Source: Gimesia maris (GTDB taxonomy: Bacteria; Planctomycetota; Planctomycetia; Planctomycetales; Planctomycetaceae). From it: a stretch of DNA of 64,000 bases. The position numbers and the translations under genes are program-made. Location of the stretch: positions 1 to 64,000 of the forward strand of contig NZ_CP042910.1 in assembly GCF_008298035.1 (NCBI RefSeq), read 5' to 3'. The notes below the pieces were generated by a model. That model was not told where the DNA came from, did no database searches, and saw only the letters and a program-made list of their open reading frames with translations. This document shows, piece after piece, positions 1 to 64,000 of the stretch. Within the stretch, counting starts at the first letter, position 1. Each line of letters opens with the position of its first letter.

Positions 1-1029
1 ATGATGTCAAAACCTCTGCAATCTGTGACCGCGCGACCCTTCAGGATATTCCCTGAATATCAGTATGCATTCACGGCTGTCTCGCAATTGTTTCAGACAA
101 CAGATTTGCCTGACCCCCCGCTGGTCTATATTTACGGACCTTCGGGTTGTGGAAAATCGGCTCTGATCAACTCGCTGTTACCCGATTATGTAAATCTCCA
201 TCCGGAGGCGGAATGGAACAGCATGACAGCCAGTGAATTCGCTGCGAAATATGCTGTCGCTTCAAAAAACAAGCGAATTGCCGCGTTTCAAGAGAAACAC
301 CGCGGGATGAAGCTGCTGGTTCTGGAAGATATTCACAGCCTGGAAAACCGGACGCATACACAGGGAGAACTACTCTCAACACTGGATACGATTCTTAAAC
401 AGGGGGGCGCCGTCATTGTGACTTCGATCAAACCGCCCGGCGAACTGGCTCATTTTCAGAAGAAGCTGATTAATCGATTCCATGGGGGCGTCTGTGTGGG
501 AATAGCTCCCTTGAAATACCAGAGCAGACTGGAGCTGCTAAAATTCTGGGCTGATTTTGAGCAGATTCCCATCAAAGAAAAAGAACTCGCCCTGATTGCC
601 CGTCAGAAAGAATGCTCACCACGAGAGCTGTCTGCCATCCTGAATCAGCTGCATACGGTCAGCCGAATTCAGCAGAAACGCATTGAAGGCCGTTTCGTAC
701 AGGAATTCCTGGATGGGAATCTGGATCCGCCACGCACCAGTACGGCTAAAATCACCAGAGTCGTCTGTCGTGAATTTAAGACCAGCCTGGCCCAGGTCCG
801 CTCTGCCAACCGGTCTCAGCAGATTGTTCTACCGCGGCAATGTGCCATGTTCCTCTCCCGGGAACTGACCGGTGAATCTTTAGCAAATATCGCGAATTAT
901 TTTAATCGCAAGAACCACAGCACGGTTATTCATGCCTGTCGTCAAATTCAGAACGATCTCGAAAAATCACCCGGATTACGTCAGCAGATTTCTCGCATCA
1001 AGCAACAACTTGGGGTATACCCTTTATAG
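1..1029 (+). CDS. dnaA: Chromosomal replication initiator DnaA, short form
   Basis: DnaA binds oriC and opens the duplex to start replication. The 342-residue product has the AAA+ Walker A motif GPSGCGKS at residues 46-53, a Walker B segment (LLVLEDI) near 105-111, and a C-terminal DnaA-box-binding helix-turn-helix with signature NRKNHSTVIHACRQI at about 302-316. The AAA+ domain begins almost at the first residue. Domain I (DnaB and DciA contact, self-assembly) and linker II, about 100 residues in typical ~450-residue DnaA, are therefore missing. The usual Asp before the signature His is Asn here (KNHST instead of RDHTT). Base 1 of the window is the start codon, so an upstream in-frame extension cannot be excluded from this sequence. 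It is followed by the candidate origin and dnaN. The identity is secure; the true 5' end is less so. Confidence 0.93.
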   Translation: MMSKPLQSVTARPFRIFPEYQYAFTAVSQLFQTTDLPDPPLVYIYGPSGCGKSALINSLLPDYVNLHPEAEWNSMTASEFAAKYAVASKNKRIAAFQEKHRGMKLLVLEDIHSLENRTHTQGELLSTLDTILKQGGAVIVTSIKPPGELAHFQKKLINRFHGGVCVGIAPLKYQSRLELLKFWADFEQIPIKEKELALIARQKECSPRELSAILNQLHTVSRIQQKRIEGRFVQEFLDGNLDPPRTSTAKITRVVCREFKTSLAQVRSANRSQQIVLPRQCAMFLSRELTGESLANIANYFNRKNHSTVIHACRQIQNDLEKSPGLRQQISRIKQQLGVYPL

Positions 1030-1564
1030 CGGACAGGAAATTCAACCAGAGAAACCGGATCAGGAAACTTTTTCCAGGCCCCCTTTCACAGTTTCTGATG
1101 CTCTGTTTTGTCGACAACCTGTTCAAAGTCTGTTGCCAGAAGTCGACTGGTTTTTCGTTTCTGAACAGCGCTGATCGTGACTTTTCAAAGTCCTCTTCTT
1201 TGTGATCAGTCTATCTGCTTCCTACCAAGATCCCACCAACAGGTTTTCGACAGAAAATATCGCTAATACCATTGATTTAAAGTCATACTAAATCGGTATT
1301 TACGTTTAATTCTCTGCGATAATCCACAATTTTCTTCTCCCTCTGATACTACTACTGCTAAATAAAAATCTTTTAGATTAAAACTCCCTTGAAAAACAAG
1401 GTTGTTGTGTAGATTCGGGACCTCAGATTGATTGTGAAAGTCATCGAAATCACATAAAATATCATCAGCATTAAAGATCAAATTACAGGCAGCCAGAAAG
1501 TGTTTCCATCGATGTCCGCGGTTGCCGTCAAATTCCACGCATTTTTACAAAAGTTGATTCAAAC
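1030..1564. other. Candidate replication origin (oriC) in the dnaA-dnaN gap
   Basis: This is a 535-base stretch with no convincing gene. The part from about 1255 to 1400 is AT-rich and could be an unwinding element. No perfect TTATCCACA box is present, but one-mismatch versions are: TAATCCACA at 1320-1328, TTGTCGACA at 1108-1116 (inside the palindrome TTGTCGACAA, 1108-1117) and TTTTCGACA at 1244-1252. The last two sit in a 15-base inverted pair, TGTCGACAACCTGTT at 1109-1123 and its complement at 1238-1252, matching at 14 of 15 positions. Position beside dnaA and these boxes suggest an origin; no strand-skew calculation was possible here. Confidence 0.5.
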
Positions 1565-2695
1565 ATGAAGCTCAGTTGTTCTCGATCTACCCTGTTATCC
1601 GGCTTTCAGATCATTGGAAGCGTCATCAGTTCCCGCACACCGAAAGAAGTTCTGAAGTGCGCCAAACTGGAAGCAGCAGACGGAAAAGCAACGCTGAGCG
1701 GGACTGATCTGGAAGTCAGTATTCGCTTTGATTTCGAAGAAGTCGAAGTCATGGTGCCCGGGCAGATTCTGCTCTCCGTTCATGAGCTGGTTTCCATCCT
1801 GCGGGAAGCCCATACCGATTCCGTGGAAATCGAACTCAAGAAAGACGAAGAGGCAGACCAGGACTTCATCCTGATTCAGGCCGGCAAAAGTGAATTCCGT
1901 CTGTCAGTTCATGATCCTTCCGAATTTCCTGCCGTGGAAACCTTCAACGAATCCAACTTCTTCGAAATTCCGATGCAGTCATTTCGTGAAATGATTCGCC
2001 GCACCGTGTTTGCCACCGATCCGGAAAGCACGCGTTATGCACTCGGCGGCGTTTTGTTTGATGTCGAAGGTGATAAATTAACCCTGGCCGCCACCGATGG
2101 ACGCAGACTGGCGATGGTCGAATCAGCATGCAGTTACCAGGGTTCCGAAGCGTATGAAAACAATCGCCCCGTGATTCCCGCCAAAGCAATGTCACTGATC
2201 GAAAAGAGTCTGACAGGCGATGAAGGAAACATCCAGATCGCGATTCGAGCCAATGATGTGATTGTGAAAAGTGGCCGTTCCACAATTTTCGGCAGACTCG
2301 TCGAAGGCCGCTTCCCGAAATACCGTGATGTCATTCCTCCCGAGCCGACTCATAGTATCGATCTGGAAGTGGGCACGTTCTTCGGGGCAGTCCGCCAGGC
2401 GCAGATTGTGACCGACGTGGAAACACGGGGAGTCGATTTTGTCTTCTCCAGCGGTCTGTTGACTTTGAAAAGTGTGGCGGCATCCGTCGGGGAATCAAAA
2501 GTGGAAATCCCGATCCCCTTCGAAGGGGAAGACATCGTGATCACATTTGACGTTCGTTACCTGGCCGACTTTCTGAAAACGCTCGACTCAGCCGCCCATA
2601 TCAGACTGCAGCTGATCGATTCAGACAGTGCCGCGGTTCTGAAAACAGACGATGGTTACACCTACGTCATCATGCCTCTCTCGCAAGCACGGTAA
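1565..2695 (+). CDS. dnaN: DNA polymerase III beta sliding clamp
   Basis: The sliding clamp tethers DNA polymerase III to the template and recruits other replication and repair factors. The 376-residue product has the normal clamp length. It starts MKLSCSRSTLL and carries the recognisable middle-domain stretch LAATDGRRLAMVES near residues 178-191 and a C-terminal end YVIMPLSQAR, equivalent to the conserved PMR-type tail. Three repeated clamp folds of about 120 residues are expected over this length. The ATG at 1565 is the natural start, directly after the candidate origin. The stop is 3 bases from the next ATG, so dnaN and the DUF721 gene are probably co-transcribed and translationally coupled. 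Confidence 0.97.
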   Translation: MKLSCSRSTLLSGFQIIGSVISSRTPKEVLKCAKLEAADGKATLSGTDLEVSIRFDFEEVEVMVPGQILLSVHELVSILREAHTDSVEIELKKDEEADQDFILIQAGKSEFRLSVHDPSEFPAVETFNESNFFEIPMQSFREMIRRTVFATDPESTRYALGGVLFDVEGDKLTLAATDGRRLAMVESACSYQGSEAYENNRPVIPAKAMSLIEKSLTGDEGNIQIAIRANDVIVKSGRSTIFGRLVEGRFPKYRDVIPPEPTHSIDLEVGTFFGAVRQAQIVTDVETRGVDFVFSSGLLTLKSVAASVGESKVEIPIPFEGEDIVITFDVRYLADFLKTLDSAAHIRLQLIDSDSAAVLKTDDGYTYVIMPLSQAR

Positions 2696-2698
2696 TAC

Positions 2699-3043
2699 AT
2701 GTCTCAAAAGTACGAATTCAAACAGAGTCGTGCCGTGCCCGCACCGGTGCCTGTCTCACAGGTACTTTCTGAGCTGATTGCTTTGAAAGGGCTCTCCCGC
2801 GTGCAGGGAGATCAACGACTGACCAATGCCTGGAAACAGGCGGCGGGTGAAAAAATCTCAGGTCAGACAACGGTAATGGGCATCAAAAACAGGGTGGTGC
2901 AGGTCGGAGTCGAGAACTCAGCTCTGCTGAATGAGCTGAATTCATTTCATAAGAAATCATTGCTGACGAAATTACAGCAGGAGTACGGAAAACAGGATGT
3001 CCGCGAGATAAAATTTCGCTTGAAATCCAAGGCAAATAAGTAG
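2699..3043 (+). CDS. dciA: DUF721 / DciA-type helicase-loading protein
   Basis: The 114-residue product fits the DUF721 family: an N-terminal SELIALKGLSRVQGDQRL-type helix, then NAWKQAAGEKISGQT and a beta-alpha segment typical of the KH-like fold (GIKNRVVQVGVENSALLNEL). DciA proteins deliver the replicative helicase DnaB in bacteria that lack DnaC/DnaI; this role comes from work on other species. Placement between dnaN and gyrB matches the dnaA-dnaN-(recF)-DUF721-gyrB order seen in actinobacteria, except that recF is missing. Because DnaA in this window lacks its DnaB/DciA-contacting domain, how DciA meets the origin here is an open question. The family is fairly sure; the helicase-loading function is inferred. 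Confidence 0.8.
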   Translation: MSQKYEFKQSRAVPAPVPVSQVLSELIALKGLSRVQGDQRLTNAWKQAAGEKISGQTTVMGIKNRVVQVGVENSALLNELNSFHKKSLLTKLQQEYGKQDVREIKFRLKSKANK

Positions 3044-3150
3044 CTCAAACAGATTAAAAAATGGAATGTGAAATTACTGTTTGAGACTGGTCTAAGATCA
3101 GACAACGTTTCGCAGCAGCGAAACAGAAAAACAATTCACGGGAGTGATAA

Positions 3151-5649
<2,499 letters not shown>

Positions 5650-5661
5650 TCAATTATGAAT

Positions 5662-5698
5662 TCTGTAGAACGCACATGATTCGAGTGCGTTCTACAGA
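5662..5698. terminator. Bidirectional terminator between gyrB and hpt
   Basis: A perfect 14-bp stem, TCTGTAGAACGCAC at 5662-5675 and its complement at 5685-5698, encloses a 9-base loop. On the plus strand it is followed by a T-rich run (ATTCGTTTTA). It lies 13 bases after the gyrB stop and just before the stop of the convergent hpt gene, so it can serve both transcripts. Confidence 0.8.
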
Positions 5699-5704
5699 TT
5701 CGTT

Positions 5705-6226
5705 TTACGCAAGATCCGAGCCTTCCAGGGATGCGATGAAAGGCAGATGGCGGTATTCGTTGTTGAAGTCCAGTCCATAGCCGACAACAAAATGCTCGGG
5801 AATTTTAAAGCAGTGATAGTCGGGTTTCAGTTCGACTGTTGACGCTTCTTCTTTCCAGAGCAGGACGGCTGATTTCAGAGATCGGGGATTCTGATTCTGA
5901 ATTTGAGCCAGCACGGTCTGCATGGTTTTACCCGTATCAAAAATATCATCCACCAGCAGAACATCACGGTCTGTTAAATCGGGCAGGTAATCCAGATTGA
6001 CCTGTAATTCTCCCGGCGTGGTTGATTTACCGCGATAACTGGAAGCCTGTAACACACCGACCTGGTGGGGCACATCAATCGCCCGGATCAGATCTGCCAG
6101 TAACACCAGGCTGCCGGCCAGTATCCCGATGATGGTCAAGGGCCGATTCTGATATTCCTGGGCTAGTTCCCGTCCCAGTTCAATCACACGCGAGTTAATC
6201 TGTTCCTCATCAATCAGAACTTTCAC
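5705..6226 (-). CDS. hpt: Hypoxanthine phosphoribosyltransferase
   Basis: This enzyme salvages hypoxanthine and guanine by transferring phosphoribose from PRPP, giving IMP or GMP. The 173-residue product has the usual length. It carries the PRPP-binding loop VLLVDDIFDTGKT at about 90-102 and the purine-binding C-terminal region FVVGYGLDFNNEYRHLP. Translation starts with GTG at 6226, preceded by AGGAAG. It lies 15 bases downstream of truD on the same strand, so the two probably form an operon, and it converges on gyrB across a strong hairpin. Confidence 0.93.
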   Translation of the reverse strand: MKVLIDEEQINSRVIELGRELAQEYQNRPLTIIGILAGSLVLLADLIRAIDVPHQVGVLQASSYRGKSTTPGELQVNLDYLPDLTDRDVLLVDDIFDTGKTMQTVLAQIQNQNPRSLKSAVLLWKEEASTVELKPDYHCFKIPEHFVVGYGLDFNNEYRHLPFIASLEGSDLA

Positions 6227-6241
6227 AATATCTTCCTTTCA

Positions 6242-7312
6242 TCACGAGTCGCCTGGCGTCATGGCAGCCGTCTCGTTTTTCATAAATTCCCTGAGCAACA
6301 TGGTCGCATACACGCCGGAAGGCAGCGTAAAATCAAACTGGATGCCGTCCGCCGTCTGACTGATTTTAAGATCTTTCGGCCAGATCAGGAATGGTCGGCG
6401 GGCACCGGGAGTCAGTTTTTTGAAACGTGAAAAGTATGCCGGTTCCAGGGAGAACTCCTGCAGAATCGCAGTCTCCGCTTCCAGAACCTGATCGGCAGGC
6501 TGTTTCATTTTAGGCCCGAAAATAGGACCGGTAATGACGGTTTCCCGCTGATCAAACCGCTGTTGCTCCGCAGCGACATCTTCAACAACAAACAGACCCC
6601 CCGATTCACAAACCTGCATGATATCGCCCTGCTGAACCGTATGCAGGTTTTTTGCAGAGACCCTTTGAGAGAGTGCCCGATTAAACAGACAGGACTGCGC
6701 CGCCGACAGAGCCAGCCGTTTCAGTGATTTGTTCCGAAAGTATTTGGCGGAGACCTTTTCATTTTTTAACAGCTTCATTCCCATTCGCAACGTTTCATTA
6801 TCGCGGCCCATTCGCTGCGCACCATAAAAGTTGGGAAAGCCGAACTCTGTAATTTTCTCCTGAATGGCCTTCGCATTAGCAAACGCATTCTCAGAAGTTT
6901 CTTTCAGTAACAGTGTGAAGCGGTTCCCTTTGAGATGCCCGGTTTTCAGTTTCCGTTCATGCCGGGTTGCCTGCAGAATGCGAATGCCATCGAAGGCAAA
7001 CCCTTCCAGCAAAGGCTCACATTCTACAGGAACGGAGACCATTTGCCGCGTGATGGCACAGCGGTCTTTCAGGCCGGCCACACCAATTTCCCGTGAATCG
7101 ACTCTCAACTTTTCTGACAGAATCTTTACCAGAAACTGCGCCGAGACATCCCGTTTTTCCACCCACAGAAACAGATGATCTCCTTCACCCGAAGGGGCGT
7201 AGACCGGGATCTCCTCCACGATAAAGTCTTCGGGGGTCTGTTTTAATTCACCGCCGGTTCCCGGTAAGCCTTCCGTCAGATAAGGCAGCACTTCAGTTTC
7301 TGGTTCAGGCAT
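6242..7312 (-). CDS. truD: tRNA pseudouridine synthase TruD
   Basis: TruD isomerises uridine 13 of tRNA to pseudouridine. The 356-residue product has the family motif GLKDRCAITRQ at about 80-90, whose Asp is the expected catalytic residue. It also has the FPNFYGAQRMGRDNETLRMG stretch typical of TruD and an inserted TRUD domain before a C-terminal FDFTLPSGVYATMLLREFMK. It starts with ATG at 7312 and ends 15 bases before hpt. A modest 8-bp stem-loop lies just upstream, between it and the next gene. Confidence 0.93.
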   Translation of the reverse strand: MPEPETEVLPYLTEGLPGTGGELKQTPEDFIVEEIPVYAPSGEGDHLFLWVEKRDVSAQFLVKILSEKLRVDSREIGVAGLKDRCAITRQMVSVPVECEPLLEGFAFDGIRILQATRHERKLKTGHLKGNRFTLLLKETSENAFANAKAIQEKITEFGFPNFYGAQRMGRDNETLRMGMKLLKNEKVSAKYFRNKSLKRLALSAAQSCLFNRALSQRVSAKNLHTVQQGDIMQVCESGGLFVVEDVAAEQQRFDQRETVITGPIFGPKMKQPADQVLEAETAILQEFSLEPAYFSRFKKLTPGARRPFLIWPKDLKISQTADGIQFDFTLPSGVYATMLLREFMKNETAAMTPGDS

Positions 7313-7351
7313 AGCGGGAATAAAGTTCTAGTGCCTGTTCCAGGATCATGG

Positions 7352-7374
7352 CGCGTCTTTGATCGGAAGACGCG
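7352..7374. terminator. Stem-loop in the gap upstream of truD
   Basis: CGCGTCTT at 7352-7359 pairs perfectly with AAGACGCG at 7367-7374 around a 7-base loop. It follows the stop of the minus-strand secreted-protein gene at 7395. No T-run follows on the minus strand, so it may be a weak or factor-dependent terminator, or an RNA-stabilising hairpin. Confidence 0.35.
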
Positions 7375-7394
7375 ACAGTCAAACGGAAATCAGG

Positions 7395-9071
7395 CTACTT
7401 GCGATTGGCAATGGATAAGGAAATCAGCCTGATGAATCCTTCACCGAATTCCAGATTCAGGCTGGCTTGATCGGCTGTGATTTTAGGATAAATGGTCATC
7501 AGATCGCCACCGGAAGCGAAGGCCACTTTCGCAGATTCAATGAAATCGGGATTTTTTGCATTCTCCTCTGCCAGGGGAATCATCGATGCCAGTTTAAAAG
7601 ACAGTAGAAAAGCGGTACCCTGTTTGCGGTCCTGTGCATGACTTTTGCCTGTTGAAATCGACTTTTTCAACAGTTCCAGGCTCTCCGTTTCCCCCATGGC
7701 CACCCAGCATTCGTCCTGACTGCAGCCGATATAAATGACCGGGTTTTGACCAAAGAGTTTTTTTGTATCTTCTTTCAGGTTGTCGGGGGTAATTTTATGA
7801 ATGGCAATGCCTTCCACTTCCGCGACATTTCCTTCAACGCCTTTTGTATCATCGGCCTGTTTAGTTAAATCGAAGAACTCCTGCAGACCCTGTTGAAATT
7901 GAGATCCGTTCGAAAGTTTCACTGCGCCCAGTAATGCCACTTTCTTTTCACCCACCTGTTGCATCTGAATGTGTCCATCGAGTTTACCAGAGCCAACAGT
8001 TGCCTTGAGAGAATCCAGAATCTTAGCGACGGGACCAGGATTCGCATCATCGCCCAGCAGTATCGGTGGAATATTTCTGGTAGATTTTTCGATCAGATCC
8101 AGAATCATTTTCTGCTCCACCTCTTTCCGGAGCGGAAGAATGGTATATCCCAGCATTTCTGCAGAATCAGCCTGAAGATAAGAATACTGGCTGGAAGTTT
8201 TCGACAACTGCTCAAATTCTTTACTCAGTGGTGTACCTGGTTGTGCTTTGACACCCAGATGCAGCTGAATGTTCTTTTTCTCTTTCGACAGGTTATAACC
8301 GATCGTCAGCTGATTCCCATCTTCGGCGACCTGTTCAAACTGCTTCAGTATGAGCAGGGTGGTTTCTTTGCGACCTTTGTATTTTAAATCATCTTCACCC
8401 GGCTTTTGTGGCAGTTGTTCATCCACACGGGCTCTGGTCAGATCAACGGCCATCATCCGCATCGGCTGGGGGACATTACTCAGAAACAGCGACCCGGCAA
8501 TGTCATACTCTTTGGCCAGCGCGCTGGTGAACTCATCGGGGTTGTAAAATTCTCTGTCCAGCGCTTCACTTTTAATGTGCAGAAATGCGTAGCCGTGGGC
8601 CATCTTGATGTGCACTGTGAATGTGGGCAATGCCAGCGTGTAGCGATCTTCTTTCCCGTCGACCGGATTCAACAGAAAGCCGACTTCGCCCAGGGTCTGC
8701 GTCAGCTCGTCCAGACTTTTGACTGGAATAAATCCCACCACAACCGCTTGCGGCGCGATACCTTCGTTCAGAAAGACAAATGCCCCCAGCGGTTTCGTTT
8801 TATCCAGGCCTTCCAGATTACGATACTGTGCCAGAAACCCTTTGATCATTGCGGGATATTCCGGTTTGTCCACAGTGGCAAAAATGTAATCAATGTCATC
8901 CAGAACACGGTCAATACTGGCGATCGTCGCCACGGCAATCGGCTTATTCCAGTCCACTTTCTCCTTACGCGACTCGGTGTTGGTTTGAGCCAGAGCCAGC
9001 GAACCGAGCGAGAGAACACAGACAGTCAGAGTAAGTCGTTTCAGGAAGGATTTTGCAATTGCAGTCGACAC
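7395..9071 (-). CDS. Secreted protein of unknown function
   Basis: I do not recognise a named domain. The 558-residue product begins with a clear signal peptide: a basic start (VSTAIAKSFLKRLT), a hydrophobic core and an ALAQ-type cleavage site near residue 30. The mature part is an alternating alpha/beta sequence without transmembrane segments, repeated motifs or cysteine clusters. It resembles large periplasmic unknowns common in planctomycetes. An in-frame start exists further upstream, but the GTG at 9071 is preferred because GGAGG (complement of 9078-9082) lies 6 bases before it and the signal peptide starts there. It stands alone between lutC and truD on the same strand. No function is proposed. 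Confidence 0.75.
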   Translation of the reverse strand: MSTAIAKSFLKRLTLTVCVLSLGSLALAQTNTESRKEKVDWNKPIAVATIASIDRVLDDIDYIFATVDKPEYPAMIKGFLAQYRNLEGLDKTKPLGAFVFLNEGIAPQAVVVGFIPVKSLDELTQTLGEVGFLLNPVDGKEDRYTLALPTFTVHIKMAHGYAFLHIKSEALDREFYNPDEFTSALAKEYDIAGSLFLSNVPQPMRMMAVDLTRARVDEQLPQKPGEDDLKYKGRKETTLLILKQFEQVAEDGNQLTIGYNLSKEKKNIQLHLGVKAQPGTPLSKEFEQLSKTSSQYSYLQADSAEMLGYTILPLRKEVEQKMILDLIEKSTRNIPPILLGDDANPGPVAKILDSLKATVGSGKLDGHIQMQQVGEKKVALLGAVKLSNGSQFQQGLQEFFDLTKQADDTKGVEGNVAEVEGIAIHKITPDNLKEDTKKLFGQNPVIYIGCSQDECWVAMGETESLELLKKSISTGKSHAQDRKQGTAFLLSFKLASMIPLAEENAKNPDFIESAKVAFASGGDLMTIYPKITADQASLNLEFGEGFIRLISLSIANRK

Positions 9072-9212
9072 GGAGAACCTCCGGTATGGAAAAACAGATC
9101 TAAGAAAAGGAGCAGATCGATAGTACACAATCTGGATACAGCTTAGTGTACCTGTTTGAACCCGGGAAAGTTACAGAAAATCTGATAAAATCTGATCAGC
9201 GGATCACTGATT

Positions 9213-9830
9213 TCAAAATGCTTCTTCGACCAGAAACACGATTAGGGATCGGGCCCCATGGGCGCCAATCACGAGGGACTGTTCGATATCAGCCGTTTTG
9301 GAAGGGCCAGACATAAAGGTCCCAAACCCGTTTTCAGCAAATCCCAGTTTCTGATACGCCTGGTGCATGTTGTTTACTATCTCGCTGGCGGGAACCAGCA
9401 GCGCGACATGCTGAGATAAAAAGTAAAGGGTCCGCGCCGGGCCGCCATCATTGGAGATCCAGACAGCACCATTTTCCGCGACGCCGAATTCACCCGGTAA
9501 AATGGCAAAATCAATATTCTCAAAATCATGTGGGTCGGTGATTTCGGGAATGTTCACGTTAGGTTGTCCACAACCGGCAACCTGAGAACAGACATTTTTC
9601 GATTCCAGATATGCGGGCAACTCTGACAGATGTGAGTTGACTTCGTCTACATTTTTAACGCGCAGACAGAGTCCGCCAACGGAAGCCAGCGTTTCCGCGA
9701 ACTGCTCTGTTGGATCCTCATAGCGAATCCACTGCGAGGAGAGTTCAAGCGACTGCAGGTCAGGTAACTCGTTTTGGGGGACCGACTGACTGCGCAGCTT
9801 GTTCAGGATGTCGTTTTTACTTGTCGTCAT
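9213..9830 (-). CDS. lutC: LutC-type LUD-domain protein (lactate utilisation)
   Basis: LutC is part of the LutABC complex that oxidises L-lactate to pyruvate in the cytoplasm. The 205-residue product is a LUD domain with the stretch GVAENGAVWISNDGGPARTL near residues 115-134 and a C-terminal GAHGARSLIVFLVEE. It overlaps the end of lutB by 14 bases, so the genes are translationally coupled and the order lutA-lutB-lutC follows transcription. The N-terminal third (about 1-70) is less conserved, as usual in the family. No lactate permease or LutR-type regulator lies beside the operon. Confidence 0.88.
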   Translation of the reverse strand: MTTSKNDILNKLRSQSVPQNELPDLQSLELSSQWIRYEDPTEQFAETLASVGGLCLRVKNVDEVNSHLSELPAYLESKNVCSQVAGCGQPNVNIPEITDPHDFENIDFAILPGEFGVAENGAVWISNDGGPARTLYFLSQHVALLVPASEIVNNMHQAYQKLGFAENGFGTFMSGPSKTADIEQSLVIGAHGARSLIVFLVEEAF

Positions 9831-11187
9831 GGTTCTGCTTCATCCATTCCCGGAAACTCTGTTTGGGTATGATGGGAAGTTCTCTCTGTTTGCCCCAGTC
9901 GTTCAGGCGATTGTAGAGCATGAACCGAGGCAGATAAGGCACAATCGACCGTGCCAATTTTCCCACGAAACGATACAGGCCCGGCATCCGCATCATCCAC
10001 GACATCATTTTCATCGAGAGCCGTTTGGAAAACGGTAATAACCCCTTCACGCGCAGCTCTTTTCGCCAGGTCAGCAATTGATGATGCAGATCGATTTTCA
10101 CCGGACAGACATCGGTGCAGGATCCACACAGACTGCAGGCAAAGGGCAGGGTGGAGTTCGCTTTCGGATCTTTGGCCGGACCCAGAATCGACCCGATGGG
10201 ACCGGGAACCGTGTTACTGTAGCTGTAACCTCCACTCCGTCGATATACAGGGCAGGTATTCATACAGGCGGCACAACGAATGCAGTTTAATGACCGTCGA
10301 AATTCGTCGCTGCCGGAAATTTCACTGCGTCCGTTATCCAGCAGCACGATATGCATTTCTGCTCCCGGAGCCGGACCATGAAAGTGAGAGGAATACGTGG
10401 TGATGGGCTGACCAGTCGCTGAACGGGCCAGCAGTCGCAGAAACACGCTCAAGTCGCCCGCGCGGGGAATCAGTTTCTCAATCCCCATACAGGCAATATG
10501 CAGTTTGTTGAGCGACGTTCCCAGGTCGGCGTTTCCTTCATTCGTGCAGACTACAAAGCCACCCGTTTCCGCGATCGCAAAATTGACACCCGTGATCCCG
10601 GCTTCTGCTTCGATGAACTTTTGGCGTAAATGCTGGCGGGCCGCTTCGGTCAGATACTGGGGATCCGTTGCCCCTTTCTCTGTACCCAGTTGTTCGTGGA
10701 ACAGTTCGCCGATCTCTTCTTTTTTGATATGAATCGCGGGCATCACGATGTGGCTGGGAGGCATATTCTGCATCTGCACGATCCGCTCACCCAGGTCGGT
10801 ATCGATGATTTCAATCCCATGCCGTTCCAGGTAGGGATTGAGATGACACTCTTCCGTGAGCATGGATTTGCTCTTCACCACGCGCGTTACATTATGTTTT
10901 TTTAACAGGCCGTGTACGATCTCGTTATGTTCGGTGGCATTGCGGGCCCAGTGAACCTGCACGCCTCGCGCGGTCGCATTTCGCTCGAATTCTTCCAGCA
11001 GATCAGGCAGATGCGAGACCGTAAACATTTTGATTTTTGAAGCCTGTTCGCGCAACAGCTCCCATTCGGGAATCTGTTTCGCAGCCTTGTCACGTTTGGA
11101 ACGGACAAACCACAGAGACTGATCGTGCCAGTGCGCACGGTCTTTATTCTTAACGAATTCCGCAGCTAATTTTGGATGTGAAGGCAT
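9817..11187 (-). CDS. lutB: LutB-type iron-sulfur protein (lactate utilisation)
   Basis: LutB carries electrons in L-lactate oxidation. The 456-residue product has an N-terminal LUD domain (about 60-290, including AIAETGGFVVCTNEGNADL) followed by a ferredoxin-like pair of 4Fe-4S motifs. These are CIRCAACMNTCP at about 302-313 and CSLCGSCTDVCP at 351-362. A C-terminal helical tail follows, as in LutB/LldF. The start lies one base after the lutA stop and the end overlaps lutC, giving a tight three-gene operon. Confidence 0.92.
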   Translation of the reverse strand: MPSHPKLAAEFVKNKDRAHWHDQSLWFVRSKRDKAAKQIPEWELLREQASKIKMFTVSHLPDLLEEFERNATARGVQVHWARNATEHNEIVHGLLKKHNVTRVVKSKSMLTEECHLNPYLERHGIEIIDTDLGERIVQMQNMPPSHIVMPAIHIKKEEIGELFHEQLGTEKGATDPQYLTEAARQHLRQKFIEAEAGITGVNFAIAETGGFVVCTNEGNADLGTSLNKLHIACMGIEKLIPRAGDLSVFLRLLARSATGQPITTYSSHFHGPAPGAEMHIVLLDNGRSEISGSDEFRRSLNCIRCAACMNTCPVYRRSGGYSYSNTVPGPIGSILGPAKDPKANSTLPFACSLCGSCTDVCPVKIDLHHQLLTWRKELRVKGLLPFSKRLSMKMMSWMMRMPGLYRFVGKLARSIVPYLPRFMLYNRLNDWGKQRELPIIPKQSFREWMKQNHDDK

Positions 11188-11188
11188 C

Positions 11189-11935
11189 TTACAAACACTC
11201 GACTAAAATTTCAGAGATATGCATCACGCGAATCGGTTTCTTCTGGCGGCGGATAATGCCATCCAGGTGCATCAGGCAGGACATATCCAGAGCCGTCAGA
11301 ACTTCCGTACCCGCCTGTTCGTGGTCGTGCACACGATCTTCTCCCATCATGCAGGAAACCGCTTCTTCAGCGACCGCGAATGTTCCACCAAAACCACAAC
11401 ATTCATCGGGCCGTTGCAGTTCAGAGAGTTCCACCCCCTCGATGCTTTCCAGCAGCACGCGCACATTGCCGAACGGGGGGCCCATGACTTCGCTGGAACT
11501 GGCAAGTCTTAATTCGCGCAGTCCATGACAACTCTGATGCAGGCCGACCTTGTGAGGAAAGCGTCCCGATAGAGTTTTGATTCCCAGGACGTTCGTCAGA
11601 TAATCGCAGAACTCGTAGGTTTTCGCTTTGAGCTCCTCATACTCGGCGTTATCCGGAAAGTATTCATCATAGTGGTGTGTGACCATCGAGACACAACTGC
11701 CCGAGGGACAGACAACCGCGTCATAGCCTTTGAAAATTTCCAGAAAGCGTTTTGCCAGCGGCTCCACTTCATTAGTACAGCCGGTATTTGCCATAGGCTG
11801 ACCACAGCAGGTCTGGCTTTCCGGATATTCCACATCCACCCCGAAATGTTCTAATACTTTCAGGGTCGAAATTCCTACCTGCGGGTACAGTTGATCAATA
11901 TAACAGGGGATAAACAAGCCGACTTTGGGCGCCAT
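11189..11935 (-). CDS. lutA: LutA-type (Fe-S)-binding protein (lactate utilisation)
   Basis: LutA is the first gene of the lactate-oxidation operon. The 248-residue product contains two CCG domains: the TCCGQPMANTG motif at about 42-52 and ECCGFGGTF at 178-186. CCG domains are cysteine-rich folds, also seen in GlpC and heterodisulfide reductase, that bind iron-sulfur clusters or contact redox partners. The start is ATG at 11935. The 224-base gap upstream (11936-12159) probably holds the operon promoter; no regulator site stood out there. Confidence 0.9.
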   Translation of the reverse strand: MAPKVGLFIPCYIDQLYPQVGISTLKVLEHFGVDVEYPESQTCCGQPMANTGCTNEVEPLAKRFLEIFKGYDAVVCPSGSCVSMVTHHYDEYFPDNAEYEELKAKTYEFCDYLTNVLGIKTLSGRFPHKVGLHQSCHGLRELRLASSSEVMGPPFGNVRVLLESIEGVELSELQRPDECCGFGGTFAVAEEAVSCMMGEDRVHDHEQAGTEVLTALDMSCLMHLDGIIRRQKKPIRVMHISEILVECL

Positions 11936-12159
11936 AGTGCGGGACTCAAAAGAGGTTCAGATTCGATCATAATAAACTTTGATGATGCTTTACTCCTTTA
12001 TAGTCCGTACCACCACGAATGCCAAGCCGACAGATGCTCGGGAAAAGAGGATGTACACCTCAGAAACCTGCATTTCAGCAGAGACGGTCAGCGCAGGAAA
12101 TACTTATGTTTCTTACGTTAAACGCTCCTGGAGAGAGAATTCGCGAGCAACCGCAAGAA

Positions 12160-12936
12160 TTAAGCAGCTGGCGCGATCGATGTATCGCAGGCAGTCTGCC
12201 AGTTGCTTTGAAGATGCTTGAGATTCAAACCGCCCACCACCAGGTTACTGACACCCGGGTTGCGCAGCACAAAGGGAATCGCTTCCGCGGGAGAGAGCTG
12301 ACCTGAAGCAAGCCCCTTCTTCACGAAGACTCCCACACCCTTTTGTGCGGCTTGAACCAGGAGTGCTTCATGACTGCGATCCTGCAGATGATATTCCACC
12401 ATCAGTACATCCGCCCAGTCGAGCGCCGCCTTCGCGCCGGAGAGCGTTTTAGCAGACAGGCCGATCCAGCGAATCGACCCCGCCTGTTTGGCTGCCTGCA
12501 GTGTTTCGATGGCATCACTGTGGTTTAAGATCTCTGTTTCACAGTTGTTTGAATGAATCAGCACCACGTCCAGTACATCGGTCTTGAGTCGACTCAGACT
12601 GCGTTCCAGGCTCGACTGCAGACTCACACGGGAGAAGTCATAGGTGGAAGCACCGTTTTCAAAGGTCTCACCAATTTTAGTCGACAGCAGAAATTCATTA
12701 CGTCGATGTGACAGGAACTGGCCGATGCGTTCTTCGCTGATGCCATAAGCGGGCGCGGTATCAATGTGATTGATCCCCAGGTCCAGTACCGAATTCAGCA
12801 GGCGATCCGTAGTTTGATCATCTGGAAGATCGTAAGACTGACTGTATTTGATCTGCTCGTTGCGGCCTATTTTGAAGGCACCAAAACCCAGTGCGCTGAC
12901 GGAAAAGCCGGTGTTTCCCAAAGGACGGTATTGCAT
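12160..12936 (-). CDS. Aldo/keto reductase family protein
   Basis: This is a TIM-barrel oxidoreductase expected to use NADPH on a carbonyl substrate. The 258-residue product keeps the catalytic tetrad positions: Asp59 and Tyr64 in HIDTAPAYG, Lys87 in LLSTKIG and His128 in VVLIHSN. The C-terminal cofactor region FVLRNPGVSNLVVGG is present. At 258 residues it is shorter than the usual 280-330, mainly through short loops, so the substrate pocket may be open. It starts 24 bases downstream of the FAD oxidoreductase on the same strand, so the pair probably acts in one pathway. The substrate is unknown. Confidence 0.88.
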   Translation of the reverse strand: MQYRPLGNTGFSVSALGFGAFKIGRNEQIKYSQSYDLPDDQTTDRLLNSVLDLGINHIDTAPAYGISEERIGQFLSHRRNEFLLSTKIGETFENGASTYDFSRVSLQSSLERSLSRLKTDVLDVVLIHSNNCETEILNHSDAIETLQAAKQAGSIRWIGLSAKTLSGAKAALDWADVLMVEYHLQDRSHEALLVQAAQKGVGVFVKKGLASGQLSPAEAIPFVLRNPGVSNLVVGGLNLKHLQSNWQTACDTSIAPAA

Positions 12937-12960
12937 GTTCGAAGTTCAACCTGACGGAGA

Positions 12961-14208
12961 TCAGGCAGCCTCTCGTTGACTAAACGGTTCATCAAGCCTC
13001 ACCCAGTCGACTGCTGTTTCCCAGGGAGGCAAAGCCACCTGCGGACGAAGAAATCGCGTCAGCTCTGACTTCCACGAATCATCCAGCGGCGTCGGTGCAA
13101 CAGGAATTGCGGACAGTCGCTCACAGATTTCTTCCGCCAGCTGAGGTGCCAGCGCCAGCTTGGTAGGCCACGCCGTGAACAGGTTGCCTTCCTGCAGGAT
13201 TTGTGGCGTTTCCGGGCGATGTCCCGATTTCGTTGCCCCTTCGGCGCGATCGACAGTGTAAGAATTCCATTCCAGGCCGTTGAGTTCGATTCCCGGTACC
13301 GAAGCCACCAGCTCCCGGGCAGCATGTTCAATCAGAGCGCGTCGATTCATGCTCACGCCCGTCTCGGCAACCTGGCCACCAATCTGCCAGACCGTGCGTC
13401 CCTGGCAATCAATGTCTGAGGTGATCGTGACTCTGGTTTTCGCACCATCCACACAATGCCCGTTAAAGGGAGGCAGCGTCCCTCTGACCAAAGCCATATG
13501 CAGCGGCCGCTTCTGCATCACACTTTTACCCGGTACTTCAGTAGCAGGACTTGCCTGCTGCAACAGGCTTTCGTTTCCACTGCCTGCCGTCAGTAATATT
13601 GCCGCCGTTTGAATGGTCACCGGCGTCCGCTGGGGATCCAGAATCTGAACCGCTGATAGCTTTCCGTTTTGATCGTGAACGAATTTCAGACTTTCCGGAT
13701 CGTATTTTAATATCTGTTCAGGAAACGCTTCCGCCAGATTTCGGATCAGGCTGTAAGGCGAGATCACCTGTTCGTCCATCTGACCAATCGAGCCCGGGCA
13801 GTCAGAGAGGAGTTCGGGAACATCTTCGGGGGCGAGATTTTTCGGGACCACCTGCAGCCCCATCTTCGCGCCAAACATACCCAGCCGGGAAGACAGCGAT
13901 TCAGTACGCCACAGATAACAGTTATTCGAACGAATTTCGGTCTGGGATAAATCGGGCAGCTTTTCGCCGGCCAGCGACTGTCTCCAGATCGAGGGCATCT
14001 CACGGATGCGGCGGGCAGAGCCGGTCATCATGCCCTGCAGGGTATATTTTAAACCACCATGAATAATTCCCTGTGAGGCAACGGTCTGCCCGCTTCCCAG
14101 GGCGGATGCTTCCAGCAGCAGGCACCTGTATCCCCGTCGACTGGCTTCATGCATCGTCCACAGGCCGGCAATCCCTCCTCCGAATATGATCAAATCAACG
14201 TTTGGCAC
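12961..14208 (-). CDS. FAD-dependent oxidoreductase (glycerol-3-phosphate dehydrogenase-like)
   Basis: The 415-residue product has an N-terminal FAD-binding dinucleotide fold with GGGIAG at residues 10-15, followed by LLLEASALGSGQTVASQGIIHGG. The latter resembles the substrate-loop region of the DAO/GlpD superfamily. A further segment with QIGGQVAETGVSMNRR and a C-terminal helical region complete the fold. No signal peptide or membrane segment is seen, so it is probably cytoplasmic. It lies upstream of the aldo/keto reductase with a 24-base gap. The substrate could be a hydroxy acid, amino acid or polyol phosphate; the sequence does not decide. Confidence 0.8.
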   Translation of the reverse strand: MPNVDLIIFGGGIAGLWTMHEASRRGYRCLLLEASALGSGQTVASQGIIHGGLKYTLQGMMTGSARRIREMPSIWRQSLAGEKLPDLSQTEIRSNNCYLWRTESLSSRLGMFGAKMGLQVVPKNLAPEDVPELLSDCPGSIGQMDEQVISPYSLIRNLAEAFPEQILKYDPESLKFVHDQNGKLSAVQILDPQRTPVTIQTAAILLTAGSGNESLLQQASPATEVPGKSVMQKRPLHMALVRGTLPPFNGHCVDGAKTRVTITSDIDCQGRTVWQIGGQVAETGVSMNRRALIEHAARELVASVPGIELNGLEWNSYTVDRAEGATKSGHRPETPQILQEGNLFTAWPTKLALAPQLAEEICERLSAIPVAPTPLDDSWKSELTRFLRPQVALPPWETAVDWVRLDEPFSQREAA

Positions 14209-14411
14209 ACCGAGAATCCTTTCTCAATACAGCAGGCACCATTTCCCTGGTCAGCTAGCGCGAAACCATGGCGCTAACGGTTTTTACTATTTCTGCCCTG
14301 ATCCGAAAAGATGAATCAGCCCGATTGAACTGTTCACAGTTTCAGTTTTCGGGAAAAAGCCCCCGTCTGCTGCTCAAGTACCGTATCCGGGCGTGCTTAC
14401 AGAACCGTCTG

Positions 14412-14876
14412 CTACTGCTTTTTGAGCATCACGATCGCTTCGACTTCGACGGTAATATTTCCCGGAAGAGAGCCCATACCGACGGCACTGCGGGCGGCGC
14501 GGCCATTCTCGCCGAACACCTGCACGATCAGATCACTGAAACCGTTGATGACCTGGGGATGCCGTTTGAAATCAGGAGCCGCATTCACCATGCCCAGTAC
14601 TTTGACGAACCGATCAATCCGATTCAAGTCGCCCAGGTACTGCTTCAATGTCGCCAGCATCGTCAAAGCAACGGAACGAGCTGCCTCAACGCCCTGTTCT
14701 TCAGTCAAATCGTCGCCCACACGCCCGGTGTGCATACTGCCATCCAGTTTAATAGGGCCATGTCCGGAGACATACAACATATCATCGACCTGTACGACAG
14801 GGTTATAAATGCCGCCTGGCTTGGGGGCTGTGGGAAGTTCGAGGTTCAGTTCTTCGATCTTGGCTTCGATACTCAT
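14412..14876 (-). CDS. RidA family protein (YjgF/UK114)
   Basis: RidA proteins hydrolyse reactive enamine/imine intermediates made by PLP enzymes. The 154-residue product shows the family features: PTAPKPGGIYNPVVQVDDML, YVSGHGP and a C-terminal GMGSLPGNITVEVEAIVML. Trp or Arg at the usual active-site position is not certain by eye, and several Rid subfamilies lack deaminase activity. An in-frame ATG 75 bases upstream exists, but the ATG at 14876 is preferred because AGGAAAA lies upstream at good distance and the conserved region begins directly after it. It is divergent from floA. Confidence 0.88.
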   Translation of the reverse strand: MSIEAKIEELNLELPTAPKPGGIYNPVVQVDDMLYVSGHGPIKLDGSMHTGRVGDDLTEEQGVEAARSVALTMLATLKQYLGDLNRIDRFVKVLGMVNAAPDFKRHPQVINGFSDLIVQVFGENGRAARSAVGMGSLPGNITVEVEAIVMLKKQ

Positions 14877-15175
14877 AGGGTTTTCCTGCTTTACTGAAGT
14901 CCGTTCTATTTGTGAATCCGCTGTCCCGGTAACAACGGAATTTGAAAACATGGTTTATTTAAAACAGAATAAAGACCGCAAAACCGATTTCCAATCGATC
15001 GAACCAGACTGTTTTGAAAAACAGAATGATCCAATTCAAGCTCAATTTCGTTTTCTGATGTGAACTAATGCGAAAAATGCAAAAAGCTGCTGAAAATTAC
15101 TTTTTGTTTTGACCTTCAGGCAGTTATGATATTTCAGAGGCAGCTGTCTCAGAAACAAATACTAACAAGGGAGTT

Positions 15176-16120
15176 ATGCAGACAATGGAAGATCTCTGGC
15201 CAGTTGTAGCATTTGCCATCGGTGGAATCGGAATTTTACTGGGCATCGTCTTCGTGGCGTTGTTTGCCCGTTATTTCAAGTTGTGGATCCAGGCCTTCAG
15301 TTCGCGCGCCAAAATTGGTCCGCTTGCCCTGGTCTTTATGTCACTCCGGAAGGTAAAGCCATCTGTCATCGTTGATACCAAAATCATGGCGGTCCAGGCC
15401 GGACTGACGGATATTCCCACACAGGCGTTTGAAGCACACTACCTGGCAGGCGGGAATGTACACCGCGTCGTGCATGCTCTGATTGTCGCCCACCGGGCCC
15501 GCATCGATCTGGACTGGGATACCGCCTCTGCGATCGATCTGGCTGGACGAAATATCATCTCCGCGGTCGAAACCAGCGTGGACCCCAAAGTCATTGATTG
15601 CCCCGATCCCAAGAAAAGTGGTCGGCCCACGCTGGACGGCGTTGCCAAGGATGGGATACAACTCAAGGCGCGTGCCCGTGTCACCGTGCGAACCAATTTA
15701 AGTCAGCTGGTCGGAGGAGCCACCGAAGAGACAATTATCGCCCGCGTCGGCGAAGGAATTGTTTCTGCCATCGGTTCCTGTGAAAGTCATAAGGAAGTTC
15801 TGGCGAATCCGTCTGTCATTGCCCGCAATGTGCTGGACCGTGGTCTGGATACCCAGACAGCGTTTTCCATTGTCTCCATCGATATCGCTGATATTGATGT
15901 TGGTGAAAACATTGGTGCACGCCTCCGGGTGGATCAGGCCGAAGCCGACATGCGGATCGCACAGGCACTCGCAGAAGAAAGACGGGCCGAAGCGGTTGCC
16001 TCCGAACAGGAAATGATCGCCACGACTCAGGAAAATCAGGCAAAAGTGGTCCTCGCCGAAGCCGAAATTCCGCTCGCCATGGCCGATTCCTTCCAGGAAG
16101 GCAATCTGAGAGCCGTCTGA
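15176..16120 (+). CDS. floA: Flotillin-like protein FloA
   Basis: FloA is a membrane-anchored SPFH-type scaffold that organises functional membrane microdomains. The 314-residue product has one N-terminal hydrophobic segment (about 8-31) and no cleavable signal. The conserved body [16 protein letters not shown] and the stretch [21 protein letters not shown] follow. It ends with an Ala/Glu-rich coiled coil (about 240-300) typical of flotillins. Length and sequence fit the bacterial UPF0365 family. An AAGGGAG run lies just before the start. The partner NfeD protein often found beside flotillins is not next to it here. Confidence 0.92.
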
Positions 16121-16382
16121 GCATGTTTGTATGTATAGTTTAATTCAAGCGTATCGATCGATTCAATCAGGCCGGCTGTAAGGGATTCAACAGCACCGGA
16201 AAAGCTTTCAAAGCAAACTTCTTTGATAAGTCGATGATTAGAAAATACCAGACAGGATGTGTTTTTGTAAAAACTGGTTGAAATTTGGGTTGGTGATTGA
16301 CTAATATTATGTCAGTAACAGCAGCAGGAGGTTGTTGTGGACTGAATTCTCCGGATCACCTCGAGAGAGTTTTCGTTTACCT

Positions 16383-16592
16383 ATGACTGATATCACAACA
16401 ATAAATATTACTGAAAAACAACTGGACCTCCTGTTGTCAGGTTTGCGCTACGTAAAGAGTGCAGAAAAATTGCGAGTCGAAGAACCGACTACGGACTATG
16501 TTCGCACTCGCACAGAGAAATTGAACGAGATCAAACACCTCGTCGATACTCTGAATTCCTCGCCTCGCAAACAAAGTGCAGCTCAGGTTTAA
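16383..16592 (+). CDS. Small protein of unknown function
   Basis: I do not recognise this 69-residue product. It is hydrophilic and probably helical (KQLDLLLSGLRYVKSAEKL, then EKLNEIKHLVDTLN), without signal or membrane segments. The reading frame stays open upstream to TTG codons at 16332 and 16335, just after a perfect AGGAGG at 16326-16331. The real start may therefore be a TTG giving 85-86 residues, although that spacing is unusually short. The ATG at 16383 is the conservative choice. It stands alone between floA and the condensing-enzyme gene. Confidence 0.6.
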   Translation: MTDITTINITEKQLDLLLSGLRYVKSAEKLRVEEPTTDYVRTRTEKLNEIKHLVDTLNSSPRKQSAAQV

Positions 16593-16733
16593 GTTTTTTC
16601 AGCGCTTAGGTTGAGTTTCGTTCCCAGATCCAATTCAATAGGACGTTCTTTCTGCGCGCAGAAGTTCTCACTTTTGTGCCCGGTCACGTCGTCTCTTTTA
16701 TCAGCCTGTTGGAATGGGAATTGAATACCGCTT

Positions 16734-17780
16734 ATGCGTTATGAGCATGTTTGCGTCGAAGCTGTCTGCTGTACCCTGCCACCCCATATCGTCACTTCCG
16801 ACGAAATCGAAGCGCAGCTGGCACCCGTTTATGATCGACTCGGTCTGCCCGCAGGCCGACTGGAACTGATGACAGGCATTCAGGAACGACGCTTTTTCGA
16901 TCCGGGCACGCTCCCCGGTACCATCAGCGCTCAGACCGTGAACAAGCTCCTCGATCACTGTCAGCTCGACCGCAAATACATTGGTGCCCTGTTTCATGGC
17001 TCCGTCTGTCGTGATCAGCTCGAACCTGCGACCGCCAGCGGCGTGCATCATGCTACTCAACTCCCTAACGCCGCATTAGTGCTCGACATCAGTAATGCCT
17101 GCCTCGGTCTGCTCAATGGGATGGTCTTCATCGCCAACATGATTGAAATGGGACAGATCCGCGCCGGAATCGTCGTCGGAACCGAAGTCGGACGCGACCT
17201 CGTGGAAGGCACCATTCACGATCTGCTCCACGACGACACCTTAACCCGCAAATCCATTAAAAACGACTTTGCTTCCCTGACCATTGGCAGTGGCTCCGCG
17301 GCCATTCTCCTCTGTGACCGTAAACTCAGTCAAACTGGTCATCGTCTGCTCGGCGGTAACTTTCAGACCGATACCTCCAGCCACGAACTCTGCGCCGGCG
17401 GTGTCGAAGCACAAAAACACGGCGATCACCGCCCTCGTATGCAGACCGATTCCGAATCCCTGCTCGTCGCCGGCGTCAATCTCGCCATCCCCACCTGGGA
17501 ACAGACTAAAACCACGCTCGGCTGGAAAAACGAAGACGTCAACCGCGTTTTCACCCACCAGGTCGGTAAAGCACATCGCAAACTCCTGCTCGAAAAACTG
17601 GGTCTCGATACCAGCCTTGACTATCCCACCGTCGAAACACTGGGTAACACCGGCGCCGCTGCACTCCCCATGGCCTGGGCGCTCGGCATCGAAAATCAGA
17701 TCCTTCAGGAACAGGATCGTATCGCTTTACTCGGCATCGGTAGCGGCCTTAATTCGCTCATGCTGGGTGTCCAGTGGTAA
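16734..17780 (+). CDS. 3-oxoacyl-ACP synthase III family protein (FabH/OleA-like)
   Basis: This is a thiolase-fold enzyme that condenses acyl thioesters. The 348-residue product keeps the catalytic triad: Cys123 in [10 protein letters not shown], His275 in FTHQVGKAH and Asn305 in [10 protein letters not shown]. The NACLG motif and the lone-gene context resemble OleA (head-to-head condensation of acyl-CoAs) as well as FabH homologues; no fatty-acid genes lie nearby. No signal peptide is present, so it is cytoplasmic. The enzyme class is secure; the substrate is not. Whether it serves primary fatty-acid synthesis or hydrocarbon or ketone synthesis needs a tree with FabH and OleA. Confidence 0.85.
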
Positions 17781-18172
17781 CCATCGATTTGACCAGCCCG
17801 CTTCACTGAGATTTCCTTAATCCTGCAGTTCAGCTTTAGTCATCTTTCCTGAACCGCGTAATCGTTTTATTTTCATCGCGACAGTTGCTGGGGTGGCAGT
17901 TTGTAGCGGTTGCTTTGGTTGTTTTGAATAGGCAGTTTCTGGCAAAGTTGACCCTCAATCATTTCTAAGTATCGTTGATTGCTGTAAATCTGGCTGAACG
18001 GGATAGTCTGATTACACCCGATAAACCGATTCTAATCGGGGAGACCAATCCACCGCGATCATCCAGGAACAGGATGTGACGTCGACCCATCAGGAATTTC
18101 CATTTGTTTTCGCGAACAGACAAATGAGATAGAACGTTCTATCACCAGACATGTAACAGCAAGGAATGCCGA
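17781..18172. other. Intergenic region upstream of the porin gene
   Basis: No gene is seen in these 392 bases. The region contains a weak stem (CCCGAT at 18017-18022 with ATCGGG at 18035-18040, 12-base loop) and AT-rich stretches that could hold the porin promoter, but no clear -35/-10 pair could be assigned. Confidence 0.4.
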
Positions 18173-19807
18173 ATGCGTCTTCGCGTGATTTTATCTTTGA
18201 GTGTGGTCGCTTCATCTGCTTTGGCCACCGCCAGACTCAGCGCAGAAACTAATTCCCCTGCCGTACCGCCCGCACCAGCGGCCCAGGCCGAATACGATGG
18301 CATCGAACCAGAGCTGACACCTGTTTCTACAGTTTTCCAGTCCGCAGAAGAACCCTCTGCCGATTCGGTCATTCCGCCGAATACCGAAGAGTCCGAAGAT
18401 GAAATCATTTTCGATGACCCATCGCCTGTGAAACCTCCTGCTAATCCGTATAAACCACTGTTCTATGATAACACGTTTGGCAGCTACCTCAGCAATCCCG
18501 ACCATCCTTACCTGCTCGGGGAACGCTTCAAGGAAATGCCGCTCGGCCATGACTGTTCGCCTTACACGCTTTCGGTCGGCGGCGAACTGCGACATCGCTA
18601 TATGCACGAACAGAATCGTCTGCGACCAGGTGGACCCGTCAATACCGATTACAATCTCTGGCGCTGGCGTCAGTATTTCGATCTGCAGCTCGGCGATTAC
18701 GCCCGTGTCTACTTCGAAGGCATCGATGCCTCCATCTTCGATAACGATCTGCCACCCACGCCCATTGATATCAACCGCTGGAATGTGCAGAACGCATTCG
18801 TTGACGTCAAACTCCATGAATGGAACGGCGCACCCGGCTGGTTTCGGTATGGTCGACAGGAAATGCTCTACGGCTCGCAGCATCTGATCTCGCCACTCGA
18901 CTGGTCGAACACACGTCGTAACTTTGAAGGCTTCAAATATTTTCATCATACTGAAACCGTTCACATCGACGCCTTCATCACTAACCCTGTGAATACGGGC
19001 GGCGGTAACCAGCCTCTCAGCCAGTACGATAACAGCAGAGACAAACCCGATACCTCCGTCACCTTCAGCGGGATCTACGCCACCATTCTGTCGGATGGCG
19101 GTCCGGAACTGCTCGACCTGTATTACCTCTGGCTCCGTGATGAAACCAACACCCCCAACCGACCCGATGGTTCGCGTCACACCGCCGGCGGTCGCTTCAA
19201 AACCACCCGCGAAGTTCAGGACGACTGCTGCAAAGTTACCCGCATCTGGGACTTCGAAACCGAAGGTGCCTACCAGTTCGGAAACGATGACGGCAAACGC
19301 GTCTCCGCAGGCTTCTTTACCTCGGTCCTGGGTCACACCTGGACCACGGTTCCCTGGTCGCCACGCCTGAGCGGTCTGTTCTATTACGGTTCCGGTAACT
19401 CCGATCCGAATGGCAGTACCAACAATACCTTCAACACACTCTACCCGTTGGGACACGCTTACTGGGGGATCATCGACAACCTGTCCGGCCAGAACCTGTA
19501 TGACTGGAGTCTGCAACTGAACGCCAAGCCGACGAAAAAAGTGGGCCTGGTCGGAGCTTTCCACTGGTTCGAAAAAGCCACCACCAACGACTATCTCTAC
19601 AACGTCGCCGGTGCCCCCACGGGAACACTGGGCGGCAGTCGCGACATCGGACAGGAATTCGACCTGATTGGAACCTACACTTTCAACCCCAACTTCAATA
19701 TCCAGGCCGGTTACTCCTGGTTCTGGTACGGCGATTTTGTCGGCGACAACATTCCGCCCCGCAACACCGCCACCCAGTTCTACGTGCAGACCACACTCCG
19801 CTTCTAA
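18173..19807 (+). CDS. Outer-membrane porin, alginate-export-like beta-barrel
   Basis: The 544-residue product has an N-terminal signal peptide (MRLRVILSLSVVASSALATA) and then an acidic, Pro-rich linker (about 30-95). The rest, about 110-544, is rich in alternating aromatic and polar strands, as in an outer-membrane barrel. The segment GGELRHRYMHEQNRLR followed by WRWRQYFDLQLGDYARVYFEG is typical of the alginate_exp (AlgE-like) porin family. The protein ends in Phe (QTTLRF), the usual barrel-terminal aromatic residue. This suggests an outer-membrane channel for a solute. The substrate is not shown, and the alginate label is a family name, not a function. The gene is monocistronic. Confidence 0.78.
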   Translation: MRLRVILSLSVVASSALATARLSAETNSPAVPPAPAAQAEYDGIEPELTPVSTVFQSAEEPSADSVIPPNTEESEDEIIFDDPSPVKPPANPYKPLFYDNTFGSYLSNPDHPYLLGERFKEMPLGHDCSPYTLSVGGELRHRYMHEQNRLRPGGPVNTDYNLWRWRQYFDLQLGDYARVYFEGIDASIFDNDLPPTPIDINRWNVQNAFVDVKLHEWNGAPGWFRYGRQEMLYGSQHLISPLDWSNTRRNFEGFKYFHHTETVHIDAFITNPVNTGGGNQPLSQYDNSRDKPDTSVTFSGIYATILSDGGPELLDLYYLWLRDETNTPNRPDGSRHTAGGRFKTTREVQDDCCKVTRIWDFETEGAYQFGNDDGKRVSAGFFTSVLGHTWTTVPWSPRLSGLFYYGSGNSDPNGSTNNTFNTLYPLGHAYWGIIDNLSGQNLYDWSLQLNAKPTKKVGLVGAFHWFEKATTNDYLYNVAGAPTGTLGGSRDIGQEFDLIGTYTFNPNFNIQAGYSWFWYGDFVGDNIPPRNTATQFYVQTTLRF

Positions 19808-20519
19808 CTGTTGGAAGTAGAAAGAGCAGCTGTCATCCGAGCACTGCTCAATCGCCGTGTCTGCAAACATTGAACTTGACCGCGTCGCGCCAACGACGAT
19901 AAGCGTAGACCTGTGTCGCGCGCGTGCCCAGTTTACAGTGCACTGAAACACCGCGAACCACTTCCCGAGGTTCACGCGAAAACCGGACGTTTTTTCCAGA
20001 TCTGCACTGCCTGAAACAGCACCAGTTCGTGATGTATGCCTGCGGGTCGCCGCACATCGCACAGCATCGTCCCGGCACCGCCCCAGTACCGCCTCATATC
20101 GCGACCCTGTCAACCTGTATCGCCACCCCGTTTTCTTCTGACCCCTCTTGACACCGCCGCGCCGTTCGCGAAGATCAGACGCACTCGAGATGACAGAGAA
20201 CAACCCAACTACGAGCAACCAGAGTCCACAGAAAACATTTTCCAACATGTAACACATGACCGACTCTCCCCTCAAACCAGGTATTCCTGTCAGCGGCCCG
20301 CACAGCAACAGAAAACGCGCACAGACATAGAGAGAATCTTAAGGAATGCCACCAGACTGCCCAGCTGAAAATCAGCGACCAGTGATCAGCAAACAGCGAG
20401 AAAAAGAAATCAGAATGAGCATCACCAGATCAGCACGACGAGTGTCATAATCACCTCCCCGTGTGCCACTGTCGGCTTGCCCGACAGTGAAGAAAAACCA
20501 TCTAACTCAAGAAAGAAAA
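19808..20519. other. Non-coding gap with a hairpin and a strong orphan ribosome site
   Basis: No normal gene is seen in these 712 bases between the porin and the first repeat array. Two features stand out. A 9-bp perfect hairpin (CACTGTCGG at 20467-20475 with CCGACAGTG at 20481-20489) has a 5-base loop. On the minus strand, a perfect Shine-Dalgarno sequence GGAGGTGA (complement of 20451-20458) stands just before an ATG at 20448. That ATG opens only an 8-codon frame (MTLVVLIW). Its stop overlaps a second ATG giving a 16-codon hydrophobic frame (MLILISFSRCLLITGR). This looks like a leader- or toxin-like small-peptide site, but no coding evidence beyond the ribosome site exists. Confidence 0.4.
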
Positions 20520-21210
20520 GGGTGGGCCCGAATGTAATTCGGGTCGAGCGAAGCGAGCAGGAGGTCGCAGTTCACTCAACCAAGCCAGATTCGATTTCCT
20601 ACCACGTAGAGATCAATTCACGAGTATCAATCAGAAACTCAGCTTCAACACAGACGCAGCAGGTTTCTATCGCAACCTCCTGTTGTCTGCGACAACCTCG
20701 GATTACATCCGAGGTCACCCGGTGTTCGTGTCTTTTGTTTACTACCAGGAAAAACAGGAAACCACACGAAAAAAGATTAATAGATAAGCCCGAATAAAAT
20801 TCGGGCCGAGCGAAGCGAGCAGGAGGTCGCAGTTCACTCAACCAAGCCAGATTCGATTTCCTACCACGTAGAGATCAATTCACGAGTATCAATCAGAAAC
20901 TCAACTTCAACACAAACGCAGCAGGTTTCTATCGCAACCTCCTGTTGTCTGCGACAACCTCGGATTACATCCGAGGCCACCCGATTATAGTCGGGGTTCA
21001 TACATTTTGATTTACTACCACGAAAAACACGAAACCACACGAAAAATGATTAATAGATAAGCCCGAATAAAATTCGGGCCGAGCGCAGCGAGCAGGAGGT
21101 TGCAGCTCACTCAACCAAACCAGATTCGATTTCCGATCATGCAGAAATCCATTTAGGAGTTTCAATCAGAAACTCAAGTTCAGCACAGACGAAGCAAATC
21201 TCTGCATGTT
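20520..21210. repeat. Repeat array 1 (copies A, B and partial C of the ~273-bp element)
   Basis: Copy A begins at 20520 and has its left hairpin at 20527-20543 and its right hairpin at 20696-20714. Copy B begins near 20788 with its right hairpin at 20958-20976. Copy C begins at 21061 and is truncated near 21210, losing the CCTCCTG segment and right hairpin. Start-to-start distances are 262 and 273 bases. Copies end in a spacer with CACGAAAAACACGAAACC-type sequence, the same as in arrays 2 and 3. Copy C ends 45-100 bases before the sigma-factor gene, so it may affect that promoter. Copies B and C start with TAAGCCCG, whereas A starts with GGGTGGGCCCG. Confidence 0.9.
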
Positions 21211-21307
21211 TCTGTAAAAAAATACTGGCCTGACTGTCACAGTCTGTATCAGAATGTGTCAAAGGGAGAGAATACCCAAAGGTTCATTCCAATCAGTGAG
21301 AGACGAA

Positions 21308-22207
21308 ATGCCGAAACCCCTGATGTACAATCCCTTTACCGAAATCGCTGACGATGACCAGCAGGATGTCGAACTGGTTGATCAGGCCCAAAATGGTGAT
21401 CGCAGTGCACTCGAAAAGCTGGTTCTGCGACATCAGGCCTGGATTTATAACATCGCGATCCGGATGGTGTTTCACCCGCACGATGCGGAAGAAGTCACGC
21501 AGGAAGTCCTTCTCAAAGCCATCACACGACTGAGTACTTTTCAGGGGACCAGTCAGTTTCGCACCTGGCTTTATCGCATCACCGTCAATCACGTTCTGAA
21601 TATGAAACGACGGGGGGGAGAATCTCAGCCGCAAACATTTTCCAGTTATGCTGCTGCGATTAACGACATTCCCGATCTGGATCTGCCAGACCCCAGAACT
21701 GTTCCCGTGGATGTGCCACTGCTCGTCGAAGAAGCGAAAGTCGCGTGTACAACCGGCATGCTGCTCTGTCTGGATCGCAGGCAACGACTGATTTTCACTC
21801 TGGGTGAAATCTTCGGGGCCAGTGATAAAGTGGGGAGTGAAATCATGGAGATGTCGGCAGACAATTTTCGGCAGTGCCTGTCACGGGCCCGTAACGATTT
21901 ATATCAGTTCATGCAGAACCAGTGTGGTCTGGTCAATGAGAGGAATCCCTGCCGCTGCCCGAAGAAAACCAGGGGTTTCATCAGAGAGGGGCACGTCGAC
22001 CCCGAGCATTTACTGTTCGTGCCGCAACACGTTCAACGCATCAGTGAAGTTGCCTCCGACACCATTCGCAAAATGGACGACGCCACGGAGCAGCAATACG
22101 CGGCCCTGTTTCGCACTCATCCCTTTCTGGAACCTTCCAGTCAAATCGACTGGCTGCAACAGCTGCTGGAGCAACCGGGCATTCGCGCTGCGTTACGTTT
22201 GAACTGA
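21308..22207 (+). CDS. ECF-type RNA polymerase sigma factor with C-terminal CxC extension
   Basis: The product (299 residues from the ATG at 21308; 317 from an in-frame ATG at 21254) has sigma region 2 (ALEKLVLRHQAWIYNIAIRM, then DAEEVTQEVLLKAITRL and FRTWLYRITVNHVLNMKRR). Region 4 follows (RRQRLIFTLGEIFG to NFRQCLSRARNDLYQFM). After region 4 comes about 95 residues starting with NPCRCPKKTRGF, an extension seen in some ECF groups. The cysteine pair could bind metal or sense redox state, which is inference. No anti-sigma gene lies beside it. GAGAG lies just upstream of 21308. The copy of the dispersed repeat directly upstream makes the promoter region unusual. Confidence 0.85.
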   Translation: MPKPLMYNPFTEIADDDQQDVELVDQAQNGDRSALEKLVLRHQAWIYNIAIRMVFHPHDAEEVTQEVLLKAITRLSTFQGTSQFRTWLYRITVNHVLNMKRRGGESQPQTFSSYAAAINDIPDLDLPDPRTVPVDVPLLVEEAKVACTTGMLLCLDRRQRLIFTLGEIFGASDKVGSEIMEMSADNFRQCLSRARNDLYQFMQNQCGLVNERNPCRCPKKTRGFIREGHVDPEHLLFVPQHVQRISEVASDTIRKMDDATEQQYAALFRTHPFLEPSSQIDWLQQLLEQPGIRAALRLN

Positions 22208-22300
22208 AAAAAGAACGGCGACTGTCACACCGGTCTCCTCAATGTGTCTAAGAATTAGTGCAGGGCTCAATCACTTTCAATAACACGAGGAGGAGATACG

Positions 22301-23056
22301 ATGTCAAAGCTAGACAAAAAAGTGGCACTTGTAACGGGGGCCTCCAAGGGAATCGGTGCGGGGATCGCCAGGGAACTGGCTGCGGCGGGAGCAGCTGTGG
22401 TTGTGAATTTTGCGATCGATGGGGAGCGTGCCGAAGCCCTGGTAGAACAAATCAAACTAGAGAACGGGCAAGCTGTTGCGGTGCAGGCAGATGTTTCGCA
22501 TGCAGCAGATGTGTCACGTTTATTCCAGGATGTTGCTTCAACCTTTGGCCGACTCGACATCCTGGTAAACAATGCCGGCGTGTATCGCGAGACTCCAATA
22601 GAGGAACTGACTGAAGAAGAGTTTCACCGTCAATTCAATATCAACGTGCTTGGTCCTCTGTTAGTCATCCGGGAGTCGCTGCAGTACTTTGGTTCTGAAG
22701 GGGGTACCATCATTAACATTGGCTCCGGCGCTTCAAAGATGTGTCCACCCGGTTATTCGATCTATTCAGCCAGCAAAAGCGCGCTCGACGCGATTACCGG
22801 AGTGCTCTCGAAGGAACTGGCTTCCCGCAACATCCGCGTCAATTCAGTCAATCCAGGCGCGACGTTAAGCGAGGGAACGCAGGCAGCGGGCCTGTATGGC
22901 GTAGAGAATGATTTCGAGAAACAACTGGTCGCGATGACGCCTTTAAACCGCATCGGCACACCAGCAGACATTGCCCGCGTGGTCGCTTTTCTCGCCTCTG
23001 ACGATTCCGCCTGGCTGACCGGCGAGATCATCCAGGCATCCGGGGGACTGCGCTGA
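22301..23056 (+). CDS. SDR family oxidoreductase
   Basis: This is a classical short-chain dehydrogenase/reductase of 251 residues using NAD(P)H. It has the cofactor motif TGASKGIG at about 13-20, NNAG near 90 and catalytic YSASK (Ser-Tyr-Lys arrangement) near 151-155. A C-terminal [12 protein letters not shown] ending follows the 3-oxoacyl-ACP reductase type. AGGAGGAGA lies before the ATG at 22301, one of the strongest ribosome sites in the window. It follows the sigma gene at 93 bases and precedes the TIGR03067 gene at 79 bases. The substrate is unknown. Confidence 0.93.
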
Positions 23057-23135
23057 GACTAATCGGAAGAATTGAATAATAGCGAAAGCGCGTCACATAA
23101 TTTTCATCATCTTCAATAGCGGGAGGAACATTCCA

Positions 23136-23618
23136 ATGAATATGAATTTTGCATCTAACATTTTATTGCTTTTCGTTTCAATCATGCAGGTGCAGGAACT
23201 GTCGGCAGCCGCGCCCCCCAAACAGGAAGTCAGTCAGGCGCTGCAGCAATTCGCCGGGACCTGGAAGATCGTTTCCAGTGAACCCGCAGGAGCGACAAAA
23301 GAGGCAACGCAACTGGTATTTCACAAAGATCTGACTTACGCGGCACTGGATCAGCAGGGAAAGGAACTCTGGTCGGGAACCTTCGATCTCGATCCGACAG
23401 CTATGCCAAAAAGATGGGACCACCGCTCCCAGGCCGCTCAGAAGGAAGGGGGCGATGTCCTGGGGATCTATGAACTGGACGGCGACCGACTCAAGGTTTC
23501 CTGTGTCGTGGGTGCCTGGAAAGAGAAAAAGTGGACCGGCAAACCACGTCCAAATGTATTCAAATTACCCGAAGCGGATGTGGTGTTGAACCTGCAGCGC
23601 AAAGCTGCGTCTCCCTGA
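23136..23618 (+). CDS. TIGR03067-type secreted protein
   Basis: The 160-residue product has a signal peptide ([17 protein letters not shown], cleavage near 25) and a lipocalin-like planctomycete domain. It begins [15 protein letters not shown] and includes the [19 protein letters not shown] strand pair and the [10 protein letters not shown] segment characteristic of TIGR03067. The function is unknown; the family is expanded in planctomycetes. GGGAGGAA lies before the ATG. Its stop is followed within 11 bases by the left terminal motif of repeat array 2. Confidence 0.85.
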
Positions 23619-23628
23619 AATTCTTTTA

Positions 23629-24183
23629 CTACCACGAAAACACACGAAACCACACGAAAGTGAAAAAGAAAGGGTAAGCCCGGATGCAAATCCGGGCCGA
23701 GCGCAGCGAGCAGGAGGTTGCAGCTCACTCAATCAAACCAGATTCGATTTCCTACCACGTATAGATCAATTTACGAGTATCGATCAGAAACTCAAGTTTA
23801 GCACAGACGAGGCAGGTTTCTATCACAACCTCCTGTTGTCTGTGACAACCTCGGATTGCATCCGAGGCCACCCGGTGTTCGTGTCTTTTGTTTACTACCA
23901 CGAAAAACACGAAAAAAGGATCATGGGTGGGCCCGAATAAAATTCGGGCCGAGCGCAGCGAGCAGGAGGTCGCAGCTCACGCAATCAAACCAAAACCAAC
24001 TTCCCACCAGATAGAAGCAATTCACGACTCTCAATCAGAAACTCAGCTTCAACACAGACGCAGCAGGTCACACTCACAACCTCCTGTTGTCTGCGACAAT
24101 CCCGAATTACATTCGGGACCACCCGATGTTGTTACCTCTCACCAACCAGATGCTTTCGTGTCATTTCGTGTTTTTCGTGGTAG
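23629..24183. repeat. Repeat array 2 (copies D and E) bounded by inverted terminal motifs
   Basis: The array lies between the convergent TIGR03067 and hydrolase genes. Copy D has its left hairpin at 23678-23697 and right hairpin at 23849-23867; copy E has them at 23931-23949 and 24100-24118. The left end (23629-23659, starting CTACCACGAAAA) and the right end (24154-24183, ending TTTTTCGTGGTAG) are inverted copies of about 30 bases with only a few differences. This gives the array clear terminal inverted repeats. Copy E has compensatory changes in its right hairpin. Confidence 0.9.
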
Positions 24184-24210
24184 AAAAAATCACGATCAGA
24201 CAACCCACCT

Positions 24211-25113
24211 CTACTTCAACTGCCCGTCGATCCAGTCGGCCATTTGTTCGACCTCTTCGTGGATCGTCGGCCAGGGGTGGCCGCCCCCTTCTTTGATGAT
24301 GAACTTTACCGGCACCTCCGCTTTCTGCAAAGCGGCGACCATCACCCGCGACTGTTGGATCGGCACCATGAAATCGGCTGTGCCATGGATGATCAGAAAC
24401 GGAGGCAGGCCCGGCTTCACCAGGCGGGCCGGGGAGAACGCGGTCCGCAGTTCGTCCAGGCGGCTGACGTCGATCGTTTCTGAACCCTTGGGCGTGATCA
24501 GTCGGCGGATGGATTGCGCCAGTTGATCTTCGCCGCTGATGTCAATTTTGAAGCCGCCGTAGTTCATCAGATCGGTGGGGGGAAAAAAGACGGCCACCGC
24601 TTTCACCCGCGTTTTGGACTTCGCATCCGCCGCCGATACCGCCGCCATACAGGCCAGGTGACCGCCGGCCGAAGCGCCCAGCATTGCCAGTCGATTCGGA
24701 TCGACCTGGTATACCCTGGCATGTTCTTTGACCCACAAAATACCTCGATTCACATTGTCCAGCATCTCGGGTCCGTTGAATTTCGCGATTGAACCGGGAC
24801 GGATGGCGAATACGGTATAGCCGCGACTGCAGAAAATGTCGAACATTTGTGCCTGCTTGTGATCGCGGAGCTTGCCGCGATCCGAGTGATACGCGCCCGA
24901 AACCACATCGACGATACCCAGCCCGTTCGGCTGGGAGCGGGGCGTGAACACATCCAGCAGCAGACCCACGCCATGCACTTCCGCATAGACCAGATTTTTC
25001 TGCTGATGATAAGGCAGTTCGGCGGGTTTTTCCGCTCTAACCGAAGAGACACAAAGGAGTAACGCACACAGAGAGACTGCCGATACGCAGCGGAATCGCG
25101 AAAGACTCAACAT
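24211..25113 (-). CDS. Secreted alpha/beta hydrolase (carboxylesterase-like)
   Basis: The 300-residue product starts with a signal peptide (MLSLSRFRCVSAVSLCALLL, AxA-type end VRAE near 25-28). The fold is a prolyl-oligopeptidase/acetyl-esterase-type hydrolase with nucleophile Ser148 in LGASAGG, Asp247 in HGTADFMVP and His279 in GGGHPW. It probably cleaves an ester in the periplasm or outside the cell; BD-FAE-like or xylan esterase roles are possible but unproven. An in-frame upstream ATG exists, but the start at 25113 is preferred because the signal peptide begins there. It ends about 27 bases from repeat array 2 and is divergent from the DUF1501 gene. Confidence 0.85.
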   Translation of the reverse strand: MLSLSRFRCVSAVSLCALLLCVSSVRAEKPAELPYHQQKNLVYAEVHGVGLLLDVFTPRSQPNGLGIVDVVSGAYHSDRGKLRDHKQAQMFDIFCSRGYTVFAIRPGSIAKFNGPEMLDNVNRGILWVKEHARVYQVDPNRLAMLGASAGGHLACMAAVSAADAKSKTRVKAVAVFFPPTDLMNYGGFKIDISGEDQLAQSIRRLITPKGSETIDVSRLDELRTAFSPARLVKPGLPPFLIIHGTADFMVPIQQSRVMVAALQKAEVPVKFIIKEGGGHPWPTIHEEVEQMADWIDGQLK

Positions 25114-25350
25114 CAATTCAAACCTGACATACAAAGAAAAAGTCGAAGAACGAACACCAATACGAAATCCGTTAAATAAAACCACCGGCTGACCCGTATC
25201 ATATCAAAGGGATTACAGCGACTGAAACAAAATCTGCCCGCGATCGGCGGGAACAGACTACGCTTCATGATTCTTACCGGAAAAGACTCGCATTTGTTTC
25301 AAAAAATCCCCTAAAATAAGAAAAGAGCGCTATATATTAAGGACACAAAG

Positions 25351-26715
25351 ATGAGAGGCAGATTAGACAGACAGAGCCCCCGGATTTCCCGCCGCGATTA
25401 TCTGCGCCTCTCCGCCCTGGGTGTGCTGGGCACAGGCATGTCGGGCTGGCTCCGACGTCTGGCCGCTGAAACCGCCGACAACCCGCAGCGCAAACGCAGT
25501 TGCATCCTGTTGTGGATGTCGGGTGGCCCCAGTCAGACCGATACCTTCGATCTCAAACCGCAGCACGAAAATGGTGGCCCGTTCAAAGCGATCGACACCG
25601 ATGTGCCCGGCGTGCAGATCTCCGAACATCTGCCTCAACTCGCGAAGGTCATGAAGCATCTGGCTCCCATTCGCTCGATGAGCACCAAAGAAGGGGACCA
25701 CACCCGCGCCACGTATCTGCTCCGCACCGGCTATCTCCCGTCCGGCCCCCTCAGCTATCCGACGCTCGGCTCACTGCTGAGTAAGGAACTGGGAAGCACA
25801 CACGCCGACCTGCCCAACTTCGTCAGCATCGCCCCCAATAAAACATTAAGCCCCAATGCCTACGGCCCCGGCTTTCTGGGGCCGCAGTTCGCTCCCCTGA
25901 TCGTTGGCGAAGGCACAGGGATCGTGCCGAACGATGCCGCGAATGTCGACGCCGCGTTAAAAGTCAAAAACCTGACTTTGCCCACTGGCATTACGCGCCA
26001 GCAGGCCGACGAACGATTATCCATTCTGAAAGACCTGGAAACCGAATTCTCCGCCACGCATCCCGGCACACCGACCAGCAGTCATCGCAGTGCCTACACC
26101 GCCGCCGTTCGCATGATGCGTTCTAAAGCCATCGAAGCTTTTCAACTGGATCAGGAACCGGCTGCGCTCCGCGATGCCTACGGCCGCAATCGCTTCGGGC
26201 AGGGTTGTCTGCTGGCCCGCCGGTTGATTGAACAGGGAGTCCCTTTTGTCGAAGTCTCGTTGAACGGCGTGCAAGGCAACAACGCGTTCGGCTGGGATAC
26301 GCATCAGGAAAACTTCGAAGCCGTCAAAAGTCTGAGTGAAGTCCTCGACCCCGCCTGGGGGACTTTAATGACCGATCTCGAACAGCGGGGGTTATTGGAT
26401 TCCACGTTGATTGTCTGGATGGGGGAATTCGGCCGCACACCGAAGATCAATCAGAACACGGGCCGCGATCATTTTCCCGCAGCATGGACCACGGTGCTCG
26501 GCGGTGGTGGCATTCGCGGCGGACAGGTCATCGGCAAAACCAGCGAGGACGGCATGAAAGTCACCGACCAGCCGGTCGTCGTTCCCGATCTGATGGCAAC
26601 CATCTGCGCCGCGCTCGGCCTCGATCCCCAGCAGCAGAACATGTCCAACATCGGCCGCCCCATTCCCCTCGCTGACCACGGCGCCAAACCGATCCCGCAG
26701 ATTCTGAAAAGCTGA
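25351..26715 (+). CDS. DUF1501 domain protein, Tat-exported
   Basis: The 454-residue product starts with a twin-arginine signal (SRRDYLRLSALGVLGTGM, about 11-28) and the DUF1501 body. The body opens LLWMSGGPSQTDTFDLKP, has the middle segment FVEVSLNGVQGNNAFGWDTH, and then WMGEFGRTPKINQNTGRDHF. The fold relates to alkaline phosphatase/sulfatase-like enzymes, but the catalytic role is unknown. DUF1501 genes in planctomycetes often sit beside DUF1553/DUF1549 cytochrome-type partners; none is next to this one. AAGGA precedes the ATG. Repeat array 3 begins right after the stop, which lies inside the palindrome TGAGTGAAGTTCACTCA (26713-26729). Confidence 0.9.
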   Translation: MRGRLDRQSPRISRRDYLRLSALGVLGTGMSGWLRRLAAETADNPQRKRSCILLWMSGGPSQTDTFDLKPQHENGGPFKAIDTDVPGVQISEHLPQLAKVMKHLAPIRSMSTKEGDHTRATYLLRTGYLPSGPLSYPTLGSLLSKELGSTHADLPNFVSIAPNKTLSPNAYGPGFLGPQFAPLIVGEGTGIVPNDAANVDAALKVKNLTLPTGITRQQADERLSILKDLETEFSATHPGTPTSSHRSAYTAAVRMMRSKAIEAFQLDQEPAALRDAYGRNRFGQGCLLARRLIEQGVPFVEVSLNGVQGNNAFGWDTHQENFEAVKSLSEVLDPAWGTLMTDLEQRGLLDSTLIVWMGEFGRTPKINQNTGRDHFPAAWTTVLGGGGIRGGQVIGKTSEDGMKVTDQPVVVPDLMATICAALGLDPQQQNMSNIGRPIPLADHGAKPIPQILKS

Positions 26716-26730
26716 GTGAAGTTCACTCAA

Positions 26731-28021
26731 CAGGCAGGGTAAGCCCGGATGCACATCCGGGCCGAGCGCAGCGAGCAAGAGGTCACAGCTCACTCAATCA
26801 AACCAGATTCGATTCCCTATCATGTAGAGACCCATTTTCGAGTATCAACCAGAAACTCCACTTCAACTCAAACGCAGCAGGTTTCTATCGCAACCTCCTG
26901 TTGTCTGCGACAACCTCGGATTGCATCCGAGGCCACCCGATTTTAGTCGGGGTTCATACTTTTTGATTTACTACCACGAAAAACACGAAACCACACAAAA
27001 AAAAGAATAGTGGGTGGGCCCGAATAAAATTCGGGCCGAGCGCAGCGAGCAGGAGGTCGCAGCTGACTCAATCAAACCAGATTCGATTCCCTGTCATGTA
27101 GAGACTCATTTTCGAGTATCGATCAGAAACTCAAGTTCAACACAGACGCAGCAGGTTTCTCTCACAACCTCCTGTTGTCTGCGACAACCTCGGATTGCAT
27201 CCGAGGCCACCCGATTTTAGTCGGGTTCATACTTTTTGATTTACTACCACGAAAAACACGAAACCACACAAAAAAAAGAATAGTGGGTGGGCCCGAATAA
27301 AATTCGGGCCGAGCGCAGCGAGCAGGAGGTCGCAGCTGACTCAATCAAACCAGATTCGATTCCCTATCATGTAGAGATCCATTTACGAGTATCGATCAGA
27401 AACTCAAGTTCAACACAGACGAAGCAGGTTTCTCTCACAACCTCCTGTTGTCTGTGACAACCTCGGATTACATCCGAGGCCACCCGATTTTAGTCGGGTT
27501 CATAAATTTTGATTTACTACCACGAAAAACACGAAACCACACGAAAAAAAGAATAGTGGGTGGGCCCGAATAAAATCCGGGCCGAGCGCAGCGAGCAGGA
27601 GGTCGCAGTTGACTCAATCAAACCAGATTCGGTTTCCTGTCATGTAGAGATCAATTCACGAGTCTCTATCAGAAATTCATCCTCAACCCAGACGAAGCAG
27701 TTTCTCTCACAACCTCCTGTTGTCTGCGACAACCTCGGATTATATCCGAGGCCACCCGATTTTAGTCGGGGTTCATACTTTTTGATTTACTACCACGAAA
27801 AACACGAAACCACACGAAAAAAAGAATAATGGGTGGGCCCGAATAAAATTCGGGCCGAGCGCAGCGAGCAGGAAACTGTCAGAGTAAGCGATCATTTCAG
27901 GAATAGCAGAACCCAAGAGGAACCTGACTCGAAATCACACCCTTCATGCGATTATTTTCACTCAGGTTCTGACCTCTCACTAACCAGATGCTTTCGTGTC
28001 ATTTCGTGCTTTTTGTGGTAG
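26731..28021. repeat. Repeat array 3 (copies F-J of the ~273-bp element, plus right terminal segment)
   Basis: The left hairpins of copies F-J start at 26743, 27018, 27291, 27564 and 27837, so the spacing is 275, 273, 273 and 273 bases. Right hairpins lie at 26914-26932, 27188-27206, 27461-27479 and 27733-27751. Copy J is cut near 27873 and continues into unrelated sequence. The array ends with the same terminal segment as array 2 (about 27970-28021, ending TTTTTGTGGTAG). In copy G, AGGAGGT at 27051-27057 faces ACCTCCT at 27167-27173. The array lies between the convergent DUF1501 gene and the symporter operon. The near-exact 273-base period suggests growth by tandem duplication. Confidence 0.93.
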
Positions 28022-28043
28022 AAAAAACGAAACCAGTTCCGAT

Positions 28044-28274
28044 TCAGAAAATGCTGTAGATCACAATCTGAATCGCCAGTGCCAGGCAGGCCCAGATTTT
28101 CAGGTTCTGATACCAGTGTGTCGCGTTCTCTGCCGTCGTCGTTTCGCGGGGAAGTCGCAAGACCCAGATCAGGACAGCGACCAGAGTGCCGACAAACAGC
28201 AGCCGGACGGCGGACATTGGAATCTGCACCACCAGGTCGCGCACGAAATTTCCTATATGATGCAGGGGCGTCAT
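28044..28274 (-). CDS. Small two-helix membrane protein coupled to the symporter
   Basis: The 76-residue product has two hydrophobic segments (about 20-40, AVRLLFVGTLVAVLIWVL, and 59-75, IWACLALAIQIVIYSIF) with a charged loop between. Its ATG overlaps the symporter stop as ATGA, so the two are translationally coupled. Small two-helix partners accompany some sodium:solute symporters (for example DUF485/YjcH beside ActP), but this sequence is not clearly that family. It probably stabilises or modulates the transporter, which is inference. Confidence 0.72.
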   Translation of the reverse strand: MTPLHHIGNFVRDLVVQIPMSAVRLLFVGTLVAVLIWVLRLPRETTTAENATHWYQNLKIWACLALAIQIVIYSIF

Positions 28275-29881
28275 GCGGTTTCCTTTCGCGGTTTGAGGCT
28301 GAACACCAGCCCTTCAATCTTTTCGTCCGGCTCGCGCTTCGTCAGCAGGCTGATGATCACAATCAGTGAAAACGAAACCACAAACGCCCAGATCGAAAAG
28401 TAGAGGAACGGTTCAGAAATCTGAAATAGCGGCTCCATCCCCAGTGCCGTGTAGACCGATTCCTGGTTCAACGCGAACAGCGTGATCGAAAAGCAGACAC
28501 CGACAATGAACCCGATGAAGGCAGCCACGCCGGTTGCCCGCTTCCAGAGCAGCCCGGTGAGCAGGATCGCAAACGCGGGTCCCTGGAAAAACGCCATCAG
28601 TGTCTGGAAGATCGTATAGATGCCTTCGCTGCGGGTCATCAGAAAGAACGAAAAGCCGATCGCCCAGAGCACCAGCAGAAACGTCACCACGCGGCCGATG
28701 TTCAATAGCGATTCATCGCTGGCGTCTCTGCGAAAAAAGCGTTTGTAGAAGTCATTGGTTACAATCGTGGATGCGGAGTTGAGATACGAGTCGATGCTCG
28801 ACATCAGCGCCGCCAGGAAAGCCGCCAGGAACAGCCCTTTCAATCCGGTCGGCAGCAGATGCGAAATCAGTTCGGGGAACGCCTGGTCGCCATCGGTCAG
28901 CTCGGGAAATTTCACAAACGCGATCAAACCGGGCACCGCGACGACCACTGGTACCAGATTTTTCAGCAGTGCACCCCATACATAGGCGGCTTTCGCGTCG
29001 AATTCACTTCTGGCTCCCAGCGAACGTTGTACAATCGCCTGGTTACCAATCCAGTAGGCGGGGCTCAGAATCAACGCCAGACCAAAGAAAATGCCCGTCC
29101 ACGGAAACGGCGTGTCGGCATCAGCAGGCAGAATGAGCGACGTATGCGAAACATCAAGGACTCCGGCCGCCGGCGCTGCTTTCGCTTCCTGTTTTTCGAC
29201 GACAGCCGCCTGCTTCTCACTTTGAATCTGTTCCTGTTTTTTGATCTCCGCCTGGAAATTGTCGATGCCGCCCAGGTCGATGATTCCCAGCACAAGCACC
29301 AGCAGGCAGCCCCCGATCATGATCACACACTGAATCATGTCGGTATAGACGACCGCCGCCAGTCCGCCGGAAATGGTGTAGATGCCGACCAGGAACGCCG
29401 TCAGATAAATGCAGGCATTGACAGTCATTCCCAGGTGCACGTGCATCATTTTCGCGGAAGCCAGCAGCATGATGCCCAGGTTGCACGCCATAAAAATGAT
29501 CCAGCAGATCGCCAGTGCCGAGCGGACTGCGACATTGAACCGTCGTTCCATGTATTCGGGAATCGTGGTCACGCCGCTCCGCCAGAAGAAGGGAATGAAC
29601 ACAAACGCGGCGATGATCATCGCGGGCACGCAGCCGATCCATTCGAAATTCGCCACCGCCAGTCCATGCTGATGCGCGGCACCTCCCGTGCCCACAATGT
29701 CGACGGCACCAATGTCGGTCGCCACCAGCGACATGCCAATCGCCCACCATGGGAGCTTGCGACCGGCCAGAAAGTAATCGGAGCCGGTCTTGATTTTAGA
29801 ACCGATATACAGACCCAGGCCCAGTGTTCCGATCAGATATGCGGCGATGACGGCAAAATCGAGGAACGACAGTGACTGCAT
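28271..29881 (-). CDS. Sodium:solute symporter (SSS family)
   Basis: The 536-residue product has about 13 membrane helices and SSS-family motifs. It starts FLDFAVIAAYLIGTLGLGLYIG, followed by GSDYFLAGRKLPWWAIGMSL, with later AFLAALMSSIDSYLNSASTI, the stretch that contributes to the second sodium site. A charged linker of about 50 residues (EIKKQEQIQSEKQAAVVEKQ) interrupts the helices after about residue 210, unusual in length. No regulator lies adjacent. The solute (sugar, sialic acid, carboxylate) is not shown; in planctomycetes SSS genes often sit near carbohydrate-degradation genes. Confidence 0.9.
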   Translation of the reverse strand: MQSLSFLDFAVIAAYLIGTLGLGLYIGSKIKTGSDYFLAGRKLPWWAIGMSLVATDIGAVDIVGTGGAAHQHGLAVANFEWIGCVPAMIIAAFVFIPFFWRSGVTTIPEYMERRFNVAVRSALAICWIIFMACNLGIMLLASAKMMHVHLGMTVNACIYLTAFLVGIYTISGGLAAVVYTDMIQCVIMIGGCLLVLVLGIIDLGGIDNFQAEIKKQEQIQSEKQAAVVEKQEAKAAPAAGVLDVSHTSLILPADADTPFPWTGIFFGLALILSPAYWIGNQAIVQRSLGARSEFDAKAAYVWGALLKNLVPVVVAVPGLIAFVKFPELTDGDQAFPELISHLLPTGLKGLFLAAFLAALMSSIDSYLNSASTIVTNDFYKRFFRRDASDESLLNIGRVVTFLLVLWAIGFSFFLMTRSEGIYTIFQTLMAFFQGPAFAILLTGLLWKRATGVAAFIGFIVGVCFSITLFALNQESVYTALGMEPLFQISEPFLYFSIWAFVVSFSLIVIISLLTKREPDEKIEGLVFSLKPRKETA

Positions 29882-30015
29882 GAGGAATGAACCCTGGAAT
29901 ACATTCGAAATCAGAGGGAGTGAGCGAACCGCGGACGTGATTCCTACGATACAGCGAACCCTTGCAAAAATCGACCGTCAGCGCAGAAAATCAGCAGGGA
30001 CGGCACCGCAGACGT

Positions 30016-30786
30016 TCACTGGTCCTGTTTTGCTAATGCGGCTTTGATCTGGGGCAGCAGCAGGTCCGCCACCATCTTCTGGCCTTGGGTATTAGGATGC
30101 ATGCCGTCCAGCAGCAGATCATCGGCGGCCTGATTGGCCTGTTTGTCATAGTTTTCAAAGGCCGCGTAGACATCGACGAGAGGCACATTTTCCTCTTTGG
30201 CGATCTTCCGTACCGCAGCCGCGTACGATTTCAGCAGTACATTAAAACCCTGAACATCTTCGGGATCGTAAGGCGGTTTGCCGTACAGTTTTTTCAGGCG
30301 GGGAATCCACCGCAGCGAGTTCGGCGTCATCAGGATGACAGAGATCTGTTTCTCTTTGAGCTGTTTAATCATCTTGCGCAGGTTCGCGGCGTACTGTTCC
30401 ACCGAAACACGCGATTGAGTCGCAGGCGGATCGCGCCAGACATCGACGGCGGAATCATTGATGCCATACTGAATCACCACCAGATCGGGATCATGCTGCA
30501 GCACATCCTTCTCAAACCGGGCGATCGCATTTTGAGTCGTGTGTCCCCCGATCCCGGAGTTCACGACTTTTACGGGAACACCCGCTGCGGGAAGTTCTTT
30601 CTCCAGAATCATCGAATACACGACCAGCGGCCCGCGCGTTGCCGTCGTCGAATCACCAAAGGTGACGATGGTCGGTTTGTCCGCTTTCGCCGCCGGTTCT
30701 TTATCCGCCGCCATCAGGGGAGAACCCAACAGACAACCCGTCAGCAGTGAGAAACAAAACAGGAAACGCGCAGTACGTTGCATCAT
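30016..30786 (-). CDS. Secreted SGNH/GDSL hydrolase
   Basis: The 256-residue product has a signal peptide (RTARFLFCFSLLTGCLLGS, ending near LMAAD at about 28). The catalytic blocks are present: Ser46 in TFGDST, Gly80 in NSGIGGH, Asn110 in QYGINDS, and Asp227 with His230 in DGMHPN. This is the acyl-esterase/acetyl-xylan-esterase-like class that removes acyl groups from sugars or lipids in the periplasm. The start could be the first or second Met. It lies about 134 bases upstream (in transcription order) of the symporter gene's start and may not be co-transcribed. Confidence 0.9.
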   Translation of the reverse strand: MMQRTARFLFCFSLLTGCLLGSPLMAADKEPAAKADKPTIVTFGDSTTATRGPLVVYSMILEKELPAAGVPVKVVNSGIGGHTTQNAIARFEKDVLQHDPDLVVIQYGINDSAVDVWRDPPATQSRVSVEQYAANLRKMIKQLKEKQISVILMTPNSLRWIPRLKKLYGKPPYDPEDVQGFNVLLKSYAAAVRKIAKEENVPLVDVYAAFENYDKQANQAADDLLLDGMHPNTQGQKMVADLLLPQIKAALAKQDQ

Positions 30787-30888
30787 GATTTCAGCCTGTC
30801 TGTGAAGAAAAAAAGAGGCGCCAGGTAATGTTTATTTAATCGTTTCGAATGTGATTCTCAGGACCGCAACATTACTCAGGCCAGTATT

Positions 30889-30971
30889 AACCGCGGCTAA
30901 CGCCGTGCGGCTGATTTTATACAATATGCCAGCCAGAGCGACTCATTAGCCGAAGGGCCTTAGCCCCGGTT
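30889..30971. repeat. Imperfect inverted repeat in the GDSL/DinB gap
   Basis: AACCGCGGCTAACGCCGTGC and six more bases at 30889-30914 are the near-complement of the arm at 30946-30971; they differ at about 6 of 26 positions. The arms are separated by 31 bases. They lie in a 304-base gap (30787-31090) with no gene. The arrangement could fold into a long hairpin and end transcription from the DinB-like gene. A related dispersed element is likely elsewhere in such genomes, but I could not check that. Confidence 0.6.
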
Positions 30972-31090
30972 CTGCCACATATGTATCAACAGATCAAATA
31001 AGGAAACACGACCCAGGTAGTCTCAGTGAGTCTATTCAGACTAAACAAAGCAGCCTCTGGTTGCAATTGTTTTCACAGCAAACAGCCATC

Positions 31091-31576
31091 TTAAAAAATA
31101 TGCCCCAGCCCGCGGTCGCGGCGGCAGCTGGAGAGTTGCGCCAGATGAAAGGCGAAGTGATTCGTCAGCAGCAGCGAGATTGCATGCCCCACTGTTTGCA
31201 CGGGGGTCCCTTCGAAAAATTCAATTCCATGCGGCCCCGCAACATCCTCGGGCTGTGCCTCCGCCGCCATCGACTGCAGTGTTTCATAAGCCTGATTGAG
31301 CGACGTAATCAACGTATCCCGCGTCAGAGATTCATCCGGCTGAACTTCATCACTCGAACCGGGGCCAAACAGCGGCGCCCACGTTGGATGTGTCAGGCTG
31401 CCTCCCAGAAACGTCTGTCCCATTTCGCCGACAATCGCCAGGTGACCAAGAATCCAGACCGGAGGATGCCCGTGCCCGTTACCCCGTGTATCAAGAGACT
31501 CCTCAGGCAGATCCGCTACGATGGCTGCAAACTGTTTCAACTGCAACTGGTTAATGGCAATTTCGTTTTCGAACAT
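31091..31576 (-). CDS. DinB-like four-helix protein
   Basis: The 161-residue product fits the DinB/YfiT-like fold. It has a start FENEIAINQLQLKQFAAIVADL, a His-rich HGHPPVWILGHLAIV region and a C-terminal VGHAISLLLTNHFAFHLAQL. Two of these segments carry histidines that could form the family metal site; DinB-superfamily members often act as thiol transferases or have unknown roles. The ATG at 31576 is chosen because AGAGGTG sits 5 bases before it. An upstream in-frame Met is less likely. Confidence 0.8.
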   Translation of the reverse strand: MFENEIAINQLQLKQFAAIVADLPEESLDTRGNGHGHPPVWILGHLAIVGEMGQTFLGGSLTHPTWAPLFGPGSSDEVQPDESLTRDTLITSLNQAYETLQSMAAEAQPEDVAGPHGIEFFEGTPVQTVGHAISLLLTNHFAFHLAQLSSCRRDRGLGHIF

Positions 31577-31681
31577 ATTATCACCTCTGGAGTTTTCCAT
31601 TGTCTGTCAATAGTTATGAAAGTCTAAGGTAGTCAGGTGAAATGTGACAGTCAAGAATGGCAAATTCAGATTGAGAGACCG

Positions 31682-32644
31682 TTATGGAGAATTTTTGTAC
31701 GGGAGAGGCCAGTCGATTTGTTTACCCGTTTTGAGTTCCAGCAGGTGTTTCTTCTGAGAGAGATCCTGGTAAAGCAAATACTGATCTGCATACACGCCGA
31801 CGAGTTTCAGGTAGATCGATTTTCCCGTTTCTGCCAGATTGATTTTGGCACCGGGTATGGATTTCCCATGTTCTTCAATAAAAAACTGCAAGTTGCCAGT
31901 GTGTCGACTCCATTTCCATTGACTGGGCCGCAGCGTTCGCTGAACGCGCATGGTATGGGTGTCGAATTGAATGATTCGCCCATCCTCATATGAAATTGCC
32001 AGAAATCGATTCTCATCCAGCCAGCAGAAAGTTTTTATTTCCAGGCCGCGCATCGCAATGTAGGGCTGCTCGGGATTTATTAAAATCCGGATTGATCCTG
32101 GAAACTCAAAAAGTCTAAAAATGTCCTGTTTATTTTCAGATTCGATTCCGATGTCCATCTGGCGATAGTTGGATGACTGAAAACTACGCGCGATATAACC
32201 TGCTGACTGTTCGCGGATCACTGCAAGCCGGCCTGTCTCCTGCATCACCAGCATAGTTGTGCCGTCCGGAGACAGGGAAATGGAATCAATGTAGCCTATT
32301 GCCCAGCGAGAACCATCTTCTTTTTTGAGCGAAATCTCACGCCAGTCTGTGCCATTCGGACCTGTAATACTCAGTAACAGGTCACGTGTCTCACTGGAAA
32401 TGGAAAACAATGTATTGCGGCAGGGTGAATGGGCAGCGATCGCACGATTGCCAAGCTGGAGGGGCGGCAGTCCAGCAGCAGTCTGATCCGCGCTGTCCGT
32501 CAGAGCGAGACTTTTCACTTCGCAGATCAGGTCCCCGGTTTCGTCGGCCGTTAGACAGTCGGGTAAAGAGATCAGCAAGCCAAGAATCAGGACCAGCTTC
32601 AGTCTGTTCTGAGTTGAGTTTCCGGTAGTGGCAGGCAGCCGCAT
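31682..32644 (-). CDS. Secreted protein of unknown function, possibly WD-like propeller
   Basis: The 320-residue product starts with a signal peptide (RLKLVLILGLLISLPDCL, cleavage near the TADE segment at 33-36). The mature part shows repeated short strand motifs of the type SISLSPDGTTMLVMQETGRLAV and FLAISYEDGRIIQFDTHT, spaced like blades of a beta-propeller. No enzyme motif is recognised. It is divergent from the FG-GAP-like gene at 32738 with a 93-base gap that must hold both promoters. No function is proposed. Confidence 0.7.
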   Translation of the reverse strand: MRLPATTGNSTQNRLKLVLILGLLISLPDCLTADETGDLICEVKSLALTDSADQTAAGLPPLQLGNRAIAAHSPCRNTLFSISSETRDLLLSITGPNGTDWREISLKKEDGSRWAIGYIDSISLSPDGTTMLVMQETGRLAVIREQSAGYIARSFQSSNYRQMDIGIESENKQDIFRLFEFPGSIRILINPEQPYIAMRGLEIKTFCWLDENRFLAISYEDGRIIQFDTHTMRVQRTLRPSQWKWSRHTGNLQFFIEEHGKSIPGAKINLAETGKSIYLKLVGVYADQYLLYQDLSQKKHLLELKTGKQIDWPLPYKNSP

Positions 32645-32737
32645 GGAATCTTCTCCCGAAAATCGTGTGTTACTGAGGACGCGCTCGATTATACTCTCTT
32701 TGATAGTAAGGAGTTCAAGACGAATCGAGGGGAAACG

Positions 32738-33550
32738 ATGCAGATATTATCAGGTCTTATTAATTCTATCACCGGCCGTTTCGTGCTGTTAGTGCTATTG
32801 CTGATGGCGTGTCTGTGGGTGAATGATTCCCGGGGTCAGGCTGAAGGGGGCCCTGCAGAGAAGATTCAATTGCAGTTCAAGGTACCCATTGTCCCGGAGC
32901 AGATGTGGGTGTTTCGAAAGACGGACGGTCTTGATCCCCCGGAAGAGGGAGTCATTTTCTGGATTGGTAGAAACAGGGAAGGAGAAGGACGATTTCTGGC
33001 AGTGACCAGTGAAAAGGTATTAGTGGAAAATACATTTCAGCAACTACTGACACAGAACATGAAAGCCGGTGATCCGCGTCTGCTGTATTTCGGCTCGACT
33101 TACCCGCGAAATTCATTTTTTCATCGCATCGATTTAGATGGAGATGGGTCTGATGAAGTGCTGCTGACGTCAACTGGTGGAGTCGCTGATAATGCGTTTC
33201 TGACAATCTTCAAAGTCACGTCTGCGGGCGTCAGGCAGATCTACAAGGATGGAAGCCGATTCTCTCTGCGGATCATTGATATCGACAATGACGGAAAATA
33301 TGAACTTGCCAATGCCGGATTTGAATGGGTGGCACAGGAGAATGTACCTGGCCCCAAAGAGTTCACCATCTATTCGCTGAACCAGGGAAGCTACGTTCGC
33401 ACGAAGACAATGACAGCTGAGGAATTTACCGGGTTAGAGGGGCGGTTCAGCAAACAGGGACGACTGAATGCACCTGTGACGTTAGAGAAAAGACCGGTCT
33501 TCACTTTGTATCCAGCAGAAAAGCAATCACATTTACTGGAATCAAAATGA
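32738..33550 (+). CDS. Secreted FG-GAP/VCBS-like protein of unknown function
   Basis: The 270-residue product has a signal peptide or anchor (GRFVLLVLLLMACLWVNDS, about 13-31). Two calcium-binding-like repeats follow: RIDLDGDGSDEVLL near 131-144 and IIDIDNDGKYELANA near 180-194. Such DxDxDG repeats occur in FG-GAP and VCBS surface proteins, usually as part of a propeller, but only two are seen here, so the fold may be partial. It overlaps the next small gene by 4 bases (ATGA). Confidence 0.72.
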   Translation: MQILSGLINSITGRFVLLVLLLMACLWVNDSRGQAEGGPAEKIQLQFKVPIVPEQMWVFRKTDGLDPPEEGVIFWIGRNREGEGRFLAVTSEKVLVENTFQQLLTQNMKAGDPRLLYFGSTYPRNSFFHRIDLDGDGSDEVLLTSTGGVADNAFLTIFKVTSAGVRQIYKDGSRFSLRIIDIDNDGKYELANAGFEWVAQENVPGPKEFTIYSLNQGSYVRTKTMTAEEFTGLEGRFSKQGRLNAPVTLEKRPVFTLYPAEKQSHLLESK

Positions 33551-33747
33551 ACGACGACACGACACACAAAAATATTACAGATGACCAACTTGCACCGGCG
33601 GAAAACTGGTCGGTCTGGCGGCAGGGGGATGATGGGAATCGCTTTCTGATCGAAGCGGGGCTCTCGGAAGAAGTCGCGAAACGGAAGGTTGCGGAGTTTG
33701 AATCGCATGGTCACAAACAGCTCTACTGGGCTACGCAGTCGCGTTAA
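33547..33747 (+). CDS. Small conserved-looking protein of unknown function
   Basis: The 66-residue product is hydrophilic (NWSVWRQGDDGNRFLIEAG, then LSEEVAKRKVAEFESHGHKQ). It has no signal or membrane segment. Its ATG overlaps the previous stop as ATGA, which argues that it is translated together with the FG-GAP-like gene. A SPOR/YdhR-type small fold is possible but not established. Confidence 0.6.
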   Translation: MNDDTTHKNITDDQLAPAENWSVWRQGDDGNRFLIEAGLSEEVAKRKVAEFESHGHKQLYWATQSR

Positions 33748-34101
33748 AAACACGCGCAATAAAAAAGGGCTGGAAGCCCAAGCTCCCAGCCCTTAAAGTA
33801 CGTAGTACTCCTGTTCGTGTAACACTTACAATTGGGTTACAAGATCCGCAACTGACTACTCAGACGCGAGCGTCTGTCTTGGGTTCATCAGCAGTGACTT
33901 GCTCCCAGTTTTAATTGTTATACACGCTTAGTTCGGCAGCCTGTGTGACGAATCTTGAATGCGCATCACAAAAAATTCTGCAGAAATCGTGTGCCGAAAA
34001 AACTGCCGTCACGATTTTACTGAATGGTAAAACTGGTTTTATCTGCTTCCGTTCGCTTGCAGATTTTCCGATGTATATCGGCTGCGAATACGCCATGCTT
34101 T
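33748..34101. other. Convergent intergenic gap with terminator
   Basis: No gene is seen in these 354 bases. The left side holds the hairpin at 33765-33794. A short palindrome, GTACGTAGTAC (33797-33807), follows. The rest up to the sulfatase stop has no convincing ribosome site or promoter. Confidence 0.5.
33765..33794. terminator. Hairpin between convergent genes
   Basis: AAGGGCTGG at 33765-33773 pairs with CCAGCCCTT at 33786-33794 around a 12-base loop. On the minus strand the stem is followed by a run of T, so it fits a rho-independent terminator for transcription coming from the sulfatase side. It also lies just after the small gene at 33747, so it may serve both directions. Confidence 0.7.
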
Positions 34102-35562
34102 TTACAGTTCGGGAATCGGTTCGTCGGCTTTGATGTCGACCTCTTCCCAGTTTGCCTGACCGTTTTCATAACGCAGAATTCGATGCTTGCTGCCCGGCGC
34201 GGGTTTCTCATTCACGGTAGGCAGCCACGCACGATGCTCTTCGATCAGCGTGGCATAATTGGGATCACCGCTCAGGTTGTTCCATTCTGCCGGATCCTGT
34301 TTCATGTCATAAAACTCCTCCGATCCGTCAGCGTAATGGATGTACCGATAGTTCTCTGTCCGCACCGACGTGTTGTTGCGGTTGTGCGAAGTAATCGCAG
34401 GCCACTTGCGGGGCGTGTTCGCATCTTTCAATTGAGGTACCAGTGAGTGCCCTTCCAGATCCGTGCGGGGAGGCAGGTCGCATAGTTCGATCAGTGTGGG
34501 ATAAATGTCCAGCAGCTCGGCCGGTTTTTCGCAGACCGCATTTTCCGTAATGCCCGGACCGGCGAAAATCAAAGGCACCCGCGTCGAACGCTCCCACAGC
34601 GTATTTTTTCCCGTGATCAGTTTTTCACCCAGATGCCAGCCATGATCCGACCAGATCACGATGATCGTGTTTTCGTCCAGGTTGTTTTTCTCAAGCGCAT
34701 CGGTCACGCGCCCGATCTGACTGTCGACAAAACTGGTACACGCCAGGTACGAACGGACCAGGTTCTTCCACTGATTCGCTTCCTGCAGAAACTTGAAGCG
34801 CGGCTCAGGCAGTTTCCAGTGCAGGTACCAGGAAAAGCGGGGCGTGTCGTCGCGGTCGGTCGCCAGGAACGGGGGGAGTTGCAGCGTCTCTTCCGGATAC
34901 AGGTCGAACCACTGCTGTGTGGCGTAGCAGGGAACGTGAGGCAGGAAAAATCCGACCGACAGAAAAAACGGTTCGGTTGGCTTTTTGTTCAATTGATCGA
35001 CGGCCCAGCTTGCGACTTTCCAGTCTCCTTTGTCCTCGTCTTTATGAGGGAATGTGCCCCAGTCGACCAGCGGATGCGGGTTGGGGGTCTCGACCAGTTT
35101 TTTCGGAGGCTTCACTCCCACGCCGGGCGGAGGTCCGATGACCGAGAATTCCTTGTCGGTTTTTTTGCGTCCATAACCGCCATGATAAATTTTGCCGGTC
35201 GTATAAGTTTTGTAGCCGTTCTGTTCCAGATACTGTGGCAGCGAAACGCGATCTTTGAACTTCTCAATCGTGCGGAACCAGGGAGCCAGGCCATACACGC
35301 CCGTCGTCGAAGGTCGCAGCCCGGTCATCAGACTCGTCCGCGACGGATTGCAGAGTGGCGACTGACAATGGGCATTTGCGAACAGGGTTCCTCTGGCTGC
35401 CACCTTGTCGATGTGGGGAGTTTTGATCTGCGGATGTCCTTTCAGACAACCGATCCAGTCGTTCTGATCATCAATGGCAATGAACAGAATATTAGGCTTT
35501 TGAGCCGCCTGCAGCGGAGAATAGACAGAGCAGAAGAATATGAGCATCATCAGCAAGCGCAT
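34102..35562 (-). CDS. Secreted type I sulfatase
   Basis: The 486-residue product is a formylglycine-dependent sulfatase, close in pattern to iduronate-2-sulfatase-like enzymes. It has a signal peptide (MRLLMMLIFFCSVYSPLQAA). Asp31 and Asp32 in FIAIDDQND match the metal-site residues. The FGly motif CNPSRTSLMTG has Cys71 as the residue to be oxidised, and the DH pair in IVIWSDHGWHLGEK lies near 305-318. It probably removes sulfate from carbohydrates in the periplasm. Activity needs a maturase for Cys71. The SUMF1-fold protein at 57732 lacks the FGE cysteine pair, so another maturase must exist. It is divergent from the DUF1501 gene at 35771. Confidence 0.93.
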   Translation of the reverse strand: MRLLMMLIFFCSVYSPLQAAQKPNILFIAIDDQNDWIGCLKGHPQIKTPHIDKVAARGTLFANAHCQSPLCNPSRTSLMTGLRPSTTGVYGLAPWFRTIEKFKDRVSLPQYLEQNGYKTYTTGKIYHGGYGRKKTDKEFSVIGPPPGVGVKPPKKLVETPNPHPLVDWGTFPHKDEDKGDWKVASWAVDQLNKKPTEPFFLSVGFFLPHVPCYATQQWFDLYPEETLQLPPFLATDRDDTPRFSWYLHWKLPEPRFKFLQEANQWKNLVRSYLACTSFVDSQIGRVTDALEKNNLDENTIIVIWSDHGWHLGEKLITGKNTLWERSTRVPLIFAGPGITENAVCEKPAELLDIYPTLIELCDLPPRTDLEGHSLVPQLKDANTPRKWPAITSHNRNNTSVRTENYRYIHYADGSEEFYDMKQDPAEWNNLSGDPNYATLIEEHRAWLPTVNEKPAPGSKHRILRYENGQANWEEVDIKADEPIPEL

Positions 35563-35770
35563 CCGAAGTTCCTTTCGATGAATCCTGAAAGCATAAAGAA
35601 ATGAAGCAATGATTTATCATAACGACTGGGGAGAGCGAAAGAAAATGCCTGTATTGATTTGCAGAGAGAGAATTGTCTCATTGCAGATTTAGAACTGGAA
35701 AACATAAACAAAAGTCGATATATTAGTCGATACCTATAAGCAGACGGTTTTCTTTGGCTCAGGTAAAATC

Positions 35771-37165
35771 ATGCTTTCTTTCTGTAATCATCATGGCAAA
35801 CAGGAACGGCGGGAATTCCTGCGCGTGGGCGGTCTGGCACTGGGTGGGTTGACCTTGCCTGGTCTGCTGTCGCTACAAGCGCAGGCGGCGGGATCAGGCA
35901 CGCTGCTGAAGAACAAGTCGGTCATCTTCCTGTTCATGCATGGCGGACCGAGCCAGATTGAAACGTTCGATCCCAAAATGACCGCGCCGTCGGGTATACA
36001 CAGTGTGACGGGCGAAGTGGCGACGAAGATTCCCGGCGTGACGTTCGGCGGGACGTTTCCCAGACTGGCCCAACTGGCCGATCGCATGTCGATAGTCCGT
36101 TCGTATCGATCAGGCGACAGTCGCCACGATATCAAGCCAATCGTGCACAAGGATACGCTCAACGCAAATCTGGGTTCGCTTTATTCGCGGGTCGTAGGCG
36201 CCAATCATCCCGAGAACGGGATGCCGACGAACGCGGTGCTCTTTCCGCAGGCCATTGATGACAAGATGCTGCCCGCTGTCACCCAGTTCGGCAAATTTGA
36301 TTCGCATGGTCTGATGGGCTCCGCGTATGCCCCGTTTGTTCCCGGAGCTGGCGGCGATATGCAGTCGAATATGTCTCTGTCTATCTCCCCGAACCGTCTT
36401 GATGATCGCCGATTGTTACTCTCAAAACTGGATCGTGCCCGCTGGGCGGCTGAAAAAAGTGAGACGTTTGCCGCCAGTTCGCAACTTCAGCAACAGGCGT
36501 TTGACGTGATCCTGGGTGGCGTCTCTCGCGCCTTTGATTTATCTCAGGAAGATTCAGCCGTCGTCGCCCGCTACGATACCGCTCCCCTGGTCAAGCCGGC
36601 ATCCATCAGCACGCGCTGGAAGAACTACAAACGCTACATTGACAACGCACAGTCACTGGGCAAGCTGCTGTTGATGGCCCGTCGGCTCTGTGAAGCAGGC
36701 TGCGGCTTTGTGACGATCACCACCAATTTTGTGTGGGACATGCACGCGGATAAAAATAACGCCGGCGTCGGGGAAGGCATGGACTACATGGGAGTCCCCT
36801 TCGATCATGCCGTATCTGCCTTTATGGAAGACGTGCACGCACGCGGCCTCAGTGATGATATTCTGCTGGTCTGTACGGGCGAAATGGGACGCACTCCCAA
36901 ACTCAACAGTCGTGGCGGACGCGATCACTGGGGCAATCTATCGCCACTCATGCTGTCAGGCGGCGGTCTGAATATGGGGCAGGTCATTGGCCAGTCAGAC
37001 CGACATGCCGGCGGACCTCAGACCGAACCCATTGAACGCAAGGACCTGGTCACCAGTATCATGCACACCCTGTTCGACCTCGGCGAACTTCGCATTACGC
37101 GCGGCGTTCCCAGCGAAGTGGTCCAGGTCGCCACCGCAGGCACACCGATTCCCGGCCTGTTCTGA
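35771..37165 (+). CDS. DUF1501 domain protein, Tat-exported (second copy)
   Basis: The 464-residue product has a twin-arginine signal (ERREFLRVGGLALGGLTLPG, about 13-32) and the DUF1501 sequence FLFMHGGPSQIETFDPKM, then VWDMHADKNNAGVG and CTGEMGRTPKLNSRGGRDHW. It is a paralogue of the gene at 25351 but clearly diverged. Divergent placement next to a sulfatase, with about 208 bases between, suggests shared control of polysaccharide use. The biochemical role of DUF1501 is not known. Confidence 0.9.
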   Translation: MLSFCNHHGKQERREFLRVGGLALGGLTLPGLLSLQAQAAGSGTLLKNKSVIFLFMHGGPSQIETFDPKMTAPSGIHSVTGEVATKIPGVTFGGTFPRLAQLADRMSIVRSYRSGDSRHDIKPIVHKDTLNANLGSLYSRVVGANHPENGMPTNAVLFPQAIDDKMLPAVTQFGKFDSHGLMGSAYAPFVPGAGGDMQSNMSLSISPNRLDDRRLLLSKLDRARWAAEKSETFAASSQLQQQAFDVILGGVSRAFDLSQEDSAVVARYDTAPLVKPASISTRWKNYKRYIDNAQSLGKLLLMARRLCEAGCGFVTITTNFVWDMHADKNNAGVGEGMDYMGVPFDHAVSAFMEDVHARGLSDDILLVCTGEMGRTPKLNSRGGRDHWGNLSPLMLSGGGLNMGQVIGQSDRHAGGPQTEPIERKDLVTSIMHTLFDLGELRITRGVPSEVVQVATAGTPIPGLF

Positions 37166-37189
37166 TCGTCTCACCTCAGACGGTGCTTC

Positions 37190-37606
37190 TCATTTCTGCA
37201 GTGCCTCAAGGACCCGCTTTCGCATGGTGTCATCCAGTTTGCCGTTTTCGATTTTCTGCGTGACCTGTTCCAGGACGTTCACGTCTTCACCAGATCTTTG
37301 CTGGACTTGATCAATTTTATGTTTGATGTCTTTGATGATCGAATCAAAAGAGAAGGGATTGCCGCGCGGGTCACTTGCGCGGGTTCCCCCCTGTTTCGAA
37401 TCGTTGCCGGCACTGTGCTGGTGCGCTGACATCTTATCAAGATTCTTAATGCGAAGTTCCAGTTCGGCGACAATTTTCTCCGGTGTATAACCTACTTCTT
37501 TCAGTCGCGCTTCAATGGGATCTTCCTCTCCCGCACAGCCTGCAGCAATCGCGCAAAGCAAAAGGAAGCTTACGGAAAAACAGACACGCGCTGATCGTAC
37601 TGACAT
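37190..37606 (-). CDS. Small lipoprotein of unknown function
   Basis: The 138-residue product starts with a lipoprotein signal (RVCFSVSFLLLCAIAAGCAG) whose AAGC box places the lipidated Cys near residue 24. The mature part is helical and charged (PIEARLKEVGYTPEKIVAEL, then GEDVNVLEQVTQKIENGKL). It lies 21 bases downstream of the DUF1559 gene on the same strand, so it is probably in the same operon. Confidence 0.72.
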   Translation of the reverse strand: MSVRSARVCFSVSFLLLCAIAAGCAGEEDPIEARLKEVGYTPEKIVAELELRIKNLDKMSAHQHSAGNDSKQGGTRASDPRGNPFSFDSIIKDIKHKIDQVQQRSGEDVNVLEQVTQKIENGKLDDTMRKRVLEALQK

Positions 37607-37627
37607 TAGTGAGGCCCAAAACAGAGT

Positions 37628-38752
37628 TTAAAATTCGCTGATCACTTCACGTTGATTTCTGGTTCCCAGCGCCCACCAGGTATTCAAGTCGATGGAGTTG
37701 GAAATGAATCGCACGGAGCCATCCATCATTGCGACCTGGACTCCCCCGGTATGATCACTGGAAGGACTGATTCCGGAATCACCTTCATGGCAGCGGAAAG
37801 TGTCACTGGAGTAAGAGGGAATCGAAATCGTGTTGGGTGGAAAAACGTGTGTATAAACATGCTTCTGCCACGAGTCGGTATACAGCCATGAGTGGCCTTT
37901 ATACTGACTCCAGTCTGACCAGTTGGTGTAACCTGTGAGCCCGTCTGAGACCACCTGGTCAATGTAGGCATCATACTGCTCAATCATGGCGGAGCTGGTG
38001 TAATACAGATTGCGGCGACGGTCTGGATGATCTCCGCTGCCATCATTGACCAGCGATTCTGAGATTGCCGCGGTATTGGAAAGCCCATCGGTAATATCGC
38101 TGAATCCAAATGCAGCGTTCGTGGTGGACCGCCAGTTGGAACTGTAAGGTCCTGCTTCGTTCATGCGGGACATTGAGATAATCCCTTTTGAGGAAGGCGG
38201 TGCTGCAGCTCCCGTGGAAGGTTGACCCGGAGAAAGTAAATTGCGCGGTCGGCCGGCATTGGCGACATAGCTGAAATTCGCGGTAGAGACCACGGTGTTG
38301 ACGACCGATTCGCTGGGGCATCGAAACAGCGGAACTTCAATCCGTGCCAGACCTCCCAGTACAGAACTGTTATTGGCAATCCCACTCCAGGAGTCACCCA
38401 GGCCGCACGTTTCAAAGGGGATTCGGTCATAAATGTTACCCCGATCCACAAACGGCAGCAGGCCGACATACCAGGAAAGATTTCCCGAACCGCCATTGCT
38501 CGCGCCGTCATAATCGTCTGAACCCCGATGCATATGCAGCGGGGTGGTCAGGTAGTTGTCATGATAATTGTGAATCGCCAGGCACAACTGCTTCAGGTTG
38601 TTTTTGCATTGGTTGCGACGGGCTGCTTCACGCGCCTGTTGAACTGCCGGTAACAGGAGAGCCACCAGGATGCCAATAATGGCGATCACCACAAGCAGTT
38701 CAATCAGCGTGAATCCAGCGCGATTTTCTCTCGAAGCAGGGGAGGTCTTCAT
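37628..38752 (-). CDS. DUF1559 domain protein (type II/IV pseudopilin-like)
   Basis: The 374-residue product has a prepilin-type N-terminus (RAGFTLIELLVVIAIIGIL) with the Glu of GFTLIE at the +5 position. The segment QQAREAARRNQCKNNLKQL follows. The C-terminal HTGGVQVAMMDGSVRFISN motif is characteristic of DUF1559 (H-x-GG...DGSVRF). These proteins are numerous in planctomycetes and are thought to be processed by a prepilin peptidase and exported, with unknown final role. Upstream, 38753-39048 (296 bases) holds no gene. Confidence 0.93.
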   Translation of the reverse strand: MKTSPASRENRAGFTLIELLVVIAIIGILVALLLPAVQQAREAARRNQCKNNLKQLCLAIHNYHDNYLTTPLHMHRGSDDYDGASNGGSGNLSWYVGLLPFVDRGNIYDRIPFETCGLGDSWSGIANNSSVLGGLARIEVPLFRCPSESVVNTVVSTANFSYVANAGRPRNLLSPGQPSTGAAAPPSSKGIISMSRMNEAGPYSSNWRSTTNAAFGFSDITDGLSNTAAISESLVNDGSGDHPDRRRNLYYTSSAMIEQYDAYIDQVVSDGLTGYTNWSDWSQYKGHSWLYTDSWQKHVYTHVFPPNTISIPSYSSDTFRCHEGDSGISPSSDHTGGVQVAMMDGSVRFISNSIDLNTWWALGTRNQREVISEF

Positions 38753-39048
38753 CTGAGTATACTCCGTAATGAGTCAGAGATAGAAGGAAACATGTATGGT
38801 AGCATGTGGGGTGTGAGCCCTGTTTCCTGCACACATTAAGGCGGATTCAGGGTGTGACAAGAGCGATTAAAACAGATACCAGAAACTTAAAAAGATCTTA
38901 ATGCAGTCGCAGGGTTTCTTAATCTGCAGTACGCGGCATGTTTATAAAGCGGATCGATTTTCTGAAATCCGGCTGCGCACCGGACCTGTACGGTATCGAA
39001 GAGATACCTGCGGAAGGCAACAGTCATCTGTGTGTTGTCAGCAGACCG

Positions 39049-42000
39049 CTATTTTTCCACCACGATTTCCACGCCCGACAACAGTGTTCGCCCTTTGATC
39101 GCAGTCAAATCCACTTGCAGACTGGTTGAGCAGCGAACGCCCTTGAATTCCCGGACGATCGCCCGGTTCGCGCCGCCGGCTGCTTTGATTACATCCAGTT
39201 CCGGCAGCACCGGTTTCCCCTGAAGACTCACGTCGAACACACGTTCGCCCGGCTTCAGATCCTGGGGCTCCAGAAAGTAAAGCCGGACCGTATAACTGCG
39301 TTCCGGCGTGGGAACCGGTGAAAGCGTCACTGACAATGCGGCTGCTCCTTCTACTCCCGAGGCGGCCACCCATTTCAAATCGCCTTCTTCAACAAAAGAC
39401 GAATGCTTGTGATAGTACTCCAGATCAGCGCCGCTGAGTTTGAGTGAGACCACAGGCGAGGAGCCTCCCACGCTGGGATAGTCCAGCCAGAGTGTGCCGT
39501 TCTCTGCCTGACGATCGCCGGGCGCACCCAGGTTGACACCCAGCTGCTGCACCTGATCCTCTTTGGCGTTCATCGCCAGCGCACTATAACTCCAGACCTC
39601 CGAATCCGGTACATGGGTCAGCGCCAGGGAAGTAAACAGCGAGTAACCACAACTGCAGCCATGTGCCATGTTCGGTGAATTGAGCACGCCGTTCGCCGGT
39701 ACCAGGCTGTTGCGACAACCGGTGCGGAAGCCTTCCAGGCGCGACGTATTCGCACTGTCGATATCGCAGAACCCGGCGGAGCTCGCGCGGAAAGTCATCA
39801 GGTGCGGGCTGGCAATCGCGTAATTGCAGTGATGTCCCGCCTTGGTGAACTCCCACGGAATCGGTTTGCCGGTGATCGGGTTTTTACGCAGAATCGGCTC
39901 GCCGGTCTCCAGATCATAAGACAGGCCGGGACCACGCTGGTCCAGAATGCGGTCGTTCCAGATGATGACCTTGTCCCAGAGCGTTTCGGGATGCCCGCGA
40001 AATCCCTGGCCGGTCGAATATTTTTTCCAGAGTTCCGAACCATCTTTGCCGCGAAAGGCTGAGATTCCATCGCGGTTGGTAACCAGCATCACATCTTTCT
40101 GATCGCTATAGGAGAGCCAGGTCCCCACGACGTCCGTCTGATGTTCCCAGATCAATTTACCGGTTTTTAAATCGATCGCTTTTATAAATCGTTCCGCCAG
40201 CGCATTGGGAATTTTACCGCGGCGTTTCCAGTCCCCATAAAAGTTTTCCAACGCGCCATCATAAACATAAATCCGGTCTCCACTCAAAGAGACGACGGGA
40301 AAACTCATCTGTGCCTTGTGTGTCCAGATGACTTCCCCGGTGTGGCGGTTGAGTGCCACCAGTTCCAGCGGAAGTAAGCCGTACTTTTCACCAATCTTTT
40401 TTGAAGTCCGGAAAACCGACGTTAACAGCAGGTCTTCATGTATACGGATGCGTCCCCAGCGATCATCAACGTGGGGCAGGGTCATCTCGGCCAGCGTTTT
40501 CCCTGTTGCCGGATCAAGCATCACGCAGGTGTTCTGACTGGTGACCAGATAGATACTGTCTTCGAGGGCGATGAAATGATGGCCGACCAGTTTTCCGTCA
40601 TAGCTCTGGCCGCGACGTCCCGGGCTGTCTTCCGGCGTTTCTTCCAGAGGGATCATCCATAGAATCCGCCCGGTATAGACATCAACGGCCGTTAATTTTC
40701 CGGGTCCCTGCAGAAACATTCGTCCTTCGATCACCGCCATACTGGGGCCCCAGTCATGACGGTTGTAAAACAGGTCGCCGTGACCCGCAGGTCCGCCAAA
40801 CCAGAGCACGCCCAGCGGTGCTTTCACCAGTTCATCGCGGGACATCAGTGTGTTCGAGGCATCCCCGTACTCGTGGGTCCAGTTTGCAGAACCGGGCAGG
40901 GCACCGACGCGGGTCAACAGTGTGAAACCTTCCGCTTGTTTGAGTTCCGCGCGAGGCAGATGCTTCTCCTCCACCGTAGTCGCTAACTGTGTGTATGCTG
41001 TTTCACCCAGGTTCAGACAGGCGGTCCCGCCGTAGGGGCGCAGCGATTTGTAAACCGTCTTCCAGGTATCTGCATTCAGCGACCCACCCAGCGCTCTTAA
41101 ATCTTCGGCGACGATCAATTCCGCCATGTAAGCGGGAAGTTCAAATGTGAGCGGATTGCCCTGGTGTATGACGACCCGTGTTCCCAGCAGACCTGTCGCA
41201 TCGTATTTCGCCCGCAGCGCTGCCACTTTTTCTGTATCCGGCTCGACTGCAATCAGCGTCAGCTTTGATTGATTGATCAGTTCTTCCAGCAGACGCCCGC
41301 TACCGGTTCCCAGCACAAGACCATATCCAGCGCCGGGCTGTGTCAGTGAGAGCAACTGGCTGGTTTTTTCGGTCCAGGCATCCTGTTGTGCACTCAATGC
41401 GCGTTTCTGTGCAGAAAACGTAATTGGTTTAATCGGTTTGTCTCCGAAACAAAGCAGGTCGCCTGCTTCGGTCACAACGACCAGTGCACCATTTGCGGCA
41501 ATCATGGTGGCTGGTGTGCCGGTGATGGATTGTGTCCAGCTAATGTCAGCGGCTTTGCCATCTTCTGCCAGATCCAGCGCGAAAATCATCTCACCCTGAT
41601 GGCCATACAAACGATTGCCGGCTTTCAAATCAAGCTGCACCGGATGTGCTTTGACCCAGGCTTCCCATTCCGCTTGAGGCTGCTTCTGCTGTGGAGGGAT
41701 GGGCAGACTCCAGAGCTGATTGAGCACTTTTTTCTTCACGACTTTACCACGGCGGTCTTTTGATTCCACTGTCTTCAGATTTTTCAGATCGTAGGCAACC
41801 ACATTGCCGGCTCTGCCAAAATAGACAATTTCTTCCGTCAACACGGGAAAACGGGCATCCACTCCCAGATCCTGGCTGGTGTCCATTCGAAAAGAAGAAC
41901 CGCCATGAAAAATGTAGGGGCCGACAGAAGAGACATGATAATTGGTTACCCGGTTTCCATATTTATGTGTGATGAACTGATCCGTTTTCAGATCAAGACA

Positions 42001-42735
42001 GGCAGCGACCGAACGGCCACAGGGAATCAGAAGCTTATTTTCATTCTTGACCAGGTAACCCTGGGGTGTCACATCCGTCAATGTTTTGATTTCATGTTCC
42101 GGCTCGGAAACCGCTGCTCCTGTTTCTGCATCCAGTGTGTAGAGGAAGGTTCCCTCGAACGGCCAGACGCCGCAGGTGAAATAAATCTTACCCTCAGAAA
42201 GTACAGCGCCTCCGCGAATCGGCCAGACCGAAGAGAGCCGCTCATTCGCGAGCGCTTTCCGCGCGTTCGGGGCGGCCTGAAATTTCCAGTTCAGTTTTCC
42301 GTCTGCTGTATTCAGACAATAAAAACAGCCATCGTCGGCTGAGAAGTAAACATTCTTGCCCGCAACCAGCGGCGCGAATCGGACCGGACCATTCGCGAAA
42401 AACTGCCACTGTTGTTGGCCGGTCTTAAGATCAAAGGCGCTCACACTGTCATTACGCGACGAGCTGACGAACAAGGTCTGTCCGGCGATCACCGGTTCGT
42501 AGTGAGCGTCAAACTGGATGCGGGGATCTTCAGGCCAGGCCGGCTTGAGCGGCCCCAGTTGCCGTGTCCACTGGAGATGCAGGTCTTTCGCGAGTTGCTC
42601 GTTCGTGGTTGCCGTCCGCCGTGCATCTTTCCGCCAGGTCGGCCAGTCTTCTGCTGCAGCGGAGGAAAGAAACAGCAGCCCGCTGAACAGGCTGCAGCAA
42701 ACAAAAGCAGTAAGACGCGTCACAGGGAAAGGCAT
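39049..42735 (-). CDS. Giant secreted PQQ-type propeller protein with embedded methyltransferase-like and malectin-like parts
   Basis: The 1228-residue product has a signal peptide (FVCCSLFSGLLFLSSAAAED). A first run of PQQ-like strands follows, with FDLKTGQQQWQFF and YCLNTADGKLNWKF type blade ends (about 30-430). In the middle, around 465-600, comes a SAM-methyltransferase-like segment with motif I GLVLGTGSGRLLEEL and a following acidic strand LIAVEPDTEKV. A second propeller run (about 635-1010) has VDVYTGRILWMI and VALNRHTGEVIWTH. The end (about 1095-1228) is malectin-like (YTVRLYFLEP, then GERVFDVSLQGK). This architecture suggests an envelope or extracellular protein; a working methyltransferase outside the cytoplasm would lack SAM, so that part may be structural. 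Confidence 0.85.
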   Translation of the reverse strand: MPFPVTRLTAFVCCSLFSGLLFLSSAAAEDWPTWRKDARRTATTNEQLAKDLHLQWTRQLGPLKPAWPEDPRIQFDAHYEPVIAGQTLFVSSSRNDSVSAFDLKTGQQQWQFFANGPVRFAPLVAGKNVYFSADDGCFYCLNTADGKLNWKFQAAPNARKALANERLSSVWPIRGGAVLSEGKIYFTCGVWPFEGTFLYTLDAETGAAVSEPEHEIKTLTDVTPQGYLVKNENKLLIPCGRSVAACLDLKTDQFITHKYGNRVTNYHVSSVGPYIFHGGSSFRMDTSQDLGVDARFPVLTEEIVYFGRAGNVVAYDLKNLKTVESKDRRGKVVKKKVLNQLWSLPIPPQQKQPQAEWEAWVKAHPVQLDLKAGNRLYGHQGEMIFALDLAEDGKAADISWTQSITGTPATMIAANGALVVVTEAGDLLCFGDKPIKPITFSAQKRALSAQQDAWTEKTSQLLSLTQPGAGYGLVLGTGSGRLLEELINQSKLTLIAVEPDTEKVAALRAKYDATGLLGTRVVIHQGNPLTFELPAYMAELIVAEDLRALGGSLNADTWKTVYKSLRPYGGTACLNLGETAYTQLATTVEEKHLPRAELKQAEGFTLLTRVGALPGSANWTHEYGDASNTLMSRDELVKAPLGVLWFGGPAGHGDLFYNRHDWGPSMAVIEGRMFLQGPGKLTAVDVYTGRILWMIPLEETPEDSPGRRGQSYDGKLVGHHFIALEDSIYLVTSQNTCVMLDPATGKTLAEMTLPHVDDRWGRIRIHEDLLLTSVFRTSKKIGEKYGLLPLELVALNRHTGEVIWTHKAQMSFPVVSLSGDRIYVYDGALENFYGDWKRRGKIPNALAERFIKAIDLKTGKLIWEHQTDVVGTWLSYSDQKDVMLVTNRDGISAFRGKDGSELWKKYSTGQGFRGHPETLWDKVIIWNDRILDQRGPGLSYDLETGEPILRKNPITGKPIPWEFTKAGHHCNYAIASPHLMTFRASSAGFCDIDSANTSRLEGFRTGCRNSLVPANGVLNSPNMAHGCSCGYSLFTSLALTHVPDSEVWSYSALAMNAKEDQVQQLGVNLGAPGDRQAENGTLWLDYPSVGGSSPVVSLKLSGADLEYYHKHSSFVEEGDLKWVAASGVEGAAALSVTLSPVPTPERSYTVRLYFLEPQDLKPGERVFDVSLQGKPVLPELDVIKAAGGANRAIVREFKGVRCSTSLQVDLTAIKGRTLLSGVEIVVEK

Positions 42736-42906
42736 TCATCAACTCCTGAACGAACTTTTTATGTCGGACAACCAACCATCAATCACCACTGATCTATTAA
42801 AAGTAACGGAGTGAGTTTGGTTTTAACAGGCAGGTCTGCCAACTTCATCAGTTTTTCATTCACGGCACGCACAAACCACTTATCAAGCCCGCTGGAAAAA
42901 TAATTC

Positions 42907-42936
42907 TTGACAGACATACTATGTCACACATAGTAT
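42907..42936 (+). promoter_or_regulatory. PadR promoter with overlapping operator
   Basis: TTGACA at 42907-42912 and TAGTAT at 42931-42936 form a sigma-70-type promoter with an 18-base spacer. A perfect 9-base dyad, ATACTATGT (42916-42924) and ACATAGTAT (42928-42936) around CAC, overlaps the spacer and -10 element. It matches the ATGTnnACAT-type dyads bound by PadR regulators, so PadR probably represses its own operon. Confidence 0.82.
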
Positions 42937-42984
42937 ATAAGTAACTGAGTTTTCTCTGAATCCCATTCGTGGAAGGAAGCAATC

Positions 42985-43347
42985 ATGCGCATCGAACGCG
43001 AACTGATGCGGGGTGCCGGTCCGGTGGCGGTTTTGAAGCTGCTGGAAGAGGGCCCGAAATATGGTTACGAACTCGTGGAAGCGCTGTCCGAACAGACGGG
43101 CGGCATTCTCGACATGGGGCAGTCCACGCTCTATCCGCTGCTTTATAATTTGCAGTCACAGGGACTGATCCGTCCCAGCTGGCAGGAATCGGAGAGCGGC
43201 CGCAAACGCAAATATTATTCGCTCACCGCGAAAGGTAAAAAACGACTGGCCAGCGACACGGCGCAGTGGGGCGCCGTCACCAGCGCCATGCAGAGCCTGG
43301 GCATCCTCTCCGGCACACAGCCCAAGTTACGGGGAGGGGAAGCATGA
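42985..43347 (+). CDS. PadR family transcriptional regulator
   Basis: PadR proteins are dimeric winged-helix repressors. The 120-residue product shows the family pattern: AVLKLLEEGPKYGYELVEAL at about 15-34, STLYPLLYNLQSQGLI and RKRKYYSLTAKGKKRL. It is a short PadR (subfamily 2 type), with a brief dimerisation helix at the C-terminus. Its stop overlaps the next ATG as ATGA, typical of PadR genes coupled to a membrane partner. The dyad at 42916-42936 is the likely binding site. Confidence 0.93.
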   Translation: MRIERELMRGAGPVAVLKLLEEGPKYGYELVEALSEQTGGILDMGQSTLYPLLYNLQSQGLIRPSWQESESGRKRKYYSLTAKGKKRLASDTAQWGAVTSAMQSLGILSGTQPKLRGGEA

Positions 43348-45557
43348 ACGTCGCCTCCGCTTCACTATCCAGATGGAAACAGATTCTGCACACACCGCTT
43401 TCTCATCTGCTCCGCGGACGAATCACGGGTCCTCAAGAGCCACTGGAACAACTCGATACGAGTGCCCTGCCTGAAAGTCTGGTCGAGGCAATCCGGGAAA
43501 TTGCAGATCGTCTGGACGGTCGCCTGCGCTGGACCGTTGCGATCCGTCTGGCGAAGTCCTGCAGTAGTCTGTTACGCGAAGGTTGTGCGGCACCTCAACT
43601 GGTAGAGCAGCTGAGTGAACCGGAAAGCATCGCCGCTTTGATCCGTGCGACACGCAGGACCGACTGGATATTAAACGCCCCGTTGCCCGCTCATTTATGG
43701 CCCACCGTCGAACGGATTGTCGTCAATCAGCATGTGAAAGCACGCGCTGCCCGCCAGATGCTGAACCGCGTCTGTCAGACTCTGCAGTGGCAGCTGGACG
43801 GCGGGCGCACGCCTGAAGAGATTGTCACCCAATGTGGTGACGCTGCTGCTTTAAGCGGTCTGGTTTACGAAACACAATCGCTGGGAGAACTGCTGGATTA
43901 TCAGCTGTCCGAACCCTTAATGGCGGTTGTGCTGGATGTCGTACAGAAATCCCGGCTCTGGCCTGCGGAAAAACGGGATGTGGCCAGGGAACTTTGTGCT
44001 CACTTTGCCGACGGAATCGAGAAGGGAGAAAGTGAAACAGCGCTGATCGAATCGTTCGGTTCCCCCAAAACCGCCGCGAAGCTCATCCGCCGCGCGCGTC
44101 TGCGGAATCGCCCGTTCCGCTGGCGCGCCCGCCGTCACGCCACGCAGGCACTGGGAATACTGTTGATCCTCATTCTGGTTCCCTGGTCCGTAGTGACCGT
44201 TCGATTAATGGTCGCACGACCCACAATCAAGTTTGATATGGTTCAGCAACTGGATGAGCAGAGCCGCACGATTCCCAGGGAGGAGCGCGCCTGGCCTCTC
44301 TACCTGCAGGGGCTCTCAATGTTGACAAAAGTGGACCGCATCAACTCGGCAAAACTCGATCTTGCCGGGATGACTGATGGACCTGCCGGCAAAAACTGGC
44401 CTGATATGAAAAAGTATCTGAAATCACATTCTGAGCAGATCGATATGTATCTTCAAGCAGCCAGCCGCCCCGCACTCGGATTTATCAATCGACCCCAGGC
44501 CAATGATCTCAATGAATATCGGGACTTAAACAGACCATACGAAGCGAATCCGGCTGGTAATACAGACTTCAACATTTATCTGCCGCAAGCTGATGCACTG
44601 AGAAGTAACGTCTTCTCCCTGTTGACCGGCGGCATTCATCTGGCAGCGGAAGAGGGGAATGCGGAACGCTGTCTGCAACTGTTGCTGGCGCGTATCAATG
44701 TGGTTAAACATTACCGTCAGTCGGGCCCCTGGGCCATCATCCAGAGTACTGCAAATGGAGAGGCAGGTCGTAGCGCACAACTGGCAGCAGAGATCGTAGA
44801 GACATATCCAGATCTGTTTAATAATCGACAGTTGAAGGTTCTCTTTCAAAAAGTGCAACAAATGCCGATGCCACCACTCAATATCAGTGAAACCCGAGAA
44901 CAGGATGTTCAGAATCTGCTACAGCATGCCTACACAGACGATGGTAATGATCAAGGCCGATTTACGATACATGGCTTCCAGAGTTTGCAGACACTGGCAG
45001 AGGGTTCCATTCATGATCGTAATCTGTTGCTCTCCACGATTCCGTCTCTGGTCAGGCAGGATCCAAAAGAACCAGAGCGAAACAGTTGGATCCCGTTTCA
45101 GGTCCAGTCAGGTTTCCTGGCGATGCAGATTGCAGATCGCAAAGAGATGCGTCGTGAGCTGCTGTATTTAAACGAGCTTTTGAGTGAGGCGATTACCAAT
45201 GCAACGCCAGAGGCAGAAGATGCTTACAATAAAGAGTATCATCGCCTGATGGATTCCCCTGAGTTGCGGCTCAAATATCTCCCTGCCTTATTGTTGATGT
45301 CTCCATTCGAGTCCTACACTTTCATGAATTTACACAAGGATTCGATAACCCAGCGTGCGGCAGCATTGACGATTCTGGCAGCCCAAATGTATCGCCGGGA
45401 GCACGGTCGGTTTCCGAAAAGACTGCAGGAGCTCGTTCCCGCGTATTTCTCCGAAATTCCCGTCGATCCACAGACGGGTAAACCGTTAAGTTATCAGCTC
45501 AAGGACGGACGTCCTGAAGTTACTGCAGCAGAGCAAGCCGGATCAGCAGAGGAATGA
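43344..45557 (+). CDS. Large membrane protein, partner of PadR
   Basis: The 737-residue product (from the ATG at 43344, coupled to PadR by ATGA overlap and preceded by a GGGGAGGGG stretch) has an N-terminal helical cytoplasmic part of about 265 residues. One membrane segment follows (QALGILLILILVPWSVVTV, about 270-288), then a large outside part. The last 60 residues show the planctomycete pattern MYRREHGRFPKRLQELVPAY and IPVDPQTGKPLSYQL, seen in other membrane proteins of unknown role and related to the tail of pseudopilin-like GspG proteins. The N-terminal part resembles DUF1700-like partners that follow PadR in other bacteria. The function is not known; PadR coupling suggests a regulated envelope response. 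Confidence 0.75.
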   Translation: MNVASASLSRWKQILHTPLSHLLRGRITGPQEPLEQLDTSALPESLVEAIREIADRLDGRLRWTVAIRLAKSCSSLLREGCAAPQLVEQLSEPESIAALIRATRRTDWILNAPLPAHLWPTVERIVVNQHVKARAARQMLNRVCQTLQWQLDGGRTPEEIVTQCGDAAALSGLVYETQSLGELLDYQLSEPLMAVVLDVVQKSRLWPAEKRDVARELCAHFADGIEKGESETALIESFGSPKTAAKLIRRARLRNRPFRWRARRHATQALGILLILILVPWSVVTVRLMVARPTIKFDMVQQLDEQSRTIPREERAWPLYLQGLSMLTKVDRINSAKLDLAGMTDGPAGKNWPDMKKYLKSHSEQIDMYLQAASRPALGFINRPQANDLNEYRDLNRPYEANPAGNTDFNIYLPQADALRSNVFSLLTGGIHLAAEEGNAERCLQLLLARINVVKHYRQSGPWAIIQSTANGEAGRSAQLAAEIVETYPDLFNNRQLKVLFQKVQQMPMPPLNISETREQDVQNLLQHAYTDDGNDQGRFTIHGFQSLQTLAEGSIHDRNLLLSTIPSLVRQDPKEPERNSWIPFQVQSGFLAMQIADRKEMRRELLYLNELLSEAITNATPEAEDAYNKEYHRLMDSPELRLKYLPALLLMSPFESYTFMNLHKDSITQRAAALTILAAQMYRREHGRFPKRLQELVPAYFSEIPVDPQTGKPLSYQLKDGRPEVTAAEQAGSAEE

Positions 45558-45587
45558 GTAAATCTGCAGTAGAGAATACTCAGTTTG

Positions 45588-47534
45588 TCAGGCGGAGTCG
45601 CTGGATTTATTCTGTTCAATTACCTGTCGCACTTTGACGGCCAGCTGATGACGGCTGAATGGCTTTTGCAGAAAGATGATCCCGTCTTTGAGTACACCAT
45701 GATCGGCGATGATATTCACCGTATAGCCGGAGATGTATAAGACTTTCAGTTCGGGACGAATGCTCTTCAGAGTGTTAAACAAATCTTTCCCGTTCATTTC
45801 CGGCATGACCACATCTGAGATCAACAGATCAATCGTTCCCTGAAAATCCTGTGCAGCCTGTATCGCTTCGCGAGGGTTGGTCGCCGTCAAAACCTGGTAA
45901 CCCAGCGATGCCAGAATATCTCGAGTGGTGCGCGCCAGCATCGCTTCATCATCGATCAGCAGGATGACTTCGTTTTGGCCCGGAGGTGTTTCAAATGTTT
46001 CCTTAATGACTTTTGTTTTCTCCCCCGCGGCCTGCCGAGGCAGAGAGATTTCAAATCGCGAACCACTTCCGACTTCACTGCTGACCTGAATCAAACCTTT
46101 GTTCTGTTTCACAATCCCATAAATGGTTGCCAGTCCCAGGCCAGTTCCTTTTCCCGCTCTTTTGGTAGTAAAAAAAGGTTCGAAAATATTCTTCAAGGTC
46201 TCCTGGTCGATGCCACTACCACTATCGCTGACCGCCAGTTGCACATACTTGCCGGGAAGATAACCCGGATGCTCCCGGCAGAACGCTTCATCAAATTCAA
46301 TGTTACGTGTCTCCAGCGTGATTTTCCCGATGCCGGAGATTGCGTCACTGGCATTCACGCACAGGTTGGCCAGGATCTGATCGATTTGCGAGGGATCCAT
46401 TTTGACCAGTCCCAGGGAAGCACCCGGCAACCAGACAAATTCGATTCCCTCACCAATCAGCCGGCGCAACATCTTGATCATGTCTTCGATCGTCTCATTC
46501 AGATCAAGCAGTCTGGGCTCAATCACCTGGCGACTGGCAAAGGCCAGTAATTGTTCCGTCAGTTCCGCAGAACGTTCGGCGGCACTGCGAATTTCCACGA
46601 GATGGTCGTACAGGGGATGTTTCGCATCAATGTCCAGCAGCCCCAGGCCGACATGGCCTAAAATGACATTCAGCATATTATTGAAATCATGGGCCACACC
46701 ACCGGCCAGTCTGCCAACCGATTCCATTTTCTGAGATGCAGCGAACTGTTCCAGCAGTTTCCGGTTTTCTTCTTCCAGTAATTTTCGCTCAGTGATATCT
46801 TCAGTCAGCATCACGATGCCGCCAATGGTACCCGGCGATTCATGCCAGGGCTGGATCACCCAGCGCAGCCACTGCAGTGAACCATCCGCGCGAATGAAAC
46901 ATTCTTCGTTACGTAAAACAGAACCAGCCAATGCCCGCTGATGCGCGGTTTTCCAGTGCTCCGGGATTTCAGGGAAGACTTCATAATGCGAACGACCGAG
47001 CAGGATCTCACCGTCCAGACCGTAATCCTGCAACCAGCGCTGGCTCGTCGCCAGATAACGGAGTTGCTGATCGAATAAGGCGATCGCGATGGGAGCGTTT
47101 TCAATGAAGGTGTGTAACACATGCTCACTGATCCCGAGTTTGGGATGAGAACTCTGCTCAACAGATTTTGTATGCAGCTGATACAGGGCTCCGATGATGT
47201 TCCCGTTTTCCTCCCTTACCGGTAAGATCCGTCCCGTAACTAAATGCTCTGCAGCATGGCTTTCTTTCAGAAAAGTCCTGTCCGGGATATTCACTGACAG
47301 GCCAGACTGGAAGACCGGTTCCAGCAGAAGGCTGTGATCAAGCGTCTGAGACTTACAGGAAAACTCCAGGATCTCAGAAACAGCTTTGCCCTGTGCGTCA
47401 CTCTGTTTCCAGCCTGTCAGCTGTTCGGCGGCGGAGTTCAAGAGCATGACCTGCTTTTGAAGACTGGCTACAATTAATGTGTCAGTCAGGTTCTGCAATG
47501 CCGCTGCATACCAGTCTGTACCATGTTGGTCCAT
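45588..47534 (-). CDS. Hybrid sensor histidine kinase with two PAS domains and a receiver
   Basis: The 648-residue product has two PAS-like domains (about 10-115 and 140-250, the second with the C-terminal PAC-like [20 protein letters not shown]). The phospho-acceptor His282 lies in [13 protein letters not shown]. The HATPase domain has [17 protein letters not shown] and [15 protein letters not shown]-terminal receiver has the phospho-acceptor Asp574 in [16 protein letters not shown]. No membrane segment is seen, so it senses a cytoplasmic signal. It is an orphan: no response regulator lies beside it, so phosphate must pass to another protein, or its own receiver may be the output. Confidence 0.93.
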
Positions 47535-47840
47535 ATAAAAGATTCCGGCTTAGATGAGTATCTGCAGCTGCAGATATTTCAGGAAATCCGGACCGAGTCT
47601 CTCCTTTGGAAAAGATCATGTGAACTCAAGCCCGCAATGGTCATTATATAACGGTATTTCCCGGTAAAAGCATTAAAAAATGGGAATCGCTTTCAGAATA
47701 GAAGTAATTAAGTCAAGCACAAATTTCTCAGCGGGGCTGAACAGGTACTCGATTCATGTTGATTGTGAACCGGACGATTGTGTACTAAGATGAGCGAAAT
47801 CTTTATGAACACCAGAATCCATTCAGGAGCAGATTGATCC
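47535..47840. other. Intergenic gap between the kinase and the small monooxygenase-type gene
   Basis: No gene is seen in these 306 bases. The divergent genes on each side need promoters here, but no clear -35/-10 pair was assigned. Confidence 0.4.
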
Positions 47841-48125
47841 ATGATCACCGTTGGCATGAATTATCACGTTATCGCAGGGAAACAGGAATCATTTGAAGAA
47901 AAATTCGCCAGCGTGCTTGCTGCTTTGAATGAAGCGGAAGGGCACGACAATTCTCACCTGTGGAAAGATGTTGCCGACGATGCCTCGTACATGATCACCA
48001 GCGAATGGTCGGACGAGCAGGCCTTCAAAGACTTCATCCAGAGTGATGCCTTCCGCGCTGTCACCAACTGGGGCAAAGAAGAAATCCTCTCCGATCGTCC
48101 ACGGCACAAGATTTACAAGCACTAA
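47841..48125 (+). CDS. Antibiotic biosynthesis monooxygenase-fold protein
   Basis: The 94-residue product fits the ABM/dimeric alpha+beta barrel. It starts MITVGMNYHVIAGKQESFEE, then DDASYMITSEWSDEQAFKDF and a C-terminal SDRPRHKIYKH. The class includes small cofactor-free monooxygenases and heme-degrading enzymes; no specific substrate can be given. An AGGAGC stretch lies 11 bases before the ATG. It converges on the BlaR1-type gene with an 17-base gap. Confidence 0.85.
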   Translation: MITVGMNYHVIAGKQESFEEKFASVLAALNEAEGHDNSHLWKDVADDASYMITSEWSDEQAFKDFIQSDAFRAVTNWGKEEILSDRPRHKIYKH

Positions 48126-48142
48126 ATCAAAGTGGGCCGCAG

Positions 48143-51100
48143 TCACTCATTGAGTTGGATTTCGATCTCACCCAGGTCTTTCTGCTCACCAGGTTGCAGT
48201 ATAAACTCGTGCGTGATTTCAGGATGCCCGTCGACAATCTCCACGTGTCGGTAAGGGGCACCAGGAATCAGCGCAGGAAAAAACAGTTTTCCCTGCGCAT
48301 TGGTGGTGGATGTGGTCGGTGATTGATAATTCAAGCGGTCAATATTAGCGACGAACGCTTCGTCAGCCAGTTTTTCTCCCCGTCGAACCGCCTGCAGATC
48401 ATATTGAGGTTTGCCCGGCGTGACGACCAGTCGCAATCCCCCCAGCATCTCATCAGCAATCGGTTTTCCTTTTTGATCCACGTATCTTGCGGTGGCAGCG
48501 CCACACGGTTTCAGCACAATCCGAGGAGCCAGATTCTTCGTACTGATGAGCGCTGCAGCGCCCAGCCGATGCTCTGGGTCGAGAAAATAGACCGGGTATT
48601 CTTCGCCCTCGCGTAGCCCCTTCAATTCGAATGTCCCGTTCTTCGCTTTGTCCGAATCACCGCGCCACCAGTCGGGCGAAGTGGATGAGACCTTCAGACG
48701 CGAAAGTACCAGCGCATGCGGCACGGGTTTACCGGATGGATCGATCAGTGTACCAGCGACCGTAGCTCCGGGTTGCAAATCAATCTGCAAGGGCTCTAAG
48801 GCTTTTCCCGTCACGGGATGGATCCGCTGAAAGGCGTGTGCATAAATCCGCGCGCCCCCTGGCTTTCTCTCGTGTAATTCTCTCGTCCCCTGTTCCTGCA
48901 GAATATACTTTCGATCAGCAGCATGTACGAGCAGGGTTCCCGGCCCCGGCAAAACGGGAATCTGAAACTTGCCTGCTTTGTCCGTTTTCTGAATGCTTTG
49001 CCAGCCGGCAATGATGTCTTCCCGATCCCGCTTGTTATTGCCGCTCTCCGGGTAGTACTGGACCGCTGCCCCCTCTAACGGCTGGCCGGTCTTTGCATCG
49101 CGGACAAAGCCTTCTGCCAGCACGACCTTGTCGAGTTTAATCTCAATCTTTTTCGAAGTTTCAGGAGTCCAGCGCAGGTCTTTCACTTCCCGTGTAAGAT
49201 AGGGAGTGCCTTGTGGCGGATAGGCGATGATTCCGAACCGGACCCCTGGTCGGGGGTTCAAACGAAAATTTCCCGCAGCGTCGGTCTTGCCTTCAATCGA
49301 AACCATCGACCCATGCTTTTCCTGCTGGCTGGCCCAAATTTTGATTCGCGTGTTAGCTGCCGGCTTCCCTGTATCACCCAGCAGAACACGACCTGAAAAC
49401 CATTGTGCCGGTGCGAGAGGAATCGTCAACGTCTCTCCCGGCTTGATATTTCGGATAATGTCACGATACGTTCCGTCGTGTTTGCTGCGTTCTTCCGGTT
49501 GACCCGAATTGATGATCACCCATTGCGGTGCGAATTGTTCCGAGCCGGTAATTTTCAGGGTGACGCCTCTTCGCAGATCAAACATGTTCAGCAACAGTTT
49601 GCCCTGGTCATCAGTTTTGCAGGGACTGAAGTGCAGCATGGAATCAGGACCCACGTTCATTATTTTCTGAGGGCGTTTGACTGGCTTATCTGCAGTCTGT
49701 AACGGTTGAATGGCGGCGCTGGGAGTCGCCGAGATTTTAAAGTTGAGCAGTTGCGTTTCCAGCGATAAATTTTTCGCAGACCGTCCTTCCGCATCGACGA
49801 ACTGGATGATGCCGTTTAATGGTACTGGAAGTTTCAAATCGACCGTCATGAGATCACCTTGCCATTTTTTGGCCCGCGAGAACAATCCGGAGTGCTCGGT
49901 CCTGACGTGGAGTCTCATCTGACTGTACGATTTCGGCTCATCCATTGTCAGCGTCAGTTCGTAGTGACCTGACTGGTCTGCCACTCCTTCTGCCAGCATT
50001 TTTCGATCGGGTTTTGTCTCATCCACAGGTTTCAACCCGATGACTTCGACGTGTGCCCCTGCCGCCGGTTTGCCTTCGTGGGTGGTGATCGTGCCACGCA
50101 CCGTAATGCCTTTCTCTACAGGTTCGGCCTTTTTAGAATCCTCGGTTTGTGCAACTGCCGACGTGAAGGTTCCCGCCGCGATACCGACAGTCATACAGAA
50201 TGAGAGCGCGAGCAGACACAGCAGCTTCTTTCTCGTGAGCCTGGTTAAACGACTTCGCTTCCGGTCCAGCAGACCCGCGATTCGATGTTCAAGCTTCCAG
50301 CGCGAGGTAAACAGACCAATCGCACCTGGTAACAGCCGTTCGTTCTGAATCAGGCTGGCAAATGTCAACAAGTTCTGACTGTACGATTTTGCGTCCGTTT
50401 CCTCCAGCACGTAATTATCGCAGACTTCTTCCCGTGCCTGTGCCAGTTGTCGGTTCAAGATTTTTACAAGCGGATGCAACCAGAACAGTGCTGACACCAG
50501 GTTTTGAATCAGCAGAATCACCTGATCGCGGCGGACACTGTGCGCGATTTCGTGAATGAAAATATCCCGCAATGCCTCGGGAGCAATCTGGCTCGCAAGC
50601 TGTTCCGGGAAAATGACGCGCGGCCTGAACAGACCGGCGGAAACAGGCCCTGAGACATGCACTGATAAAACCAGTTCCGGCAGTCTTTTTTGTGGAAACA
50701 GTCGCCCCGCTTCTGCAAAGGACTCTGCCAGAGAAGAATGACGGTTGGCTTTCGCAGTACGTAAAATGATGGTGAGTTGGTACCAGCCCGTGAGCTGTCT
50801 GATCAGCGCGATCACAGTACCCGCAATCCAGACAAACAGAAAGATTTGCAATGTAAGGCGGAATGTCTGAACCGCCCCTGTTTCTGTTGTGGGAACCTCA
50901 CTCGCGACGAGTGTATATTGTTTCGGTCCCCTTGATAATTCCAGCACCGAGCCGGAATGCAGTTTCCGTTTGAGCATCCCCGGTTCTGTCGGATCAGGCA
51001 ATGCAGACCGGGCAAAGTGTTGTCGTTCTCGATTCCCGGCGGAGGACATCAAAGGCAGTGCATCGACTTCGACAGGAACATATCTGACTTCGGAGCTCGG

Positions 51101-51358
51101 GCGGCTCGCTGCATCCTCTGTTTCGAGCGAAAAGGTCAACAGGCTGTTTCCGGAAGACTGTATGACCAGTGTGATCACCGGACTCAGCATGATCAGGATG
51201 AGTGCCGTACACAACAGACCGTAGCGAACAGTCGGGTTGCGGCGCAGAAAGGCAGCCAGTACCAGAAACAGGGCCGTCACAAACGTGACCTGCAGCAGTA
51301 CATTCACGCTCCCCAGCAGGAGCAGATCACCGGGTTTCCAGAAATCAAACGCGTTCAT
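48143..51358 (-). CDS. BlaR1-type M56 metallopeptidase sensor with carboxypeptidase-regulatory-like repeats
   Basis: The 1071-residue product starts with M56/BlaR1 topology: hydrophobic segments at about 13-38, 46-66, 168-187, then the zinc motif HEIAH at residues 269-273, and a later segment near 385-405. Outside follows not the usual penicillin-binding domain but a long series of carboxypeptidase-regulatory-like (CarboxypepD_reg/SpaA-type) repeats. Examples are KGITVRGTITTHEGKPAAGA, VLLGDTGKPAANTRIKI and GTLIDPSGKPVPHALVL. On sensing a signal, M56 proteins cleave the BlaI-type repressor. It lies 5 bases downstream of BlaI. The ligand is probably not a beta-lactam, because the sensor domain differs. 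Confidence 0.9.
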   Translation of the reverse strand: MNAFDFWKPGDLLLLGSVNVLLQVTFVTALFLVLAAFLRRNPTVRYGLLCTALILIMLSPVITLVIQSSGNSLLTFSLETEDAASRPSSEVRYVPVEVDALPLMSSAGNRERQHFARSALPDPTEPGMLKRKLHSGSVLELSRGPKQYTLVASEVPTTETGAVQTFRLTLQIFLFVWIAGTVIALIRQLTGWYQLTIILRTAKANRHSSLAESFAEAGRLFPQKRLPELVLSVHVSGPVSAGLFRPRVIFPEQLASQIAPEALRDIFIHEIAHSVRRDQVILLIQNLVSALFWLHPLVKILNRQLAQAREEVCDNYVLEETDAKSYSQNLLTFASLIQNERLLPGAIGLFTSRWKLEHRIAGLLDRKRSRLTRLTRKKLLCLLALSFCMTVGIAAGTFTSAVAQTEDSKKAEPVEKGITVRGTITTHEGKPAAGAHVEVIGLKPVDETKPDRKMLAEGVADQSGHYELTLTMDEPKSYSQMRLHVRTEHSGLFSRAKKWQGDLMTVDLKLPVPLNGIIQFVDAEGRSAKNLSLETQLLNFKISATPSAAIQPLQTADKPVKRPQKIMNVGPDSMLHFSPCKTDDQGKLLLNMFDLRRGVTLKITGSEQFAPQWVIINSGQPEERSKHDGTYRDIIRNIKPGETLTIPLAPAQWFSGRVLLGDTGKPAANTRIKIWASQQEKHGSMVSIEGKTDAAGNFRLNPRPGVRFGIIAYPPQGTPYLTREVKDLRWTPETSKKIEIKLDKVVLAEGFVRDAKTGQPLEGAAVQYYPESGNNKRDREDIIAGWQSIQKTDKAGKFQIPVLPGPGTLLVHAADRKYILQEQGTRELHERKPGGARIYAHAFQRIHPVTGKALEPLQIDLQPGATVAGTLIDPSGKPVPHALVLSRLKVSSTSPDWWRGDSDKAKNGTFELKGLREGEEYPVYFLDPEHRLGAAALISTKNLAPRIVLKPCGAATARYVDQKGKPIADEMLGGLRLVVTPGKPQYDLQAVRRGEKLADEAFVANIDRLNYQSPTTSTTNAQGKLFFPALIPGAPYRHVEIVDGHPEITHEFILQPGEQKDLGEIEIQLNE

Positions 51359-51363
51359 CGAGC

Positions 51364-51774
51364 TTACCTCTGTCGTTTGGGTTTTTGCTTTGGCTCTGTT
51401 TCCGCAGCTTCAATCATCGCACGGATGCGTTCGGCTTCGTCGGCAGACAGGCCCCGGTATTCCAATAGCGCGGTCACCATTTCTTCGGGAGAACCGGCAA
51501 ACAGACGATCCACCATCTGAGAAACTTTGGCGCCCAGCGAGAGCGTACGGGGGCGATTCGCTGAATAGACGAACGTCCGACCCTGTTCGCGGTGTTTAAG
51601 CCAGCCCTTTTCCTCCAACCGCACGAGCATTGTCTGCACCGTGTTGCGGGCCAGGGGACGATGGGTCGACAATGCTTCCCGCACTTCGCTCACCGTCACT
51701 TCTTCGCGTTGCCACACGATTTCCATCATCTCGCGCTGAATTTCCGTCAGCGGCGTGGTATCTGCTTTCGCCAT
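51364..51774 (-). CDS. BlaI/MecI family repressor
   Basis: This is a winged-helix repressor of 136 residues with the family pattern. It has ITEIQREMMEIVWQREEVTV-type sequence at the start (LTEIQREMMEIVW), NTVQTMLVRLEEKGWLKH and a C-terminal dimer region with DRLFAGSPEEMVTALLEY. The start is ATG at 51774, with AGGAG upstream. Two dyads typical of BlaI operators lie in its promoter. It is the first gene of the two-gene operon with BlaR1. Confidence 0.93.
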   Translation of the reverse strand: MAKADTTPLTEIQREMMEIVWQREEVTVSEVREALSTHRPLARNTVQTMLVRLEEKGWLKHREQGRTFVYSANRPRTLSLGAKVSQMVDRLFAGSPEEMVTALLEYRGLSADEAERIRAMIEAAETEPKQKPKRQR

Positions 51775-51797
51775 GTCAAACTCCTGTCTGCGTTGTG

Positions 51798-51844
51798 CCT
51801 ACGTTATGTAGGTAATTAATACCTACGCATTGTAGGTATGTCAA
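51798..51844 (-). promoter_or_regulatory. BlaI promoter with two operator dyads
   Basis: On the minus strand, TTGACA (complement of 51839-51844) and TATTAA (complement of 51816-51821) have a 17-base spacer. Dyad one is ATACCTAC (51819-51826) and GTAGGTAT (51832-51839), 8-base perfect arms around 5 bases, lying in the spacer. Dyad two is CCTAC (51798-51802) and GTAGG (51808-51812) downstream. Both fit the TACA/TGTA-like inverted sites of BlaI repressors, so autoregulation is very likely. Confidence 0.85.
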
Positions 51845-51859
51845 CAGGGATTTTTCAAA

Positions 51860-52645
51860 TCAGCAAATCTCTTCGAACGCAGGCACGGAAGCGGGCAGCT
51901 CACTCGTATCGTGATAGCCGCAGTATGCGAAAGCATCGCCGTGCGCGTCGATGCACGTTTTGAGCCGCGCCAGTGATGTGAGTCGTTCTGCATTATCGGT
52001 CGCGCGAAACGCAGCCAGCTCGCCAATCGGATGCCGCGGGTCAGTCAGTTCTCCCCGCAGATAATAGGCGTCCCCCACATGCAGGAACCAGTCCCCCTCC
52101 GTCTCTACCGCCACGCCGCAGTGGCCGCCGGTATGACCGAACAGGGGAATCAGCCGCACATCGATGTTCACGGCAGTATCGACGCAGCGGGACGGCATTC
52201 CGAACCAGTCGGCGTCGTTGATGTCGTAAGTCACCCATTGCGGGCGATGCGAAAACTGCGCGCTGCGATAGCGGGGATCGTCGGTTTCCAGCTGCAGTTT
52301 CTCTTCTGCAGACAGATGCACGCGCGCGTCCGGAAAATCAGCGAGACCTCCCACATGATCGGGATCGCCGTGCGTGAGAATGATGTCGGTCACATCCGCG
52401 GCGGTATAACCCAGCTCCTGAATCTGTGCGAGCGCGGTTACCGATTCAATAAACTGAAAGCCGGCGGCCTGCATCGCTTCTGTACCGACCCGCTCTTCCG
52501 GCGACGCGATATCCTGCATGCCGATCCCCGTGTCAACCAGCATCAGCCCGGCTTCGCTGCGTATGATCAGACAGTGACAGCAGGCCGGCGGAAACGGAGG
52601 TGCGTGTAACCAGCCAAAATTCGCATGCAGCAGTTCGGTTTTCAT
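51860..52645 (-). CDS. Metallo-beta-lactamase fold hydrolase
   Basis: The 261-residue product has an MBL fold. The metal motif is HGDPDH near residues 92-97 (from the ATG at 52645), with an Asp where the canonical HxHxDH has its second His. Later metal-ligand candidates are HTGGHCG and the Asp in HVGDAYY. This variant occurs in MBL families that use a differing metal site. It could be a lactonase-like or other hydrolase; the substrate is unknown. The start is the ATG at 52645; the preceding codon (GTG at 52648) could also start. It overlaps the methylase stop by one base (TGATG), so they are translationally coupled. Confidence 0.82.
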   Translation of the reverse strand: MKTELLHANFGWLHAPPFPPACCHCLIIRSEAGLMLVDTGIGMQDIASPEERVGTEAMQAAGFQFIESVTALAQIQELGYTAADVTDIILTHGDPDHVGGLADFPDARVHLSAEEKLQLETDDPRYRSAQFSHRPQWVTYDINDADWFGMPSRCVDTAVNIDVRLIPLFGHTGGHCGVAVETEGDWFLHVGDAYYLRGELTDPRHPIGELAAFRATDNAERLTSLARLKTCIDAHGDAFAYCGYHDTSELPASVPAFEEIC

Positions 52646-54324
52646 CACGCTGACTCTCCACTCTTTTTGATGCAGTACCCGCCAGACTCGATCTCTTCAA
52701 TGCCCAGAAAATTCAAATAACGGGCTTCGTCAAACTCATCATACCGTTCAAAATACCGCGTGTGAATCGGTAACGCACCCAGATCGGCGCGAAGAACTTT
52801 ATGCGTCTCGAAGATGGATTGAAACAGCCAGTTCATCACGCGGCTGTTCAAGATCTGGCATAGTTGCTGGCCGGTGATCGGAAATTCCGGTTCCGTTACC
52901 AGCATATTCACACTGTTCAGAAAATAAGACTGCGCTGTGTCATAATGAAAAACCAGACGCGACGAGATAAAGCGATAGATCAGTTTTTCCGGTGCCTGAT
53001 ACAGTTCCCGGGGCGCCACCTGATGATAGAGTGAGAAGTCCGCAGGAAGATACGTGGAGGGTTCCCGCAGAGACCCCGGCTGCAGATCGGCGCCTTTATA
53101 CACGGGCAGATAACCGGCTTGAGGTGACGCGACACAGTACTTTTTATTATTCCCGGTGACGATTCCCAGTCCAAACCGCGCGTGATTAGACAGTTTCAGA
53201 TGATCCAGTGCATACAGATGCGCGATCGTCGCTGCTTCTTCCGGTGCACAGGAGAAATTCAGAATCGATTTCGGATTCTGTTGAAACGAACTCGGCGTAC
53301 GGACTGTGGTTTCCGTCAAACCTTCGCAGCAGATCGGTTCATTCCGGTTCGCCTGGTTCTGCAGGACAATCCCTTTCGCCTTGGTCACCAGACCGGGAAA
53401 CGGTTTGCCAAAATCCATCAGCGCTTTGATATCCAGCGCCAATGCCCGATCACGCACATCGGTAAACGCAGCGACATTAAAGAACGCATCGGGCAGCAGG
53501 AAACCCAGATAACCTGTCGGCTGTAACCGCGACAGCGCCGCATGAAAAAACAGCGAACAGGTATCGCGACTGTTTCCCGCAGCGAATGGAACGGCATACG
53601 ACTGCTTCTGCGCTTTATTCAGCTTCTTGCCCCAGGGAGGATTCGTGAAAATGACATCAAACGGAGGTTGTCCGGCCTGCAGACTGGTTTCCAGAAAATC
53701 AGCACACTGAATATTTGGTGAATCAAAGCCGGTCCGTTCAAACAGACGACGCCTGGTGATCGCAACCGCCACCGGATCGATGTCAAAACCAAAAATATTT
53801 TCCGCTGTAAAACCCTGTTCGAGCGCTGCGAGAATAAAGTTGCCGGAACCGCAACAGGGATCACAAAACGTCAACCCCTCCCGGTCTTCAGGCAGATGCG
53901 CGAAGAAACGTTCGATAATCCAGTCCTGTGTATAATAAATGCCTTCCTGATTGCGATACGTGTTCGACAGGGATGCCTGATACTGATCGCCGATCTGATC
54001 GCCGTCAAATTCCTTCTCTGACAAAATCTGTCGATACCGGAGGGAAAGCGCACCGTGGTCGTGGCTGTCCTTCTGTGATTTATTGGCACGGGCAACCAGC
54101 TTCTCCTGGCCGGCGACATGTTCAATGAACTCATGGAATGAATCGCGCGTGATACTCCCTCGCTCGGTCGAGACCAGATAACCAGCCTTGATCCAGTTTC
54201 GCACCGATGCTGTCGAAACACCCAGCGAATCCGCGGCGTCTGCAATCGTCAGCGAAAGTACAGCAAGTTCATCCGTAGCCACGTAGTGCCTCATTCTACC
54301 AGAGAGCCTGCCTGGGTCGTTCAC
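52645..54324 (-). CDS. DNA N6-adenine methyltransferase with helix-turn-helix
   Basis: The 559-residue product has an N-terminal excisionase/MerR-like helix-turn-helix (ADAADSLGVSTASVRNWIKA, about 29-48). SAM motif I is FCDPCCGSGNF (about 153-163), and the catalytic motif NPPW sits at 228-231 in DVIFTNPPWGKK. The C-terminal part (about 320-559) resembles the target-recognition domain of TaqI/Eco57I-type enzymes. No restriction endonuclease is fused or adjacent, so it may be an orphan methylase or a remnant of a type II/IIG system. The HTH fused to a methylase is unusual. The start is GTG at 54324; an internal ATG at 54294 is possible. Confidence 0.85.
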   Translation of the reverse strand: MNDPGRLSGRMRHYVATDELAVLSLTIADAADSLGVSTASVRNWIKAGYLVSTERGSITRDSFHEFIEHVAGQEKLVARANKSQKDSHDHGALSLRYRQILSEKEFDGDQIGDQYQASLSNTYRNQEGIYYTQDWIIERFFAHLPEDREGLTFCDPCCGSGNFILAALEQGFTAENIFGFDIDPVAVAITRRRLFERTGFDSPNIQCADFLETSLQAGQPPFDVIFTNPPWGKKLNKAQKQSYAVPFAAGNSRDTCSLFFHAALSRLQPTGYLGFLLPDAFFNVAAFTDVRDRALALDIKALMDFGKPFPGLVTKAKGIVLQNQANRNEPICCEGLTETTVRTPSSFQQNPKSILNFSCAPEEAATIAHLYALDHLKLSNHARFGLGIVTGNNKKYCVASPQAGYLPVYKGADLQPGSLREPSTYLPADFSLYHQVAPRELYQAPEKLIYRFISSRLVFHYDTAQSYFLNSVNMLVTEPEFPITGQQLCQILNSRVMNWLFQSIFETHKVLRADLGALPIHTRYFERYDEFDEARYLNFLGIEEIESGGYCIKKSGESA

Positions 54325-54381
54325 GAAATCAGCATCGATTTTAGTGAACTCAAGTGAATAAGAAAACAGGGTTTGAACGGT

Positions 54382-56613
54382 TTAATAGGAATGAGGATCT
54401 CGCTTCGGTAATTCTTTCCGATATTCATCGCGATACAGGCCAATCTTATCGAAGGGAATCGCTTCAAACGACGCCTTTGCTTTCAGCAGACTTGGGTCCT
54501 GCTGCAATTTCAGCTGTCCACTAATGTCAACAGACATGCCCAGTGGAATGGGTTTGCTTTGAGAACCACTCAAATTGGTGAAACCTTTCAGGTCTTTCGT
54601 CATCGCAATGCCGTTTTTCGCGCCTGTTGTATTCACGGCGAGATTGTGTTCGATTTCGAATTTGTCGAGCAGCTTCTTCACATTGCCATCCATGTGACAG
54701 ACCTCTTTGCTGCAGTCTACAAACACGTTCCGTCGGATCGGGTTATACAAAGGCTCCCGCGGCGAGTCGGCCATGATCTTCGCCAGACGCGGATACTCTG
54801 TGCTCCACGGCGGCTGTTTGTAGTTCATGGCTTCGGCCTTCTCTTCCAGATTCCAGCCTGACGATTTGGGATCATTCCACTGCTTCCAGGTCATGCCCCG
54901 CGAATCGACGTGCAGTCCGATCGGGCAGTCGATCACCAGGTTATTGAGAATCGGGTTATCGCGTCCGCCCCCGATCATGATGGCCCGCCCCGTACGATAG
55001 AAGACGTTCCCTTCGATCGTGTCGCCGCTGTCGCAGTCATCCAGGTAGACGCCCATCGTATTCACATGCTCTGCATCCCCGCCTCCCAGGTTGTGGATGA
55101 GATTGTGACGCAATATGTTTCCCTGGGTCGTCCAGTCACGACCGGTATAGAACGCACCCGAATCGCCGGTCTCCATCACCACGCGGTAGATCTCATTACG
55201 CTCAAACAGATTTTCATTCCCGCCATACAGAATCGCATTATGTGGCGCGTCGTGAATACAGTTGTTCTGCACAATCTGTCCGCAACCCCCCGCGTAGATG
55301 CCCGGAGCATACGTCCGCTGAAACAGACCATAATCGTGAATGTGATTATTAATCGCCCGGTTCCCGGCCCGTTTCAGTTGTTTCCGATCGCCGCCATTCA
55401 GTGTGATGCCCCGCGTTCCCAGGTGATACAGATCACAACTGCGAATCGTATTCTGTGTGCCCGACACCGAGATGCCGCCGCTCGCCAGGTTCGCCACGAC
55501 GCAGCCCGCCAGTTCAACGCCCTCGGCATTTTTCAGCGAGACCCCTTCCGAATGACCATATTCAAAATTCAGATTTTCGAACCGGATGTGTTTTGTGCCC
55601 CGCACCTGCATCAGAGGTTGTGTTAACGTCGCCAGCACAATCTCAGCGTAGTCCAGCTTTCCCTGCGGGTACAGATACAGCTGCTTGTTCACACGATCCA
55701 GATACCATTCCCCCGGCGCGTCGAGTTCTTCCAGCACGTTCAGCGCGAAGAACCGGCGTGCTTTTGCACCCCAGGTGCCCCCCATGATGCCGTAACTGTG
55801 TGGCGCCGCCAGCCTGATGATTTTCTGCTGCGGATCGTAGTCGGCGATGCGAATGACTTCGTCACTCCAGTCGTGCGTCCAGTACCCCAGTAGCCACACA
55901 CCCTCATCCAGCTTCCAGCGGGCAGGGCGCAGATCATCAAACACAAACGCACCGGGATGCGATTTCTGCTTCGCCGGATCTTTCGCTTTGGGGTCGGGCA
56001 GCCCTTTATCGATGACTTTCGTAAACGAAGCCCAGCCCTCATCTGCAGCATCTGCGTTCGGCCAGCGGGCGAGTGTCATCGGTCGATGATTCACATACAG
56101 CCACGGCCCGACAGGCACGCCCCGATAAGAGGCTTTGAACTCGGCAAAAGGTTCCTTGACCACCGTCGACAGATCACAGACCAGGACTTTGTTGCGGACT
56201 TCTTCAGGCAGCCGTTTCAGGATTGCCGTATCCGTGACAGGCTGAAATGCGCCGGCATCCAGAGTTTGACCTCCCTGAATTCGCACGCTCCCCGGTTTCG
56301 TCGCCCGATAAACCACGGGATTCTCTTTCGTGCCGCTATCATTTTTATCAAACATCAGCGACATGCGCAAAGAATACACGCCCGGCTCAATATGCACCGT
56401 CACCTTGTCTTCCGGTTTTAACTTCCCGTTTTGCCGCGCTTTGCGAATCTGATCCCGCGCGTCCAGAATCGACGAAAAGGGTTTCGTTTTGCTTCCATTC
56501 CCATCAGTCGCATTGGCTTTGACATACAGATTCAAATCTGCGTTCACGGAACTTGTAAGACTGACAGCAAGAACACAGGTCAAAACAGCAAGAAAGTATT
56601 TCATAATCGTCAC
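54382..56613 (-). CDS. Secreted right-handed parallel beta-helix protein
   Basis: The 743-residue product has a signal peptide (MKYFLAVLTCVLAVSLTSSV; the start may be the second Met). An N-terminal LYVKANATDGNGSKTKPF segment is typical of secreted beta-helix enzymes. From about 330 to 560 come repeated coil rungs (NTIRSCDLYHLGTRGITLNG, HNAILYGGNENLFERNEIYR, LNNLVIDCPIGLHVDSRG), as in pectin-lyase-like folds. It probably binds or cleaves polysaccharide outside the cell. The catalytic residues were not identified. Confidence 0.85.
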   Translation of the reverse strand: MTIMKYFLAVLTCVLAVSLTSSVNADLNLYVKANATDGNGSKTKPFSSILDARDQIRKARQNGKLKPEDKVTVHIEPGVYSLRMSLMFDKNDSGTKENPVVYRATKPGSVRIQGGQTLDAGAFQPVTDTAILKRLPEEVRNKVLVCDLSTVVKEPFAEFKASYRGVPVGPWLYVNHRPMTLARWPNADAADEGWASFTKVIDKGLPDPKAKDPAKQKSHPGAFVFDDLRPARWKLDEGVWLLGYWTHDWSDEVIRIADYDPQQKIIRLAAPHSYGIMGGTWGAKARRFFALNVLEELDAPGEWYLDRVNKQLYLYPQGKLDYAEIVLATLTQPLMQVRGTKHIRFENLNFEYGHSEGVSLKNAEGVELAGCVVANLASGGISVSGTQNTIRSCDLYHLGTRGITLNGGDRKQLKRAGNRAINNHIHDYGLFQRTYAPGIYAGGCGQIVQNNCIHDAPHNAILYGGNENLFERNEIYRVVMETGDSGAFYTGRDWTTQGNILRHNLIHNLGGGDAEHVNTMGVYLDDCDSGDTIEGNVFYRTGRAIMIGGGRDNPILNNLVIDCPIGLHVDSRGMTWKQWNDPKSSGWNLEEKAEAMNYKQPPWSTEYPRLAKIMADSPREPLYNPIRRNVFVDCSKEVCHMDGNVKKLLDKFEIEHNLAVNTTGAKNGIAMTKDLKGFTNLSGSQSKPIPLGMSVDISGQLKLQQDPSLLKAKASFEAIPFDKIGLYRDEYRKELPKRDPHSY

Positions 56614-56744
56614 TCGGCAGGAAGTAGAATCCAGTAGCAGTGAAACAGTATGCTCACGTTACACCTTCGACTATATGAGGCAAACCGGGAACCGTCAAAC
56701 GACATTACTCAGACCCGCCTCTTGTTCCCGCGTTTCTGACAGCA

Positions 56745-57503
56745 TTATTTCTGCGGTGCATCATAGTTCAGGATATGTGAAATGTGGGTTTTCTCTCCCG
56801 GAGTGATTTTTCTGACATCGTAGTAGATCACACACCGCCCCGATTTTTTGATTTTACCCATGGCCAACTTGGCGACTGATCCCGTAACGCCATCAGCTTC
56901 AGTCAGGTTCCCTTTCCATTGGACGCCGTTCCAGGCGCCGAGTGCGGTGCTTTCCGGCGCATTGATGATCGAGCGTTCTGTCAGGGTACCAAACGGGCTT
57001 TGAACCTGATCCTGTTTCAAGTCAATCACGATACCGGTGAAGTCGGACAGTTCTGTTCCGCCATCCAACTCAAAAACATCTTCCTCTTTCTGCGTGATGA
57101 TCAGGGGTGCTTCCTTCATTTTCCGCATCGTCGTTTTCTGAGAAAGTTTGAGAAATTCTTCGTATTCTTCTTTTGAAATCCCCATCCGCTCATCGTGAGG
57201 CAGTGGTTCGCCGGGTTTTTTGTTTTTACTGTGTTCCAGAAACCAGTCAGGATTTTTGGCGAGTGCCTGTTTGAATTTCCGTCCAATTTCTTCCGCTCTT
57301 TTCGGCACAGCCAACCCCATCACATCAACGGTGAGCGTTCCCGGCACAATTAAATCATGTGGATCAATGACCGCTGGGGAGGACACCGATTCTATTGCGG
57401 AAGCCTCTGGTTTCTCCAGGGAGGGTGCGGGTTCAGCCTGTTCTGCATCGCTACAGCTACAACAGAAAATAACACTGCATGTTAATATCGTAAATCGGTT
57501 CAA
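56745..57503 (-). CDS. Lipoprotein-like protein of unknown function
   Basis: The 252-residue product (TTG start at 57503, with AGGAGA about 8 bases upstream; an upstream in-frame extension lacks a ribosome site) has a hydrophobic start followed by cysteines (SVIFCCSCSDAEQ), a weak lipoprotein pattern. The mature part includes a charged helical stretch with EEIGRKFKQALAKNPDWF and KEEYEEFLKLSQKTTMRKM and a strand-rich C-terminal half. No domain is recognised. It is convergent neither with its left nor right neighbour in an obvious operon. Confidence 0.65.
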   Translation of the reverse strand: MNRFTILTCSVIFCCSCSDAEQAEPAPSLEKPEASAIESVSSPAVIDPHDLIVPGTLTVDVMGLAVPKRAEEIGRKFKQALAKNPDWFLEHSKNKKPGEPLPHDERMGISKEEYEEFLKLSQKTTMRKMKEAPLIITQKEEDVFELDGGTELSDFTGIVIDLKQDQVQSPFGTLTERSIINAPESTALGAWNGVQWKGNLTEADGVTGSVAKLAMGKIKKSGRCVIYYDVRKITPGEKTHISHILNYDAPQK

Positions 57504-57731
57504 AACACATTCTCCTGGGTGAGTTGTTAAAATTCGAAAGGCTTTCGCTTCAATAAACCCAGACATTTCAACTCGCCTGTTGACACGCTGTTTCCGTCTG
57601 GTACGATTTTCTTAACTTCCTTTAATTGTGGATTCAGGAATGCCTCTGTCTTCGAGCGTGAACTGCTTCAGAGATGACTCCTGCCTGAGACGTCCTGCCA
57701 GCAAAAGATACTTTAACAAGGAACCCACCCG

Positions 57732-58814
57732 ATGAGAATCTCCCGCGTCTGTCGTTTGCTGCTCTGTTGTCTGTCTCTTGTTCTTACATGGGAAATCAGC
57801 AACCCGTCTCATGCCTCAGATCCGCCGCAGCAGGGGACCGCGAAACAGATTGATCTGGGCGGCGATGTTTCTCTGGAAGTCCTGTATATTCCGCCGGGCA
57901 AATTCATGATGGGTAGTACACCCGAAGAAAAAGCCTGGGCGACCGGCATTGAAGGGGGTGCGACGCCGGGTACCGAACGGGAATCGTATGAAGGCGAACA
58001 GCCGCGACCGATGCAGGTCAAAGACGGTTTCTGGATGGGCCGTACCGAAGTCAGCGTGGGGCAGTTCAAACGTTTCATCGAGGAGAGCGGCTACGTCACC
58101 GACGCCGAGCAACCCGACGGCGAGACGCAGGTCTTCGATCCCGAATGGAAGATCACCGCCAAAGCACCCCCGCATCCCTGGATCTCCATGAAAGGCAAAA
58201 GCTGGCGCGATCCGAATTTTGGTTTCCCGCTGCGGAACTCGTATCCCGTGGTCTGTGTCAGTTGGAATGACGGCCGCGCCTTCTGTAAATGGCTCACGGA
58301 ACGCGAACGCAAAGCGGGACGGCTGCCGGACGGACTGGAATACCGTCTGCCCACCGAAGCCGAATGGGCTTACGCGTGTCGGGGAGGCAGCAAAGAGAGC
58401 CACTACTTCTGGTGGGGCAACGATCTCCGCGACGGCGAAGGCCGCTTGAATATTTCCGCCGTCGACTTTCTGCCCGGCCGCAACAAAATCTGGCCACTGG
58501 CGAATGCGCCCTGGAGCGATGGCTTTGCCTTCGTCTCCCCCGTCGATCAGTACGGCGAAAAAGGTCGCAACGGTTTCGGACTGGCCGACATGTGTGGCGG
58601 CGTCTGGGAGATCGTCCTCGACGACTTCGATCCCAAAGGGGGACACGAAGAACTGTATGTCGTCGAACAGAACCCGCGTCCCGTCTGTCGGGGCGGCAAC
58701 TACTTCGACGTCCCCGGCAATGCCCGCTGCGCCGTCCGCCTAGGGTTACAGGGCCCGGCCTACTCCGATTCCCGCGACGGCTTTCGCATCTGCCTGGGTG
58801 TGCCTCGCAGGTGA
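57732..58814 (+). CDS. SUMF1-fold protein (formylglycine-generating-enzyme-like) without FGE cysteines
   Basis: The 360-residue product has a signal peptide (SRVCRLLLCCLSLVLTW, to about 28) and the SUMF1/EgtB/PvdO fold. It has FMMGSTPEEKAW, SYPVVCVSWNDGRAFCKWL, RLPTEAEWAYACRGG, ADMCGGVWEIVLDDF and CRGGNYFDVPGNARCAVR. True FGE enzymes need a cysteine pair near the C-terminus, in the RGGS(Y)xCxxxxC region; here the equivalent is RGGNYFDVPGNARC, so the pair is missing. It probably does not make formylglycine and may be a carbohydrate-binding or other fold member. It converges on the HEAT gene with 28 bases between. Confidence 0.88.
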   Translation: MRISRVCRLLLCCLSLVLTWEISNPSHASDPPQQGTAKQIDLGGDVSLEVLYIPPGKFMMGSTPEEKAWATGIEGGATPGTERESYEGEQPRPMQVKDGFWMGRTEVSVGQFKRFIEESGYVTDAEQPDGETQVFDPEWKITAKAPPHPWISMKGKSWRDPNFGFPLRNSYPVVCVSWNDGRAFCKWLTERERKAGRLPDGLEYRLPTEAEWAYACRGGSKESHYFWWGNDLRDGEGRLNISAVDFLPGRNKIWPLANAPWSDGFAFVSPVDQYGEKGRNGFGLADMCGGVWEIVLDDFDPKGGHEELYVVEQNPRPVCRGGNYFDVPGNARCAVRLGLQGPAYSDSRDGFRICLGVPRR

Positions 58815-58842
58815 GACAGCGGATTTGTTAATAGCCGTGATT

Positions 58843-59472
58843 TTATTTCTGTTCGCTCTTTTCACATCGTTCCAGAAACGCTTTGAGTCTTTTTGTGGAA
58901 CTGTGTTTCGGATCACCGTCTTCCAGGTAGGGCATTAACCGATCACGGGTCCGGCACAGTTCCGCAGACATCTCCAGTTCCCGGGTGATGCGAGTCAGCA
59001 GCAGTTCCTCGGCGGCAGGCCATATCGTCTGCTGCGGGTCATCAAGTAATTTCAAGATGGTCTGATCGATTTCGGGTGAAGAAAAATGGACTTTGCGCAA
59101 TGTCACCAGCGCATATGCCCGCACCGAGTTATTTTGATCCTGTTCCGCCATTTGACAGAGTGTTGCGACCAGAGGCTGACTTTCATTTTGATGATAGTCG
59201 AAAAAATCACCCGCTACGAAAACCGTGATGGTTCTGATTTGCGGGTCCTCGTGCTGCAGATACTCCTGCAGCACCGGGATCACTGACGGGTCGGACATCT
59301 GAATCGTGGTGCGGGCAAAACGACGCAACTGGAGTTCCAGCTCCCAGCGCAGAAGCCAGCCTTTCGGCACATACAGCCAGAACACAATCAAGAGCAGCGG
59401 CGCGCCGAAGAACATCAGGAGACAACCCAGACCGGAACGATTATAGCGCAGCTGAAATCGTGGCAACGTCAT
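58843..59472 (-). CDS. Membrane-anchored HEAT-repeat-like protein
   Basis: The 209-residue product has one N-terminal membrane segment (GCLLMFFGAPLLLIVFWLYV, about 16-35). Repeated helical pairs follow (VIPVLQEYLQHEDPQIRTIT, then NNSVRAYALVTLRKVHF and IDQTILKLLDDPQQTIWP), fitting HEAT-like repeats. It overlaps the phosphoesterase stop by 4 bases (ATGA), so the two are translationally coupled. The role is unknown, possibly protein-protein contact at the membrane. Confidence 0.72.
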   Translation of the reverse strand: MTLPRFQLRYNRSGLGCLLMFFGAPLLLIVFWLYVPKGWLLRWELELQLRRFARTTIQMSDPSVIPVLQEYLQHEDPQIRTITVFVAGDFFDYHQNESQPLVATLCQMAEQDQNNSVRAYALVTLRKVHFSSPEIDQTILKLLDDPQQTIWPAAEELLLTRITRELEMSAELCRTRDRLMPYLEDGDPKHSSTKRLKAFLERCEKSEQK

Positions 59473-59957
59473 CTTGCCACCTCCCGCAGTTCCAGTTCAT
59501 CGGTTGCCAGATCGAGTATCGCGACGGTAAATACCTTCGCCCGGAAGAGTGCCCCCGGATTGATGCGGCGGGTGGCTCCTGCACGAAAATCATGACTCTG
59601 ATGCGAATGCCCGGTCAGCAGGTAGTCCGGCTCTGCTTCCAGCAGCGGCTTCAGATCACGGCTAATATGACCATGCACGACGGCAATCCGTTTCCCGGCC
59701 AGCGTCACTTCCCCACCCCAGCCCAGGCAGTGCGCACCATGCTGGTCCGCCGCCCGTTCCAGAATGCGCACCATGTCAGCATCATGGTTCCCCAGCGAAA
59801 AATAAAAGGGGAGCACCGCACAAGTCGCAACGATTTCTTCACTCGCCAGATCGCCACAGTGAAACAGCGCCTGGGCACCTGCCTCACGCAACAGGTCCAC
59901 AGCTCGTTCTGTCCGTTCCCGGTGATTGTGTGAGTCTGACAGAATTCCGATTCGCAC
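59469..59957 (-). CDS. YfcE-type metallophosphoesterase
   Basis: The 162-residue product is a calcineurin-fold phosphodiesterase with all metal motifs: GILSDSHNH near 4-12, FHCGDLAS (about 33-40), SLGNHDADM, VVHGHIS and TGHSHQSHD. YfcE-type enzymes cleave phosphodiesters of small molecules. The GTG at 59957 is preferred because GGGAG lies 5 bases before it; a TTG at 59969 would add four residues. It is the first gene of the pair with the HEAT protein. Confidence 0.88.
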   Translation of the reverse strand: MRIGILSDSHNHRERTERAVDLLREAGAQALFHCGDLASEEIVATCAVLPFYFSLGNHDADMVRILERAADQHGAHCLGWGGEVTLAGKRIAVVHGHISRDLKPLLEAEPDYLLTGHSHQSHDFRAGATRRINPGALFRAKVFTVAILDLATDELELREVAR

Positions 59958-60147
59958 AGTTTCTCCCAATTCTAGAGGAATGCCCTGATTTTCATTCTAT
60001 GTGCGTGGCTTCAGAAAACAATCTGCTCTGCTCATCTTCCGCTGTTCCCATGCAGACCACCGTCTGTGACACCAACTGCCGGAATCGAGATGGATTTGAA
60101 ATATTACCTTAAATTGCTGATAATAAGTAAAATAAACTTTACATGTA

Positions 60148-60163
60148 GTAATGCAAGCATTAC
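60148..60163. promoter_or_regulatory. Palindromic operator upstream of the membrane protein/XRE pair
   Basis: GTAATGC (60148-60154) and GCATTAC (60157-60163) form a perfect 7-base dyad with a 2-base spacer, 55 bases before the ATG. A looser symmetry (ACATGTA before and TTGTATGT after) extends it. It is a likely site for the XRE regulator encoded in the same operon. Confidence 0.65.
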
Positions 60164-60217
60164 ATTGTATGTGTGGTCAGTGAATGTAAAAGATCTTTTT
60201 TCAACGGAGGCTTTACG

Positions 60218-60613
60218 ATGTCCGCGACGCAAAAACATGCCTGGTTCAATATCGCAGTCATTGGGGGAACTTTGTTATTGGTTGCCTGCCTGTATCCATT
60301 TCTGGGCTGGTCAGCAAATGGGGCACTGGGACTGGCGGGGTTGCTTGGTTTGGGTCCTGTATTCTATCGCAAGAGCGCCAGCGAAGTGGTCACGGATGAG
60401 CGGGATATTCTGATACAACGACGTGCCACGCTACTGGGTTATACCGCGTTCTGGCTCGTATTTGTTCTGGTCGCCGCTCTACTCTCCCCACTCGTCTATG
60501 GGCAGGAAGGAAACATCCCCGTCATCGTCGTACAGTTGAGCGTCTTCTATGCGATGGTGTTATTTGTGGGAGTGACCTCACTGGCAACTTTGATTCAGAA
60601 CGCGCGAGGATAA
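60218..60613 (+). CDS. Small multi-helix membrane protein
   Basis: The 131-residue product has four hydrophobic segments (about 10-27, 31-48, 77-96 and 106-126) and a conserved-looking middle SASEVVTDERDILIQRRATL. A DxxD-type stretch between membrane segments resembles DUF2178-like proteins that pair with a small XRE regulator. GGAGG lies 7 bases before the ATG at 60218. The next gene begins 3 bases after the stop. Confidence 0.8.
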   Translation: MSATQKHAWFNIAVIGGTLLLVACLYPFLGWSANGALGLAGLLGLGPVFYRKSASEVVTDERDILIQRRATLLGYTAFWLVFVLVAALLSPLVYGQEGNIPVIVVQLSVFYAMVLFVGVTSLATLIQNARG

Positions 60614-60616
60614 CAG

Positions 60617-60844
60617 ATGGCCGCCCGAGAACGTGCCGAGCTTACCAATCAGATCCGTCGCTTTCGCTTTGAACACGACGAGATGACGCAACAGATGCTG
60701 GCAAGTCATGTCGGCGTCACCCGGCAGACGATCATCGCACTCGAATCGGGAAAGTACTCGCCTTCGCTGGCTCTCGCGTTACGGATCGCCAGAACATTTG
60801 ATGTCCCCGTTGAGGAGATATTTCAACTGACTGACGAATCGTAA
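60617..60844 (+). CDS. XRE-family helix-turn-helix regulator
   Basis: The 75-residue product is a minimal Cro/CI-type HTH: DEMTQQMLASHVGVTRQTII followed by SGKYSPSLALALRIARTFDV and EEIFQL. There is no sensor domain, so it may respond through the membrane protein or by autoregulation at the dyad at 60148-60163. The gene lies 3 bases after the membrane-protein gene. Confidence 0.93.
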   Translation: MAARERAELTNQIRRFRFEHDEMTQQMLASHVGVTRQTIIALESGKYSPSLALALRIARTFDVPVEEIFQLTDES

Positions 60845-60855
60845 CAGCCAGCCGC

Positions 60856-62316
60856 TCATTCATTGCGAAACCGCAGCGAATACAGGTCGGCGTCTTTCAG
60901 TACAAAACGGACCCGCACCGGTTTCCCCGCCAGTTGGCTCAGATCGCTTTTGCCTTTCCAGGTCGCCGTGTGTGCCAGTTCGTCGCCGTAAAATTCTTCG
61001 CTCTCTTTCAATGTGAAGCCGGGAATCGGCGTTCCACTTTCATCCAGCAGTTCATACTGCACGCTGCCCGCTGCGGAGGTCGCGAGGTTGAGTTCCAGTT
61101 CGACCGGCGTATCCCCTTGGGACTTGTCGAACGTAATCAACCGTGTCGTCATTTCACCGCCGGTATACGGGGCATTGATCGAAACAAAACCGTCCTGCCT
61201 GAGTGTAAACCGCCTTAATCGGCAGGGCCCGACGTAGTAGTTCTCAATTGCATACAATGAAAGTTCGGGCACATGGCCGGGCAGCGGGCTGGGTGTGGTG
61301 GTGATGCCCCAGGCGATGTGATTGTTTCGCTGCCACCAGCGTTCCTGGTTCTGTCCCGGTCGCAGGAAGGCTTCGTCCCAGCGTTTCCAGGTGTTCCCGT
61401 CGCGACTCGTCATCAGCACGCCATCGCTGACGCCGGGATGATTATTTTTCGGGTCCGGATGCCAGGCCGCTTTTCGACTGGGAACGAAGCGTTTGGGAAA
61501 CGCCAGAAACAGATGCGGGGCCCGCGGGTAGGCGATCGTTGCGTTCGTATAAAGGTGTTGAGGCGGCGAATCTTTGATGTCGATCAGTGTAGGCGGCGTC
61601 CATTTGAGAAAATCATCCGAAGTACACGTCATGATGGCCCGCACTTTATTCGAAAACGCACGATGAAAATCGACATAGCGGCCGCGATGCTCGTCCCAGA
61701 ACGCCAGGTTCTGCGAATCGAAGGCTCCTTTGGTGATCACCGGTTTGTCGTGCATCAACTGCCAGTGAATGCCGTCAGGTGAGGCGAACGCGTAGAGCCC
61801 GCCCTTGCCGCGACCCAGGGCTTTGAACTTTTCGTCCGCTTTACAGGCCGGGTTCGTATCCACGAACGGCGAGAAATTATGCGCACCGATGCCCGACCAG
61901 ACGATGTTATTCTGTTTCGAGCCGTTGAACTCGAACAGCCCGAGGTCTGGTTTGGTCCAGTGAATCGCATCATCACTCTCGGCGTAGCAGACCACTTCGG
62001 CATGTCCGCGTTTGCGTTGTTCCCAGTCATAATGCGACCCGCGATAGTACATGCGATACTTGTCGCCATCTTTGAGGATGCGCACGTAATAGCTGGTATT
62101 GCCTTCCGCGGGCCCGTCATAGGTAATCGCGATATCCTGGGGTTGCGGATGATGCAGTTCCTGCCGCGCGTTGTCCAGACTGTGAATCATCCAGTCATCC
62201 ACAAACAGCTCCCGCCGCGCCCCGATATGCTCTGGCTCTTCCGCAGCCACCGGCACAGCAGACCACAACAACAGACAGCACAAAACCAGAGACCACAACC
62301 TCAGACAACTTCGCAT
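60856..62316 (-). CDS. Secreted glycosidase-like five-bladed-propeller protein
   Basis: The 486-residue product has a signal peptide (MRSCLRLWSLVLCCLLLWSA, cleaved near VAAEE at 24-28). The body contains repeated blade-like motifs YRMYYRGSHYDWEQRKRG, VCYAESDDAIHWTKPDLG, YAFASPDGIHWQLM and VLMTSRDGNTWKRWDEAF. This is the pattern of GH43/GH32/GH33-like or other sugar-binding propellers in planctomycetes. The catalytic acids could not be assigned. The start at 62316 (ATG, with GAGGAGCC upstream) is preferred; a further upstream in-frame start lacks a signal. The 5' region resembles that of the next gene on the same strand. Confidence 0.78.
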   Translation of the reverse strand: MRSCLRLWSLVLCCLLLWSAVPVAAEEPEHIGARRELFVDDWMIHSLDNARQELHHPQPQDIAITYDGPAEGNTSYYVRILKDGDKYRMYYRGSHYDWEQRKRGHAEVVCYAESDDAIHWTKPDLGLFEFNGSKQNNIVWSGIGAHNFSPFVDTNPACKADEKFKALGRGKGGLYAFASPDGIHWQLMHDKPVITKGAFDSQNLAFWDEHRGRYVDFHRAFSNKVRAIMTCTSDDFLKWTPPTLIDIKDSPPQHLYTNATIAYPRAPHLFLAFPKRFVPSRKAAWHPDPKNNHPGVSDGVLMTSRDGNTWKRWDEAFLRPGQNQERWWQRNNHIAWGITTTPSPLPGHVPELSLYAIENYYVGPCRLRRFTLRQDGFVSINAPYTGGEMTTRLITFDKSQGDTPVELELNLATSAAGSVQYELLDESGTPIPGFTLKESEEFYGDELAHTATWKGKSDLSQLAGKPVRVRFVLKDADLYSLRFRNE

Positions 62317-62361
62317 CACAGGCTCCTCAAAATAACAGACGGCCAGAAACAACGCTCCCTA

Positions 62362-62413
62362 TATGAAACGGTTCCTTCCAGTCTGACAGAGCCGGCACTG
62401 GTTTTCAAATGGA
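62362..62413 (-). repeat. 52-base upstream duplicate, copy 1
   Basis: This 52-base segment (TATGAAACGGTTCCTTCCAG at its left end) is identical at 51 of 52 positions to 63529-63580. Each copy lies about 45 bases upstream of a secreted-protein start on the minus strand. The start region also matches: similar signal peptides (MRSCLRLW versus MKSCLRLR) and ribosome sites. It is likely a duplicated promoter. Confidence 0.85.
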
Positions 62414-62434
62414 ATAAACGAACTCGCCTATTTC

Positions 62435-63484
62435 TCATTGAGGTTCGTTAGACTTTTTCTTGGGAGCCACAGGTGGGGGACCATAATACAATGGCTCGAC
62501 AGGACCGGTTGGTTTTCCTGCATCGTCGGACACATAAGAGACACCTTTGATTGTGTCAACGATCATCATGCCATCTGAAAATGGAACAACTAAATCAGCG
62601 GGTTTGACTTTTCCTTGTTCAATGCGTGTGATCTTTATTTCCAGGGTAGAGATACTTTGAGGTAAAGATGAGGTCATCGTATCCTCCCGAATTTCTACTG
62701 GCATCCAGACATCTTCTACAAGCTTGCTTTTGGATACCGTAAATCGCTCGATGCGATAGCTTGGCTTTCGCTCCAAGCCGGGGAATTCTCTCCAGCGTGA
62801 TTCACCCCGGATGGGAAGAAAACCCCGCTCCGGGTCAAGAATCATTTTTCGGCTTCCATATGGTTTGTTAGTCCAGTAAGGCTGGTACTTTACAGTAAGT
62901 TGTACTTTTCCACTGTCCACGGGTGCCCGGATTTCAAAACTCGCTTTGCGATCAATCATATCCTGAAACAGGTATTCGGATTTGTCAGGATATTCACCGC
63001 GTAACCAGTAGATATAATGATTGTCACTGATAACGCGATCATGTACTCTATCAATCCTGCCAAAAGAGTGTGTTTTATTAATAATTGTTCCACGTGTGAT
63101 GCGCTGTTGAGCGTCATAACTGTCAGAAACCCATTGATTTGCTTCTTCTTCATCAGGGCGAAACATATCTGAGTCGATCCGGTATGAGTCTTCGAGCAAC
63201 CAGTGTCGACATCTTCTGAAGGGAGTCTTTGTACGCAATTTTCCAGGCTGTTCATTCTTGTTTTCATAGATCAGCCCGGTCAGGTCGACTTCATAATAGA
63301 GATTCTTTGCATGCTCCAGTCGACGTGCAAACGCTTTGAGGATCAACGCTTTCTGTTCAGCCGGTTTCAGTTCGCTGAATTCTTTGATGTCTATTGTGAT
63401 CGGTTGTGGCTCTTCCGCAACTGCTGATACCGCGGAGAACAGACAACACAATGTCAGGCAACGCAACCTCAGACAACTTTTCAT
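62435..63484 (-). CDS. Secreted protein of unknown function
   Basis: The 349-residue product has a signal peptide (MKSCLRLRCLTLCCLFSAVS, cleaved near VAEEP). The body starts with a helical EFSELKPAEQKALILKAFAR and then a strand-rich part with RMILDPERGFLPIRG-like sequence (KMILDPERGFLPIRG), as in outer-membrane lipoprotein-sorting-type folds. The C-terminal PPPVAPKKKSN tail is charged and Pro-rich. The ATG at 63484 is preferred over an upstream frame because the signal peptide starts there. It may share its promoter type with the gene at 62316, but the body is unrelated. Confidence 0.72.
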   Translation of the reverse strand: MKSCLRLRCLTLCCLFSAVSAVAEEPQPITIDIKEFSELKPAEQKALILKAFARRLEHAKNLYYEVDLTGLIYENKNEQPGKLRTKTPFRRCRHWLLEDSYRIDSDMFRPDEEEANQWVSDSYDAQQRITRGTIINKTHSFGRIDRVHDRVISDNHYIYWLRGEYPDKSEYLFQDMIDRKASFEIRAPVDSGKVQLTVKYQPYWTNKPYGSRKMILDPERGFLPIRGESRWREFPGLERKPSYRIERFTVSKSKLVEDVWMPVEIREDTMTSSLPQSISTLEIKITRIEQGKVKPADLVVPFSDGMMIVDTIKGVSYVSDDAGKPTGPVEPLYYGPPPVAPKKKSNEPQ

Positions 63485-63528
63485 CACAGACTCCTCTTGA
63501 ACCAATCGGACAGAATCAGCGTTCCCTG

Positions 63529-63580
63529 TATGAAACGGTTCCTTCCAGTTTGACAGAGCCGGCACTGGTTTTCAAATGGA
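63529..63580 (-). repeat. 52-base upstream duplicate, copy 2
   Basis: This is the partner of 62362-62413, with a single C/T difference. It ends about 45 bases before the start at 63484, mirroring copy 1. It lies in the 122-base gap after the truncated gene at the window end. Confidence 0.85.
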
Positions 63581-63606
63581 TTGTAGCTGGAACAGGAAAT
63601 TGTCTA

Positions 63607-64000
63607 TCAGGATATAGGCCAGTGTTTCTCGAACAGTAGTTGCAGCAGGGGGTCCTGATAATCCGCGGGGCACCAGTCTGCCGGCGGGTTCATTTCTTCC
63701 AGATCACTCCAGACTTGTGTTCTGAACTGTTGCCAGTCCTCAAATTCCCAGTTCTGATGGGTTACGACGCTCGGAAATTCCCAACGGGATTGGACATCGA
63801 TGCGGCGCTCGCGAATTTTCTTCCCGGTATTCCAGCCGGAAGACATGTGCTGGCAGAAACTGCGGGCCAGAGATTCACAAACCGCTTCACGCAATTGACC
63901 TGCTGCGTGCGCATCGAGGTAAAACGTTTGAATGAGATGCTGCAGGCAGATTTCTTTGGCTGCATCACCCTCCGCTGTTTTTCGAATTGTACCCAGCAGT
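63607..64000 (-). CDS. Partial protein of unknown function, cut by the window end
   Basis: The minus-strand frame stays open to the window edge, so the 5' part is missing. The visible 130 residues are helical and Trp-rich (EDWQQFRTQVWSDLEEMNPP, DWCPADYQDPLLQLLFEKHW) with no signal or membrane segment. No family is recognised. The stop is at 63607-63609. Confidence 0.65.
   Translation of the reverse strand, partial: LLGTIRKTAEGDAAKEICLQHLIQTFYLDAHAAGQLREAVCESLARSFCQHMSSGWNTGKKIRERRIDVQSRWEFPSVVTHQNWEFEDWQQFRTQVWSDLEEMNPPADWCPADYQDPLLQLLFEKHWPIS

Follow-up and report, generated by a model that had tools for sequence, protein, structure and literature searches.

The window, a stretch of 64,000 nucleotides of Gimesia maris DNA, contains ten copies of a repeated element in three arrays, all of which are intergenic and two of which lie between convergent genes. 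Array 1 (20520-21250) is flanked by an alginate-export gene (+) and a sigma-70 gene (+), array 2 (23672-24124) by a 160-aa ORF (+) and an alpha/beta hydrolase gene (-), and array 3 (26737-27880) by a DUF1501 gene (+) on one side and a small ORF and a sodium:solute symporter gene (-) on the other. A multicopy repeat in three arrays had been described in an earlier note on this DNA. The repeat proved to be real: direct repeats of 273 nt were present at these places (start-to-start spacings of 262, 273, 274, 273, and 273 nt), and a core shared by the copies was detected with an arm profile. Using this profile, 18 arms were found in the window at an E value of 1e-11 or better. Ten were left arms (+) and eight were right arms (-), which means that there are eight complete units of ~200 nt and two partial ones, rather than the seven full and three partial or altered copies counted earlier. 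Adjoining copies in array 3 are 97% alike. In the list below, the complete units are entered as REPINs, an assignment that is considered probable for the reasons given further on.

20462..20489 (no strand assigned): probable REP of a second family, TGTGCCACTGTCGGC-TTGC-CCGACAGTG, beside array 1, like the flanks of loci L012 and L013
20520..20720 (+): REPIN copy 1; alpha (left) arm 20520-20569 (+), beta (right) arm 20671-20720 (-)
20782..20982 (+): REPIN copy 2; arms 20782-20831 (+; tag decayed to AGATAA) and 20933-20982 (-)
21055..21250 (+): copy 3, partial; keeps its alpha arm (21055-21104) but has lost the beta arm; immediately upstream of the sigma-70 gene
23672..23873 (+): REPIN copy 4; arms 23672-23722 (+) and 23824-23873 (-)
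23925..24124 (+): REPIN copy 5; arms 23925-23974 (+) and 24075-24124 (-)
24154..24187 (-): inverted spacer copy closing array 2
26737..26938 (+): REPIN copy 6; arms 26737-26787 (+) and 26889-26938 (-)
27012..27212 (+): REPIN copy 7; arms 27012-27061 (+) and 27163-27212 (-)
27246..27263 (+): spacer repeat ACCACGAAAAACACGAAA, 5′ of the REP tag; also at 21017, 23897, 26973, 27519, and 27792, all on +
27285..27485 (+): REPIN copy 8; arms 27285-27334 (+) and 27436-27485 (-)
27558..27757 (+): REPIN copy 9; arms 27558-27607 (+) and 27708-27757 (-)
27831..27880 (+): copy 10, partial; alpha arm only
about 27990-28025: second inverted spacer copy, closing array 3

The interval between arrays 1 and 2 holds a three-gene block (sigma-70, short-chain dehydrogenase, and 160-aa ORF; 21254-23618). 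The block is found at the same place in genomes G000 and G011 and is absent there in other congeners, and an orthologous block is found at another location in G005, G008, and G012.

Analysis of the arms showed that a complete unit consists of an alpha and a beta REP, homologous sequences of ~50 nt that face each other head to head and carry a GT[G/A]G tag. The alpha REP reads GGGTGG-(hairpin 1)-CGAGCGCAGCGAGC-AGGAGGT, and the beta REP reads GGGTGG-(hairpin 1)-GTTGTCGCAGACAAC-AGGAGGT. Each REP is made up of hairpin 1 followed by a mini-hairpin, hairpin 2, whose loop reads G(N)NA and which carries an A[AGC]GA[AG] tail. As had been noted earlier, the two arms resemble each other in inverted orientation. 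The description of the whole unit as a long palindrome applies to its arms but not to the ~100-nt middle, which is itself no palindrome and which is conserved between copies yet variable, the variability having been noted before. Among 33 arms from this genome, the tag was GTGG in 19, GTAG in 2, GTGA in 4, GTAA in 3, and degraded in 5. Hairpin 1 showed strong covariation across these arms, and 70 cells of the own-genome hairpin set were changed on both sides compared to 23.6 in shuffles; compensatory changes that keep the palindrome were seen in both the own-genome and the distant REP sets. Hairpin 2 of the beta arm has a fully paired stem and a GCA loop, and in the alpha arm two positions of this stem would be G·A mismatches between standard pairs. 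Such mismatches may form stable sheared pairs in single-stranded DNA. When the full unit was folded, one of the checks proposed in the earlier note, it folded far better than dinucleotide shuffles (z = -4.3 as DNA and -5.3 as RNA). A reading of AGGAGGT as a ribosome-binding site was dropped as a general explanation because distant relatives mostly have AAGARG at that place.

The 273-bp period corresponds to the REP pair plus a CACGAAAAACACGAAACC spacer, which had been taken to be part of the unit. This spacer is real, but it is a separate repeat. In the genome, ACCACGAAAAACACGAAA occurs in 70 copies at up to one mismatch, and among the REP matches listed, 32 of them lie upstream of a same-strand REP at a distance of 8 to 59 nt (mostly 18 to 22 nt), compared to a single copy in the reverse relation. 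The CACGAAA spacer was considered as a part of the REPIN and rejected: 38 of the 70 copies have no REP directly 3′ of them among the matches listed, and the spacer is also carried by genomes without these REPs. Furthermore, a scan of 298 genomes from the class found the spacer repeat ACCACGAARRACACGAAR (window 21017-21034 and elsewhere) in 60, belonging to many families, and the reversed control gave 0. It often forms inverted pairs 60 to 250 nt apart and, here too, is present in genomes that lack these REPs. The spacer is thus a class-wide repeat in its own right, which may serve as an insertion target or may simply hitchhike, and its sequence was not found printed in the literature consulted. 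The place of the spacer within the 273-bp unit, and the inverted copy of it that closes arrays 2 and 3, suggest that the arrays arose by tandem duplication of a REPIN together with its flank.

The search of the whole genome and of related species that had been suggested earlier showed that the element is not confined to the window. A covariance model found at least 150 REPs in the 7.8-Mb chromosome, and among the matches listed these fall into 65 clusters and form 33 head-to-head pairs, mostly of 181 to 202 nt; at the cutoffs used, 84 arms among the 150 matches listed are outside any such pair. REPs occur in both orientations throughout the genome. All 16 congeners searched gave at least one match, and several gave more than 100. 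Of 30 REP loci, 22 are intergenic and 8 are inside ORFs that may themselves be spurious. Gene orientation counted around 30 copies, with spurious ORFs lying over the arrays, showed no clear bias. An Rfam search of the arrays, made to see whether the element is already catalogued, gave no match above threshold.

The genome contains five Y1 transposase genes, all of them elsewhere, which agrees with the earlier statement that the window lacks a transposase. One of them, RAYT-A (G000:C1:1683778-1684284, at 1.68 Mb), is embedded in an array of REPs of this family, which flank it to the left and to the right. The RAYT-A protein matches PF01797 (E 5e-13), and its sole match among solved structures is Escherichia coli TnpA-REP (PDB 4er8; E 1e-5). 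Neither the HVH motif nor the catalytic-tyrosine motif Y.H.NPV varies within the RAYT-A clade, and the ORF is intact with its catalytic motifs in this genome. The REP downstream of RAYT-A provides the last codons and the stop of its ORF (GGGTGGCCCCGGATGTAA, read GWPRM-stop; L011 1960-1980, G000:C1 about 1684270-1684290). Relatives of RAYT-A were found with an alignment query, a single-protein query of contigs having given none. Within the genus, just 4 of the 17 genomes had an intact close ortholog and a fifth had a broken one, yet several members without an intact close ortholog have more than 100 REPs, so propagation is not ongoing everywhere. In G009, the ortholog (G009:C1:1728494-1728980; L048) appears broken into two overlapping pieces in different frames with one stop, and more than 100 REPs persist in that genome.

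The best explanation is that the 200-nt units are a REPIN family with a cognate RAYT, that is, a REPIN/RAYT or REPtron system, to which we assign a probability of roughly 0.85. Judging from the anatomy and the co-distribution of the two, RAYT-A probably spread the REP copies. As REPINs, the units would be nonautonomous, each consisting of two inverted REPs with a GT[G/A]G tag and depending for its propagation on a Y1 HUH transposase (RAYT/TnpA-REP) acting in trans. Each REP would fold into hairpin 1 and the G(N)NA-capped hairpin 2 when its strand is single, as on the lagging strand or in an extruded cruciform. RAYT-A would then recognize the folded REP and its GTGG foot and cut beside this foot through its HUH/tyrosine site, after which new sites would receive the REP pair by copying or joining. 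The arrays would lengthen in tandem through duplication of a REPIN and the adjoining flank, giving the 273-bp period. This model is drawn by analogy with other TnpA-REP proteins, for which binding and cleavage of folded, single-stranded REPs have been seen in vitro (PMC8266576).

The units might alternatively be a structured noncoding RNA or another RNA-level element (a terminator, an mRNA stabilizer, or an array of small RNAs) kept for regulation, the link to the RAYT being incidental. The strong RNA fold of the unit (z of -5.3), the two arrays between convergent genes, the position of another just 5′ of the sigma-70 gene, and the action of REPs on mRNA in other species (PMC6006769) are all in its favor. 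However, the occurrence of REPs in both orientations throughout the genome, the lack of an Rfam match above threshold, and the way in which tag and architecture track a clade of single-stranded-DNA transposases across families make this reading improbable, and an RNA role may instead be a secondary one beside the REPIN identity. Even less probable, to the point of being nearly negligible, is a MITE of a classical DDE transposon, in which GGGTGG...CCACCC would be terminal inverted repeats acted on by a DDE transposase in trans. The terminal inverted similarity and the ~200-nt size would suit such an element, but single unpaired arms are common (84 among the 150 matches listed), the arms flank a Y1 transposase, and the aligned sites, with their poor junctions, revealed no target duplication. 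The earlier likening of the units to REP/BIME or MITE elements can thus be kept in its first half, as a REPIN family that has a GT[AG]G tag and whose cognate RAYT lies at a distance of 1.66 Mb, and was unsupported in its second.

A further question is whether the REPINs are relics, spread by a RAYT in the past and now changed mainly by homologous recombination and slippage, so that the window arrays would be recombination products and not the outcome of current transposition. This is possible but rather unlikely. It is favored by the majority of congeners, which keep REPs without an intact close RAYT-A, by the 97% likeness of neighboring array 3 copies, and by the presence or absence of the three-gene block between arrays 1 and 2 among congeners; the intact RAYT-A ORF of this genome, with its catalytic motifs, argues against it. 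Comparison of orthologous sites showed varied states. For instance, the array 3 site holds a single REPIN in G014, and the two genes are 3 to 11 nt apart in G002 and G003. In G013 the gap is about 1.5 kb and has no REP, which means that an empty site need not be one that predates insertion. At other sites, pairs were reduced to single REPs or the reverse. When 11 loci were set against their orthologs in G011 and G014, the two nearest congeners, no clean occupied/empty junction, target duplication, or target rule was found, the intergenic DNA at these loci often being too diverged or the elements merely altered.

The REPs beside relatives of RAYT-A (45 to 79% identity; from this and other genera and families) share a plan with the REPIN arms and little stem sequence. 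This plan consists of the tag GT[GA]G, then hairpin 1, then a hairpin 2 whose loop is G(N)NA (GCC in one exception), and, in most, a short A[AGC]GA[AG]-type tail. A distant set of 16 REPs from outside the genus was 98.9% paired and scored 0.673, compared to 0.206 when shuffled and at most 0.09 when slid; its hairpin 2 was 100% paired, with three of five pairs changed on both sides. A strict rule-based finder placed two-hairpin REPs beside 13 of 19 RAYT-A-clade genes, the other 6 loci failing the strict rule and being judged by eye or by model, and beside none of 17 other planctomycete RAYTs, none of 75 others, and none in shuffles. The corresponding Fisher p values, about 1e-5 and 1e-12, are based on counts that include related and duplicate genomes and are not independent (the REPs of L051 and L075, for example, are identical, as are those of L056 and L077). 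The 16 distinct members group together on a single branch of the protein tree (support 100/98), joined there by one extra row, L083, an unlabeled locus outside the model. It comes from a short contig of a Desulfarculales MAG whose phylum rests on binning, and its flank holds a two-hairpin REP (model R2, E 3e-7). The clade members L055 and L090, also outside the model, had two-hairpin REP matches, and one-hairpin RAYT loci and Acidobacteria loci had no match to R2. Distant-type REPs were found in 10 of 10 genomes with a RAYT-A-clade gene, a count favored by construction since most of the ten contributed sequences to the model, compared to 8 of 27 without. The two-hairpin REP may well be a distinct structural type that defines a RAYT subclade of its own and is recognized by it, the subclade being represented in several planctomycete families and in at least one further phylum.

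RAYT-A and its REPs are not the only such system here. Two other Y1 genes (RAYT-B, L012 and L013) are flanked by a one-hairpin REP family, GGGTGGCACTGTTGGC-TTGC-CAACAGTG or a variant of it, so at least two REP/RAYT systems coexist in the genome. The REPs of L012 and L013 are of a GTGGCAC type.

REPs, REPINs, RAYTs, GTGG tags, and reiterated clusters are known, Planctomycetes included, and published accounts already describe GTRG REPs of Planctomycetes, RAYT-flanking REPs, head-to-head dimers, and dimers tandemly reiterated with flanking DNA (PMC3733652, PMC6006769). The earlier suggestion of an undescribed family thus holds for the exact family with its two-hairpin unit, of which no description was found in the literature consulted, but not for its kind, a GT[AG]G-tagged REPIN with a cognate RAYT. 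GTAG/GTRG REPtrons (E. coli REP/TnpA-REP and the planctomycete and verrucomicrobial GTAG families; PMC3733652) likewise have a GTRG tag at the hairpin foot, head-to-head dimers and clusters, many copies, and a RAYT flanked by the same REPs, and their copies are extragenic, as the window arrays here are; the present REPs differ in their second, separate G(N)NA-loop hairpin, their A[AGC]GA[AG] tail, and their mostly GTGG tag. Pseudomonas fluorescens REPINs, REP doublets that form hairpins, also have an inverted REP pair as the unit and a cognate RAYT, but here there are two distinct REP types and the unit is ~200 nt (PMC3116915). The alpha and beta types are distinct in the way that the Y and Z REPs of E. 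coli BIMEs are. The nearest precedent, described in PMC3733652, are the Pseudomonas REP and stem-loop units (the "double inverted repeats" of P. putida and P. fluorescens) and the double palindromic TIRs of TIRYTs, in which a REP adjoins a second stem-loop beside a Y1 transposase gene, with many copies in the genome; by description alone, the Pseudomonas units are set apart as degenerated GTAG-1 units joined to unrelated stem-loops. The structural types in PMC6006769 (short, long, long with bulge, and double foot) have one hairpin each, optionally bulged or double-footed, and the two consecutive hairpins of RAYT-A-clade REPs fit none of them. Judged from sequence, what is new here is the predicted second, covarying mini-hairpin in each REP, common to one whole RAYT branch. 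The clade finding would mean that REPIN systems shape planctomycete genomes. The way in which a RAYT tells its own REPs from others has been studied in only a few proteobacterial systems, where recognition relies on a bulge in the stem or on a base of the loop (PMC8266576); an extra covarying mini-hairpin that travels with its enzyme would offer a natural series of about 16 distinct enzyme/REP pairs for recognition tests.
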